The notes under the pieces were generated by a model that saw only the letters and a program-made list of their open reading frames with translations, made no database searches and was not told the DNA's origin. The translations under genes and the position numbers were made by a program. DNA of 35,858 bases from Clostridiales bacterium (GTDB lineage: Bacteria > Bacillota > Clostridia > Christensenellales > Aristaeellaceae). Location of the stretch: contig SVHD01000026.1 in assembly GCA_015056015.1 (NCBI GenBank), positions 1-35,858 on the forward strand, in the 5' to 3' direction. This document shows, in pieces, positions 1 through 35,858 of this stretch; position 1 is the stretch's first letter; each line of letters begins with the position of its first letter.

Positions 1-327
1 GGCGAGCGGTATAAGATGGTCACCAAGGAATCCAAGGGCCTGCTGCGCGGCGAATACGGCCGTCTGCCCGCCCCTGTGAATGAAGAAGTGCGCAAAAAGT
101 GCATCGGCAATGATAAAGTGATCACCCATCGGCCCGCCGATGATATCAAGCCCGAGCTGGAAGGCTACCGCAAGGAAATCGCCCAGTACAGCCAGCAGGA
201 TGAAGACGTGCTCTCCTACGCCCTCTTCCCCCAGGTTGCCACCAAGTTCTTCCAGTGGCGCCAGGCCCAGCAGCTCAAGGCCGATCCCACTTCCTTCAAC
301 AAGGAAGACGGCACCATGCCTGTGTAA
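1..327 (+). CDS. oadA: Oxaloacetate decarboxylase/pyruvate carboxylase-type carboxytransferase subunit, C-terminal end (5' truncated by window)
   Basis: The reading frame is open from base 1 and ends at TAA 325-327, so only about the last 108 residues are present. The stretch containing TKESKGLLRGEYGRLPAPVN, followed by a THRPAD motif and the LSYALFPQVA tail, matches my recollection of the conserved C-terminal region of OadA/PycB carboxytransferase subunits. In this family the subunit moves a carboxyl group between oxaloacetate or pyruvate and a biotin carrier. The protein stops soon after the LFPQVA segment, with no biotin-attachment AMKM motif. The biotin carrier is therefore presumably a separate gene, and a sodium-pump beta subunit would be expected upstream, outside the window. 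The start codon and operon context cannot be seen. Confidence 0.85.
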   Translation, partial: GERYKMVTKESKGLLRGEYGRLPAPVNEEVRKKCIGNDKVITHRPADDIKPELEGYRKEIAQYSQQDEDVLSYALFPQVATKFFQWRQAQQLKADPTSFNKEDGTMPV

Positions 328-344
328 TATGAATCAATTATTGG

Positions 345-379
345 CGGGAGGATGCTTTTGAGGCAAAAGCACCCTCTCG
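345..379 (+). repeat. Intergenic hairpin element, copy A (degenerate)
   Basis: This is a stem-loop 17 bases after the oadA stop: TGCTTTTG (353-360), loop AGG, CAAAAGCA (364-371), extended by GAGG/CCTC with one A-C mismatch and a G-U pair. It matches the hairpins at 5243, 22424, 29754, 32800 and 35806 in layout (GCGGGAGG base, TTTG/CAAA apex), but the middle pairs differ on both sides of the stem. The bases just after it (CTGGATG, then TGAGTGCCAG) look like a shortened version of the conserved tail in the other copies. A second hairpin, CGGATGC-ATC-GCATCCG, lies at 461-477 and recurs at 32956. Confidence 0.7.
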
Positions 380-490
380 AAAACCTGCTCTGGATGTTGC
401 TGAGTGCCAGCCAATCGGCTTGTGCGCCGGTGCGGCAGCAGGAAAATAAAAAGCAAGAAACGGATGCATCGCATCCGGGAAAACAAAAAA

Positions 491-530
491 ACGGCACGGT
501 AGAGAATGAATGCTCACCGCTGCCGTTTTT
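491..530 (+). terminator. Intrinsic terminator downstream of oadA
   Basis: ACGGCA (491-496) pairs with TGCCGT (521-526), and CGGT (497-500) with ACCG (516-519), with C520 bulged. An inner GAG/CTC closes the loop, and five T follow (526-530). It lies about 165 bases after the oadA stop and is the best intrinsic terminator for that transcript. The rest of 380-615 shows no credible gene on either strand. Confidence 0.7.
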
Positions 531-615
531 CATTTTCATTTCACCCGTGGAAAATGATTTTTCGTTCCTCCAAGCTACTTACAGAAACAAGATGGTTTTT
601 CTCGATTTCCTCATT

Positions 616-690
616 GCAAATCGGAGTCCAGAGGTCGAAGACCTTTGGCGCGGGGTACAGGGGGCGCGGAGCCCCATGCCTCGTCAGCCT
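616..690. repeat. Double-hairpin intergenic element (module 3), copy A
   Basis: Starts with GCAAATCGGAGT. Hairpin 1 is CCAGAGGTC-GAA-GACCTTTGG (628-648). Hairpin 2 is GGGGC-GCGGA-GCCCC (661-675), followed by ATGCCTCGTC. The same arrangement recurs at 22554-22628 and 33199-33262 with changed stem bases that still pair, and with the same GCGGA loop. Read on the minus strand it begins directly after the stop of the permease gene ending at 691, so it may act as that transcript's 3' end. Confidence 0.75.
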
Positions 691-1338
691 TTACAAATCC
701 AGTTGCTCAAAGGTTTTGATGCTGCGGCGCCAGGAAAGAAAGGTCAGGGAGGCATAGCAGAAAATACCCAGCAGCAGAATCAGAATTTTTTCCGGCAGGA
801 ACTGGGGATCGGGGGTATCCAGGGTGTTGCGCATGAAGGGCAGGGCGTGGGCGCCGATTTCCAGCAGAAGAATGGCGAGAAAGCCGATGATACTGGAAAA
901 AACAAAGGCTTTTCCCACTTTATCCGGCGCGGCATAATAGCGGCGGAAGAAGGATGCATTGAAAATGCCCAGCAGCATAAGCGAAAGGCCGAGGAAAGCG
1001 ATATTGGCGTCCATTCCGGCCAGATTGGGGCCGATCTTCAGAGCATTCCGCAAAAGCATAAATACGATGGCCAGCAGCAGCTGCGCCATTTCCACAATCA
1101 CGGCGAACAGGAATCGGGCGGATACGGCGCTGCGCTTGCGGATGGGCAGGGAAAGGGTGAAATCGATATCATGATTTTCCCGGCCGCCGAGGCAGGAAAA
1201 GAAGATTCCCAGAAGGGTATAGAAAAAGACCACATAGAATGGATAGCTGGGAATCAGCAGCATGGCGGAAAGCAGCAGGAAAAAGGGCAGCACCGGATGC
1301 ATCACCAGGCGAAATTCTTTGCAGAGCAGATATTTCAT
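691..1338 (-). CDS. ABC-2 type transporter permease (PF13346-like)
   Basis: A 215-residue integral membrane protein with about six hydrophobic segments, including residues 14-50 and clusters near 85-100, 112-130, 145-165 and 185-205. The short hydrophilic block after the second helix and the overall layout resemble the ABC2_membrane_5 permeases that pair with YtrB/EcsA-like ATPases. It would form the channel of a small ABC exporter in the cytoplasmic membrane. Its ATG (1336-1338) overlaps the TGA of the upstream ATPase gene in an ATGA, so the two are translationally coupled. The substrate cannot be inferred. Such pairs often carry a GntR (YtrA-type) repressor gene, but none is adjacent here. 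Confidence 0.8.
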   Translation of the reverse strand: MKYLLCKEFRLVMHPVLPFFLLLSAMLLIPSYPFYVVFFYTLLGIFFSCLGGRENHDIDFTLSLPIRKRSAVSARFLFAVIVEMAQLLLAIVFMLLRNALKIGPNLAGMDANIAFLGLSLMLLGIFNASFFRRYYAAPDKVGKAFVFSSIIGFLAILLLEIGAHALPFMRNTLDTPDPQFLPEKILILLLGIFCYASLTFLSWRRSIKTFEQLDL

Positions 1339-2186
1339 GCTTCTTCACGCTCCTTTTCCAGATGAATCATGATTTCCTCCAGGCTGGCAGGGCGGCAGGG
1401 AAGAGGACACAGGGGAGCATATTCCTTTTCCAGCAGGGCGGTAAAGCCGGCCTTGGCGATTTTTTTGCCCAGCAGCTTTTCGGAAAATTCCGGGGAGAGG
1501 GGGACGGCGTCATCGCCTTCCACCAGCAGATAATTTCCGGCAAAGGCGGAAAGGGGCTGGCTGCAGAAAATTTTTCCCGTCTGGATGTAGGTGATATCAT
1601 CGGCGCATTTTTCCAGATCGGAAATGATATGGGTGGAAAACAGGATGCTTACGCCCTCCCGGGCCAGCTCCATCAGCAGAGTTAATAATTCATCCCGGGA
1701 AACGGGGTCCAGGCCGCTGGTGGGTTCATCCAGGATCAATAATTCTGCCCGATGGGAAAGAGCCAGCGCCAGGGCATATTTTACCCGCATCCCGGCGGAA
1801 AGCTGATCGGGGGTTTTCTTTTCGTCCAGGGCAAAGCGACGCAAAAGATCCTGATAGCGATTTTCATCCCAGCCGGGATAGAATTTCCGGGTGACGGCAG
1901 TGATGGTTTTCAGCTTTTTTTTGCTGTAAAAATCCACGCCCCCGGCGGCAAAGCCGATGCGCTGGCGGATTTCCAATTCATGCCGGGAAAAGGGCAGGGA
2001 AAAATAACGGATTTCCCCTGCATCCGGATGCACCAGATTCTGGATGGAGCGAAGAACGGTGGTCTTTCCGGCGCCGTTCCGGCCAATCAGGCCCATGATC
2101 CGCCCTTTTTCCAGCGTGAAGGATACATGATCCAGCGCAAAGCCCGGATAGCGCTTGCACAAGCCCTGAACAGATAGAATTTCCAT
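1335..2186 (-). CDS. ABC transporter ATP-binding protein (YtrB/EcsA-like)
   Basis: A 283-residue ATPase with Walker A GRNGAGKT (residues 35-42), a degenerate signature LSAGMRVKYALA, Walker B LLILDEPTSGLD and the switch histidine in FSTHIISDLEKCAD. The C-terminal 70 residues beyond the ATPase core are typical of exporters of this type. The start was chosen at ATG 2184-2186, seven bases after AAGGAGA; the frame stays open 11 codons further upstream, but without a ribosome binding site. It is the first gene of a two-gene operon with the permease at 691-1338. It energises export of an unidentified substrate, perhaps a peptide or envelope-active compound as in related ytr/bcr-type systems. That role is inference. 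Confidence 0.9.
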   Translation of the reverse strand: MEILSVQGLCKRYPGFALDHVSFTLEKGRIMGLIGRNGAGKTTVLRSIQNLVHPDAGEIRYFSLPFSRHELEIRQRIGFAAGGVDFYSKKKLKTITAVTRKFYPGWDENRYQDLLRRFALDEKKTPDQLSAGMRVKYALALALSHRAELLILDEPTSGLDPVSRDELLTLLMELAREGVSILFSTHIISDLEKCADDITYIQTGKIFCSQPLSAFAGNYLLVEGDDAVPLSPEFSEKLLGKKIAKAGFTALLEKEYAPLCPLPCRPASLEEIMIHLEKEREEA

Positions 2187-2212
2187 AGACGTCTCCTTCC
2201 TGAAAACAATAA

Positions 2213-2255
2213 ATAACATCAGTTATATTATAATTCCCGTTTTTCTTTCTGTCAA
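2213..2255 (-). promoter_or_regulatory. Consensus sigma-A promoter and dyad operator of the ABC exporter operon
   Basis: On the minus strand TTGACA (2250-2255) and TATAAT (2227-2232) are separated by exactly 17 bases, a perfect consensus pair. Immediately downstream, at the expected transcription start, lies ATAAC-N4-GTTAT (2213-2226), a 14-base inverted repeat. A repressor bound there would block initiation. An otherwise maximal promoter fits a tightly repressed, inducible exporter. The regulator is not next to the operon. Confidence 0.8.
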
Positions 2256-2292
2256 GGGAAAAGAAAAAATTACCATCCTTTTGAGAAAAAGG

Positions 2293-2321
2293 GTGGAAAA
2301 AAAGATGGGCTGTGTTATAAT
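2293..2321 (+). promoter_or_regulatory. Extended -10 promoter of the DUF368 gene
   Basis: TGTTATAAT (2313-2321) is a full extended -10 element. The -35 position (2293-2298, GTGGAA) is poor, so TGn probably compensates. The ribosome binding site TGGAGGA follows about 25 bases later, ahead of ATG 2357. Confidence 0.6.
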
Positions 2322-2356
2322 AAAAAAGCAACCCATTAAATCATTGGAGGATTATC

Positions 2357-3295
2357 ATGGAAAATCAACAGAAACCGGAAGGAAAAATGACTTTGGGGCA
2401 GTGGCTGTTGCGGGTGCTCCACGGCGCACTGGTTGGCGTAGGCGCGATTTTGCCCGGCGTCAGCGGCGGCGTGCTGTGCGTGCTCTTTGGCATCTATCAG
2501 CCCATGATGGCGCTGTTTTCCCATCCCTTCAAGGCGCTCAAGAAATATTATAAGCTCTTCATCCCCATTCTGATCGGCTGGGCCATCGGCTTTGTGGCGC
2601 TGGCCAAGTTGGTGGAATGGGCCTTCGGCGAGGATTCCGCCGTGGCCACCTGCCTCTTTTTCGGCCTGATCGTGGGCACCATTCCCTCCCTCTGGCGGGA
2701 GGCGGGCCAGCAGGGCCGCAGCAAGCATCATATCGCCATTTTCGGCGTCAGCTTCGTGGTGCTCTTTGCCCTGCTTTCCACCTTCAAATTTGCCGGCCAT
2801 ATGAGCATTACCCCCAACAGCTGGTGGTATCTTTTCTGCGGCGCGGTATGGGGCTTGAGCCTGGTGCTGCCCGGCCTTTCCTCCTCCTCCGTGCTGCTCT
2901 TTATGGGCCTGTATGAACCCATGACCGCAGGCATCGGCTCCATCGGCACGTATGTGAAGGATGTTATCGCCTTTATTATCGGCAAGGGCGGGGATGTTTT
3001 CCCGGCGCTTTCCCAGGTGAACTGGGGCTGCATTCTGCCCCTGCTGGCGGGCATTCTCTGCACCGCCCTGCTGACCGCCCGGTTTGTCAATCATCTGCTG
3101 GAAACCCGCTATGCCGCCCTTTATCATGTGATCCTGGGCGTGGTCTGCGCTTCCACGCTGCTGATTATCCCCACCTCTTATGCGGGCATTGGCCAGATTC
3201 TGCTGTGCATCCTTTGCGCGGCCATCGGCTTTGCCGCTGCCATGGCGCTGGATAAATTCGGAACGAAAATCAAGGCAGAAAACAATATCGAATAA
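2357..3295 (+). CDS. DUF368 membrane protein, PopT-like polyprenyl-phosphate transporter
   Basis: A 312-residue polytopic membrane protein with eight or more hydrophobic segments. The N-terminal motif GAILPGVSGG (about residues 32-41) and its internal echo VLPGLSSSSVLLFMGLYEP (about residues 173-191) are the duplicated signature of DUF368. Members of this family were recently linked to recycling of undecaprenyl phosphate across the membrane (PopT), a step needed for peptidoglycan and teichoic acid synthesis. That role here is inferred from the family. The gene has its own promoter and a ribosome binding site, TGGAGGA, about 5 bases before the ATG. It lies divergent from the ABC exporter operon with a 170-base shared control region. 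Confidence 0.85.
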   Translation: MENQQKPEGKMTLGQWLLRVLHGALVGVGAILPGVSGGVLCVLFGIYQPMMALFSHPFKALKKYYKLFIPILIGWAIGFVALAKLVEWAFGEDSAVATCLFFGLIVGTIPSLWREAGQQGRSKHHIAIFGVSFVVLFALLSTFKFAGHMSITPNSWWYLFCGAVWGLSLVLPGLSSSSVLLFMGLYEPMTAGIGSIGTYVKDVIAFIIGKGGDVFPALSQVNWGCILPLLAGILCTALLTARFVNHLLETRYAALYHVILGVVCASTLLIIPTSYAGIGQILLCILCAAIGFAAAMALDKFGTKIKAENNIE

Positions 3296-3347
3296 ATTCT
3301 CCCTTCCCCGGAAAGCACACTGGAAAAAATGGGCGCTGAAAATGGCA

Positions 3348-3376
3348 TTGCCACCAATTGTGCTTTATGGTATAAT
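3348..3376 (+). promoter_or_regulatory. Sigma-A promoter of the pseudo-receiver/SPFH gene pair
   Basis: TTGCCA (3348-3353), a 17-base spacer and TATAAT (3371-3376). The transcript would start near 3384, giving a short leader with GGAGGAG ahead of ATG 3412. Confidence 0.8.
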
Positions 3377-3411
3377 TACATCGGATAACAGTCTATGAGT
3401 GGAGGAGACGA

Positions 3412-4224
3412 ATGTACAAGCTGCTGCTCGTTACCGAACAGAAGGAAATTCAAGACCTTTTCCAGCATCAGATTGACTGGGCCGCTATCAATTGCCGTGC
3501 CCCGCTGCTGGCCGCATCTGCCCAGGAGGCCATTGAAATGCTCAATTCCAAGGCCATTGATGCGGTGGGCTATCATCTGCCCAAGGATACCGCCGCCCCC
3601 CTGGTGCAATTCTTGCGCTATGGCCGGCCCAGCCTTCCTATTTTTGAGGTTTCTGCCGATCAGGAAAAGCAGATGACCATTCTGGGCGAACTGGTTCGCG
3701 TTCTCAATCGCCTGCACGCCGATTTTTCGGATGATTATTATGATGAAGACGCCATGCTCACCCTGCAGCGGGATGAATTGGTGCGCAATCTGCTGGCAGG
3801 CCAGGTGCACGATTATGCCGTGCTGGAGCGGGAACTGAAATTGATCCGCTCCCGGATTGATCCTGCGCGTACCGGGCTGCTCTATGAAATTGATTTGCCC
3901 CAGGGCGACGTCTATTTATCCGAGCATCACGGCCATGCCCAGCAGCGCCTGGAAAGCGCCCTGCGCAATAATTTCTTTGGCCGGTATGTGGATGGCATCG
4001 GCTACGCCGTTGCAGTGTTGACGCCCCGGCATATCCGCCTGGTCTGCATGCCCATGCAGAGCGATATCCCCGAAGAGGCGGAGGCCTTTGCCCGCCGGGC
4101 GGATGATCATGTGCATGAAAGCATCCAGAATATCAAGGAATATCTGGATCTGGATATGACCGTTATACAGACTTTGTGGCTGGATGGGCTGAAGGAATTG
4201 CTGACCCCTGCCCAGCCGGAATAA
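3412..4224 (+). CDS. Response-regulator-like protein with degenerate receiver domain and no DNA-binding domain
   Basis: A 270-residue cytoplasmic protein. The first 110 residues have the alternating strand/helix pattern of a receiver domain (start KLLLVTEQKEIQDLF, then AIDAVGYHLPKD). However, the usual acidic pair is replaced by TEQ, and the phospho-acceptor position before HLP is Gly or Tyr. It is therefore likely a pseudo-receiver. Residues 125-265 resemble the linker region that separates receiver and AraC-type HTH in YesN-like regulators, but the protein ends without any helix-turn-helix. It sits 16 bases upstream of the SPFH/zinc-ribbon gene, so the two are probably co-transcribed. Function unknown; partner binding rather than DNA binding is an inference. 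Confidence 0.7.
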   Translation: MYKLLLVTEQKEIQDLFQHQIDWAAINCRAPLLAASAQEAIEMLNSKAIDAVGYHLPKDTAAPLVQFLRYGRPSLPIFEVSADQEKQMTILGELVRVLNRLHADFSDDYYDEDAMLTLQRDELVRNLLAGQVHDYAVLERELKLIRSRIDPARTGLLYEIDLPQGDVYLSEHHGHAQQRLESALRNNFFGRYVDGIGYAVAVLTPRHIRLVCMPMQSDIPEEAEAFARRADDHVHESIQNIKEYLDLDMTVIQTLWLDGLKELLTPAQPE

Positions 4225-4240
4225 AGAAAGGATGAAAAAA

Positions 4241-5221
4241 ATGGGCCTGTTTTCCTTTTTGACCAATCAGTTGGTAGACGTCATCGAATGGACCGATAAC
4301 AGCCAGGATACCATGGTCTATCGCTATGACCGCAATGGCAAGGATATCATGATGGGCGCCCAGCTCACCGTGCGGGAAAGCCAGGTGGCGGTGATGGTGA
4401 ACGAAGGCAGAATCGCCGATGTTTTCCAGCCCGGCCGGTATGAGCTTTCTACCCAGAACATGCCTATTATGACCGCCCTGCAGTCCTGGAAATTCGGCTT
4501 CAATTCTCCCTTCAAGGCGGAAGTATATTTCATCAATACCCGCCAGTTCCTGGATCAGAAGTGGGGCACCAGCAATCCCGTCATGATGCGGGACGCCGAA
4601 TTCGGCATGATCCGCCTGCGGGCCTTTGGTAATTATTCCTTCCGTGTGGCCGATCCCGTGGTCTTCCTCAGGGAAGTATTCGGCACCTCTGCCTATATGA
4701 CCGTGGACGGCGTCAATGGCCAGATCAAGCGTACCCTGGTTTCCGGCCTGTCCGACGCCATTGCCCAGAGCAAGATTCCCGCCCTGGATCTGGCCGCCAA
4801 TTATGACGAGCTTTCCCAGTATGCCCTGCAGGTAATCTCTCCCCGCATTGCCAATCTGGGCCTGAAGCTGGAATCCGTGCTGATTGAAAATATCTCCCTG
4901 CCCGAAGAAGTGGAAAAGGCCATGGATAAGCGCACTTCCATGGGCGTGGTGGGCGATCTGAATAAATACACCCAGTTCCAGGCCGCCGAGGCCATGCGCG
5001 AAGCCGCCAATAATCCGGGCGGCGGCGCCGGGATGGGCGCTGGCATGGGCGCCGGCATGATGATGGCCCAGGCCATGCAGGCCGCTCAGCAGCTGAATGG
5101 CGTTCAGCAGGCTGCCCCTGCTGCCGCTCCTGCCGGGGAAACCAAATTCTGCTGCGAATGCGGCCAGAAAATCCCCCGCACCGCCAAATTCTGCCCCGAA
5201 TGCGGCGCCAAGCAGGGCTGA
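4241..5221 (+). CDS. SPFH/band-7 domain protein with C-terminal zinc ribbon (YdjI-like)
   Basis: A 326-residue protein. It begins with the MGLFSFLTNQLVDVIEW segment typical of YdjI-type 'virion core' SPFH proteins, followed by a band-7 domain to about residue 250. Next come a Gly/Ala/Met-rich linker (GGGAGMGAGMGAGMMMAQAM) and a C-terminal zinc ribbon with two CxxC pairs (CCECGQK and CPECGAK). In Bacillus the homologue lies beside a PspA paralogue and is linked to membrane stress; here its partner is the pseudo-receiver gene. I chose ATG 4241, nine bases after GAAAGG. An in-frame ATG at 4232 has its ribosome binding site too close. Probably membrane-associated scaffold; exact role unknown. Confidence 0.85.
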   Translation: MGLFSFLTNQLVDVIEWTDNSQDTMVYRYDRNGKDIMMGAQLTVRESQVAVMVNEGRIADVFQPGRYELSTQNMPIMTALQSWKFGFNSPFKAEVYFINTRQFLDQKWGTSNPVMMRDAEFGMIRLRAFGNYSFRVADPVVFLREVFGTSAYMTVDGVNGQIKRTLVSGLSDAIAQSKIPALDLAANYDELSQYALQVISPRIANLGLKLESVLIENISLPEEVEKAMDKRTSMGVVGDLNKYTQFQAAEAMREAANNPGGGAGMGAGMGAGMMMAQAMQAAQQLNGVQQAAPAAAPAGETKFCCECGQKIPRTAKFCPECGAKQG

Positions 5222-5242
5222 GGAAAAATTCATAGATGAATA

Positions 5243-5282
5243 CAAGCGCGGGAGGCTTTTGATTCAAAAGCCCCCGCGCTTG
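5243..5282 (+). repeat. Intergenic hairpin element, copy B1
   Basis: An 18-bp stem with one bulged A: left arm 5243-5261, loop ATT, right arm 5265-5282. It starts 21 bases after the SPFH gene stop. It has the GCGGGAGG base and TTTG/CAAA apex of the dispersed family but GGC/GCC in the middle. No T-run follows, so it looks more like a 3'-end stabiliser or processing signal than a classical terminator. Confidence 0.75.
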
Positions 5283-5300
5283 TTTGATTGAAGAAATTTT

Positions 5301-5500
5301 GCGGGAGGGGTATTCTTTGCAGTAACATCGCATACCCTACGCCTAACGGCTTGCGCATGCTCTTTCCTCTTAACACGTTGATACTTACCGCGTCACAAAC
5401 CCTCTGGGTTTGTTCCTGAGAAGCCCTCCCGCGCCCATCCCAAGAAAGCCATTCTGGATATTTTTTGTATGTACTAATCCGCTTGAATGCCAGTGAAAAT
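5301..5500 (+). repeat. Composite intergenic element, copy B2, with about 105 bp in place of the hairpin apex
   Basis: The left arm GCGGGAGGGGTATTCTTTG (5301-5319) is intact, but the matching right arm survives only as CCCTCCCGC (5424-5432). About 105 bases separate them instead of the usual 3 or 4. That insert contains a perfect ACAAACCC-TCT-GGGTTTGT hairpin (5395-5413). After the right arm comes the conserved tail: CCCAAGAAAGCC (5439-5450), TTCTGGATA, then CTAATCCGCTTGAATGCCAG and TGAAA. No gene is seen in 5222-5542. Confidence 0.75.
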
Positions 5501-5542
5501 GAAAGCGCGCAATAAATCTATGATACACTAGCAACCACCCAA

Positions 5543-6229
5543 TTACTCCTCCATCCCCTCCCGCAGCAATTCGATGCCATGCTTTTCAATGCGGGATACG
5601 TAAGACCTGGAGATGCCCAGGGCGGCGGCCACCTCATGCTGGGGATGGGTTTGGCCATCCAGCAGGCCATAGCGCATTTCGATGACCATCCGCTCCTTCC
5701 GGGGCAGTTTTTCCACCAGCTTCCGTACCCGGCTCATGGAAAGGCGGTGCACCACTTCATTTTCCACCTGATCCGGGGGCGTGCCCAGGATATCCAGAAA
5801 AGAAATATCATTGCCCTCCCCGTCGGTGCCGATGGGATCGGAGAGGGATACATCGCCCCTGCGCTTCCTGGAGGCCCGCAGCAGCATCAGCACCTCATTT
5901 TCGATACAGCGGGCGGCGTAGGTGGAAAGGGGAGAGCCGGTTTCCGGCTTATAGGTGTTAACCGCCTTGATCAGTCCCAGGGTGCCCACGGATACCAGAT
6001 CCTCTTGGGTATGGCCGGGCACGGTATATTTGCGCACAATATGGGATACCAGCCGCAGATTATGCTCAATCAGCTTTTGCCGGGCGCTTTCATCCCCGTT
6101 TTGCATGGCGGTGATGGCCTTTCTTTCTTCTTCCCGGCTCAACGGCTTTGGAAAATTGCCCCGGCCAGATACCATGCCCAGAAAAAACAGCGCATCTTTG
6201 ATCAGCCAATAGAAAAATGACAGCATCAT
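5543..6229 (-). CDS. sigK: RNA polymerase sporulation sigma factor sigma-K
   Basis: A 228-residue sigma-70 family protein. The hydrophobic N-terminal stretch (MMLSFFYWLIKDALFFLGMV) resembles the SigK pro-sequence that SpoIVFB removes in Bacillus. Region 2 contains the HNLRLVSHIVRKY and EDLVSVGTLGLIKAVNTY motifs and YAARCIENEVLMLLRA. The SLSDPIGTDGEGN block fits SigK better than SigE. Region 4 ends with the ALGISRSYVSRIEK helix-turn-helix. The gene is continuous, not split by a skin-type element. ATG 6229 lies seven bases after AGGAG. It directs late mother-cell gene expression during sporulation. No sigma-A-like promoter was obvious upstream, in line with sporulation-specific control. Confidence 0.92.
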   Translation of the reverse strand: MMLSFFYWLIKDALFFLGMVSGRGNFPKPLSREEERKAITAMQNGDESARQKLIEHNLRLVSHIVRKYTVPGHTQEDLVSVGTLGLIKAVNTYKPETGSPLSTYAARCIENEVLMLLRASRKRRGDVSLSDPIGTDGEGNDISFLDILGTPPDQVENEVVHRLSMSRVRKLVEKLPRKERMVIEMRYGLLDGQTHPQHEVAAALGISRSYVSRIEKHGIELLREGMEE

Positions 6230-6321
6230 TTCACCTCTCCTTTCGGCCCAGTTTATGCACAGGACAGGGAAAAAAGCAGAAAAGGGGAGCAGAAAAAATA
6301 CGGAATCTTTTGAAAAGGAAA

Positions 6322-6350
6322 TTGCAAATTCTGGAAGGATATGTTAGAAT
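6322..6350 (+). promoter_or_regulatory. Promoter of the YbjN-like secreted protein gene
   Basis: TTGCAA (6322-6327), a 17-base spacer and TAGAAT (6345-6350), with a TG at 6342-6343 forming an extended -10. The ribosome binding site is in AGAGAGG before ATG 6392. Confidence 0.7.
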
Positions 6351-6391
6351 GATATGACATCCTAAAAAAAGGAAAAGAGAGGCAGATTCAA

Positions 6392-6889
6392 ATGAAGCGT
6401 ATTTTGGTTCTTCTGCTTGCCGCGATGCTGAGCATTTCCGTATGTGCCGTTTCCCAGGCTGAAACTGCGCAGTACTACACCACCCAGGAATTCCTGGATT
6501 ATCTGGATCAGAAGGATGTTTATTACACCCTGGAAGGCATTGATAATGCCGGCTACGAAGTGGTAAAGGTAAGCAACAAGGGCGACGCCTTCACCTATGA
6601 TATCAAATACTTCTTTGATAACGGCTTTGAAAATACCGGCCTGCGCATCTGGAATGTGATCGAATATTCCGACGCCGATTTTGCCAAGGTGCTTCGCGTT
6701 TGCAATTCTCTGAATTCTCAGTATCGCTATGCCAAATTCGTTGCGGATGAAAGCGATAACACTGTCACCTGCTCCATGGACCTGATGTATCGGGCCAATA
6801 ACATCGCCGAAATCCATTGGGAAGCCACCCTGCGCATCGTGGATATTATCGATTCCGGCTATGAAGCCCTTTCCATTTACAATAAGTAA
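6392..6889 (+). CDS. Small secreted YbjN-like protein
   Basis: 165 residues. Residues 1-24 form a signal peptide: a positive MKR start, the hydrophobic LLLAAMLSISVCAV and a likely cleavage after SQA. The mature part has alternating strands and helices (TTQEFLDYLDQKDVYYTLEG, then a central FTYDIKYFF strand, then EATLRIVDIIDSGYEALSIY). This resembles the YbjN / sensory-regulator fold, but at low identity, so the family call is tentative. It is monocistronic, with its own promoter and a strong terminator shared with the convergent operon. No catalytic residues are evident. It is probably exported and then folded outside the membrane. Confidence 0.65.
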   Translation: MKRILVLLLAAMLSISVCAVSQAETAQYYTTQEFLDYLDQKDVYYTLEGIDNAGYEVVKVSNKGDAFTYDIKYFFDNGFENTGLRIWNVIEYSDADFAKVLRVCNSLNSQYRYAKFVADESDNTVTCSMDLMYRANNIAEIHWEATLRIVDIIDSGYEALSIYNK

Positions 6890-6910
6890 GCCTGGAAAAA
6901 CAAAAAAGAA

Positions 6911-6945
6911 CTGCCGCAGAATTTCTTCTGCGGCAGCATTTTTTT
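6911..6945. terminator. Bidirectional intrinsic terminator
   Basis: Stem CTGCCGCAGAA (6911-6921), loop TTTC, TTCTGCGGCAG (6926-6936), then CA and seven T. An A-rich stretch on the left flank gives the minus strand a T-run as well. It therefore serves both the YbjN-like gene and the amino-sugar operon ending at 6954. Confidence 0.9.
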
Positions 6946-6953
6946 GATGCGGT

Positions 6954-8099
6954 TTATTGGCGGCAATCCATGAATTTCTGCTGGTCGGCAGATTGCTCGG
7001 CCCGCAGGCAGGTGAGAGCGCTGATGATGCCCTCTTCCAGGCCGGGATGCTCGCAATTTTCGCCCTTCATCAATTTGACGAAAGCCTTCATCAGGCCGGC
7101 GTCGCCGCCGGAATGGCCGGGCATTTCGCCGATCTTGTATTCATCCACCCGGTTGACGCCGTGGTGATAGACGGTCACCTTACTGGAGGGGAAATCCAAT
7201 TCCAGGGTGGCCTTATAGCCCACGATGCGGGTGCAGCGGCGATTGGCCTGCTTCCGGGCCACAAAGCACTGGGCATAGGAAGCATGGGCGCCGTTATCCA
7301 GCATAATCAGGGTGCTGCTGGCATCGGTGATGGTGACGTCGCTGCCGAAGGAGCAGGTCAGGGGCTGGGCAGGCTCATAGGATTGATGCGCCAGGGACCA
7401 ATCGCTTTCCGGGCAGGTATAGCGCTTTTCGCAATCGGGGCAGGAGATGCCGGCAGGCATATCGCCGCCCATAACGGCCTTGCTTTCCATGGCGCAAAGC
7501 TGCAGGGGCTTGGCGCCGGTGAGATAGAAGATCAGATCCAGGTCATGGGTGGCCTTCTGCAGGAACATGCCGCCGGTGATGGAGCCGTCGCGATACCATT
7601 TTTTGAAATAGCCGCGGGCGTAATTCACCGTATTGATGGCGGCCACCTGGGCGATGGGGCCCAGGGTGCCCTGATCGATGACTTCCTTGGCGGCCTGGGC
7701 CAGAGCGGTCAGGCGCAGGGGGAAGGAAACCACGATGGGGGCCTTTTGCTTTTTCTTTGCTTCCTTGAGCATCCGGTAGCCATCTTCATCCATGAAAATG
7801 GGCTTTTCCAGGAACATGGGAAGGCCCTTTTCGATGACCTTCACGGCCATCTGGGCGTGCAGATTGCAGCGGGTGCCCACCATCATGCCATCGGGGGTTT
7901 CTTTTTCCAGCAGTTCATCCGCATCCTTGTAATAGCGGACGCCTTCATGGGGAATGCCGGAGGCGGCCAGGCGATCCAGGGCAGCGGGATCGGGATCGGC
8001 AATGCAGGAAACCTTCACATCCAGATCCAGGCTGTTCAGGGTGCTGAGCACGCCCCGGAGGCGATTGCCCATACCGATAATGCCGATAGACAGAGACAT
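6954..8099 (-). CDS. Gfo/Idh/MocA family NAD(P)-dependent oxidoreductase
   Basis: 381 residues. The N-terminal Rossmann fold begins SIGIIGMGNRLRG (GxGxxxRG-like). The EKPIF motif (Lys in the substrate/cofactor pocket) is near residue 95, and the family's C-terminal domain contains GGMFLQKATHDLDL with the HD pair. A cysteine cluster, CPDCEKRYTC, at about residue 220 suggests a structural metal, as in sugar-acting members. It is the last gene of the ROK-nagA-GH20-nagB operon, 18 bases after the deaminase gene. A role in oxidising or epimerising an amino sugar, or an NAD-dependent glycosidase reaction like GH109, is possible; neither can be decided from sequence. The start at ATG 8099 is set by GGGGAGGG eight bases upstream. 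Confidence 0.88.
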   Translation of the reverse strand: MSLSIGIIGMGNRLRGVLSTLNSLDLDVKVSCIADPDPAALDRLAASGIPHEGVRYYKDADELLEKETPDGMMVGTRCNLHAQMAVKVIEKGLPMFLEKPIFMDEDGYRMLKEAKKKQKAPIVVSFPLRLTALAQAAKEVIDQGTLGPIAQVAAINTVNYARGYFKKWYRDGSITGGMFLQKATHDLDLIFYLTGAKPLQLCAMESKAVMGGDMPAGISCPDCEKRYTCPESDWSLAHQSYEPAQPLTCSFGSDVTITDASSTLIMLDNGAHASYAQCFVARKQANRRCTRIVGYKATLELDFPSSKVTVYHHGVNRVDEYKIGEMPGHSGGDAGLMKAFVKLMKGENCEHPGLEEGIISALTCLRAEQSADQQKFMDCRQ

Positions 8100-8117
8100 A
8101 GCCATATCCCTCCCCAA

Positions 8118-8975
8118 TTACTTATTGGTGATGCGGATTTCCTGGGTGGGCATGGACAGAGCGCAGGCCGCGGCATAGATCATGGTATCGGGATGATCCT
8201 GGAACAGGGAGCAGGGAACCTTGCAGGTCTTGGGCCCATGGAGGATCTTGCGCAGCATGGCGCAGTTCCAGTCGCGGGGCATGCACAGGCGAACCTTCTT
8301 GGCGCTGAAGATTTCCTTCATGCCAACGGTGATGCACCAATCCGGAATGCCATCCAGGTCAGCGCCGCAGTTCATGAAGGCGTTGATGGTCTTGGTTTCG
8401 CGGGCCAGCTTCAGCACGCGGGTGGGCAGGGCCAGGAATTCTTCATTGGTCATTTCTTCGCCGGGTTCCGGAGGCTCGTTGAAGGCCACGTGGCCGGTGA
8501 TGCCTACGCCGCCCCAGCACATATCCAGGCCGCCGTTTTCCTGAATGAATTCCCAAACCTTTTCTTCTTCGCCGGGCTTGGGGAACATATACTGATCCTT
8601 GGGCACATTCAGCTCTTCATCCACCAGGGAGTAGAAGGAGCGTTCCATGCCGCCGCGGAAGGAGAAGGGATGTTCAGCGGGCATCCATTCCTTATCGTCG
8701 GTGAGGTATTCGTCCATATTGACGAAGTAGCAGTTCTTCAGGCTCAGGCGATACTTGTTCACCAGCCAGGCCAGGCGCTTGTAGGGGCCGACGGGGCCGT
8801 AGGGGATGATCATGACGGTCTTCTTGCCCTTTTCATTGTTTTCCTTGATCAGGTCGAAGACTTCGATGGCCATTTTCCAATAGAGGTCAAATTCGCTGTC
8901 GCAAACTTCCAGCTTGATGGGGCTGCCCTTGCCCAGTTCTTCCGGAGGAATCAGATTGTAAGCGGGGGTATTCAT
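8118..8975 (-). CDS. Glucosamine-6-phosphate deaminase-like protein (divergent NagB)
   Basis: 285 residues of the NagB/RpiA sugar-isomerase fold. The motif GVGITGHVAFNEPPEPG (about residues 176-192) corresponds to the GIGxDGHIAFNEP active-site loop of NagB, but the usual Asp is replaced by Thr. NMDEYLTDD (about residues 86-94) resembles the family's conserved NMDEY. At 285 residues it is longer than typical NagB (about 240-270), and it keeps the C-terminal GPKTCKVPCSLFQDHP block. It would convert glucosamine-6-phosphate to fructose-6-phosphate and ammonia, or act on a related amino sugar. The neighbours NagA and GH20 fit this. Ribosome binding site AAGGAG before ATG 8975. Confidence 0.8.
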   Translation of the reverse strand: MNTPAYNLIPPEELGKGSPIKLEVCDSEFDLYWKMAIEVFDLIKENNEKGKKTVMIIPYGPVGPYKRLAWLVNKYRLSLKNCYFVNMDEYLTDDKEWMPAEHPFSFRGGMERSFYSLVDEELNVPKDQYMFPKPGEEEKVWEFIQENGGLDMCWGGVGITGHVAFNEPPEPGEEMTNEEFLALPTRVLKLARETKTINAFMNCGADLDGIPDWCITVGMKEIFSAKKVRLCMPRDWNCAMLRKILHGPKTCKVPCSLFQDHPDTMIYAAACALSMPTQEIRITNK

Positions 8976-9013
8976 GATGCATTTCTCCTTTCAAAATATC
9001 CAACGTTTTTATC

Positions 9014-10897
9014 TCAGAGCCGGCTGGCGGAAACAAGCTGGGGATAGGGATCGGTGATGGTCACCAGGCCCTCGCGCCCGTTATAGGGCAATCTTGTTTC
9101 TTCCAGTTCGGGCAGTGATTCAAATTTGCCATTCAGGTAATCCTGAATGCGGCGGATGGCGGTTTCCAATCGGCCCAGCAATCCGCCATAGTGCAGATCG
9201 ATGATTTCCCAGCCGGCGGGCTTGCATTGCGCCATCCAAAGATCGTAATGGGCGCTGCGCAATTCCCGGACGGCCCGGATGGTATCGGGAATGCGATTTT
9301 CAGCAAGGGCCTTCAGGGTTTCCTTTTCGCCGGCCAGATAGGCAGCGCGGATATCCCGGCCCAGTTCGGCCTTAAGCGCCAGGGCCTTGGCGGCCTTTTC
9401 CAATTGGGTATACATGATGCGGTGCCAGGCATTTTTCTTTGCCGCCGCTTCAAAATATTCGCCCAATTCCTGATAATAGGCCTTAAGATCCACCTTTTCG
9501 GGCAGATTGGCGTCAAACAGGCCCATCAGGGGATCCTGCCACAGAAGATAATGGCTGGGGTTGGCGTTATCCTGGGTGCTGGGATGGGGATTGGCGCCCT
9601 CGATGAAATCCAGCTGGGAGAGGCGGATGAATTCCTCCGCTTCCGCATGGCAGCAGAAATGGAAGCGATCAAACCAATCCTTTTCTTCCACTTCCGCCCG
9701 GTAGCCGTGCTCGGCGCAATACTGCAATCCCAGCAGGGTATTGAATACCGTATTTTCCGGCGCGTTATCGCCCCAGATGGTGGTAATCATTTCCTCCACG
9801 CCTTCCTGCTTGCAGGTCATGTAGGCGGTATGATTATGCTTGGTGGAAACATGATGGTTATAGCAGAAGGAACGATTATTGCGCACGCAGCCGGCAAAGA
9901 TCACCTGATCGGAAAGCCGCTTGTGATCCTTGATCATCTTGGCGATCAATTCGCTGTCGCCCCGGTAATCCCAATAGATCAGGCCCATTTCCGGGGGTAC
10001 GCTGTCGATGATATCCTGGGGGAAGCGGATTTCATCCATGGTGCGGTAGAGGCTGTTGGGCAATACCGTGCGGAAGAACATATCCGCCCACATCATGGGC
10101 TGCAATCCCAGCTTCCGCACGATTTCCATGACCCTGGGCATATGCTCGGCCATGATTTCATGCTTGGATCGATAGCCGTTTTTCTCCAGATACTGGCCCA
10201 GGCCCATATTCCAGGCTTCATCCATACCGATATGGATTCTTTTGGTGCGGAAGGGGGCAGAGGAGGCAGCCAGCATTTTTTCAATCAGCCGGTAGGTCTT
10301 TTCCTCGCCCACCAGCATGGTCCACTGGTCATCCCGGATATCCGCATAGGCATTCCAGCGCAGCATATCGGGCATATGGGCCAGGGTCTGCATGCAGGGG
10401 ATCACTTCAATGCCCAGGGAATAGGCGTAATCATCAATGGCCTTGTAATCCGCCTGGGAATAGCGGGGGCGCATATAGCCGAAATAGGGCTCGCCCTCGA
10501 TATCGTAGTTATCCTCGGTATAGAGCATCAGCATATTCAGGCCCATGGCGGCCATCATCCGCAGCAGCCATTTGGTGGCGGAAACCGTAATCAGCTGATT
10601 GCGCTGGCTGCCGTCGATCATCACGCCGTTGGTTTTGAAATAGACCGTTTCCCGGCTGTGATAGTTTTCTTCCTTTTCGTGCTGAAGCAGAAGGGATACG
10701 CCCCGGAAAATGCCCACGGGCTGGGCATAGAGGATCTGGGCTTCATTTCCCTTCCGGGTCACTTCCAGGATTTTTTCATCCGTTTTCCGGAGGGTAATTT
10801 CCAATCCGCCCTTTTCCTGAGAAAAGCCGTATTCTTTTGCAAAATCCGCCATGCCGTCTGTAAGCCGGGCGGGCAGATCATGGAACCAAAGCTTCAT
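9014..10897 (-). CDS. Cytoplasmic glycoside hydrolase family 20-like beta-N-acetylhexosaminidase
   Basis: 627 residues without a signal peptide. A small N-terminal domain (about 1-100) is followed by a TIM-barrel region. It contains YFKTNGVMIDGSQRNQ, MLYTEDNYDIEGEPYFGY and the motif RIHIGMDEAWNMG (about residues 213-225), whose Asp-Glu pair corresponds to the GH20 substrate-assisted catalytic residues. The C-terminal 150 residues are helical. GH20 enzymes release terminal GlcNAc or GalNAc. An intracellular one implies that short chitobiose-, mucin- or peptidoglycan-type fragments are imported first. It sits between nagA and the deaminase gene, 24 bases after nagA, with GGAGGAA as ribosome binding site. 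The exact linkage specificity is unknown. Confidence 0.82.
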   Translation of the reverse strand: MKLWFHDLPARLTDGMADFAKEYGFSQEKGGLEITLRKTDEKILEVTRKGNEAQILYAQPVGIFRGVSLLLQHEKEENYHSRETVYFKTNGVMIDGSQRNQLITVSATKWLLRMMAAMGLNMLMLYTEDNYDIEGEPYFGYMRPRYSQADYKAIDDYAYSLGIEVIPCMQTLAHMPDMLRWNAYADIRDDQWTMLVGEEKTYRLIEKMLAASSAPFRTKRIHIGMDEAWNMGLGQYLEKNGYRSKHEIMAEHMPRVMEIVRKLGLQPMMWADMFFRTVLPNSLYRTMDEIRFPQDIIDSVPPEMGLIYWDYRGDSELIAKMIKDHKRLSDQVIFAGCVRNNRSFCYNHHVSTKHNHTAYMTCKQEGVEEMITTIWGDNAPENTVFNTLLGLQYCAEHGYRAEVEEKDWFDRFHFCCHAEAEEFIRLSQLDFIEGANPHPSTQDNANPSHYLLWQDPLMGLFDANLPEKVDLKAYYQELGEYFEAAAKKNAWHRIMYTQLEKAAKALALKAELGRDIRAAYLAGEKETLKALAENRIPDTIRAVRELRSAHYDLWMAQCKPAGWEIIDLHYGGLLGRLETAIRRIQDYLNGKFESLPELEETRLPYNGREGLVTITDPYPQLVSASRL

Positions 10898-10921
10898 GGT
10901 TTCTATTCCTCCCGCGAAAAA

Positions 10922-12106
10922 TCAGGCGGTGATTTCATTGCCGCGGACGAATACCCGCTGCACTTCAAATTCGGGATTGAGAACCACAATATCCGCATCC
11001 TTGCCGATTTCCAGGCTGCCCTTCTTGGTGCCCACGCCGCAAAGACGGGCAGGGGTGAGGGAGAGCATCTTGGAGCAATCGCACAGGTTCACGCCATATT
11101 CCAGATGGGCCACCTGCAGCATCCGTTCGGTGGTGGCAACGCTGCCGGCGTAGAAGGAACGGTCCACCAGCTTGGCCACGTGATCTTCCACGATGACGGG
11201 CACGCCGCCTTCCTTGGTGCCCAGGAAGCTTTCAGTCACATCCTGGCCCGCAGCGCGCATGGCGTCGGTGACCAGAATCACCTTATCCGCGCCCTTGATC
11301 TTCAGGCACATCAGCACATTTTCCTTGGGCACATGGCGGCCGTCGCCGATGAGTTCTACAGTCACTTCATCCCGCAGGAAGGCCGCTTCCACGGCGCCGC
11401 AGTATACCCGCTGATCCCGCTTGCGGCGGAAGCTCATGCCGCAGAAGAAATGGGTCATATGGGAGAAGCCCCAGTCAAAGCCCGCCATGGCCTCTTCGGC
11501 AGTGGCGTCGGTATGGCCGGCGGAAACCATCACGCCGTGCTGGGTCAGCTGGGCGGCAAATTCCTGCATGCCGCCGATTTCGGGGGCGGCGTCCCAGCGG
11601 ATGATGTGGCCCTTGCCCATCTTGAGGATCTTTTCGGTGGTTTCAAAATCGGGGCAGCCCAGGAATTTTTCGGGCTGCGCGCCCTTCTGGGCAGGGGCGA
11701 AATAGGGGCCTTCCAGATGCAGACCCAGGAAATCGGCGCTGCCGGTGCCTTCCTTGACGATCTTATCGTACATATTCAGCAGGGCTTCCAATTCTTCATC
11801 GGCGCAGGCCATGGTGGTGGGCACGATGGCGGTGGTGCCCTTCAGGCAATGGGCCTTGGCCGCGCCGCGGAGGGCTTCTTCGGTGCCATCCATAAAATCA
11901 TAGCCGCCGCCGCCGTGAACGTGGGTATCAATAAAGCCGGCCATGATATAGCCGCCGTTGGCGTCCACCCGTTCCACATCCTCCAGCATTTTGGGCGCGC
12001 CCAGGGGATATACCGCCAGGATCTTTTCGCCTTCAACCAGCACCGCGCCTTTTTCCAACAGGCGATCGGGCAAAACTACAGTACCGTTTTCAAAAAGTTT
12101 CCGCAT
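10922..12106 (-). CDS. nagA: N-acetylglucosamine-6-phosphate deacetylase
   Basis: 394 residues of the amidohydrolase superfamily. Metal and substrate motifs appear in order: GFIDTHVHGGGGYDFMD (about 57-73), LGLHLEGPYF (catalytic-site Glu), VSAGHTDATAEEA, FSHMTHFFCGM, ELIGDGRHVP and the C-terminal catalytic VTDAMRAAG. The usual NAM-x-x-L segment after the second metal histidine is altered to FFCGMSFRR, so the substrate may not be the standard sugar. It removes acetate from GlcNAc-6-P or a close analogue, feeding the deaminase encoded downstream. It follows the ROK regulator by 49 bases with AAGGAGGA in front of the ATG. Confidence 0.9.
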   Translation of the reverse strand: MRKLFENGTVVLPDRLLEKGAVLVEGEKILAVYPLGAPKMLEDVERVDANGGYIMAGFIDTHVHGGGGYDFMDGTEEALRGAAKAHCLKGTTAIVPTTMACADEELEALLNMYDKIVKEGTGSADFLGLHLEGPYFAPAQKGAQPEKFLGCPDFETTEKILKMGKGHIIRWDAAPEIGGMQEFAAQLTQHGVMVSAGHTDATAEEAMAGFDWGFSHMTHFFCGMSFRRKRDQRVYCGAVEAAFLRDEVTVELIGDGRHVPKENVLMCLKIKGADKVILVTDAMRAAGQDVTESFLGTKEGGVPVIVEDHVAKLVDRSFYAGSVATTERMLQVAHLEYGVNLCDCSKMLSLTPARLCGVGTKKGSLEIGKDADIVVLNPEFEVQRVFVRGNEITA

Positions 12107-12155
12107 TTGTTTTTCCTCCTTCAGATTCAGATGATTTTATGAAAGTATTATTGAA

Positions 12156-13376
12156 TCACAACTGCATTTCTTCCCGCAGGGCGGCGATTTTGCTGGCCCC
12201 CCAGACCCCGTAGGTCTGATACATGGAAAGGCAGGCCGCGCCTACGGCGTCGTTGTATTCGTCATGGGGATGCACGGCCAGGGAAAGATCGTTGCAGGCC
12301 CCCACAGGGCAGAGCTTCTGGAAATGGCCCATAGCCGTATGAATAAAGCGAGCGGGGGCAAAAATTTCGCCGGAGAAGATGATTTTCTGCGGGTTCAGCG
12401 CTGCCACCACCGGCGCCAGGGCATAGCATAATTGCCGCATGGCGTCGTTCCACAGGGCCACGGCCTCGGACTTGCCTGCCTCCACGGCGGCGGTCAGGGC
12501 GGCGGTATCCGCCTTTTCCGGGGTGAGCCATTTAAATTCTCCCAGCGCCATTCTTTCCTGAATCCGGCGGCTGATGGCGCTATGGCAAATTTCGCTTTCC
12601 AGGCAGCCATATTTCCCGCAGGAGCAGCGGGCGCCGTTTTCCTTGATAAACATATGGCCGATTTCCCCGGCCACATTGGTATGGCCGTTGAGGGGCTCCC
12701 GGTCAATGAGCACGGCCGCGCCCACGCCCCGGCGCACCAGCACATACAATAGATTATTGGCGGAGAGATTTTCCTTTTTTCGCAGGCAGGAAAGGGCGGT
12801 GGCCCGGATACTTTGCTCCACATAGACGGGGCATTGGGCGGCCTCCTCGATGGCCTGCTTGATAGGCAGGTTTTCCCAGCCCGGAATCTGAACGAACAAT
12901 ACGCCGATGCCCTTTTCGGTATTCACCATGCCGGGCACGCCGATCCCGATGCCTTCCAGGCGTTTGCCCTGGGCGCGCACCTTATTGGCGGTGTTTTTTG
13001 CGCATTCGCATACCCGCAAAAGCACCTCCTGGGCGTCTGCATCGGCAGGAATGCTTTCCTGGTGCAAATCGCATACGTTGCCGGCGAAATCCACCGTGGC
13101 GCAGGTCAGGGTCTGCACCTTGAATTTGATGCCGATCCAGTAGCAGCCATCGGGATTGATGGCAAGCCAGGTGGCCTTGCGGCCTACAGTCGGATTGGAT
13201 TTGCCCGTTTCCAGGATCAGATTTTCTTCCAGCAGCCCTTCCACGCACTGGAGCACCGTTTTCATCGCCAGGCCGGAATCATGGCGCAGGCTGGCCCGGG
13301 ATGAACGGGGGCGGGTGCGGATCAGATCCAGTATGAGATTACGCTTGTTTTGCTTACGTAAATCAATATTTCCCAT
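12156..13376 (-). CDS. ROK family transcriptional regulator (NagC/XylR type)
   Basis: 406 residues. An N-terminal winged helix-turn-helix (about 1-70: LRKQNKRNLILDLIRTR, then RASLRHDSGLAMKTVLQCVEGLL) is followed by a ROK sugar-binding domain. That domain has GIGIGVPGMVN, GHTNVAGEIGHMFI and the zinc motif CSCGKYGCLE. It is the first gene of the amino-sugar operon and most likely controls it by binding an amino-sugar or its phosphate. The palindrome overlapping its own promoter is a natural operator. Ribosome binding site AGGAGGA, with ATG 13376 eight bases later. The gene is on the opposite strand from pepT with a shared 190-base control region. Confidence 0.92.
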   Translation of the reverse strand: MGNIDLRKQNKRNLILDLIRTRPRSSRASLRHDSGLAMKTVLQCVEGLLEENLILETGKSNPTVGRKATWLAINPDGCYWIGIKFKVQTLTCATVDFAGNVCDLHQESIPADADAQEVLLRVCECAKNTANKVRAQGKRLEGIGIGVPGMVNTEKGIGVLFVQIPGWENLPIKQAIEEAAQCPVYVEQSIRATALSCLRKKENLSANNLLYVLVRRGVGAAVLIDREPLNGHTNVAGEIGHMFIKENGARCSCGKYGCLESEICHSAISRRIQERMALGEFKWLTPEKADTAALTAAVEAGKSEAVALWNDAMRQLCYALAPVVAALNPQKIIFSGEIFAPARFIHTAMGHFQKLCPVGACNDLSLAVHPHDEYNDAVGAACLSMYQTYGVWGASKIAALREEMQL

Positions 13377-13395
13377 GGCGATTCCTCCTGGAAAA

Positions 13396-13425
13396 AGTAT
13401 ACCATACGGAATAGATTAAATCAAT
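13396..13425 (-). promoter_or_regulatory. Promoter and overlapping palindromic operator of the amino-sugar operon
   Basis: On the minus strand TTGATT (13419-13424), a 17-base spacer and TATACT (13396-13401). The -35 is embedded in ATAGATTAAATCAAT (13411-13425), a 15-base palindrome in which only one pair mismatches. A repressor bound there would occlude the -35. The operon's own ROK protein is the obvious candidate, by inference. Confidence 0.75.
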
Positions 13426-13494
13426 AGTAACCTAAGTGTCATAATCTGCATTTTTGTATCTTTTTTTGTGGCGGTATTCCCTTTGTATCGCCTC

Positions 13495-13550
13495 TTGCAC
13501 GAATGACATTTTTCCCGTATACTAAGCAATGCGGGGCCAAGCCCCGGCAA
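13495..13550 (+). promoter_or_regulatory. Promoter and leader hairpin of pepT
   Basis: TTGCAC (13495-13500), a 17-base spacer and TATACT (13518-13523). The short leader starts with CGGGGC-CAA-GCCCCG (13532-13546), a tight hairpin near the 5' end that may stabilise the message. The ribosome binding site is AAAGGA, about 11 bases from ATG 13570. Confidence 0.7.
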
Positions 13551-13569
13551 GAGAAAGGATGCGAAAAAA

Positions 13570-14778
13570 ATGACGGTAAAAGAACGCTTTTTGAAATATG
13601 TGGCTGTGGAAACCACCAGCGATGAAAATTCCCCCGCCTGCCCTTCCAGCGAGAAGGAATGGAATCTGGCCCATATGCTGGCCGATGAAATGAAGGCCAT
13701 GGGCATTTCCGGCGTGCGGGTATGCGAGCATGCCTATGTATACGGCTTTATTCCCGGCAATGATCCCGCCGCCCCCGCCATCGGCCTGATCGCCCATATG
13801 GATACCACCAACGAGGTATCCGGCGCCAATATCAAGGCCCGGGAAATCCATTATACCGGCGGGGATGTGGTGCTCAATGAAGAAAAGGGCATCGTGATGA
13901 AGGAAAGCGGCTTTGAATCCTTGAAGGGTCATGTGGGCCATGATCTGATCATCACCGACGGCACCACCCTGCTGGGCGCGGATGACAAGGCCGGCGTGGC
14001 CGAAATCATGACCTTCTGCGAATATGTGCTTGCCCACCCCGAAGAAAAGCACGGCAAAATCTGCATCGGCTTTACCCCCGATGAAGAAATCGGCCGGGGC
14101 GCGGATTTATTTGACGTGGAAAATTTCGGCGCGGATTTTGCCTATACCGTGGATGGCGGCGCGGCGGATGAAATTGAATATGAAAATTTCAATGCGGCGG
14201 CGGCCCGGGTGCAGATTCACGGCTTTTCCATTCATCCCGGCACGGCGAAAAATAAAATGCGCAATGCGGCCCGGATGGCCTTTGAATTCCACAGCATGCT
14301 GCCGGTGCTGGAAATTCCCGAAAATACCGAGGGCTATGAAGGCTTCTATCATCTCTGCTCCATTCAGGGGGAAGAGCAGGAGGCCGAGCTGCGCTATATC
14401 ATCCGCGATCATGATATGAAAAAATTCCAGCTCAAAAAAGAGCGGATTCAGAAGATCGCCGATTATCTGAATGAAAAATATGGGGAAAACACCTTTGAAC
14501 TGACGGTGAAGGACAGCTATTTCAATATGCGGGAAAAGGTGGAGGAGCGCCCCGAGGTGATTGAACGGGCGAAAAAGGCGCTGCAGGATTGCGGCATGAC
14601 CCCCAGATGCGTGCCCATCCGCGGCGGCACGGACGGCGCCCGGCTTTCCTTCATGGGCCTTGTCTGCCCCAATCTGGGCACTGGCGGCCGCAACGGTCAC
14701 GGCATTTATGAATATGCCTCCGTGCAGGAAATGGAAGCCATGGTGAATGTGCTCAAGGCCCTGGTGCTGATCAAATGA
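13570..14778 (+). CDS. pepT: Peptidase T (tripeptide aminopeptidase, M20B)
   Basis: 402 residues, the usual length for PepT. The metal-binding order of M20 peptidases is visible: IGLIAHMDTT (about 75), LLGADDKAGVAEIM (bridging Asp near 140) and GFTPDEEIGRG (catalytic Glu-Glu near 175). These are followed by the lid domain (GFSIHPGTAKNKM) and the late IRGGTDGARLSFMG and GHGIYEY motifs specific to peptidase T. It is a cytosolic dizinc enzyme that removes the N-terminal residue of tripeptides. Its stop overlaps the next gene's start (ATGA at 14775-14778), so the two are translationally coupled. Confidence 0.95.
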   Translation: MTVKERFLKYVAVETTSDENSPACPSSEKEWNLAHMLADEMKAMGISGVRVCEHAYVYGFIPGNDPAAPAIGLIAHMDTTNEVSGANIKAREIHYTGGDVVLNEEKGIVMKESGFESLKGHVGHDLIITDGTTLLGADDKAGVAEIMTFCEYVLAHPEEKHGKICIGFTPDEEIGRGADLFDVENFGADFAYTVDGGAADEIEYENFNAAAARVQIHGFSIHPGTAKNKMRNAARMAFEFHSMLPVLEIPENTEGYEGFYHLCSIQGEEQEAELRYIIRDHDMKKFQLKKERIQKIADYLNEKYGENTFELTVKDSYFNMREKVEERPEVIERAKKALQDCGMTPRCVPIRGGTDGARLSFMGLVCPNLGTGGRNGHGIYEYASVQEMEAMVNVLKALVLIK

Positions 14779-15629
14779 GTGAAAGAAATAATCGGCCGCC
14801 CCGGGCCGCCGCGATTCATGATTTATCCGGGTTTGGCCGCTGTTCGCTGACGGTGGCGCTGCCGGTGCTTTCCGCCATGGGGGTGCAGCTTTCCTGCCTG
14901 CCCACCGCCGTGCTTTCCACCCATACCGGCGGTTTTCAGGGCTATACCTTCCGGGATCTGACGGCGGATATGCAGCCCTTTTTCCGGCATTGGAAGCAGG
15001 AAAATTTTGAATTTGACGCCATCTATACCGGCTATCTGGGCAGCGCGGAGCAAATCGGCCTGGTGGAGGAATTCTTTTCCCTGTTCCGCACGGAAAAGAA
15101 TCTGATTTTGGTGGATCCGGTGATGGGGGATCATGGGAAATTATACAGCCTCTATACCCCTGAAATGGCGGAGGGCATGAAGCGCCTTTGCAAAAAGGCG
15201 GATGTGGTGGTGCCCAATATGACCGAGGCCGCTTTTCTGACCGGCACGGAATACCAGGAAGCCAACCACAATAAAAAGTATCTGGAAATGCTGTGCGAAA
15301 AATTGCTGGCGATGGGCGCCCGTCAGGTGGTGCTCACCGGCGTGGCCCCGAATTGCGGCAAGATGGGCGTGGCCTGCCATAACGGCAGAGAGTTTTTCGT
15401 TTATGCGCCTGAGCGGGTAAACGCCCATTACGATGGCACGGGGGATCTGTTTGCATCGGTGCTGCTGGGCGGGCTGCTCCATGGCCATGCCCTGAATACT
15501 GCCGCCGCCCTGGCAGCGGATTTTACCCGGAGCTGCATGGAAATCAGCCTGAAAAACGGCACAAATCCCCATCACGGCGTGGATTTTGAACCCATGCTGT
15601 GGAAGCTGGGGAAAATGATTCTGGATTAA
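14775..15629 (+). CDS. Pyridoxal/pyridoxamine kinase-like protein (PfkB/ribokinase superfamily)
   Basis: 284 residues. The opening AAIHDLSGFGRCSLTVALPVLSAMG and the LPTAVLSTHTGGF segment match the pyridoxal kinase subgroup (PdxY-like). ILVDPVMGDHGKLY is the substrate/phosphate loop, and AHYDGTGDLFASVLLGGLL holds the GTGD anion hole with the catalytic Asp. It likely phosphorylates pyridoxal or pyridoxamine to salvage vitamin B6. The overlap with pepT is operonic rather than pathway-based. A strong terminator follows at 15641. It could instead act on another hydroxymethyl-pyrimidine or -pyridine, but the N-terminal motif favours B6. Confidence 0.85.
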   Translation: MSERNNRPPRAAAIHDLSGFGRCSLTVALPVLSAMGVQLSCLPTAVLSTHTGGFQGYTFRDLTADMQPFFRHWKQENFEFDAIYTGYLGSAEQIGLVEEFFSLFRTEKNLILVDPVMGDHGKLYSLYTPEMAEGMKRLCKKADVVVPNMTEAAFLTGTEYQEANHNKKYLEMLCEKLLAMGARQVVLTGVAPNCGKMGVACHNGREFFVYAPERVNAHYDGTGDLFASVLLGGLLHGHALNTAAALAADFTRSCMEISLKNGTNPHHGVDFEPMLWKLGKMILD

Positions 15630-15640
15630 ACGAAAATACA

Positions 15641-15678
15641 AAACGGAGAGAAGAATGATTTCTTCTCTCCGTTTTTTT
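15641..15678. terminator. Intrinsic terminator between pdxK-like gene and convergent gene
   Basis: AAACGGAGAGAAGA (15641-15654) pairs with TCTTCTCTCCGTTT (15661-15674), with a loop of four to six bases and seven T (15672-15678). The left flank is A-rich, so the minus strand transcript of the gene ending at 15683 may use it too. Confidence 0.88.
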
Positions 15679-15682
15679 GATC

Positions 15683-16072
15683 TTATTCCTCGTCGGAATC
15701 CTCTTCGTCAGGGGTTTCTTCCGCTTCCGGCGCAGGCGCTTCCTCCCGGGAAGCGGGGCGGGTGGGATAGATATCCTCCAGGGCCTGGCGGATTTCATCC
15801 AATTCTTCCTGGGTCATCTCCTGCAGATCGGCGATGATGCTTTCCACCCGGGGCCGGCAGGAGAAAACATCGGCAATGCCGCTTTCGCTGACGGCCTTTT
15901 TGATTTTTTCCGCGGCGTCATTGACGGCGTCCTTGGCCTGGGCGTAGAGGGGCTCGCCCTTCTGCGCCAGGGATTCAATGGCTTCCTTGGTTTTTTCCAC
16001 GCCGGTGGCCACTGCGCCGATGCCGGCCTTTAATACTTTTTCCAGTTCGTTTCCAAGCTGTTCCATTTTCAT
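15683..16072 (-). CDS. Small helical protein with acidic tail, function unknown
   Basis: 129 residues, almost entirely predicted helix. Residues 1-65 are amphipathic with Ala/Lys/Glu heptads (VEKTKEAIESLAQKG, DAAEKIKKAVSESG). Residues 78-95 form another acidic helix, and the last 25 are a disordered Pro/Glu/Asp tail (PAPEAEETPDEEDSDEE). The pattern resembles phasin- or YtxH-like coiled-coil proteins, but no specific family is recognised. There is no signal peptide or membrane segment. ATG 16072 lies three bases from AGGAG; the in-frame ATG at 16066 has better spacing and may be the true start. It lies downstream of rmuC on the same strand. Confidence 0.7.
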   Translation of the reverse strand: MKMEQLGNELEKVLKAGIGAVATGVEKTKEAIESLAQKGEPLYAQAKDAVNDAAEKIKKAVSESGIADVFSCRPRVESIIADLQEMTQEELDEIRQALEDIYPTRPASREEAPAPEAEETPDEEDSDEE

Positions 16073-16150
16073 TCGCTCCTTTCGCTGATATTATGCCATG
16101 GGATTTGAATTTTGTATCAGAAAAATGTCCGAAAGATGCATTTTGGCGTT

Positions 16151-17530
16151 TTAATCCAGCGCAGAGGATGCGCTGGAATCATCCGGCAGATTCAAAAGCG
16201 GCAGATCGCTATCCTCGTCTTCCAGCAGATGGACGCCGCTGTCCGCGTCTTCCAGCGCTTCCACCTTGCGCAGCTTCCGTTCGATGGTACGGCTTTTGCG
16301 GCTGGCGGATTCAATGGATTCGGAGGCGGCGTGGAGCTTTTTCTGGGTGGCGTCCAGAATTCTGGAAAAATTCCCGAATTCGGTTTTTACCGCGCTGAGC
16401 AATTGCCATACTTCGTCCGTGCGCTTTTCAATGGCCAGGGTGCGGAAGCCCACCTGCAGGCTGGTAAGCAAAGCATTGAGCGTGGTGGGCCCTGCCACCA
16501 CGATGCGCAGCTTTTCCTGCAATTCCTCCGTCAGCCCCCGGGCGCGCAGGGCCTCGGCGTAAAGCCCTTCAATGGGCAAAAACATGATGGCAAAATCCGT
16601 GGTATACGGGGGCACGATATATTTTCCGGCAATGCGCCTGGCCTCGGTTTTCAGCGCCGTCTGCAGCGCGGCGGTGGCGGCGGCGATGATGGCCTGATCC
16701 CCCGTATCATAGGCGGAAAGCAGCCGTTCGTAATCCTCAATGGGGAATTTGGAATCGATGGGCAGATAGACCGTGCTTTCCCCCTGCCCGGGCAGCTTTA
16801 CCGCAAATTCCACCCGCTGGGAGGAATCCGGGACAACGGCCACGTTTTCGTCATATTGATTGGGGGAGAGCACCTGGGAAAGCAGGGCGCCCAGCTGCAT
16901 TTCGCCCCATACGCCCCGGGTTTTCACATTGGTGAGCACCTTTTTCAGATCGCCCACGCCGCTGGCCAGGGTCTGCATTTCTCCAAGGCCTTTGTATACC
17001 TGCTCCAGCCGCTGGCTGACCAGGGAAAAGCTTTCCCCCAATCGCTTATCCAATGTGGCATGGAGCTTTTCATCCACCGTCAGGCGCATTTCTTCCAGCT
17101 TTTTGCTGTTTTCCTCCTGCAGTTTGGATACGCTCTGATTCAGGGTATCCCGCATGCGTTCAATGCGCGCTTCATTCTGGGTGAGCTTTTCATCCAGGGT
17201 GGCGGATACCCGGTGCAGCCGGGTTTCCTGGGTTTCCCCGAAGGAATCCAGCCGGGCGGAGAGCTGGGCCATGCGCTGGGCCTCTTCCTGGCTGCGGGCC
17301 TCCATCATTTGCAGGATCAGCCCGGTCTGCTGATCCTGGGCGGCATAAAAATCGGGCCGGTTCAGTTGCTCCCGGCGGGCTTCCTCAGCCCGGATGGCGC
17401 GCTCCCTGCCCTTTTCCCCTTCCCGTTTTTGCCGGGAAAGCAGCACAAGCAGCAAAATCAGGCACGCGCATCCCAAAAGGAGCGCCAGCAACGCCAGCGC
17501 CCCGGAATAATTCTGTAAGCTTTCAAGCAT
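16151..17530 (-). CDS. rmuC: RmuC-like DNA recombination protein
   Basis: 459 residues. One N-terminal transmembrane helix (about 10-28) is followed by a long coiled coil (about 30-180, rich in Glu/Arg/Leu). The RmuC core then contains KTRGVWGEMQLGALL, VEFAVKLPG, LPIDSKFPIEDYERLL and FAIMFLPIEGLYAEAL. In E. coli RmuC limits recombination between inverted repeats; the core is nuclease-fold-like. I set the start at ATG 17530, eight bases after GGAGGG. The frame runs open about 115 codons further upstream into the hairpin element, but that extension is not protein-like. The ribosome binding site and ATG lie inside the direct repeat that also forms the end of tdk. Confidence 0.9.
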   Translation of the reverse strand: MLESLQNYSGALALLALLLGCACLILLLVLLSRQKREGEKGRERAIRAEEARREQLNRPDFYAAQDQQTGLILQMMEARSQEEAQRMAQLSARLDSFGETQETRLHRVSATLDEKLTQNEARIERMRDTLNQSVSKLQEENSKKLEEMRLTVDEKLHATLDKRLGESFSLVSQRLEQVYKGLGEMQTLASGVGDLKKVLTNVKTRGVWGEMQLGALLSQVLSPNQYDENVAVVPDSSQRVEFAVKLPGQGESTVYLPIDSKFPIEDYERLLSAYDTGDQAIIAAATAALQTALKTEARRIAGKYIVPPYTTDFAIMFLPIEGLYAEALRARGLTEELQEKLRIVVAGPTTLNALLTSLQVGFRTLAIEKRTDEVWQLLSAVKTEFGNFSRILDATQKKLHAASESIESASRKSRTIERKLRKVEALEDADSGVHLLEDEDSDLPLLNLPDDSSASSALD

Positions 17531-17857
17531 GGGATTTTCCCTCCAGACAGGCAAGACCAAAGTACAATCCGCAATACCGGCTTTGCCGGTACGAGGGCCG
17601 TATTTCGCTGCCGCCAGTGGCGGAAACAAGCGAAAGAAGGCCCAATGAGCCACAGAGTCCAGCAAACGATAGTGTAGCTGGACGACAATGGCGAATTGTG
17701 AGGTTAAAAATTCCGGAGAATCGATCGCGATTCGGGAGGAATTTTTCATTCCTGTCAAATTTTCTGGCCGTGCTGCGCAGCGGCACAAGAAAATTTGCAA
17801 TCCCGAAAAAATGAAATTTTCATTTTTTCGGCTTCTCAGGCATGGGATTTTCCCTCC
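17523..17857. mobile_element. 313-bp hairpin-array insertion with 22-bp flanking direct repeat, between tdk and rmuC
   Basis: The 22-base sequences at 17523-17544 and 17836-17857 are identical at 21 positions (core GCATGGGATTTTCCCTCC). Between them seven stem-loops follow almost without gaps: TACCGGC/GCCGGTA (17575-17591); a three-part stem 17595-17643 with GGGCC, TTTCGCT and CCGCC arms; GTCCAGC/GCTGGAC (17657-17683); ACAAT/ATTGT (17685-17699); AAAAATTCC/GGAATTTTT enclosing GAATCG/CGATTC (17706-17746); CAAATTTTCT/AGAAAATTTG (17756-17797); and a 14-bp palindrome (17803-17831). No ORF of substance lies inside. It behaves like a nonautonomous palindromic insertion with target duplication. The class is unknown. 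Confidence 0.6.
17803..17831 (-). terminator. Palindrome directly after tdk, possible terminator
   Basis: CCGAAAAAATGAAA (17803-17816), one central base, TTTCATTTTTTCGG (17818-17831): a perfect 14-bp stem starting four bases after the tdk stop. The T-run is inside the stem rather than after it, so termination efficiency is uncertain. It could reduce transcription into rmuC. Confidence 0.5.
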
Positions 17858-18426
17858 CGCCAATGCTGATAGCAAAGGCCCACATAGCGGATTTCATCCT
17901 GATTATCAATCAGCACCTGGGCGCCCTGCTTGATGACGTTTCCCTTGCCATCCACCCGGGTATTCATGGTGGCCTTTTTGCCGCACCAGCACAGGGAACC
18001 GGGCACCTCCTGAATATCCTCCGCCAGGCGTAAAAGCGCTGCGGAGCCGGGGAAGAAATTGCCCATAAAATCGGTTTTCAGGCCGAAGCAGAAAATTTCC
18101 AGCTGATCGGACATATCCGCCATTTCCTGCACCTGCTCTTCGGTGAGGAACTGGGCCTCATCCACAAAAACATACTGGAAATCGGAATGGGCATGCTGCA
18201 CCGCCAGCCAATTGAGCTGCTCCTGCACGCTGTGGCCGTTTTCCAGAACGATTTCGGCCTCCGCCTGCAATCCCACCCGGGAATAGACGGTGTTCACCGA
18301 AATGCGGGTATCGATGGCGGGCTTGACCAGGGCCACTTTCAGCCCCAATTGCAGATAATTATACCGCTGCATCAGCAGCATGGCGGTTTTGCTGGAGCCC
18401 ATGACCCCATGATAAAAATGCAGCAT
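17836..18426 (-). CDS. tdk: Thymidine kinase
   Basis: 196 residues, standard for type II thymidine kinase. P-loop GVMGSSKTAML at residues 8-18, Walker B FVDEAQFLTEEQV near 89, and FGLKTDFMGNFF in the substrate region. Zinc-binding cysteines occur in CWCGKKATMNTR and near the C-terminal CYQHW, and a GQGAQVLIDN-like strand precedes the end. It phosphorylates thymidine for salvage of dTMP. Its ATG overlaps the recR stop by one base (TAATG). The last codons (EGKSHA, stop) coincide with one copy of the 22-bp direct repeat, so the tdk C-terminus contains a fossil of the rmuC ribosome binding site. Confidence 0.95.
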   Translation of the reverse strand: MLHFYHGVMGSSKTAMLLMQRYNYLQLGLKVALVKPAIDTRISVNTVYSRVGLQAEAEIVLENGHSVQEQLNWLAVQHAHSDFQYVFVDEAQFLTEEQVQEMADMSDQLEIFCFGLKTDFMGNFFPGSAALLRLAEDIQEVPGSLCWCGKKATMNTRVDGKGNVIKQGAQVLIDNQDEIRYVGLCYQHWREGKSHA

Positions 18427-19025
18427 TATAATTCGCGCCTGCCTTCCATTGCTTTTGCCAGGGTCACTTCATCCGCATATTCCAGATCGCTGCCCACCGG
18501 CACGCCGTGGGCGATACGGGTCACCTTCACGCCCATGGGCTTGATGAGCCGCGCCAGATAGGCGGCAGTGGCCTCGCCCTCAATATCCGGGTTGGTGGCC
18601 AGAATAATTTCGTTTACGGTTTCGGTGGAAAGGCGGGTGAGCAATTCCTTGATGCGGATATCCTCTGGCCCCACATGATCCATGGGGGAGAGGGTGCCGC
18701 CCAGCACATGATACAGGCCCTTGAAATCCCGCATGCGTTCCATGGCGGCCACATCCCGGGCATCCCGCACCACGCAAATTTGCCCCGTGTGCCGCTTTTC
18801 ATCGGCACAGATGGGGCAGTATTCCTCCTGGGTATAATTGCCGCAAAGGGCGCAGAAACGCAGGGCCTTCCTTCCCTGCCAGAGGGCGGCGGCCAATTCC
18901 TTTACCTGCTCCTGCGGCATGGCGGCAATATGATAGGCCAGGCGCTGGGCGCTTTTTTGTCCGATCCCCGGAAGCCTGGATAATTGCAGCGCCATCCGGG
19001 CGATGGGATCGCATCCTTCCTGCAT
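18426..19025 (-). CDS. recR: Recombination mediator RecR
   Basis: 199 residues, full length. An N-terminal helix-hairpin-helix (LSRLPGIGQKSAQRLAYHI) is followed by a C4 zinc finger (CALCGNY then CPICAD). The Toprim domain includes VVRDARDVAAMERM and ILATNPDIEGEATAAYLA, and the C-terminal part has RIAHGVPVGSDLEYADEVTLAKAMEGRR. It loads RecA on gapped DNA together with RecO, whose gene is 4.5 kb away at 23514. It lies between ybaB and tdk with one-base stop/start overlaps on both sides, indicating tight translational coupling. Confidence 0.97.
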   Translation of the reverse strand: MQEGCDPIARMALQLSRLPGIGQKSAQRLAYHIAAMPQEQVKELAAALWQGRKALRFCALCGNYTQEEYCPICADEKRHTGQICVVRDARDVAAMERMRDFKGLYHVLGGTLSPMDHVGPEDIRIKELLTRLSTETVNEIILATNPDIEGEATAAYLARLIKPMGVKVTRIAHGVPVGSDLEYADEVTLAKAMEGRREL

Positions 19026-19366
19026 CAGAACATCCCGCCCATGCCGGCAGGGGCCATTTTGCCCATGGTTTCTTCGCGGGTCTTTTCGCCTTCGCGCAGG
19101 GCTTCATTCACCGCGGCCATCACCAGATCCTGCAGCATTTCCACATCATCGGGATCCACGGCTTCGGGCTTGATGGTAAGCTCCAGCAGCTCCCGCTTGC
19201 CGGATACCTTGCAGGATACCATGCCGCCGCCGGCGGAAGCTTCGTATACCTTTTCATCCAGCTCTTCCTGGGCCTTCTGCATCTGTTCCTGCATCTTCTG
19301 CGCCTGACGCATCAGCTGCTGCATATTGGGCATACCGCCGCCGAAACCACCGAATTGACGAGCCAT
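19025..19366 (-). CDS. YbaB/EbfC family nucleoid-associated protein
   Basis: 113 residues. A flexible Gly-rich start ([17 protein letters not shown]) is followed by the long charged helix [19 protein letters not shown] and the strand region [22 protein letters not shown]. The closing helix [17 protein letters not shown] and a Gly/Met tail complete the YbaB fold. Dimers bind DNA with little specificity. The gene heads the ybaB-recR-tdk operon, a common gene order; dnaX, often just upstream of ybaB in other genomes, is absent here. Ribosome binding site AAGGAGGA. Confidence 0.95.
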
Positions 19367-19430
19367 AAGAGTAGTCCTCCTTGTTTATAAAAGGGATGGC
19401 TGACGCCTGCTCCCCCAGATTATTCGAATT

Positions 19431-19459
19431 ATTATACCACGATTGGGCCGGGAATGTAA
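19431..19459 (-). promoter_or_regulatory. Promoter of the ybaB-recR-tdk operon
   Basis: On the minus strand TTACAT (19454-19459), a 17-base spacer and TATAAT (19431-19436), with an upstream TGG forming an extended -10. Confidence 0.75.
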
Positions 19460-19488
19460 AGCGCAGGAATTCTTCGCCCAAATTTTCC

Positions 19489-19517
19489 TTGTCAGCCCAC
19501 GGAAAATTCGTTATAAT
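19489..19517 (+). promoter_or_regulatory. Promoter of the DUF2804 gene
   Basis: TTGTCA (19489-19494), a 17-base spacer and TATAAT (19512-19517). Divergent from the ybaB promoter; the -35 elements are about 30 bases apart. Confidence 0.8.
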
Positions 19518-19551
19518 GAAAAAAAGAGATTGAAATAAAGGGGGCTTTTCC

Positions 19552-20583
19552 ATGCAGCATCGCATTGTCACGCCCGGTTATCTTCACGATGAAAAGGGGC
19601 ATTTAATGGAGGCGGGCTATGCCACGAACCTTATCAAAACCTATGATCGTAAAAGAATTGCCGCCAATCCTTTGCGCATCAAGGAATGGGATTATTATCT
19701 GATTCAATCCGATCGCTATGCCCTGGCGCTTACCATTGCGGATAACGGCTATATGGGCCTGGACAGCGTATCGCTGCTGGATTTTGACGGTCCCTGGGAA
19801 AAGACCGTATCGAAAATGAGCATCCTGCCCCTGGGCAAAAGGAATCTGCCCCCCACCAGTGAAAAGGGAATCAGCAAATCCGCCGGGAAGGGATACGAGA
19901 TCGTTTTTGAAAATGACGGAAAAAAGCGCCGCCTCTACGGGCATATGGATGATTTCAAGGATGGCTCGCCCATTCTTTTTGACGTAACGCTGACCCAGGC
20001 GCCCCGGGATTCCATGGTGATCGTGACCCCCTTTGCGGATAAACCGAAGGCTTTCTATTATAATCAGAAGATCAATTGCCTCAGGGCGGAAGGCCGGGCG
20101 GAATGGAACGGGAATGAATATCTGTTTGCGCCCGCTCATTCTTTTGCCGTGCTGGATTGGGGCCGGGGCGTATGGACCTACGAAAATACCTGGTATTGGG
20201 GATCGGCATCCGGATTGGCGGAGGGAGTTCCCTTTGGCTTCAATATCGGCTATGGCTTTGGGGATACCAGCGCCGCCAGCGAAAATATGCTGTTCTATGA
20301 CGGCGTCGCCCATAAAATTTCTCAGGTGAAATTTGAAATTCCCATGAAAGATGGGCAGGAGGATTATCTCTCCCCCTGGCGCTTTACCAGCGATGACGGC
20401 CGGTTTGAAATGGATTTTATCCCCATCATCGATCGGGCCTCCTGCACGGATTTTAAGATCCTCTGCTCCGATCAGCATCAGGTTTTCGGCCGTTTTTCCG
20501 GCACGGTCATTCTGGATGACGGCACAAAAATTCCCATCAGGGATCTGCTGGGCTTTGCGGAAAAGGTGCGAAATAAATGGTAA
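19552..20583 (+). CDS. DUF2804 domain protein
   Basis: 343 residues, without signal peptide or membrane segments. The pattern of Trp-rich beta strands (IKEWDYYLIQSDRYALALTI, then FAVLDWGRGVWTYENTWYWG, then GFNIGYGFGDTSAASENM) is characteristic of DUF2804, whose two-lobed beta structure resembles lipocalin-like hydroxyneurosporene-synthase folds. No enzymatic role is established for the family. The gene is monocistronic, with a near-consensus promoter and a ribosome binding site in AAAGGGGG. No terminator follows before the promoter at 20635. Confidence 0.85.
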   Translation: MQHRIVTPGYLHDEKGHLMEAGYATNLIKTYDRKRIAANPLRIKEWDYYLIQSDRYALALTIADNGYMGLDSVSLLDFDGPWEKTVSKMSILPLGKRNLPPTSEKGISKSAGKGYEIVFENDGKKRRLYGHMDDFKDGSPILFDVTLTQAPRDSMVIVTPFADKPKAFYYNQKINCLRAEGRAEWNGNEYLFAPAHSFAVLDWGRGVWTYENTWYWGSASGLAEGVPFGFNIGYGFGDTSAASENMLFYDGVAHKISQVKFEIPMKDGQEDYLSPWRFTSDDGRFEMDFIPIIDRASCTDFKILCSDQHQVFGRFSGTVILDDGTKIPIRDLLGFAEKVRNKW

Positions 20584-20634
20584 AATAATCGCCAGAAAAA
20601 ATAAAAATTTTTTCAAAAATGGCGTAAATGGCTA

Positions 20635-20663
20635 TTGACAAACCTGTAATGCCATGCTATACT
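20635..20663 (+). promoter_or_regulatory. Strong sigma-A promoter of the large noncoding RNA
   Basis: TTGACA (20635-20640), exactly 17 bases, TATACT (20658-20663). Predicted transcription start is 20669-20671, precisely at the first base of the long-range closing helix of the RNA. Confidence 0.9.
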
Positions 20664-20669
20664 AAAGCC

Positions 20670-21471
20670 AGATAAGGGCCCTGTCAAAACAAAAAGAGCG
20701 AAAACGACCGACAAAAAACAAACCGGAAAAGCAAACCAACCAAGAAAAGAAGGAACCAGTACCCCCGTTGTTTCCCAATGAATGGGAAGGAAAACAAGGA
20801 GGAGATTCCGATGGTGAGCGAATGCTGAAGAACCGTTCTTTACGGGCTCGGTTCTCGTCGATCATTTCTTGCATCGCCGGATAAAATGCATGAAAGCCGG
20901 AAACGGGAAGAGGCCATGACTTGGCCAGCGGAAACCGGAATGCAAAAAATGCCCAAATAAAGCCTGTAGAAAAAAAGAAACCGAGAAAACTGAAAAACGT
21001 AAAATCATTGAAGAGAAAAGAGAAGCACGAAGAAAATTTTCCGATTTTCAGCGCCTAAGAGAAGCGAGAAAAAAGAAAAAACTCCTGGCTGACTGGATCA
21101 ACGGAAGAAAAATTTCTGATAATCCCGGTGCGGATCGAAAAAATATGCCGATAATTCGATTCAAAAATTTCTGAAATTCATGCGAGGAAATCCGGAATAA
21201 ACCTTGTTTCAAACGGATTGAGAAGAAAAGGAACCAGGAATCGAAGAAAGGCACATCACGAGCAGGGCAAGCCGAAAGCCCGATCAATCAACGCACGGGA
21301 GAAACGCCGATGATGGGAATGTGGGCCGATGATCGGCGAAAGGGATGAAACGCTTCCAAAGGCGCTTTCTGAATAACCCCGGTGTTTCTATCAAAAATCA
21401 TTCCTCTTCAATTTGTGGGTCAAAAACTTATCATCAGGAGGGGCAGCAAGGCAAGGCTGCCCCTCATTTTT
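20670..21471 (+). ncRNA. Large structured noncoding RNA, about 800 nt, class not identified
   Basis: No frame over 20670-21471 encodes a plausible protein. The 5' end GATAAG-GGCCC (20671-20681) pairs with GGGTC-(A)5-CTTATC (21417-21432), closing the whole molecule. Inside are many local helices: GGAA, TTGTT and TCCCA stacked with TGGGA, AACAA and TTCC (20752-20809); AGAACCG/CGGTTCT (20829-20855); TGCAT/ATGCA (20870-20890); CCG-GAAA-CGG with a GNRA loop (20897-20906); GGCCA/TGGCC (20912-20926); ATCGAA/TTCGAT (21134-21160); AATCCG/CGGATT enclosing AAAC/GTTT (21189-21219); GGGC/GCCC (21265-21281); GCCGA/TCGGC (21325-21337). Unpaired parts are strikingly A-rich. Size and build resemble the OLE, GOLLD and ROOL classes, but I cannot match it to any. 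Confidence 0.82.
21438..21471 (+). terminator. Intrinsic terminator of the large noncoding RNA
   Basis: GAGGGGCAGC (21438-21447), loop AAGGCAAG, GCTGCCCCTC (21456-21465), then A and five T. It sits five bases after the closing helix and separates the RNA from the AraC gene. Confidence 0.92.
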
Positions 21472-21518
21472 ATGGGCATTTTTTGCCCGGAAAAAATCAG
21501 GCGTGTATTCCGGAATTT

Positions 21519-21540
21519 TGTTATACTGCCCCCGGAGGTG
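21519..21540 (+). promoter_or_regulatory. Extended -10 promoter and ribosome binding site of the AraC-family gene
   Basis: TGTTATACT (21519-21527) is an extended -10. No good -35 is visible. GGAGGTG (21534-21540) lies at the likely transcript start, six bases before ATG 21547, so the leader is very short. Confidence 0.6.
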
Positions 21541-21546
21541 AAGGGA

Positions 21547-22416
21547 ATGGATATGATTCGGGCGCTGAATGCGGCGATTCGGTATATGGAGGATAACCTG
21601 GGCGGGGAATTGGATCTGGAGCAGGCGGCGAAAATTGCCTGCGTGAATCCGGATAGCTTCCAGCGCTTTTTCAGCTATATCACCGGTATGTCCCTGGGGG
21701 AATATGTCCGTGCCCGGCGGCTGAGCCTGGCGGCCATGGATTTGCGGGCGGGGGAGGAGGCCATTGTGGATCTGGCGGTGAAATATGGCTATGAGAGCGC
21801 AGCGGCCTTTTCCCGGGCTTTTTTCCGGCAGCATGGCATTCGTCCTTCGGATTACCGCCGCCGCGGCGGTGCGATTCAATTATATCCCCCTGTTTCCTTT
21901 CAAATTCAGGTAAAGGGGGCAAAGAAAATGAATTTCAGAATGGTGGAAATGAAGGAAACGCAGCTCTGGGGCATTTCCCGGGCCTACGATGCGCAGGAAA
22001 AGGAATGCCCGGAAATGATCCGCCACCGGCTCTGGGCAGAGGAAGAGGAAAATATTCCCGGGCAGCTTTGCGAGGGGGCCTGGAATCAGCCGGGAAGCAC
22101 GGCCTATGACGGGCTTTGGTATGGCGTCTGGAAAAACGGCCGGTATATGATCGCCCGGGATGCGGAAAAGGAAGGATTGGAAAAAATCATCCTGCCCGCA
22201 GGCGCCTATGCCGCTTTTCAAACGGAAAAAGGCGGCCTGGCCTGGGAGGAATTCCCCCGGCTGTTTGAATTGATCTTTGATTGCTGGCTGCCTACATCCG
22301 GCTATCGGCAAAAGGGTGATTGGATCGTGGAAATTTCCCATCTCTGGACCGATCACGAAGCCCGGAAAAAGAACCGGTATTATGAGGTGTGGGTACCGGT
22401 GGAAAAAAGGGAATGA
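21547..22416 (+). CDS. AraC-family regulator with GyrI-like effector-binding domain (Rob/SoxS-like architecture)
   Basis: 289 residues. An N-terminal double helix-turn-helix (about 5-110: NAAIRYMEDNLGGELDLEQA, then VDLAVKYGYESAAAFSRAFFRQHGIRPSDYRR) is followed by a C-terminal ligand-binding domain (about 128-285). That domain starts NFRMVEMKETQLWGISRAYD and ends YYEVWVPVEK, typical of GyrI/AraE_rpl-like effector domains. This order matches Rob-type regulators that sense small hydrophobic compounds and control efflux or stress genes. The ORF is open further upstream into the noncoding RNA terminator, but GGAGGTG fixes the start at 21547. A target gene is not evident nearby. Confidence 0.9.
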   Translation: MDMIRALNAAIRYMEDNLGGELDLEQAAKIACVNPDSFQRFFSYITGMSLGEYVRARRLSLAAMDLRAGEEAIVDLAVKYGYESAAAFSRAFFRQHGIRPSDYRRRGGAIQLYPPVSFQIQVKGAKKMNFRMVEMKETQLWGISRAYDAQEKECPEMIRHRLWAEEEENIPGQLCEGAWNQPGSTAYDGLWYGVWKNGRYMIARDAEKEGLEKIILPAGAYAAFQTEKGGLAWEEFPRLFELIFDCWLPTSGYRQKGDWIVEISHLWTDHEARKKNRYYEVWVPVEKRE

Positions 22417-22423
22417 AAATCAT

Positions 22424-22540
22424 GCGGGAGGGGTATTCTTTGCGGCCAAAGAATACCCCTCCCGCACCCACCCCAAGAAAGCCGTACTGGATATTTCTGA
22501 TGGGTTCTAATCCACTTGGATGCCAGTGAAACGCGCAAAC
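22424..22540 (+). repeat. Composite intergenic element, copy C (complete hairpin plus tail)
   Basis: A perfect 19-bp stem: GCGGGAGGGGTATTCTTTG (22424-22442), a four-base loop, CAAAGAATACCCCTCCCGC (22447-22465). The tail follows: CCACCCCAAGAAAGCCGTAC, TGGATATTTCTGATG, GGTTCTAATCCACTTGGATG, CCAGTGAAA. It starts seven bases after the AraC stop, in the gene's orientation. Taken here as the reference copy. Confidence 0.85.
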
Positions 22541-22553
22541 CACGTCGCCCTGT

Positions 22554-22628
22554 TCGCAAGCCGGAGTCCAGAGGAGGAAGTCCTCTGGCGCGGGGGCACG
22601 GGGCCGCGGAGGCCCCTGCCTCGTCGCC
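22554..22628. repeat. Double-hairpin intergenic element (module 3), copy C
   Basis: Starts GCAAGCCGGAGT. Hairpin 1 is CCAGAGGA-GGAAG-TCCTCTGG (22568-22588). The linker CGCGGGGGCAC leads to hairpin 2, GGGGCC-GCGGA-GGCCCC (22600-22616), then TGCCTCGTCGCC. On the minus strand it begins a few bases after the methyltransferase stop at 22635. That is the same position it holds relative to the permease at 691. Confidence 0.8.
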
Positions 22629-22634
22629 TCTCAC

Positions 22635-23435
22635 TCACGGCTTTCTGGCCAATTGCAGATCGATGGTATCGTAGATGGTGATGCTGCCGCCGCAGCGGTT
22701 GATGGCTTCCTCCACTTTTTCATAGAATGCGGTGCGGAGGGTTTCCTCCATGGCGATATGATCGGAATAGGTGCTCATGAGCTGTACATATTCCTTGGCA
22801 GAGAATACCCGCTCCCGATGAAAGAGCGCGTATTGAATATCCGTAAAGCCGTATTTTTCTGCGAGCAGGGCCCGCTCTTTGGCCTCTTCCTCGCCGCATT
22901 CCACTGGCGTCGGCTTTTGTTTATTGGGATAAAATTTGTAGTAATACTGATCATATAGCTCGTCGATGGCTTTGGAAAGGGCGGGGTTGCCTTTGTCCCG
23001 GTAGGGATGATTGGCAAACCGGGCGAATGCGCCGCCGCTTTTCAGAAGGGAAAATACTTTTTTGTATCCGATTTCTTCCGGCACCCAATGAAAGGCCGAG
23101 GCGGAATAGATCAGGTCAAAGGCATTGCTTTCCAGGGGGGTATCTTCGAATTTCCCTGTAATCACGGAAAACTTTGGATATTGCCGGAATTTATTCCGGA
23201 GCAATTCGGAAAAATGCGCGCCGTATTCCACGGCGGTCAGATGGCAGCCGGTTTTGAGCAATGGCTCGGTGGCCTGCCCGGCGCCGCTGCCGATTTCCAC
23301 CACGCGGCTGTTTTCATCAATGGGAAGATAGGAAAAAATTTTCTGATACAGTGCGTCCACGTAGCCGGGACGCATTTTTTCATAGGTGGATGCAACGGTA
23401 TCAAATGTCCATTCCAATCCTTTCAAAATGGGCAC
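22635..23435 (-). CDS. Class I SAM-dependent methyltransferase
   Basis: 266 residues. Motif I VVEIGSGAGQATEPLL (about residues 45-60), the motif II acidic residue in LTAVEYG, and motif IV FDLIYSASAFHWVPEE (about 106-121), whose AFHW is typical of the UbiE/Methyltransf_11 group. The N-terminal FDTVASTYEKMRPGY is also characteristic of that group. The substrate cannot be inferred. The start is GTG 23433-23435, six bases after GGAGGTG; a longer frame would start at a TTG inside that ribosome binding site. It follows recO by 78 bases on the same strand, with no clear promoter in between. Confidence 0.88.
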   Translation of the reverse strand: MPILKGLEWTFDTVASTYEKMRPGYVDALYQKIFSYLPIDENSRVVEIGSGAGQATEPLLKTGCHLTAVEYGAHFSELLRNKFRQYPKFSVITGKFEDTPLESNAFDLIYSASAFHWVPEEIGYKKVFSLLKSGGAFARFANHPYRDKGNPALSKAIDELYDQYYYKFYPNKQKPTPVECGEEEAKERALLAEKYGFTDIQYALFHRERVFSAKEYVQLMSTYSDHIAMEETLRTAFYEKVEEAINRCGGSITIYDTIDLQLARKP

Positions 23436-23513
23436 AAAAAACACCTCCAATTTCCATTCGTCCGTTGGATTGTTTCAGCAGTTTCCGTATTCTGTTTATC
23501 ATGCGCAAAGGAA

Positions 23514-24236
23514 TCAGAAAATTCCCTTCATCCGCAAATTTTTTTCCAGCCGTTTTTCCACATACCGGGCCAGCAGCGCCCCGGGGGCGTCGGCGTCGGG
23601 AAGAGCGGTTTTATCGATGCCGATTTGCAGCACATCCCGCATCCACAGGGCCTGACTGGGGGAAAGGGGAAGGGCGGGCAGCAGCGGGGATGCGCAATCC
23701 TTGCAGATCAGGCCGCCCTCCTCAATATCCATCAGGCGGATTTCCTCATCCGCCATTCTTTTTCCGCAATGAATGCAATGGGAAAGCCGGGGCCGATAGC
23801 CGCTGATGGCGGCAAAATGCAAAAGAAAGGCCGCCGCAATGGCCTTTTCATCCCGCTGGCTGTAGGCAAGCCGGGAAAGGGAGCGGGCCAGCAGCGTAAA
23901 TAATTCCACCGCTTTTTCCCCGGGCTGAATGGCGGCTTCCGTTACAGAAAGCAGGAAGGTGGCGTAATTGAGCCGATCGTAATCCGTGCGCAGGGGATAG
24001 AAATTTTCCACCACATGGCAGGATGTGACCGTCATCCGTCCTTTCCCGGCATAGAGCACATATTCCCCCATGGTGAACCATTCGCTGGCGGAAAGCATGG
24101 GGCTCTGGGGGCGCTTGCAGCCCCGGCACAGGGCCTCCACCCGCCCCAGGGCAGGGGAAATCAGGGTAAGCATGCGGTCATGCTCCCGATAATCCGCGTG
24201 ACGAAGAACAATGCCCTGGGTGGTGATGGCGGCCAA
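23514..24236 (-). CDS. recO: DNA repair protein RecO
   Basis: About 240 residues. An N-terminal OB-fold (TTQGIVLRHADYREHDRMLTL, VEALCRGCKRPQS) is followed by a helical domain. The zinc-binding cysteines CIHCGKR and CKDC are near residues 160-190. It works with RecR in loading RecA. The start is uncertain: the best candidate is TTG 24234-24236, about nine bases after GGGAG and five bases beyond the stop of the upstream permease gene. Longer versions would overlap that gene. A weak start next to the exporter operon suggests expression coupled to it. Confidence 0.88.
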   Translation of the reverse strand: MAAITTQGIVLRHADYREHDRMLTLISPALGRVEALCRGCKRPQSPMLSASEWFTMGEYVLYAGKGRMTVTSCHVVENFYPLRTDYDRLNYATFLLSVTEAAIQPGEKAVELFTLLARSLSRLAYSQRDEKAIAAAFLLHFAAISGYRPRLSHCIHCGKRMADEEIRLMDIEEGGLICKDCASPLLPALPLSPSQALWMRDVLQIGIDKTALPDADAPGALLARYVEKRLEKNLRMKGIF

Positions 24237-24241
24237 TGAAA

Positions 24242-25042
24242 TCAACTCCCTGTGGAACGGTAAAAGCGCAAGGCCTTCTGGAAACAAAGATACATGATGA
24301 AAAAGAGCACCGCCCCGGCCAGCGGGCAGAGAAATGCGGTAAAATCCGGCCAGCCGTAGAGGGGCTTGCCCAGGATATAGGCGGCGGGCACATGCAGCGT
24401 CAGCGCAAAGGGCGCAACCACCATGAACAGCAGCCTGAGCACCCGGGGATAAACGTCAATGGGATACTGGCAGGCGCTGCGTCCGCCGTAGGTGAGGGCG
24501 TTGACCACCTCGATGGATTTTACCGAATAGATGGAAAAAATCACTTCAATCAGGAAAAGCCCCAGAATCAGCAGCATGCCCAGCAGGATGGATTCAAAGA
24601 AGGCCGCCCATTTGAGGAAGGTCCATTCGATGGAGGCCAGATTGGCCCCCATGATCACGGCGGCAACGCCCACCGAAATGCAGCCGATGCGCCGGGGATC
24701 AATGGCCCGGCAGAGGGTCTGGGTAAAGATCCCCCGGGGGCGGAGCATCAGGGTATCCAGCCCGCCCGATTGAATCAGGGCGGCAAAATTTCCGGTGACG
24801 CCCCGGCCGAAGCATTCGGTGAGATAGAAGGTAATATCCATCATGCCGTAGATGAAGAGCAGATCCCCCGCCGACCAGTGATTCAAAGCGTCGAAACGGT
24901 CAATCAGCAAAAGCACCGCCATCAGTTCCCCGCCGGTCATGACGATCTGGGAAATGGTTTGCAGGATAAAGGACAGGGGATACTGCATCTGGCTGCGCAA
25001 AAGCATTTTCATGGATCGGAAATATAATTTGACGGTATCCAT
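24242..25042 (-). CDS. ABC-2 type permease, second subunit (PF06182-like)
   Basis: 266 residues with about six membrane helices. The start MDTVKLYFRSMKMLLRSQMQYP is a cytoplasmic amphipathic helix, followed by helices near 23-48, 60-75, 118-135, 140-170 and 200-250. The motif GNFAALIQSGGLDTLMLRPR is the conserved loop of this exporter-permease family, present in both partners. It pairs with the permease at 25046-25837 and the ATPase at 25834-26799 as a heteromeric exporter. Three bases separate it from the preceding stop. Substrate unknown. Confidence 0.85.
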   Translation of the reverse strand: MDTVKLYFRSMKMLLRSQMQYPLSFILQTISQIVMTGGELMAVLLLIDRFDALNHWSAGDLLFIYGMMDITFYLTECFGRGVTGNFAALIQSGGLDTLMLRPRGIFTQTLCRAIDPRRIGCISVGVAAVIMGANLASIEWTFLKWAAFFESILLGMLLILGLFLIEVIFSIYSVKSIEVVNALTYGGRSACQYPIDVYPRVLRLLFMVVAPFALTLHVPAAYILGKPLYGWPDFTAFLCPLAGAVLFFIMYLCFQKALRFYRSTGS

Positions 25043-25045
25043 CGT

Positions 25046-25837
25046 TTATCCTCCCTGCACCACAAGATGTTTTTGATTCCTTTGCCAGATGAAGAGCCCA
25101 AGGCCGGTAAGCGCCGCCAGCCAGAAAAGCTGAATCAGCAGCACCCGGGGCGCCTGGGAAAGGGCCCATTCCCCGGTGTAGAGGCGGATGGGGGCGTCAA
25201 GCAGCTGGGCGTAGGGCAAAAGGGTGATTACCTTCTGCCAGGAATCGGGAAACAGGGTGAGGGGAAGGATATTCCCCGAAAAGGTCATCATCAGCAGATT
25301 CAGCATGGCCTGCATGCCCTTGGGATCGATGGTGCGCATGGTGACGCCCATGGTGATATTATCCAATGCGCAGATGCAAAGCAGCCCCGTCATCAGCGCC
25401 AGCAGGGAAATCAGAAGGGCCGGAAGGGATGCGGGGGCGGAAATGCACCATCCATCAGGCAGCAGCATGGCAAACAGCAGCATGGGAATGGCTCGGAGCA
25501 AACTGCCCATCAATTTTTGCGCGGCGGAACGGGCGTAATAATAGCCGTAAAAATTCATGGGCCGGCAAAGATCGTAGGCAATGCCCCCGGTGCGGATTTT
25601 TTCCCCCAGCTCGCTGTCAAATGCCAGCAGCATGCGGAAAAAGGCCTGCTGCAGCCAGACATAGGTGACCAGGGAGGAAACGGGGAAATCCTGGGGCTTG
25701 CCGGCGTAGAAGGCCCGATACAGGGCGATATACACCAGCCCGAAAAACATCTGGCATAAAATGCCCCCCAGCGCCGCGCCCCGATACTGGGTTTCCATTT
25801 TCAGGCGCATCAAAAAGATGGAAATATATTTTTTCAT
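25046..25837 (-). CDS. ABC-2 type permease, first subunit (PF06182-like)
   Basis: 263 residues with about six membrane helices. It starts with MKKYISIFLMRLKMETQYRG, then a membrane pair near 25-75, the GEKIRTGGIAYDLCRPMNFY loop (counterpart of the loop in the partner permease), and later helices near 105-165, 175-205 and 230-255. Its ATG overlaps the ATPase stop (ATGA). Two different permeases with one ATPase is the usual arrangement for this family. Confidence 0.85.
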   Translation of the reverse strand: MKKYISIFLMRLKMETQYRGAALGGILCQMFFGLVYIALYRAFYAGKPQDFPVSSLVTYVWLQQAFFRMLLAFDSELGEKIRTGGIAYDLCRPMNFYGYYYARSAAQKLMGSLLRAIPMLLFAMLLPDGWCISAPASLPALLISLLALMTGLLCICALDNITMGVTMRTIDPKGMQAMLNLLMMTFSGNILPLTLFPDSWQKVITLLPYAQLLDAPIRLYTGEWALSQAPRVLLIQLFWLAALTGLGLFIWQRNQKHLVVQGG

Positions 25838-26799
25838 AGATCCATCTCCTTGTACATGGCGGCGATGAGATGATCGATATTCTGGGGCTGGGCGGTTAAT
25901 TCCCGGATATTCCCGGCGCTCTGCAGCAGGGAAAGCAGCTGGGTCGTGGGCAGCTTTTCCGGGGCATAGGTGATTTTATGGCCGTCCCCATCCTGCTCGA
26001 TAAGGCAGGTATCGGGAAGGGCAGGCAGGTTGATTCCCCCGTCATAGCGCACATGCACGGTGCGCAGGGTATCATACCGGGAAAGCAATTGGGGCAGCGC
26101 CCCGTCAAAGAGTTTTTTTCCGTGGCCCAGCACCATCACCCGCTGGCACAGGGCGGCGATATCCTCCATATCGTGGGTGGTAAGCAGGATGGTGGTGCCC
26201 TTTTTTTCATTTTCTTCCTTGAGGAAATCCCGCAGGGCCAGCTTGCTCACCGCATCCAGGCCGATGGTGGGCTCATCCAGGAAAAGCAATTCCGGGCTGT
26301 GGAGAAGAGAGCCGCAAAGCTCCGCCCGCATCCGCTGGCCCAGGGAAAGCAGCCGCAGGGGCGTGCGCAAAAGATGGCCCAGATCCAGGGCGTCGGTGAG
26401 CTCGGAAAGGCGCTTTTGATAATCGCTTTCCGGAATCCGGTAAATATCCCGGAGCAGGGAATAGCTGTCGATAATGGGCACATCCCACCACAGCTGGCTG
26501 CGCTGGCCAAAGACCACGCCGATGCGCTTTACATGCTTTTTTCTTTCCTTCCAGGGAATCATGCCGCCAACGGCTGCGCTTCCGCTATCGGGGGTAAGAA
26601 TACCGGAAAGAATTTTCACCGTGGTGGATTTGCCCGCGCCGTTTGGGCCAATATACCCCACCAGTTCCCCTTGTTCAATATCAAAGGAAATATTCTGCAG
26701 GGCCTGAATCTGTGTTTTTTCCCGAAGCAAATGCCCCTTTTCCCGTTTTTTGCGTACGGTAAAAGATTTGCTCAGATCGCGTACCGAAATGTAGCTCAT
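25834..26799 (-). CDS. ABC transporter ATP-binding protein (NatA-like exporter ATPase)
   Basis: 321 residues. Walker A GYIGPNGAGKSTT (about 48-60), Q-loop GVVFGQRSQLWWD, signature LSLGQRMRAEL, Walker B LLFLDEPTIGLD and the switch His in LLTTHDMEDI. The C-terminal 90 residues are the accessory domain of exporters partnering PF06182 permeases. Residues 16-35 (RKKREKGHLLREKTQIQA) are the extra charged insertion common to that subgroup. It is the first gene of the operon ATPase-permease-permease-recO, and is preceded by a 200-base leader with an attenuator-like hairpin. AGGAGG lies four to five bases before the ATG. Confidence 0.92.
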   Translation of the reverse strand: MSYISVRDLSKSFTVRKKREKGHLLREKTQIQALQNISFDIEQGELVGYIGPNGAGKSTTVKILSGILTPDSGSAAVGGMIPWKERKKHVKRIGVVFGQRSQLWWDVPIIDSYSLLRDIYRIPESDYQKRLSELTDALDLGHLLRTPLRLLSLGQRMRAELCGSLLHSPELLFLDEPTIGLDAVSKLALRDFLKEENEKKGTTILLTTHDMEDIAALCQRVMVLGHGKKLFDGALPQLLSRYDTLRTVHVRYDGGINLPALPDTCLIEQDGDGHKITYAPEKLPTTQLLSLLQSAGNIRELTAQPQNIDHLIAAMYKEMDL

Positions 26800-26852
26800 A
26801 GATCCTCCTATGCTTTTTTCGTCGGTTCATCGATGCCAAAAAGAAAGGCAAC

Positions 26853-26880
26853 AAAAAATAGGTACCGGCGCATGGGTACC
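26853..26880 (-). terminator. Attenuator-like terminator in the ABC exporter leader
   Basis: On the minus strand GGTACC (26875-26880), loop CATGCGCC, GGTACC (26861-26866), then TA and six T (26853-26858). It is about 55 bases before the ATPase start and well inside the transcript from the promoter at 27004-27032. Read-through must therefore be regulated or partial. Upstream in the leader, TTGCACA and TGTGCAA (26934-26970) can form another helix, and CCCCT/AGGGG (26889-26904) a third. Confidence 0.6.
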
Positions 26881-27003
26881 ATCATAGCCCCTGGGTTAAG
26901 GGGTGGTTTCGTCCGCCGCCTCTTCGGGGAAACCTTGCACAGATTGCCGTAACGACTGGCCGGATGTGCAAATAACGAAACAATGTAAATTGAGAGGAAC
27001 ATA

Positions 27004-27032
27004 AAAGTAACACAGATTGAAATTTTTGTCAA
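27004..27032 (-). promoter_or_regulatory. Promoter of the ABC exporter-recO operon
   Basis: On the minus strand TTGACA (27027-27032), a 17-base spacer and TACTTT (27004-27009). It predicts a leader of about 200 nt before ATG 26799. The region 26800-27000 holds no convincing gene. Confidence 0.7.
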
Positions 27033-27100
27033 TGGCGGCGGATGGAAAGATTTTTCCATCCTTTTCCCCGGGAAAAGGGGCATTTTTCCCCCGGCCCCGA

Positions 27101-27144
27101 TTGACAAAACCCCGGGGTTCAGGTGTATAATAAATTGTTATACT
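27101..27144 (+). promoter_or_regulatory. Promoter region of prfC
   Basis: TTGACA (27101-27106) is followed by TATAAT (27126-27131) at a 19-base spacing, and by a second, extended -10 TGTTATACT (27136-27144). Either could be used. Both predict transcripts that include the upstream ORF at 27170. Confidence 0.6.
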
Positions 27145-27169
27145 GTGGCAATTTGCAAGGAGGAAAGCT

Positions 27170-27184
27170 ATGATTCCCCGTTGA
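27170..27184 (+). CDS. Five-codon upstream ORF in the prfC leader
   Basis: ATG ATT CCC CGT TGA (Met-Ile-Pro-Arg-stop). It has a perfect AAGGAGGA (27157-27164), six bases from the ATG, so ribosomes should load efficiently. Immediately after its UGA comes CCCCTCCTCC (27186-27195), whose TCCTCC can pair with GGAGGA of the prfC ribosome binding site (27223-27228) and equally with that of this ORF. A second minimal ORF, ATG GTA TAG, lies at 27202-27210. The layout suggests translation of the upstream ORF controls access to the prfC start. This is inferred from sequence only. Confidence 0.6.
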   Translation: MIPR

Positions 27185-27232
27185 TCCCCTCCTCCGGCTT
27201 GATGGTATAGGAAAGAAAGTAAGGAGGAATAG

Positions 27233-28834
27233 ATGATGTCCACTCTTCAGCAGGAGGTGGCCTGCCGGCGCACCTTCGCGATTATCAGCCACCCCGACGC
27301 CGGTAAAACTACCCTCACCGAAAAATTATTGCTCTACGGCGGCGCCATCCGCCAGGCGGGCAGCGTAAAGGCGCGCCGCGCCGAGCGCCACGCCACCTCG
27401 GACTGGATGGAAATCGAAAAGCAGCGCGGCATTTCGGTTACCTCTTCCGCCATGCAATTCGAATTTGACGGCTTCCATATCAATATTCTGGATACCCCCG
27501 GCCACCAGGATTTCTCCGAAGATACCTACCGCGTATTGGTTGCTGCCGATAGCGCGGTAATGCTCATTGACGCCGCCAAGGGCGTGGAAGAGCAGACGGT
27601 GAAGCTCTTCAAGGTCTGCCGGATGCGGGGCATCCCGATTTTTACCTTCGTCAATAAGATGGACCGGGCCGCCAAGGATCCCTTTGAACTGATGGAAGAA
27701 CTGGAAAATGTGCTGGGCATCCGTGCCTGCCCCATCAACTGGCCCATCGGCGTGGATGGCGATTTCCAGGGCGTATATCACCGGGATGAAAAGACGGTTG
27801 AGCTCTATTTCGGCGGCGACCACGGCAAAAAGAAGGCGGAAAAGACCGTCATTTCCGTGGATGATCCCGCTTTTGAAACGGTGCTGGATAAGCATTACCG
27901 GGATCGTTTGGCCGATGAGATTGAACTCTTGGATGAGGCCGGCGACGCCTTTGATCTGGAGGCCGTGCGCAAGGGGGAACTGACCCCCATGTTCTTTGGC
28001 AGCGCGGTAACCAATTTCGGCGTGGAGCCCTTCCTCTATCGTTTCCTCCGCTATACCGAGCGGCCCCTGCCCCGGGAAAGCGATCAGGGCATGATCGAAC
28101 CCGAGGATGAGCGCTTCTCCGGCTTTATCTTCAAGATTCAGGCCAATATGAATCCCGCTCACCGGGATCGCCTGGCCTTCCTGCGCGTGGTATCCGGCAC
28201 TTTCCAGAAGGGCATGATGGTCTGGCATTCGGGCACCAATAAGGAAATGCAGGTCAAGCAGCCCCAGCAATTCATGGCCGATGAGCGCGAGGGCGTGGAA
28301 AATGCCTATCCCGGGGATATTATCGGCCTCTTCGATCCCGGCGTGTATCGCCTGGGCGATACTTTGTGCGTGGGCAGGAAAATCAAATTTGAAAAAATTC
28401 CTGTGTTCGCTCCGGAACGTTTTGCCCGGGTGCGCCCCCTGGATTCCATGAAGCGCAAGCAATTCGTTAAGGGCATCAACCAGCTTTCCGAAGAAGGCGC
28501 TATCCAGACCTTCCGGCGCAATGAAACCGGTATGGAAGAATTCATCGTGGGCGTGGTGGGCGAATTGCAGTTTGACGTGCTCACCTATCGCTTAAAGAGT
28601 GAATACGGCGTGGATCTTTTGATGGATCGGCTGTCCTATCGGTTCGTCCGCTGGGTTACCGAAACCCAAACCCCCGTGGAGGATCTGCAGCTGACCTCCA
28701 CCACCCATCGCGGCTTTGATGCGGAAGAAAACCCCGTGCTCTTCTTTGAAAACGATTGGTCCATCCGTCTGGCCGGCGAAAAGAATAAGAATCTGGTGCT
28801 TTCTGAAATTGCGCCCCGCAAGGTGGAAAAATAA
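27233..28834 (+). CDS. prfC: Peptide chain release factor 3
   Basis: 533 residues, standard for RF3. The GTPase motifs are G1 SHPDAGKTTLTEKLL, G2 RGISVTSS, G3 DTPGHQDFSEDTYR and G4 FVNKMDR. These are followed by domain II (FSGFIFKIQANMNPAHRDR, a motif specific to RF3 rather than EF-G) and the C-terminal VGVVGELQFDVLTYRL. It is a cytosolic GTPase that recycles RF1/RF2 from post-termination ribosomes. AAGGAGGA (27221-27228) precedes two in-frame ATGs at 27233 and 27236; the second has better spacing. A GTPase of ribosome termination preceded by a stop-codon-bearing mini-ORF is notable. Confidence 0.96.
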   Translation: MMSTLQQEVACRRTFAIISHPDAGKTTLTEKLLLYGGAIRQAGSVKARRAERHATSDWMEIEKQRGISVTSSAMQFEFDGFHINILDTPGHQDFSEDTYRVLVAADSAVMLIDAAKGVEEQTVKLFKVCRMRGIPIFTFVNKMDRAAKDPFELMEELENVLGIRACPINWPIGVDGDFQGVYHRDEKTVELYFGGDHGKKKAEKTVISVDDPAFETVLDKHYRDRLADEIELLDEAGDAFDLEAVRKGELTPMFFGSAVTNFGVEPFLYRFLRYTERPLPRESDQGMIEPEDERFSGFIFKIQANMNPAHRDRLAFLRVVSGTFQKGMMVWHSGTNKEMQVKQPQQFMADEREGVENAYPGDIIGLFDPGVYRLGDTLCVGRKIKFEKIPVFAPERFARVRPLDSMKRKQFVKGINQLSEEGAIQTFRRNETGMEEFIVGVVGELQFDVLTYRLKSEYGVDLLMDRLSYRFVRWVTETQTPVEDLQLTSTTHRGFDAEENPVLFFENDWSIRLAGEKNKNLVLSEIAPRKVEK

Positions 28835-28841
28835 TAGATGC

Positions 28842-28881
28842 CAGGGCGGTCGGGATTTCCCCGGCCGTCCTGATTTTTTTT
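28842..28881 (+). terminator. Intrinsic terminator of prfC
   Basis: A 13-bp stem with two G-U pairs formed by 28842-28854 and 28860-28872 (CAGG...CCTG at the base), followed by A and eight T (28874-28881). Confidence 0.9.
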
Positions 28882-28891
28882 GAAAAAAGGC

Positions 28892-28922
28892 TTGACTCTG
28901 ACGCTGCGTGATGGTGTATTCT
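28892..28922 (+). promoter_or_regulatory. MerR-type promoter with 19-base spacer
   Basis: TTGACT (28892-28897) and TATTCT (28917-28922) are 19 bases apart, the over-long spacing typical of promoters activated by MerR-family proteins. The spacer carries ACGC-T-GCGT (28901-28909), a centred dyad. The MerR gene 25 bases downstream is the likely autoregulator. Confidence 0.8.
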
Positions 28923-28946
28923 GATGCCGAAGGGGAGGGAAGGCAG

Positions 28947-29672
28947 ATGAAAACCGTAGGGGAAATCAGCAAAATGACGGGAATCAGCGTGCGTACGCTG
29001 CATTATTATGATGAAATCGGGCTGCTGAAACCGGCCCGCGTAACGGAGGCAGGCTACCGGCTTTATGATGATGACGCCCTGGAGAGGCTGCAGCATATTC
29101 TGATGTTTCGGGAATTGCAGTTTTCTTTGAAGGAAATCGGGGAAATGCTGGACGCCCCGGATTTTGATACCCGTCAGGCGCTGGAAACCCAGATCCGTCT
29201 GCTGGAAATGCAGCGGGAGCATCTGGAGCATCTGATTGCGATGGCTCGCCAAATTCAGAAAAAAGGAGAAACAATGATGGATCTTCGCGCCTTTGATCAA
29301 AGCAAAATGGATGAATATAAAAAGGAAGCCAAGGCGAAATGGGGCAATACGGAAGCCTGGCAGGCATATGAGAAAAATGAAAAGCAGGGAAAGGATTTTG
29401 CCCGGGCCGGGGAAGAAATGATGGCTCTGTTTGCGGAGCTGGGAAAATACCGGGAATTGTCCCCGGAGGATGAATCGGTGCAGCAAAAAATTGCCGCATT
29501 GCAGAATTTGATTACGGAAAACTTTTATCCCTGCACCAGGGAAATCCTCCGGGGCCTGGGGCAGATGTATACCCAGGACGAACGCTTCCGCAAAAATATT
29601 GACGCCGCCGGCGGAGAAGGCACAGCGGCGTTTGTGGGCCAGACGATTGAAATTTTCTGTTCTAATAAATAA
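28947..29672 (+). CDS. MerR-family regulator with TipAS-like ligand domain
   Basis: 241 residues. The N-terminal winged helix (TVGEISKMTGISVRTLHYYDEIGLLKPARVTEAGYRLY) is a classic MerR start. A dimerising coiled coil (about 80-115) and a C-terminal TipAS-like domain (about 120-241; YKKEAKAKWGNTEAWQAYEKN, YRELSPEDESVQQ, FRKNIDAAGGEGTAAFVGQTIEIF) follow. TipAS-type domains bind thiopeptides and other peptide antibiotics or small hydrophobic drugs. It is probably a self-activating multidrug sensor, as the 19-base promoter spacing suggests. GGAGGG fixes the ATG at 28947; an upstream in-frame ATG at 28908 would fall inside the promoter. No transporter target is adjacent. Confidence 0.92.
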   Translation: MKTVGEISKMTGISVRTLHYYDEIGLLKPARVTEAGYRLYDDDALERLQHILMFRELQFSLKEIGEMLDAPDFDTRQALETQIRLLEMQREHLEHLIAMARQIQKKGETMMDLRAFDQSKMDEYKKEAKAKWGNTEAWQAYEKNEKQGKDFARAGEEMMALFAELGKYRELSPEDESVQQKIAALQNLITENFYPCTREILRGLGQMYTQDERFRKNIDAAGGEGTAAFVGQTIEIFCSNK

Positions 29673-29679
29673 TAAAAGC

Positions 29680-29793
29680 TCAATTGCTTTACTGGCACGC
29701 AAGCTGATTAGAACCAACAATAAAAATCCAGTATAGCTTTCTTGGAAGGGGTTCGGGGGAGGTATTCTTTGGCTACAAAGAATACCTCCCCCG
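29680..29793 (-). repeat. Composite intergenic element, copy D (reverse orientation)
   Basis: On the minus strand an 18-bp stem occupies 29754-29793, left arm 29776-29793 and right arm 29754-29771, with a four-base loop. The stem base is CGGGGGAGG with compensating CCTCCCCCG. The tail follows: CCAAGAAAGCTATACTGGAT, TTTTATTG, TTGGTTCTAATCAGCTTGCG, TGCCAGTAAAG. It starts five bases after the stop of the minus-strand gene ending at 29799, in that gene's orientation. Confidence 0.82.
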
Positions 29794-29798
29794 AAAAA

Positions 29799-30521
29799 TT
29801 ATCCCCGTTTTTTCATCAAGTAAGGCGGCAGGTGCATGACAAGGAGCACACCGGCGATGATGACGGGGAAGCCCAGCAGATGGCTGCCCCACATGGTTTC
29901 AAAGAGATAGAGGGGATTGCCGGGCTCGGCCTCCATCAGGAACATAAAATTGGTGCCCAGCAAAAGATTGATCAGATAAACGGGAATGGCCATCAGCAGC
30001 AAAAGCCCCATGCATTTGGGGAGCAGACGATAATCCGGCCGGATTTCCCTGCCGCCGGTGAGCATGATGGGATAGGCCGCCAGCAGAATATGCACGGTGA
30101 AGGAATGCCAATACATGAAATTGGCGGCAGGCAGGGCTGCCCAGCTGGGAAAGAGCAGGGCCGCCATGGCCCCGGGAATGCCCACCGTATACAGATAATT
30201 GCCAAGCAGCGGGGAGGGACGGAAGGCATGATAGGTGATCAGGAAAATATTGATGCTGCAAAGATGCAGGGGCAGATAATCAAATAGATAATTGCCGTAG
30301 GCAATCAGCCCATACATCTTCCAGAATTCATCCAGCCATAAAAGGGCGGCAAAGCCAATGCGGATAATTTTGCGCTTTTTCTCATCGGCTTTCCGGTATA
30401 AAAGGATGGATGCAATGCAGAAAACCACAAAGGCCAATAGCCAAAGCCAGTGGGAAAGGCTGTAATGCGAAAAACCCAGGCCCTCCGGGATGGTTTCCAC
30501 CGTATCGAAAAAATAGGGCAT
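29799..30521 (-). CDS. YwaF-like (TIGR02206/TMEM164-related) membrane protein
   Basis: 240 residues with about seven membrane helices. It starts PYFFDTVETIPEGLGFSHYS, and the helices are near 25-45, 55-75, 85-105, 115-130, 135-155, 165-190 and 215-235. Conserved features are YLPLHLCSINIFLI with a His-Leu-Cys in the third helix, and HSFTVHILLAAYPI and METMWGSHLLGFP-like segments. This layout fits bacterial YwaF and eukaryotic TMEM164, an acyltransferase of ether lipids; the bacterial role is not established. ATG 30521 follows GGAGGAA by eight bases. The promoter lies at 30571-30599. The gene is convergent with the MerR gene. Confidence 0.82.
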   Translation of the reverse strand: MPYFFDTVETIPEGLGFSHYSLSHWLWLLAFVVFCIASILLYRKADEKKRKIIRIGFAALLWLDEFWKMYGLIAYGNYLFDYLPLHLCSINIFLITYHAFRPSPLLGNYLYTVGIPGAMAALLFPSWAALPAANFMYWHSFTVHILLAAYPIMLTGGREIRPDYRLLPKCMGLLLLMAIPVYLINLLLGTNFMFLMEAEPGNPLYLFETMWGSHLLGFPVIIAGVLLVMHLPPYLMKKRG

Positions 30522-30570
30522 GCTGCGTTTCCTCCATGAAAAAATTTCTGAAAAATGGATATGCAGGGGT

Positions 30571-30599
30571 ATTATAGCATCATGCCCGCCCGGCTGCAA
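30571..30599 (-). promoter_or_regulatory. Promoter of the ywaF-like gene
   Basis: On the minus strand TTGCAG (30594-30599), a 17-base spacer and TATAAT (30571-30576). Confidence 0.72.
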
Positions 30600-30694
30600 G
30601 AAAAGAAACGCCATTTCCTGAAAAACCTTTTATGCAGCGATGCAAACGTTTCCGTGCGGAATATTTGTTTTTCCTTGAGGAAAATATGTCAAAA

Positions 30695-30717
30695 ATTGCA
30701 AATGGATAATTTGCAAT
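30695..30717. promoter_or_regulatory. Perfect inverted repeat upstream of rny
   Basis: ATTGCAAAT-GGATA-ATTTGCAAT, a 9-bp perfect dyad with a five-base centre, about 45 bases before the rny -35. The AT-rich arms and absence of an adjacent T-run on the right favour a protein-binding site over a terminator. Nothing else coding is seen in 30522-30760. Confidence 0.45.
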
Positions 30718-30760
30718 GCCTTTTCGCTGTTTTTTTGTATAATTCCGCCCGGAAATAGCC

Positions 30761-30790
30761 TTGACAGAAGGGGTGTAGGAAGTGTAAAAT
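30761..30790 (+). promoter_or_regulatory. Promoter of rny
   Basis: TTGACA (30761-30766), an 18-base spacer and TAAAAT (30785-30790). The transcript would begin near 30797, giving a leader of about 290 nt. Confidence 0.72.
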
Positions 30791-30796
30791 AGAAAC

Positions 30797-31028
30797 TGAT
30801 CGGCTAAATGCCCTTTCGGCGGACGCCGCCGGTGGGTAAGCTGTTTTCGGATACATGTTGCTCAGGTGTTTTTTGCAGGCGATTGCCGCTTTGCCATATC
30901 GGACGCTGCCGGATAAATGGCCGCGTTTTATGTGTGTTTGGTGTGTTTTGCTTGCGTGTGGACGCACGCAGTATCAGAATACAGCTTTGCCGTGCGCAAA
31001 AACGGCTTGTTTTTGCATGCGGCTTTTT
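30797..31028 (+). promoter_or_regulatory. Structured 5' leader of rny ending in an attenuator-like terminator
   Basis: The leader contains CGGCGG-ACG-CCGCCG (30816-30830), TGCGTG-TGGACG-CACGCA (30953-30970), and a 14-base stem at 30989-31002/31010-31023 with two G-U pairs and one mismatch. Five T (31024-31028) follow that stem. The last hairpin has the form of an intrinsic terminator 61 bases before the rny start. Premature termination relieved under some condition is inferred. Confidence 0.55.
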
Positions 31029-31088
31029 CGATTGAAAACGTGAAAAAATAACTGGAAAAATCTCAAAATGGAGGGAGGGTATACACAC

Positions 31089-32654
31089 ATGCCAACGATC
31101 GTATGGATCATCCTGGCCGCGCTGGTGGCAGGGGCAGTGGGCGCATTCGCCGGTTTTTCCTATCGGAAAAATGTGGCGGAAAAGAAAATCGGCCGCACCG
31201 AAGAATACGCGAAAAAGCTGCTGGATGAAGCTACCCGCAAGGCGGATGATAAGAAAAAGGAAATGATCCTGGAGGCGAAGGAAGAAATTCTTCACCTTAA
31301 AACCGAACTGGATAAGGAAATCCGTACCCGGCGCGCCGAAATTCAGCGCTCTGAACGCCGCATGATCCAGCGGGAAGAAACCTTGGATAAGCTGGAAGAA
31401 AAGCTGGAAAAGAAGCAGGATAATCTGGCCAACCGGGAAGAAAGCCTGAATAAGAAATTTGAAAACGCCCAGAAGCTGGAAGACGAAGCGGAAGAATACA
31501 AGCAGAAGCAGATTGCTGAACTGGAACGCATCGCTACCATGACCCAGGATGAAGCCCGGCAGATGGTCATTGACCGGGTGCAGAAGGATGCTTTCCATGA
31601 CGCCGCTGCCACCGTACGCGAAATTGAAAGCCGCGCCAAGGAAGAGGGCGAAAAGAAAGCCCGCAATATTATCGCCCTGGCCATTCAGAAATGCGCTGCG
31701 GATCATGTGGCAGAAACCACCGTATCCGTCATTAACCTGCCCAACGATGATATGAAGGGCCGCATTATCGGCCGCGAAGGCCGCAATATCCGGGCCCTGG
31801 AAACCGCCACCGGCGTGGATCTGATTATCGATGATACCCCCGAAGCGGTGATTGTTTCCGCCTTTGATCCCGTCCGTCGCGAAATCGCCCGTCTGGCCAT
31901 TGAAAAGCTCATCATGGATGGGCGCATTCATCCCGCCCGTATTGAAGAATGCGTGGAAAAGGCCAAGAAGGAAGTGGAAAATCAGATTCGCGAGGCTGGC
32001 GAGCAGGCTGTGTTCGAAACCGGTCAGCATGGCATTCATCCCGAGCTGGTGAAGCTGCTGGGCCGCCAGCGGTATCGCACCAGCTATGGCCAGAATGTGC
32101 TCAAGCATTCCATCGAGGTCAGCCATCTGGCAGGCCTGATGGCCGCCGAGCTGGGCGCCGATGTGGCCCTGGCCAAGCGCGCCGGTCTTTTGCATGATAT
32201 CGGTAAGGCCGTTGACCACGAACAGGAAGGCACCCACGTCTCCCTGGGCGGCGAACTGGCCCGGAAATATCATGAAAGCGCCGATGTTATTCACGCGATT
32301 CTGGCCCATCATAACGATGTGGAACCCCAGACCGTGGAAGCCGTGCTGGTGCAGGCCGCTGACGCTATCAGCGCCGCCCGTCCCGGCGCCCGCCGTGAAT
32401 CCCTTGAAAATTATATCAAGCGTCTCACCAAGCTGGAGGAAATCGCCAATTCCTTCACCGGCGTGGATAAGTGCTTTGCCATCCAGTCCGGCCGCGAAGT
32501 GCGCATTATGGTCAAGCCTGAGGATGTTACCGATGAGGGCACCAAGGTGCTGGCCAAGGAAATTGCCAAGCGCATCGAAAAGGAAATGGAATATCCCGGC
32601 CAGATCCGCGTGAACGTGATCCGCGAAACCCGGAGCACCGAATACGCCAAATAA
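31089..32654 (+). CDS. rny: Ribonuclease Y
   Basis: 521 residues, the usual RNase Y length. The N-terminal membrane anchor is at about 4-24 ([20 protein letters not shown]). A long coiled coil follows at about 30-180 (Glu/Lys-rich, [18 protein letters not shown] onward). The KH domain is near 205-270 ([17 protein letters not shown]) and the HD domain near 335-430 ([26 protein letters not shown]). It is an endoribonuclease that starts mRNA decay at the membrane. GGAGGGAGGG lies nine bases before ATG 31089; an earlier in-frame ATG at 31068 overlaps this ribosome binding site and is unlikely. Confidence 0.97.
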
Positions 32655-32669
32655 TCTGTTTTCAAGAAT

Positions 32670-32700
32670 CGCCGCAGAGCAATCTCTGCGGCGGTTTTTT
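32670..32700 (+). terminator. Intrinsic terminator of rny
   Basis: CGCCGCAGAG (32670-32679), loop CAAT, CTCTGCGGCG (32684-32693), G and six T. Confidence 0.93.
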
Positions 32701-32730
32701 GTTGGAGGTAGAGAATTACGGGTGAACGCT

Positions 32731-32781
32731 ATGGGGCTTATTCAGCCCCATGCCCCGAACCAGGGTCATTGCCCTTGGTTC
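32731..32781. repeat. Two tandem hairpins upstream of repeat copy E
   Basis: ATGGGGCT-TATTC-AGCCCCAT (32731-32751), then GAACCAGGG/CCCTTGGTTC (32757-32781) with one bulge. Neither has a T-run. Together with the hairpins at 32936-32997 they make a string of small palindromes flanking copy E. No gene is seen in 32701-33056. Confidence 0.6.
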
Positions 32782-32799
32782 CGAATATGTAAAAATATT

Positions 32800-32997
32800 G
32801 CGGGAGGGGTATTCTTTGTGGCCAAAGAATACCCCTCCCGCACCCTCCCCAAGAAAGCCGTACTGGATTTTTATGGACGATTCTAATCTGCTTGAGTGCC
32901 AGTGAAGCAATAAAGGGTACAGATAGCCACGGGCCGGGCGGCAGTTGCCGCCCAGCGGATGCAAAGCATCCGGGAAAACCAGGGTCATCGACCCTGG
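32800..32997 (+). repeat. Composite intergenic element, copy E, with extra hairpins
   Basis: A perfect 19-bp stem at 32800-32818/32823-32841, then the tail (CCCCAAGAAAGCCGTACTGG, then GATTCTAATCTGCTTGAGTG, CCAGTGAA). Three further small hairpins follow: GGGCGGC/GCCGCCC (32936-32953), CGGATGC-AAA-GCATCCG (32956-32972) and CCAGGGTC-ATC-GACCCTGG (32979-32997). The middle one recurs near copy A at 461-477 with the same flank CGGGAAAAC. Confidence 0.8.
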
Positions 32998-33056
32998 ACC
33001 CAATTGCGGAACAAGCCATGCATTTCTAATAACTGTTTCCCGCTGTTACTTAAAAA

Positions 33057-33096
33057 ACGCCGAAGGAGAAAGCTCGCTTTCTCTCGCGGCGTTTTT
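33057..33096. terminator. Orphan bidirectional terminator
   Basis: ACGCCG (33057-33062) pairs with CGGCGT (33087-33092), GAGAAAG (33066-33072) with CTTTCTC (33077-33083), loop CTCG. T-runs flank it on both strands. No gene ends nearby on either strand, so it probably closes a small RNA or is a relic. Confidence 0.75.
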
Positions 33097-33198
33097 ATGT
33101 TTTCCAATAGCCCGTGGATTATTTTTGATCGTATTCTAAAATTTTCGTTTCCCCAAGTTTCATGCGGAGATAACCGCGTTTTTCCACCCAAGTCATTT

Positions 33199-33262
33199 CG
33201 CAAACCGGAGTCCAGAGGAGGAACTCCTCTGGCGCGGGGTACAGGGGCCGCGGAGGCCCCTG
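33199..33262. repeat. Double-hairpin intergenic element (module 3), copy E2
   Basis: GCAAACCGGAGT, then CCAGAGGAG-GAA-CTCCTCTGG (33212-33232), the linker CGCGGGGTA, and CAGGGGCC-GCGGA-GGCCCCTG (33242-33262). This is the most perfect of the three copies. Unlike the others it is not next to the end of a minus-strand gene; it lies 30 bases before the MATE promoter. Confidence 0.82.
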
Positions 33263-33292
33263 GTACGGAAATGCAAAATCAAGAATTGTATC

Positions 33293-33321
33293 TTGCCCCT
33301 GCCGTGAAATGGGCGTATAAT
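33293..33321 (+). promoter_or_regulatory. Promoter of the MATE-M42 gene pair
   Basis: TTGCCC (33293-33298), a 17-base spacer and TATAAT (33316-33321). Ribosome binding site GGGAGG before GTG 33360. Confidence 0.78.
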
Positions 33322-33359
33322 AAAAAGACAGGATAAAAATACGAAGGGAGGCAGCGGGC

Positions 33360-34754
33360 GTGTTTCGCAAGCATGCATTGGCGCCCCAGGAGGGACGGAC
33401 ATTTTCCAATAAAGCCCTGATTGCCTTGATTCTTCCCCTGATTGCCGAGCAATTGCTGGCGGTCATGGTAGGCATGGCGGACACGGCCATGGTATCCGGC
33501 GTAGGGGAGAGCGCGGTGGCCGCCGTATCCACGGTGGATTCCCTGAATGTGATGTTCATCCAGCTCTTTGCCGCCATGAGCGCGGGCGGCGCGGTGGTAT
33601 CCGCCCAGTATCTGGGCAAAGGGGATAAGCAAAGCGCCTGCCGTGCCGCCAAGCAATTGATGCAGGGCACGGTGGCCATTGCGGTGGCGCTGGCATTGGG
33701 AATTGTGATATTCCATAAGCAATTGATGGGCCTGATGGATAATGGCAATGACCCGGCGATTCTTTCTCAATCTTATACGTATCTGATCATCACCGCTATT
33801 TCCTATCCCTTCCTGGGCATTTATAATGGGGGCGTAGGGCTATTGCGGGCCATGGGGGATTCGAAAACCTCCATGAAAACCAGTATTCTGATGAATATCA
33901 TCAATATCGTGGGCAATGCCATTATGATCCATCCCTGCGGCATGGGGGTGGCCGGTGCGGGCACCGCCACACTGCTTTCCCGCATCGTATCGGCATTGGT
34001 AATTATGCGGGTGATGTATCGGCAGAGCATGCCCATCCATCTGGAAAGCATGCGGGGCGTGAAAACATGGAAAGGGATCCGGGAATATTTCCGTTTCGAT
34101 TTTTCCATGCTCAGGCGGATTTTTAAAGTGGGCATTCCCAGCGGCCTGGAAAACAGCCTCTTCCAGCTGGGCCGCGTATTGATTATGAGCGTGGTGACCA
34201 CCTTTTCCACCCCTGTTCGCGCGGCCAATGCGGTCTGTAACAGCATCACCGGCCTGGTGATAACCCCCGGTACGGCGGTGAGCCTGGCGGCGGTGGCGGT
34301 GATCGGGCAATTGATCGGCGCGGATAAAAAGGAGGAAGCCAGGCATTACGGCAAAAAGCTGCTGGCCATCCAATACAGCGTGACGCTTCTGGCGACCAGT
34401 ATTGTATTTATCTTTGCCGAGCCCTTTGTGCGTTTGTTTAACCTCTCTGAAGAGGCGGTGCCGGTGGCCGTGGAAATCATGCGCGTCTATGCCATCATGG
34501 CGGCGGCGCTGTGGCCCTCTTCCTTCGGGCTGCCCAATGTGCTGCGTGCTGCAGGGGATGTGAAATTCACAATGAAGGTTTCCATCCTCAGCATGGCCCT
34601 TTTGCGGCTGGGCGCCTGCTATTTGCTGGTCTATGTATTCCATATGTCCCTGATGGGGGTATGGGTGGCCATGTATATGGATTGGGCAATGCGAACCGGT
34701 TTCTTTGTGGCAAGGTTTATCAGCGGCAAATGGCTGCATAAAAAAGTAATTTAA
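33360..34754 (+). CDS. MATE family efflux transporter
   Basis: 464 residues with twelve likely membrane helices in two six-helix halves. The first half starts NKALIALILPLIAEQLLAVMVGMADTAMVSGVG, with GAGTATLLSRIVSALV closing it. The second begins IFKVGIPSGLENSLFQLGRV. The P-x-x-x-E-x-L and the Asp after VGMA in helices 1-2 are typical of bacterial MATE exporters, which swap Na+ or H+ for cationic drugs or other organic compounds. The start is GTG 33360, eight bases after GGGAGG; this is one of two GTG starts chosen in the window. The M42 peptidase gene follows by 19 bases and is probably co-transcribed. Confidence 0.92.
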   Translation: MFRKHALAPQEGRTFSNKALIALILPLIAEQLLAVMVGMADTAMVSGVGESAVAAVSTVDSLNVMFIQLFAAMSAGGAVVSAQYLGKGDKQSACRAAKQLMQGTVAIAVALALGIVIFHKQLMGLMDNGNDPAILSQSYTYLIITAISYPFLGIYNGGVGLLRAMGDSKTSMKTSILMNIINIVGNAIMIHPCGMGVAGAGTATLLSRIVSALVIMRVMYRQSMPIHLESMRGVKTWKGIREYFRFDFSMLRRIFKVGIPSGLENSLFQLGRVLIMSVVTTFSTPVRAANAVCNSITGLVITPGTAVSLAAVAVIGQLIGADKKEEARHYGKKLLAIQYSVTLLATSIVFIFAEPFVRLFNLSEEAVPVAVEIMRVYAIMAAALWPSSFGLPNVLRAAGDVKFTMKVSILSMALLRLGACYLLVYVFHMSLMGVWVAMYMDWAMRTGFFVARFISGKWLHKKVI

Positions 34755-34773
34755 AAAAAGGAGATACAGAACC

Positions 34774-35787
34774 ATGAAAGATTACGCCCTGGAGTATATT
34801 CAGAAATTGCTTTCCATTCCTTCCCCCACCGGTTTTACCCGGGCGGCCACCGATTATCTGATGGAAACGCTGCAAAATCTGGGCTTTTCCCCGGTACGGG
34901 CGCTGAAGGGCGGCGTATCCTGCGAATTGGGCGGGGAGGGCAACGGCCTTATGCTTTCCGCCCATGTGGATACTTTGGGCGCCATGGTGCGCTCGGTAAA
35001 GGGCAACGGCCGCATCCGCTATACCCATGTGGGCGGCTGGCAGGACGCCACCGTGGAAACGGAGAATTGCCTGGTGCATACCCGGGATGGCCGCACTTAC
35101 AGCGCCACCGTGCAATCCACCAAGGCCAGCCAGCATGTGTATCCCGGCATGGGCGCTGAAGCCCGGGGCGAGGAAACATTGGAAATCGTGCTGGATGAAC
35201 CGGTGAAAACCGCCCAGGATGTGGAAAACTTAGGCATCGAAACGGGCTGCTATGTTTCCTGGGATCCCCGCACTGTGCTCACCGAATCCGGCTATCTCAA
35301 GAGCCGGCATCTGGATGATAAGGCCAGCGCCGGGGTGCTGCTGGCACTGGCCCGGATGGTGGCGGAAAAGAAAATCACTCTTAAGCGCCGGGTGTGCATT
35401 CTCTTTACGGTGTTTGAAGAGGTGGGCCACGGCTGCTCCATGAATCTGCCCGAAGGTATTGAGGATATGCTGGTGGTGGATATGGGCTGCGTGGGCGATG
35501 ATCTCAAATGCGATGAAACCATGGTTTCCATCTGCGTCAAGGATTCTGCCGGCCCTTACCATTACGAATTCACCAGCGAATTGATCGCCGCCGCCAAGGC
35601 AAACGGGATCGACTATGCAGCGGACGTCTATCCCTCCTATTCTTCCGATAGCGCCACCGCCCTCAAGGCCGGCAATGACGTGCGCTTTGCCCTCATCGGC
35701 CCGGGCGTATTCGCCTCCCACGGCTATGAACGCACCCATGTGAAGGGCATTGATAATACCTGCAAACTGCTGCTGACCCAGGTGTAA
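34774..35787 (+). CDS. M42 family metallo-aminopeptidase
   Basis: 337 residues, typical for M42 (FrvX/PepA/TET-like). The start YIQKLLSIPSPTGFTRAATDYL is diagnostic. Metal ligands appear as SAHVDTLG (about 68), LDDKASAG (bridging Asp, about 178), FEEVGHG (catalytic Glu and ligand Glu, about 213), VVDMG (Asp, about 233) and SHGYERTHVKG (His, about 318). Family members form large hollow dodecamers that trim N-termini of peptides. AAAGGAG lies before ATG 34774. It follows the MATE gene on the same transcript; no functional link is evident. Copy F of the palindromic element begins 18 bases after its stop. Confidence 0.95.
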   Translation: MKDYALEYIQKLLSIPSPTGFTRAATDYLMETLQNLGFSPVRALKGGVSCELGGEGNGLMLSAHVDTLGAMVRSVKGNGRIRYTHVGGWQDATVETENCLVHTRDGRTYSATVQSTKASQHVYPGMGAEARGEETLEIVLDEPVKTAQDVENLGIETGCYVSWDPRTVLTESGYLKSRHLDDKASAGVLLALARMVAEKKITLKRRVCILFTVFEEVGHGCSMNLPEGIEDMLVVDMGCVGDDLKCDETMVSICVKDSAGPYHYEFTSELIAAAKANGIDYAADVYPSYSSDSATALKAGNDVRFALIGPGVFASHGYERTHVKGIDNTCKLLLTQV

Positions 35788-35805
35788 GGAGTAGGACACA
35801 ATATT

Positions 35806-35858
35806 GCGGGAGGGGGATTCTTTGATGCCAAAGAATCCCCCTCCCGCACCCACCCCCA
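35806..35858 (+). repeat. Composite intergenic element, copy F (cut by window end)
   Basis: A perfect 19-bp stem: GCGGGAGGGGGATTCTTTG (35806-35824), a four-base loop, CAAAGAATCCCCCTCCCGC (35829-35847), then the start of the tail, ACCCACCCCCA. Compared with copy C one T-A pair is replaced by G-C (GGATTC instead of GTATTC), with both strands changed together. Confidence 0.85.

What the first reader, a model, noticed from the sequence alone, without database searches (positions are those of the whole stretch)
20635..21471. Candidate new large structured noncoding RNA of about 800 nt
The sequence shows a near-perfect promoter (TTGACA-17-TATACT). Its predicted start coincides with GATAAG-GGCCC, which pairs with GGGTC-(A)5-CTTATC about 750 bases later; a 10-bp terminator follows five bases after that closing helix. 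Between them are at least nine local helices, a GAAA tetraloop, A-rich linkers and no credible ORF. Long bacterial RNAs of this build (OLE, GOLLD, ROOL) are few and form elaborate particles. I could not match this one to any of them by eye, so it is either a divergent member or a new class.
Basis: partly seen in the sequence, partly recalled or inferred. Interest (0 to 1): 0.88.

Follow-up and report, generated by a model that had tools for sequence, protein, structure and literature searches.

The report
New large RNA in rumen bacteria
This stretch is one of the most divergent copies of a previously uncatalogued, strongly promoted, 440-880-base structured RNA of uncultured, mostly rumen-derived Clostridia, whose best-preserved part is a ribosome landing site in front of a tiny reading frame with a changing peptide, which suggests that being translated, rather than the peptide made, is what matters.

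Summary
The candidate is real. Window 20664-21471 is a free-standing transcription unit (TTGACA-17-TATACT promoter, strong terminator) without an Rfam match. Nucleotide search finds no relative, but synteny (recR/ybaB/DUF2804), a motif and covariance models give 23 members: 22 of 29 genomes of the genus plus one in a sister genus. Two cousins in a third genus share the design. An exact signature pattern hits 18 loci among about 85,000 species genomes, all already members, all Clostridia, 8 naming a ruminant host. Helix P1 (11 pairs) covaries: 5 pairs change on both sides. The genome has separate 6S and raiA RNAs. The best-conserved element is AAGGAGGnGAnUCCCAUGG, a Shine-Dalgarno plus AUG. It opens a mini-ORF of 17-26 codons in 22 of 23 members; the other frames scatter widely. 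Aligned start and stop changes give other starts and stops; the peptide is not conserved within the genus. P1's 5' strand lies in the mini-ORF, 18-22 bases after the AUG. Best model (inferred): a large RNA whose stability or fold is gated by ribosomes on a disposable mini-ORF. The window copy is divergent: P1 is only a candidate, its mini-ORF has 5 codons. New RNA class: confident. Mechanism: tentative.

The parts
20588..20634 (+). A/T-rich upstream region (UP-element-like); relatives have A/T-rich near-palindromes here
   Evidence: 48 bases before the -35 are 58-83% A+T in 22 members, 73% here
20635..20663 (+). sigma-70-type promoter TTGACA-17-TATACT
   Evidence: a TAnnnT hexamer stands at the same distance from TTGAC in 22 of 22 members and in G001
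20664..21471 (+). large structured RNA gene; transcript about 800 nt, start near 20670 inferred from the promoter
20671..20676 (+). 5' strand GATAAG of a predicted closing helix; alternatively part of a weak local hairpin
   Evidence: pairs with 21427-21432, probability 0.97; not shared by most relatives
20796..20814 (+). conserved Shine-Dalgarno/start module AAGGAGGAGATTCCGATGG
   Evidence: 2 differences from GGAGGAGAGTCCCATGG of relatives; best R1 and R2 match in the window
20811..20828 (+). mini-ORF after the module, 5 codons (MVSEC); 17-26 codons in the other 22 members
20822..20884 (+). alternative mini-ORF of 20 codons from a second ATG, of family-like length but too far from the strong Shine-Dalgarno; post hoc
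   Evidence: letters; its frame ends at 20884
20839..20970 (+). candidate equivalent of helix P1: 20839-20848 with 20961-20970; tentative
   Evidence: 10 pairs, mean probability 0.66; begins at +18 of the ATG at 20822, as P1 does in relatives; post hoc
21007..21412 (+). long nested arm: 21007-21015/21404-21412, 21021-21028/21382-21389, 21050-21056/21360-21366, 21061-21066/21351-21356
   Evidence: pair probabilities 0.91-0.95; z -2.8, 0 of 100 shuffles as stable
21427..21432 (+). 3' strand CTTATC of the predicted closing helix
21438..21471 (+). intrinsic terminator
   Evidence: 10-pair stem then ATTTTT

Best explanation
A new class of large, probably abundant, structured RNA of rumen Clostridia, made from its own strong promoter to its own terminator and acting in trans or as a particle rather than as a leader of a neighbour (shown by sequence: promoters, terminators, changing neighbours, covarying P1; inferred: abundance). 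Near its 5' end a consensus Shine-Dalgarno/AUG module loads ribosomes onto a mini-ORF of 17-26 codons whose start, stop and length look selected but whose peptide is not (comparison; translation itself inferred). Because P1's 5' strand lies inside the mini-ORF, starting 18-22 bases after the AUG, just beyond an initiating ribosome's footprint, ribosome traffic and P1 cannot coexist. I infer that ribosomes on the mini-ORF gate the RNA: they shield its 5' side from decay (as RBS-dependent stabilisers do in Bacillus) and hold P1 open, and when initiation falls, P1 closes and the RNA adopts its other fold. Early termination spares the structured 3' body. What the body then does is unknown. The window carries one of the most divergent copies, possibly partly relaxed.
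For: Family: synteny, module search, R1/R2 searches, check of weak hits. P1: 5 of 11 pairs changed on both sides; all helices together 33 such cells against 11.1 +/- 2.9 in shuffles, 0 of 500 as high, at most 4 when slid; 17 against 6.5 +/- 2.1 on the unfitted alignment. Mini-ORF 17-26 codons in 21 of 22, s.d. 4.4 against 18.8 and 25.2 in the other frames; mean chance per shuffled sequence 0.17; 23 codons in the later-found G001. Stop swaps TGA/TAA in two g1 groups and in cousin ORF 3; start swaps ATG/TTG and GTG/TTG in the cousins. Nonsynonymous differences dominate in the g1 groups. A shared ACAATTGAATAT box lies in different frames in groups A and B (letters in 30 and 37, frames read by hand). 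P1 at +18/+19 in 19 of 21, +22 in one. RBS-dependent protection of long untranslated RNA is established in Bacillus (PMC3997798, passages).
Against: No expression, translation or structure data exist here. Predicted folds do not show the Shine-Dalgarno as specially open: mean unpaired 0.42 against 0.50 overall, 21 members. The window copy has a 5-codon mini-ORF and no certain P1. In the cousins the stop positions of ORFs 2 and 4 are not kept (4 against 3 and 21 against 12 codons), and ORF 1 shows 8 nonsynonymous and no synonymous change (88). On the unfitted alignments the number of covarying pairs and of pair types is not exceptional (76 and 430 of 500 shuffles as high; 78 and 335 of 500); only the cell counts and scores are. 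The module's own 3-pair hairpin never varies in 20 rows (69), so is untested, and G026's letters break one pair. Swap events are few, sequences are related, and the start swaps come from one genome pair. ORF length was used loosely in selection: long ORFs after the module were dropped (11 of 23 exact-pattern loci), though the narrow range was not used. Seven genus genomes gave no convincing hit.
Confidence: 0.4

Rival explanations
1. A structural ribonucleoprotein or RNA-only particle (like OLE, ROOL or GOLLD) in which the Shine-Dalgarno-like box is only a 5' stabiliser or a tertiary-contact motif, and the mini-ORF is incidental.
For: Large size, many helices, A-rich linkers, independent transcription; OLE, ROOL and GOLLD form homo-oligomers (PMC12286853, passages). 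The GGA/UCC letters of the module are invariant in 20 of 20 aligned members.
Against: Start/stop swaps and the narrow mini-ORF length are hard to explain without translation. No Rfam match, no tRNA in the window, signature pattern in no viral contig.
Confidence: 0.25
2. A dual-function RNA or small mRNA whose 12-26-residue peptide is the product.
For: SD/AUG in 22 of 22 members tested; in genus g40, ORF 3 keeps 8 of 12 residues with 3 synonymous and 3 nonsynonymous codon changes; four mini-ORFs in the cousin RNA.
Against: In genus g1 peptides differ between groups, differences are mostly nonsynonymous without clear third-position excess (variable columns by codon position 4/5/7 and 4/9/7), and a 1-base shift between groups changes the frame. 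Several hundred bases of RNA follow the stop.
Confidence: 0.13
3. A trans-acting base-pairing regulator or protein sponge (for example of CsrA).
For: Purine-rich, many GGA, independent gene; weak RsmY-like score on one member (22.6 bits, gathering 57); AGGA slightly high (mean z 1.1).
Against: GGA and ANGGA are not clearly enriched over dinucleotide shuffles (mean z 0.8 and 0.6 over 21 members). Presence of csrA was not tested.
Confidence: 0.12
4. The window copy itself is a decaying remnant of the family, still transcribed.
For: Weak model score (12.4 bits, E 0.087 in its genome), 5-codon mini-ORF, no certain P1, whole-RNA z only -1.1.
Against: Promoter, leader, module, terminator and neighbourhood retained; its long arm folds better than 100 of 100 shuffles; another long, divergent member exists in G001.
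Confidence: 0.3

Closest known systems
ROOL (Rumen-Originating, Ornate, Large RNA)
   Same: Large, A-rich linkers (recalled), named for the rumen, independent transcript, unknown function.
   Different: No Rfam match; no viral contig holds the family's signature pattern; no tRNA in the window; carries an SD/AUG mini-ORF module.
OLE and GOLLD RNAs
   Same: Size class and free-standing structured RNA.
   Different: No Rfam match in any scanned member; GOLLD sits in phages and prophages (PMC12286853, passages); narrow distribution here.
raiA motif RNA (ModT) and 6S RNA
   Same: Structured, free-standing RNAs of Clostridia.
   Different: Both are present separately in the same genome (G000:C16 and G000:C82).
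RBS-dependent 5' stabilisers (STAB-SD, aprE leader; mini-ORF RBS protecting a T3SS mRNA)
   Same: A strong ribosome-binding site near the 5' end followed by long RNA; works like this in my model.
   Different: Those belong to mRNAs of proteins; here no protein follows, and length, start and stop of the mini-ORF look selected. Known here from passages and reference titles only.
Leader-peptide attenuators and uORFs
   Same: A short ORF whose translation competes with an RNA helix.
   Different: No gene appears to be controlled in cis: neighbours vary, some lie on the other strand, and a terminator ends the unit.

Membership tests
ROOL / GOLLD / OLE / HEARO (Rfam classes) | covariance-model score at or above the gathering threshold | tested here: not met
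   No gathering hit in the window; nothing credible up to E 5 in the locus, nor in the loci of the other 22 members and two cousins up to E 1-2
ROOL / GOLLD | location in phages or prophages, often near tRNA islands (PMC12286853, passages) | tested here: not met
   No tRNA in the window (other loci not scanned); the exact signature pattern hits 0 viral contigs
ROOL / GOLLD / OLE | homo-oligomeric particle | not testable with these tools
   needs cryo-EM or native gels
6S RNA | RF00013 score | tested here: not met
   locus does not match; a separate 6S matches in 23 of 29 genus genomes (22 over the cut-off) including G000
raiA motif RNA | RF03072 score | tested here: not met
   locus does not match; a separate raiA is over the cut-off in 26 of 29 genomes including G000
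tmRNA | tRNA-like domain and tag frame | tested here: not met
   ARAGORN finds no tRNA or tmRNA in the window; no Rfam tmRNA match there
CsrB/RsmY-type sponge | GGA motifs in excess | tested here: not met
   mean z 0.8 for GGA over 21 members
cis leader / riboswitch / attenuator | always upstream of a co-oriented gene | tested here: not met
   neighbours differ between lineages; in G025, G004, G028 and G017 the longest ORF within 1.5 kb downstream is on the other strand and reads like a real protein (identity by reading, not by search)
functional small protein gene | conserved peptide, excess of synonymous change | tested here: inconclusive
   not seen in genus g1 groups; hint in g40 ORF 3, not in ORF 1
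RBS-dependent 5' stabiliser | ribosome binding raises transcript half-life | not testable with these tools
   needs decay measurements

The most novel reading that the evidence does not exclude
A class of RNA that must be translated but not for its peptide: a large structured RNA whose activity is switched by ribosomes cycling on a disposable, length-constrained mini-ORF that overlaps its main helix, so that the free-standing RNA reports translation-initiation capacity in rumen Clostridia. Some carry two (G001) or four (genus g40) such ribosome-landing modules in one RNA.
Probability: 0.3. Interest if true: 0.87.

Novelty: new variant of a known kind. Interest (0 to 1): 0.72.

Why it matters
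Large structured bacterial RNAs are few, and several have no known function. This one adds a class confined, as far as searched, to one family of Clostridia with mostly rumen sources, and it comes with a testable handle: a ribosome-landing module whose mini-ORF length, start and stop, but not peptide, look selected. If the model holds, it is a free-standing RNA controlled by being translated.

Tried and rejected
Direct nucleotide search with the window RNA in 60 relatives: only itself over its length; the other six matches were scraps of 23-45 bases. The one in its own genome (G000:C59, L006) covers only the -10 and leader, before an HTH-like gene.

Coding reading: four frames over the locus have no Pfam hit.

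CsrA-sponge idea: not supported, no clear GGA excess. Sequestering of the Shine-Dalgarno by a 3' CCUCUCC box: such boxes lie 44-49 bases before the 3' GGGU in 10 of 21 members, but complementarity is not above shuffles.

Weak model hits inspected and dropped: L082 (G002), L094 (G268), L095 (G279), L127 (G255), and, by a long ORF after the module, L098 (G079), L099 (G111), L096 (G300), L100/L129 (G301), L102 (G171), L123 (G620, 93 aa), L083, L084, L086; L085 (G012) has no promoter and a long frame through it. L088-L091 (G008, G018, G024, G022) showed no module. L087 (G001) turned out to be a member. The 1-mismatch places without a locus were not inspected. The double-module pattern hits 3 viral contigs, all repetitive sequence that reads as coding.

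Long-range helix P3 (ACCC-GGAUCA with UGAUCC-...-GGGU): 2 of 6 pairs of its GGAUCA part change on both sides, but segments were chosen by hand and the window's own fold uses those bases otherwise, so it stays a suggestion. One search read minus-strand loci on the wrong strand and was redone. The first alignment of the two g40 cousins used the wrong locus slice and was redone.

Full report
What was checked. The promoter (TTGACA-17-TATACT, 11 of 12), the terminator and the GATAAG/CTTATC pairing exist at the stated places. Rfam gives no gathering hit in the window and nothing credible up to E 5 in the locus. The flanks are ordinary: DUF2804 upstream (19552-20583) and an AraC/GyrI-like gene downstream (21541-22416). 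Single-sequence folding is only marginally better than shuffled (z -1.9 with 20 shuffles; -1.1 with 100), apart from the long arm 21004-21412 (z -2.8, 0 of 100). So the case had to be made by comparison.

Finding relatives. A nucleotide search in 60 relatives found only the window itself over its length. DUF2804 occurs in 21 of 29 genomes of the genus. Of the 20 other loci whose gene end was reached, three (G019, G015, G023) carry a similar strong promoter and an A-rich noncoding stretch behind it. They share GGAGGAGAGTCCCATGG, which the window has as GGAGGAGATTCCGATGG. A pattern search gave 23 loci with an exact match; 12 were kept and 11 dropped because a protein gene follows (some cut by contig ends). 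G019 and G023 came by synteny and G010 by position. Covariance models R1 (14 members) and R2 (20 members) added G005, G028, G017, G013, G009, G189 and G026. A late check of weak hits added G001 (R1 E 0.0034; promoter, module, 23-codon mini-ORF, terminator, 879 nt). That makes 23 members: 22 of 29 genus genomes and G189 of a sister genus (g34). G002, G008, G012, G016, G018, G022 and G024 gave no convincing hit; several are incomplete and divergent copies would be missed. Counts below that name 20, 21 or 22 members were made before the last were found. In 396 genomes of the order only one further place reached E 1e-4 (G620); a 93-aa ORF follows it.

Who has it. An exact gapped pattern of module plus P1 strand hits 18 stretches in a collection described as 84,980 species genomes. 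Titles say Clostridia, Clostridiales or (one) Christensenellaceae. Eight of 18 name red deer, roe deer, goat, sheep or water buffalo; seven are RUG isolates (rumen genomes, recalled); three name no host. The same pattern hits no viral contig.

Does the window copy belong? Its model score is weak: best match in the window at 20783-20888, 12.4 bits, E 0.0011 for the window and 0.087 for its genome. Independent evidence is positional and structural. recR and ybaB homologues lie in the RNA's locus in 3 of 14 loci searched (G015 L106, G009 L081, G026 L126); the window has recR at 18426-19025 and YbaB at 19025-19366 (PF02575). The promoter has the same spacing and the leader starts AAAGCCAGATAAGG, as most group-A members have ATAGCCAGATAGGA. 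The module sits 134 bases after the -10 (69-103 in 21 others; 79 in G001) and a terminator ends the unit. I judge it a true but very divergent member. G001, whose RNA is similarly long (879 nt), matches the others only locally.

Common architecture. (1) TTGAC(A/T) with TAnnnT at the same distance in 22 of 22 (the script located TTGAC; the -10 offset was fixed); the 48 bases before it are 58-83% A+T, often near-palindromes such as TGGAAAAAAATTTCC or TTGATAAATTTATCAA. (2) The Shine-Dalgarno/AUG module. (3) Helix P1: in the model-fitted alignment of 20 members 5 of its 11 pairs change on both sides; all helices together give 33 such cells against 11.1 +/- 2.9 in shuffles, 0 of 500 as high, and at most 4 in slid controls. 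In the unfitted MAFFT alignment of 14 it is 17 against 6.5 +/- 2.1, 0 of 500; there the number of covarying pairs (76 of 500 as high) and of pair types (430 of 500) is not exceptional. (4) A conserved AAGGCUU...AAGC hairpin, 2 of 4 pairs changing on both sides in the fitted alignment, none in the unfitted one. (5) A suggested long-range helix P3 near the 3' end (hand-cut segments). (6) An intrinsic terminator: the script reports a stem with a T-rich tail for all 22, but for G015 that stem lies in what reads like an inserted element (letters), so I count 21 of 22. Lengths from the -10 to the stem end are about 440-570 nt in the others (for G004, G014 and G015 the script picked a later stem), about 800 nt in the window and 879 in G001. 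The whole-RNA folding z averages -1.4 over 21 members, 20 of 21 negative.

The mini-ORF. After the module's AUG the frame stays open for 17-26 codons in 21 of 22 members (window: 5), s.d. 4.4. The other two frames have s.d. 18.8 and 25.2. Shuffled sequences fall in 17-26 with mean probability 0.17. G001, found later, has 23 (other frames 0 and 6). Members are related, and loci leading into long ORFs had been dropped, so this is strong but not a formal P value. Groups differ in frame: P1 starts at +18 of the AUG in G019, G015, G027 and G013, at +19 in 15 members, at +22 in G009, and was not found in the window (21 members). So different peptides arise with similar length. Stops swap TGA/TAA in two g1 groups; pairwise codon differences are mostly nonsynonymous (17 against 6, and 40 against 6). 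A box ACAATTGAATAT is shared by groups A and B in different frames (letters; frames read by hand). So initiation, termination and length look selected, the peptide not.

Cousins. R2 pointed to G110 of genus g40 (E 1.8e-5). L128 has a promoter, a CCGACCGACC leader (also in several g1 leaders, letters) and a terminator 1,324 bases after the -10. It holds four modules with starts ATG, GTG, ATG, TTG and ORFs of 12, 4, 12 and 21 codons; the fourth has a weaker Shine-Dalgarno. G067 of the same genus has a 941-base unit with starts ATG, TTG, TTG and ORFs of 12, 3 and 12 codons, and a fourth of 12 codons from TTG. ORF 3 keeps 8 of 12 residues and swaps both start (ATG/TTG) and stop (TAA/TGA) for legal codons; ORF 1 keeps its length but changes 8 codons nonsynonymously. 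Against the rule, ORFs 2 and 4 do not keep their stop position. Double modules in this exact form occur in 2 of 308 family genomes, these two. G001's RNA has a looser second module with a 2-codon ORF, and the stretch around it resembles G009's leader (74% over 66 bases). That the g40 RNAs are homologous to the g1 family rests on shared design and module, not on overall alignment.

What it is not. 6S (23 of 29 genomes, G000:C82) and raiA RNA (26 of 29, G000:C16) are separate in the same genome. Rfam scans of the loci of the other 22 members and both cousins gave no score near gathering; the listed hits lie outside the RNAs by my reckoning, except RsmY (22.6 bits, gathering 57) in G010's RNA and BSnc120 (24.3, gathering 114) at the terminator of L128. 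GGA is not clearly enriched. It is not a cis leader: neighbours vary and in several loci lie on the other strand.

How it may work. P1's 5' strand begins 18-22 bases after the A of AUG (G026 has +22 by its letters). An initiating ribosome reaches to about +15 (general knowledge), so P1 would abut it and be opened by elongation. In Bacillus, a 5' hairpin or a ribosome-binding site can stabilise long downstream RNA, notably when it is not translated (PMC3997798, passages; reference titles there include STAB-SD, the aprE leader and a mini-ORF RBS protecting a T3SS mRNA). Together these give the ribosome-gated model above. Translation, stabilisation and switching are all inferred, and predicted folds do not show the Shine-Dalgarno as especially open.

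In print. I searched the held library six times: 3 papers; 14; 2; 0: Christensenellales, noncoding RNA, rumen; 8; 36, 12 listed. I read passages of PMC12286853, PMC6429828, PMC3997798 and PMC11109978; the rest I saw as listings. Nothing seen describes this RNA; other literature was not searched.

Rechecking added G001, which raises members from 22 to 23 and lowers the genomes without a hit from eight to seven.

Noticed in passing
L128 (G110:C47, minus strand) 585-1935 and L131 (G067:C10): About 0.95-1.3-kb RNA-like units in genus g40 with four Shine-Dalgarno/start modules (mostly GGAGGnGATTCCC + ATG/GTG/TTG), each with a 3-21-codon ORF, and a CCGACCGACC-repeat leader.
   Followed up: partly
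L087 (G001:C76, minus strand): Long member (879 nt) with a second, looser module followed by a 2-codon ORF, and a predicted 5'-3' pairing like the window's but with other letters.
   Followed up: partly
G000:C59:72109-72147 (L006 1501-1539): The start of the window RNA (-10 plus leader) recurs at 85% identity over 38 query bases in the leader of an HTH-like gene in the same genome; possibly a shared operator or 5' stabilising hairpin.
   Followed up: partly
48 bases upstream of the promoter in the members: Near-palindromes: TTGATAAATTTATCAA-like in group A, TGGAAAnnnTTTCC-like in most others; they may be operators rather than mere UP elements.
   Followed up: no
L017/L039 (G015:C33), just after the RNA: The G015 RNA seems to lack its own terminator: what reads like an insertion element follows the conserved 3' tail directly.
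   Followed up: no
L052 2636-2768 and L076 1198-1311: Long inverted repeats (about 110-130 bases) that score against unrelated microRNA models.
   Followed up: no
L061 944-1112 (RNA of G010): Sub-threshold RsmY-like score (22.6 bits, gathering 57) in the 3' part of one member; GGA is not clearly enriched in the family.
   Followed up: yes
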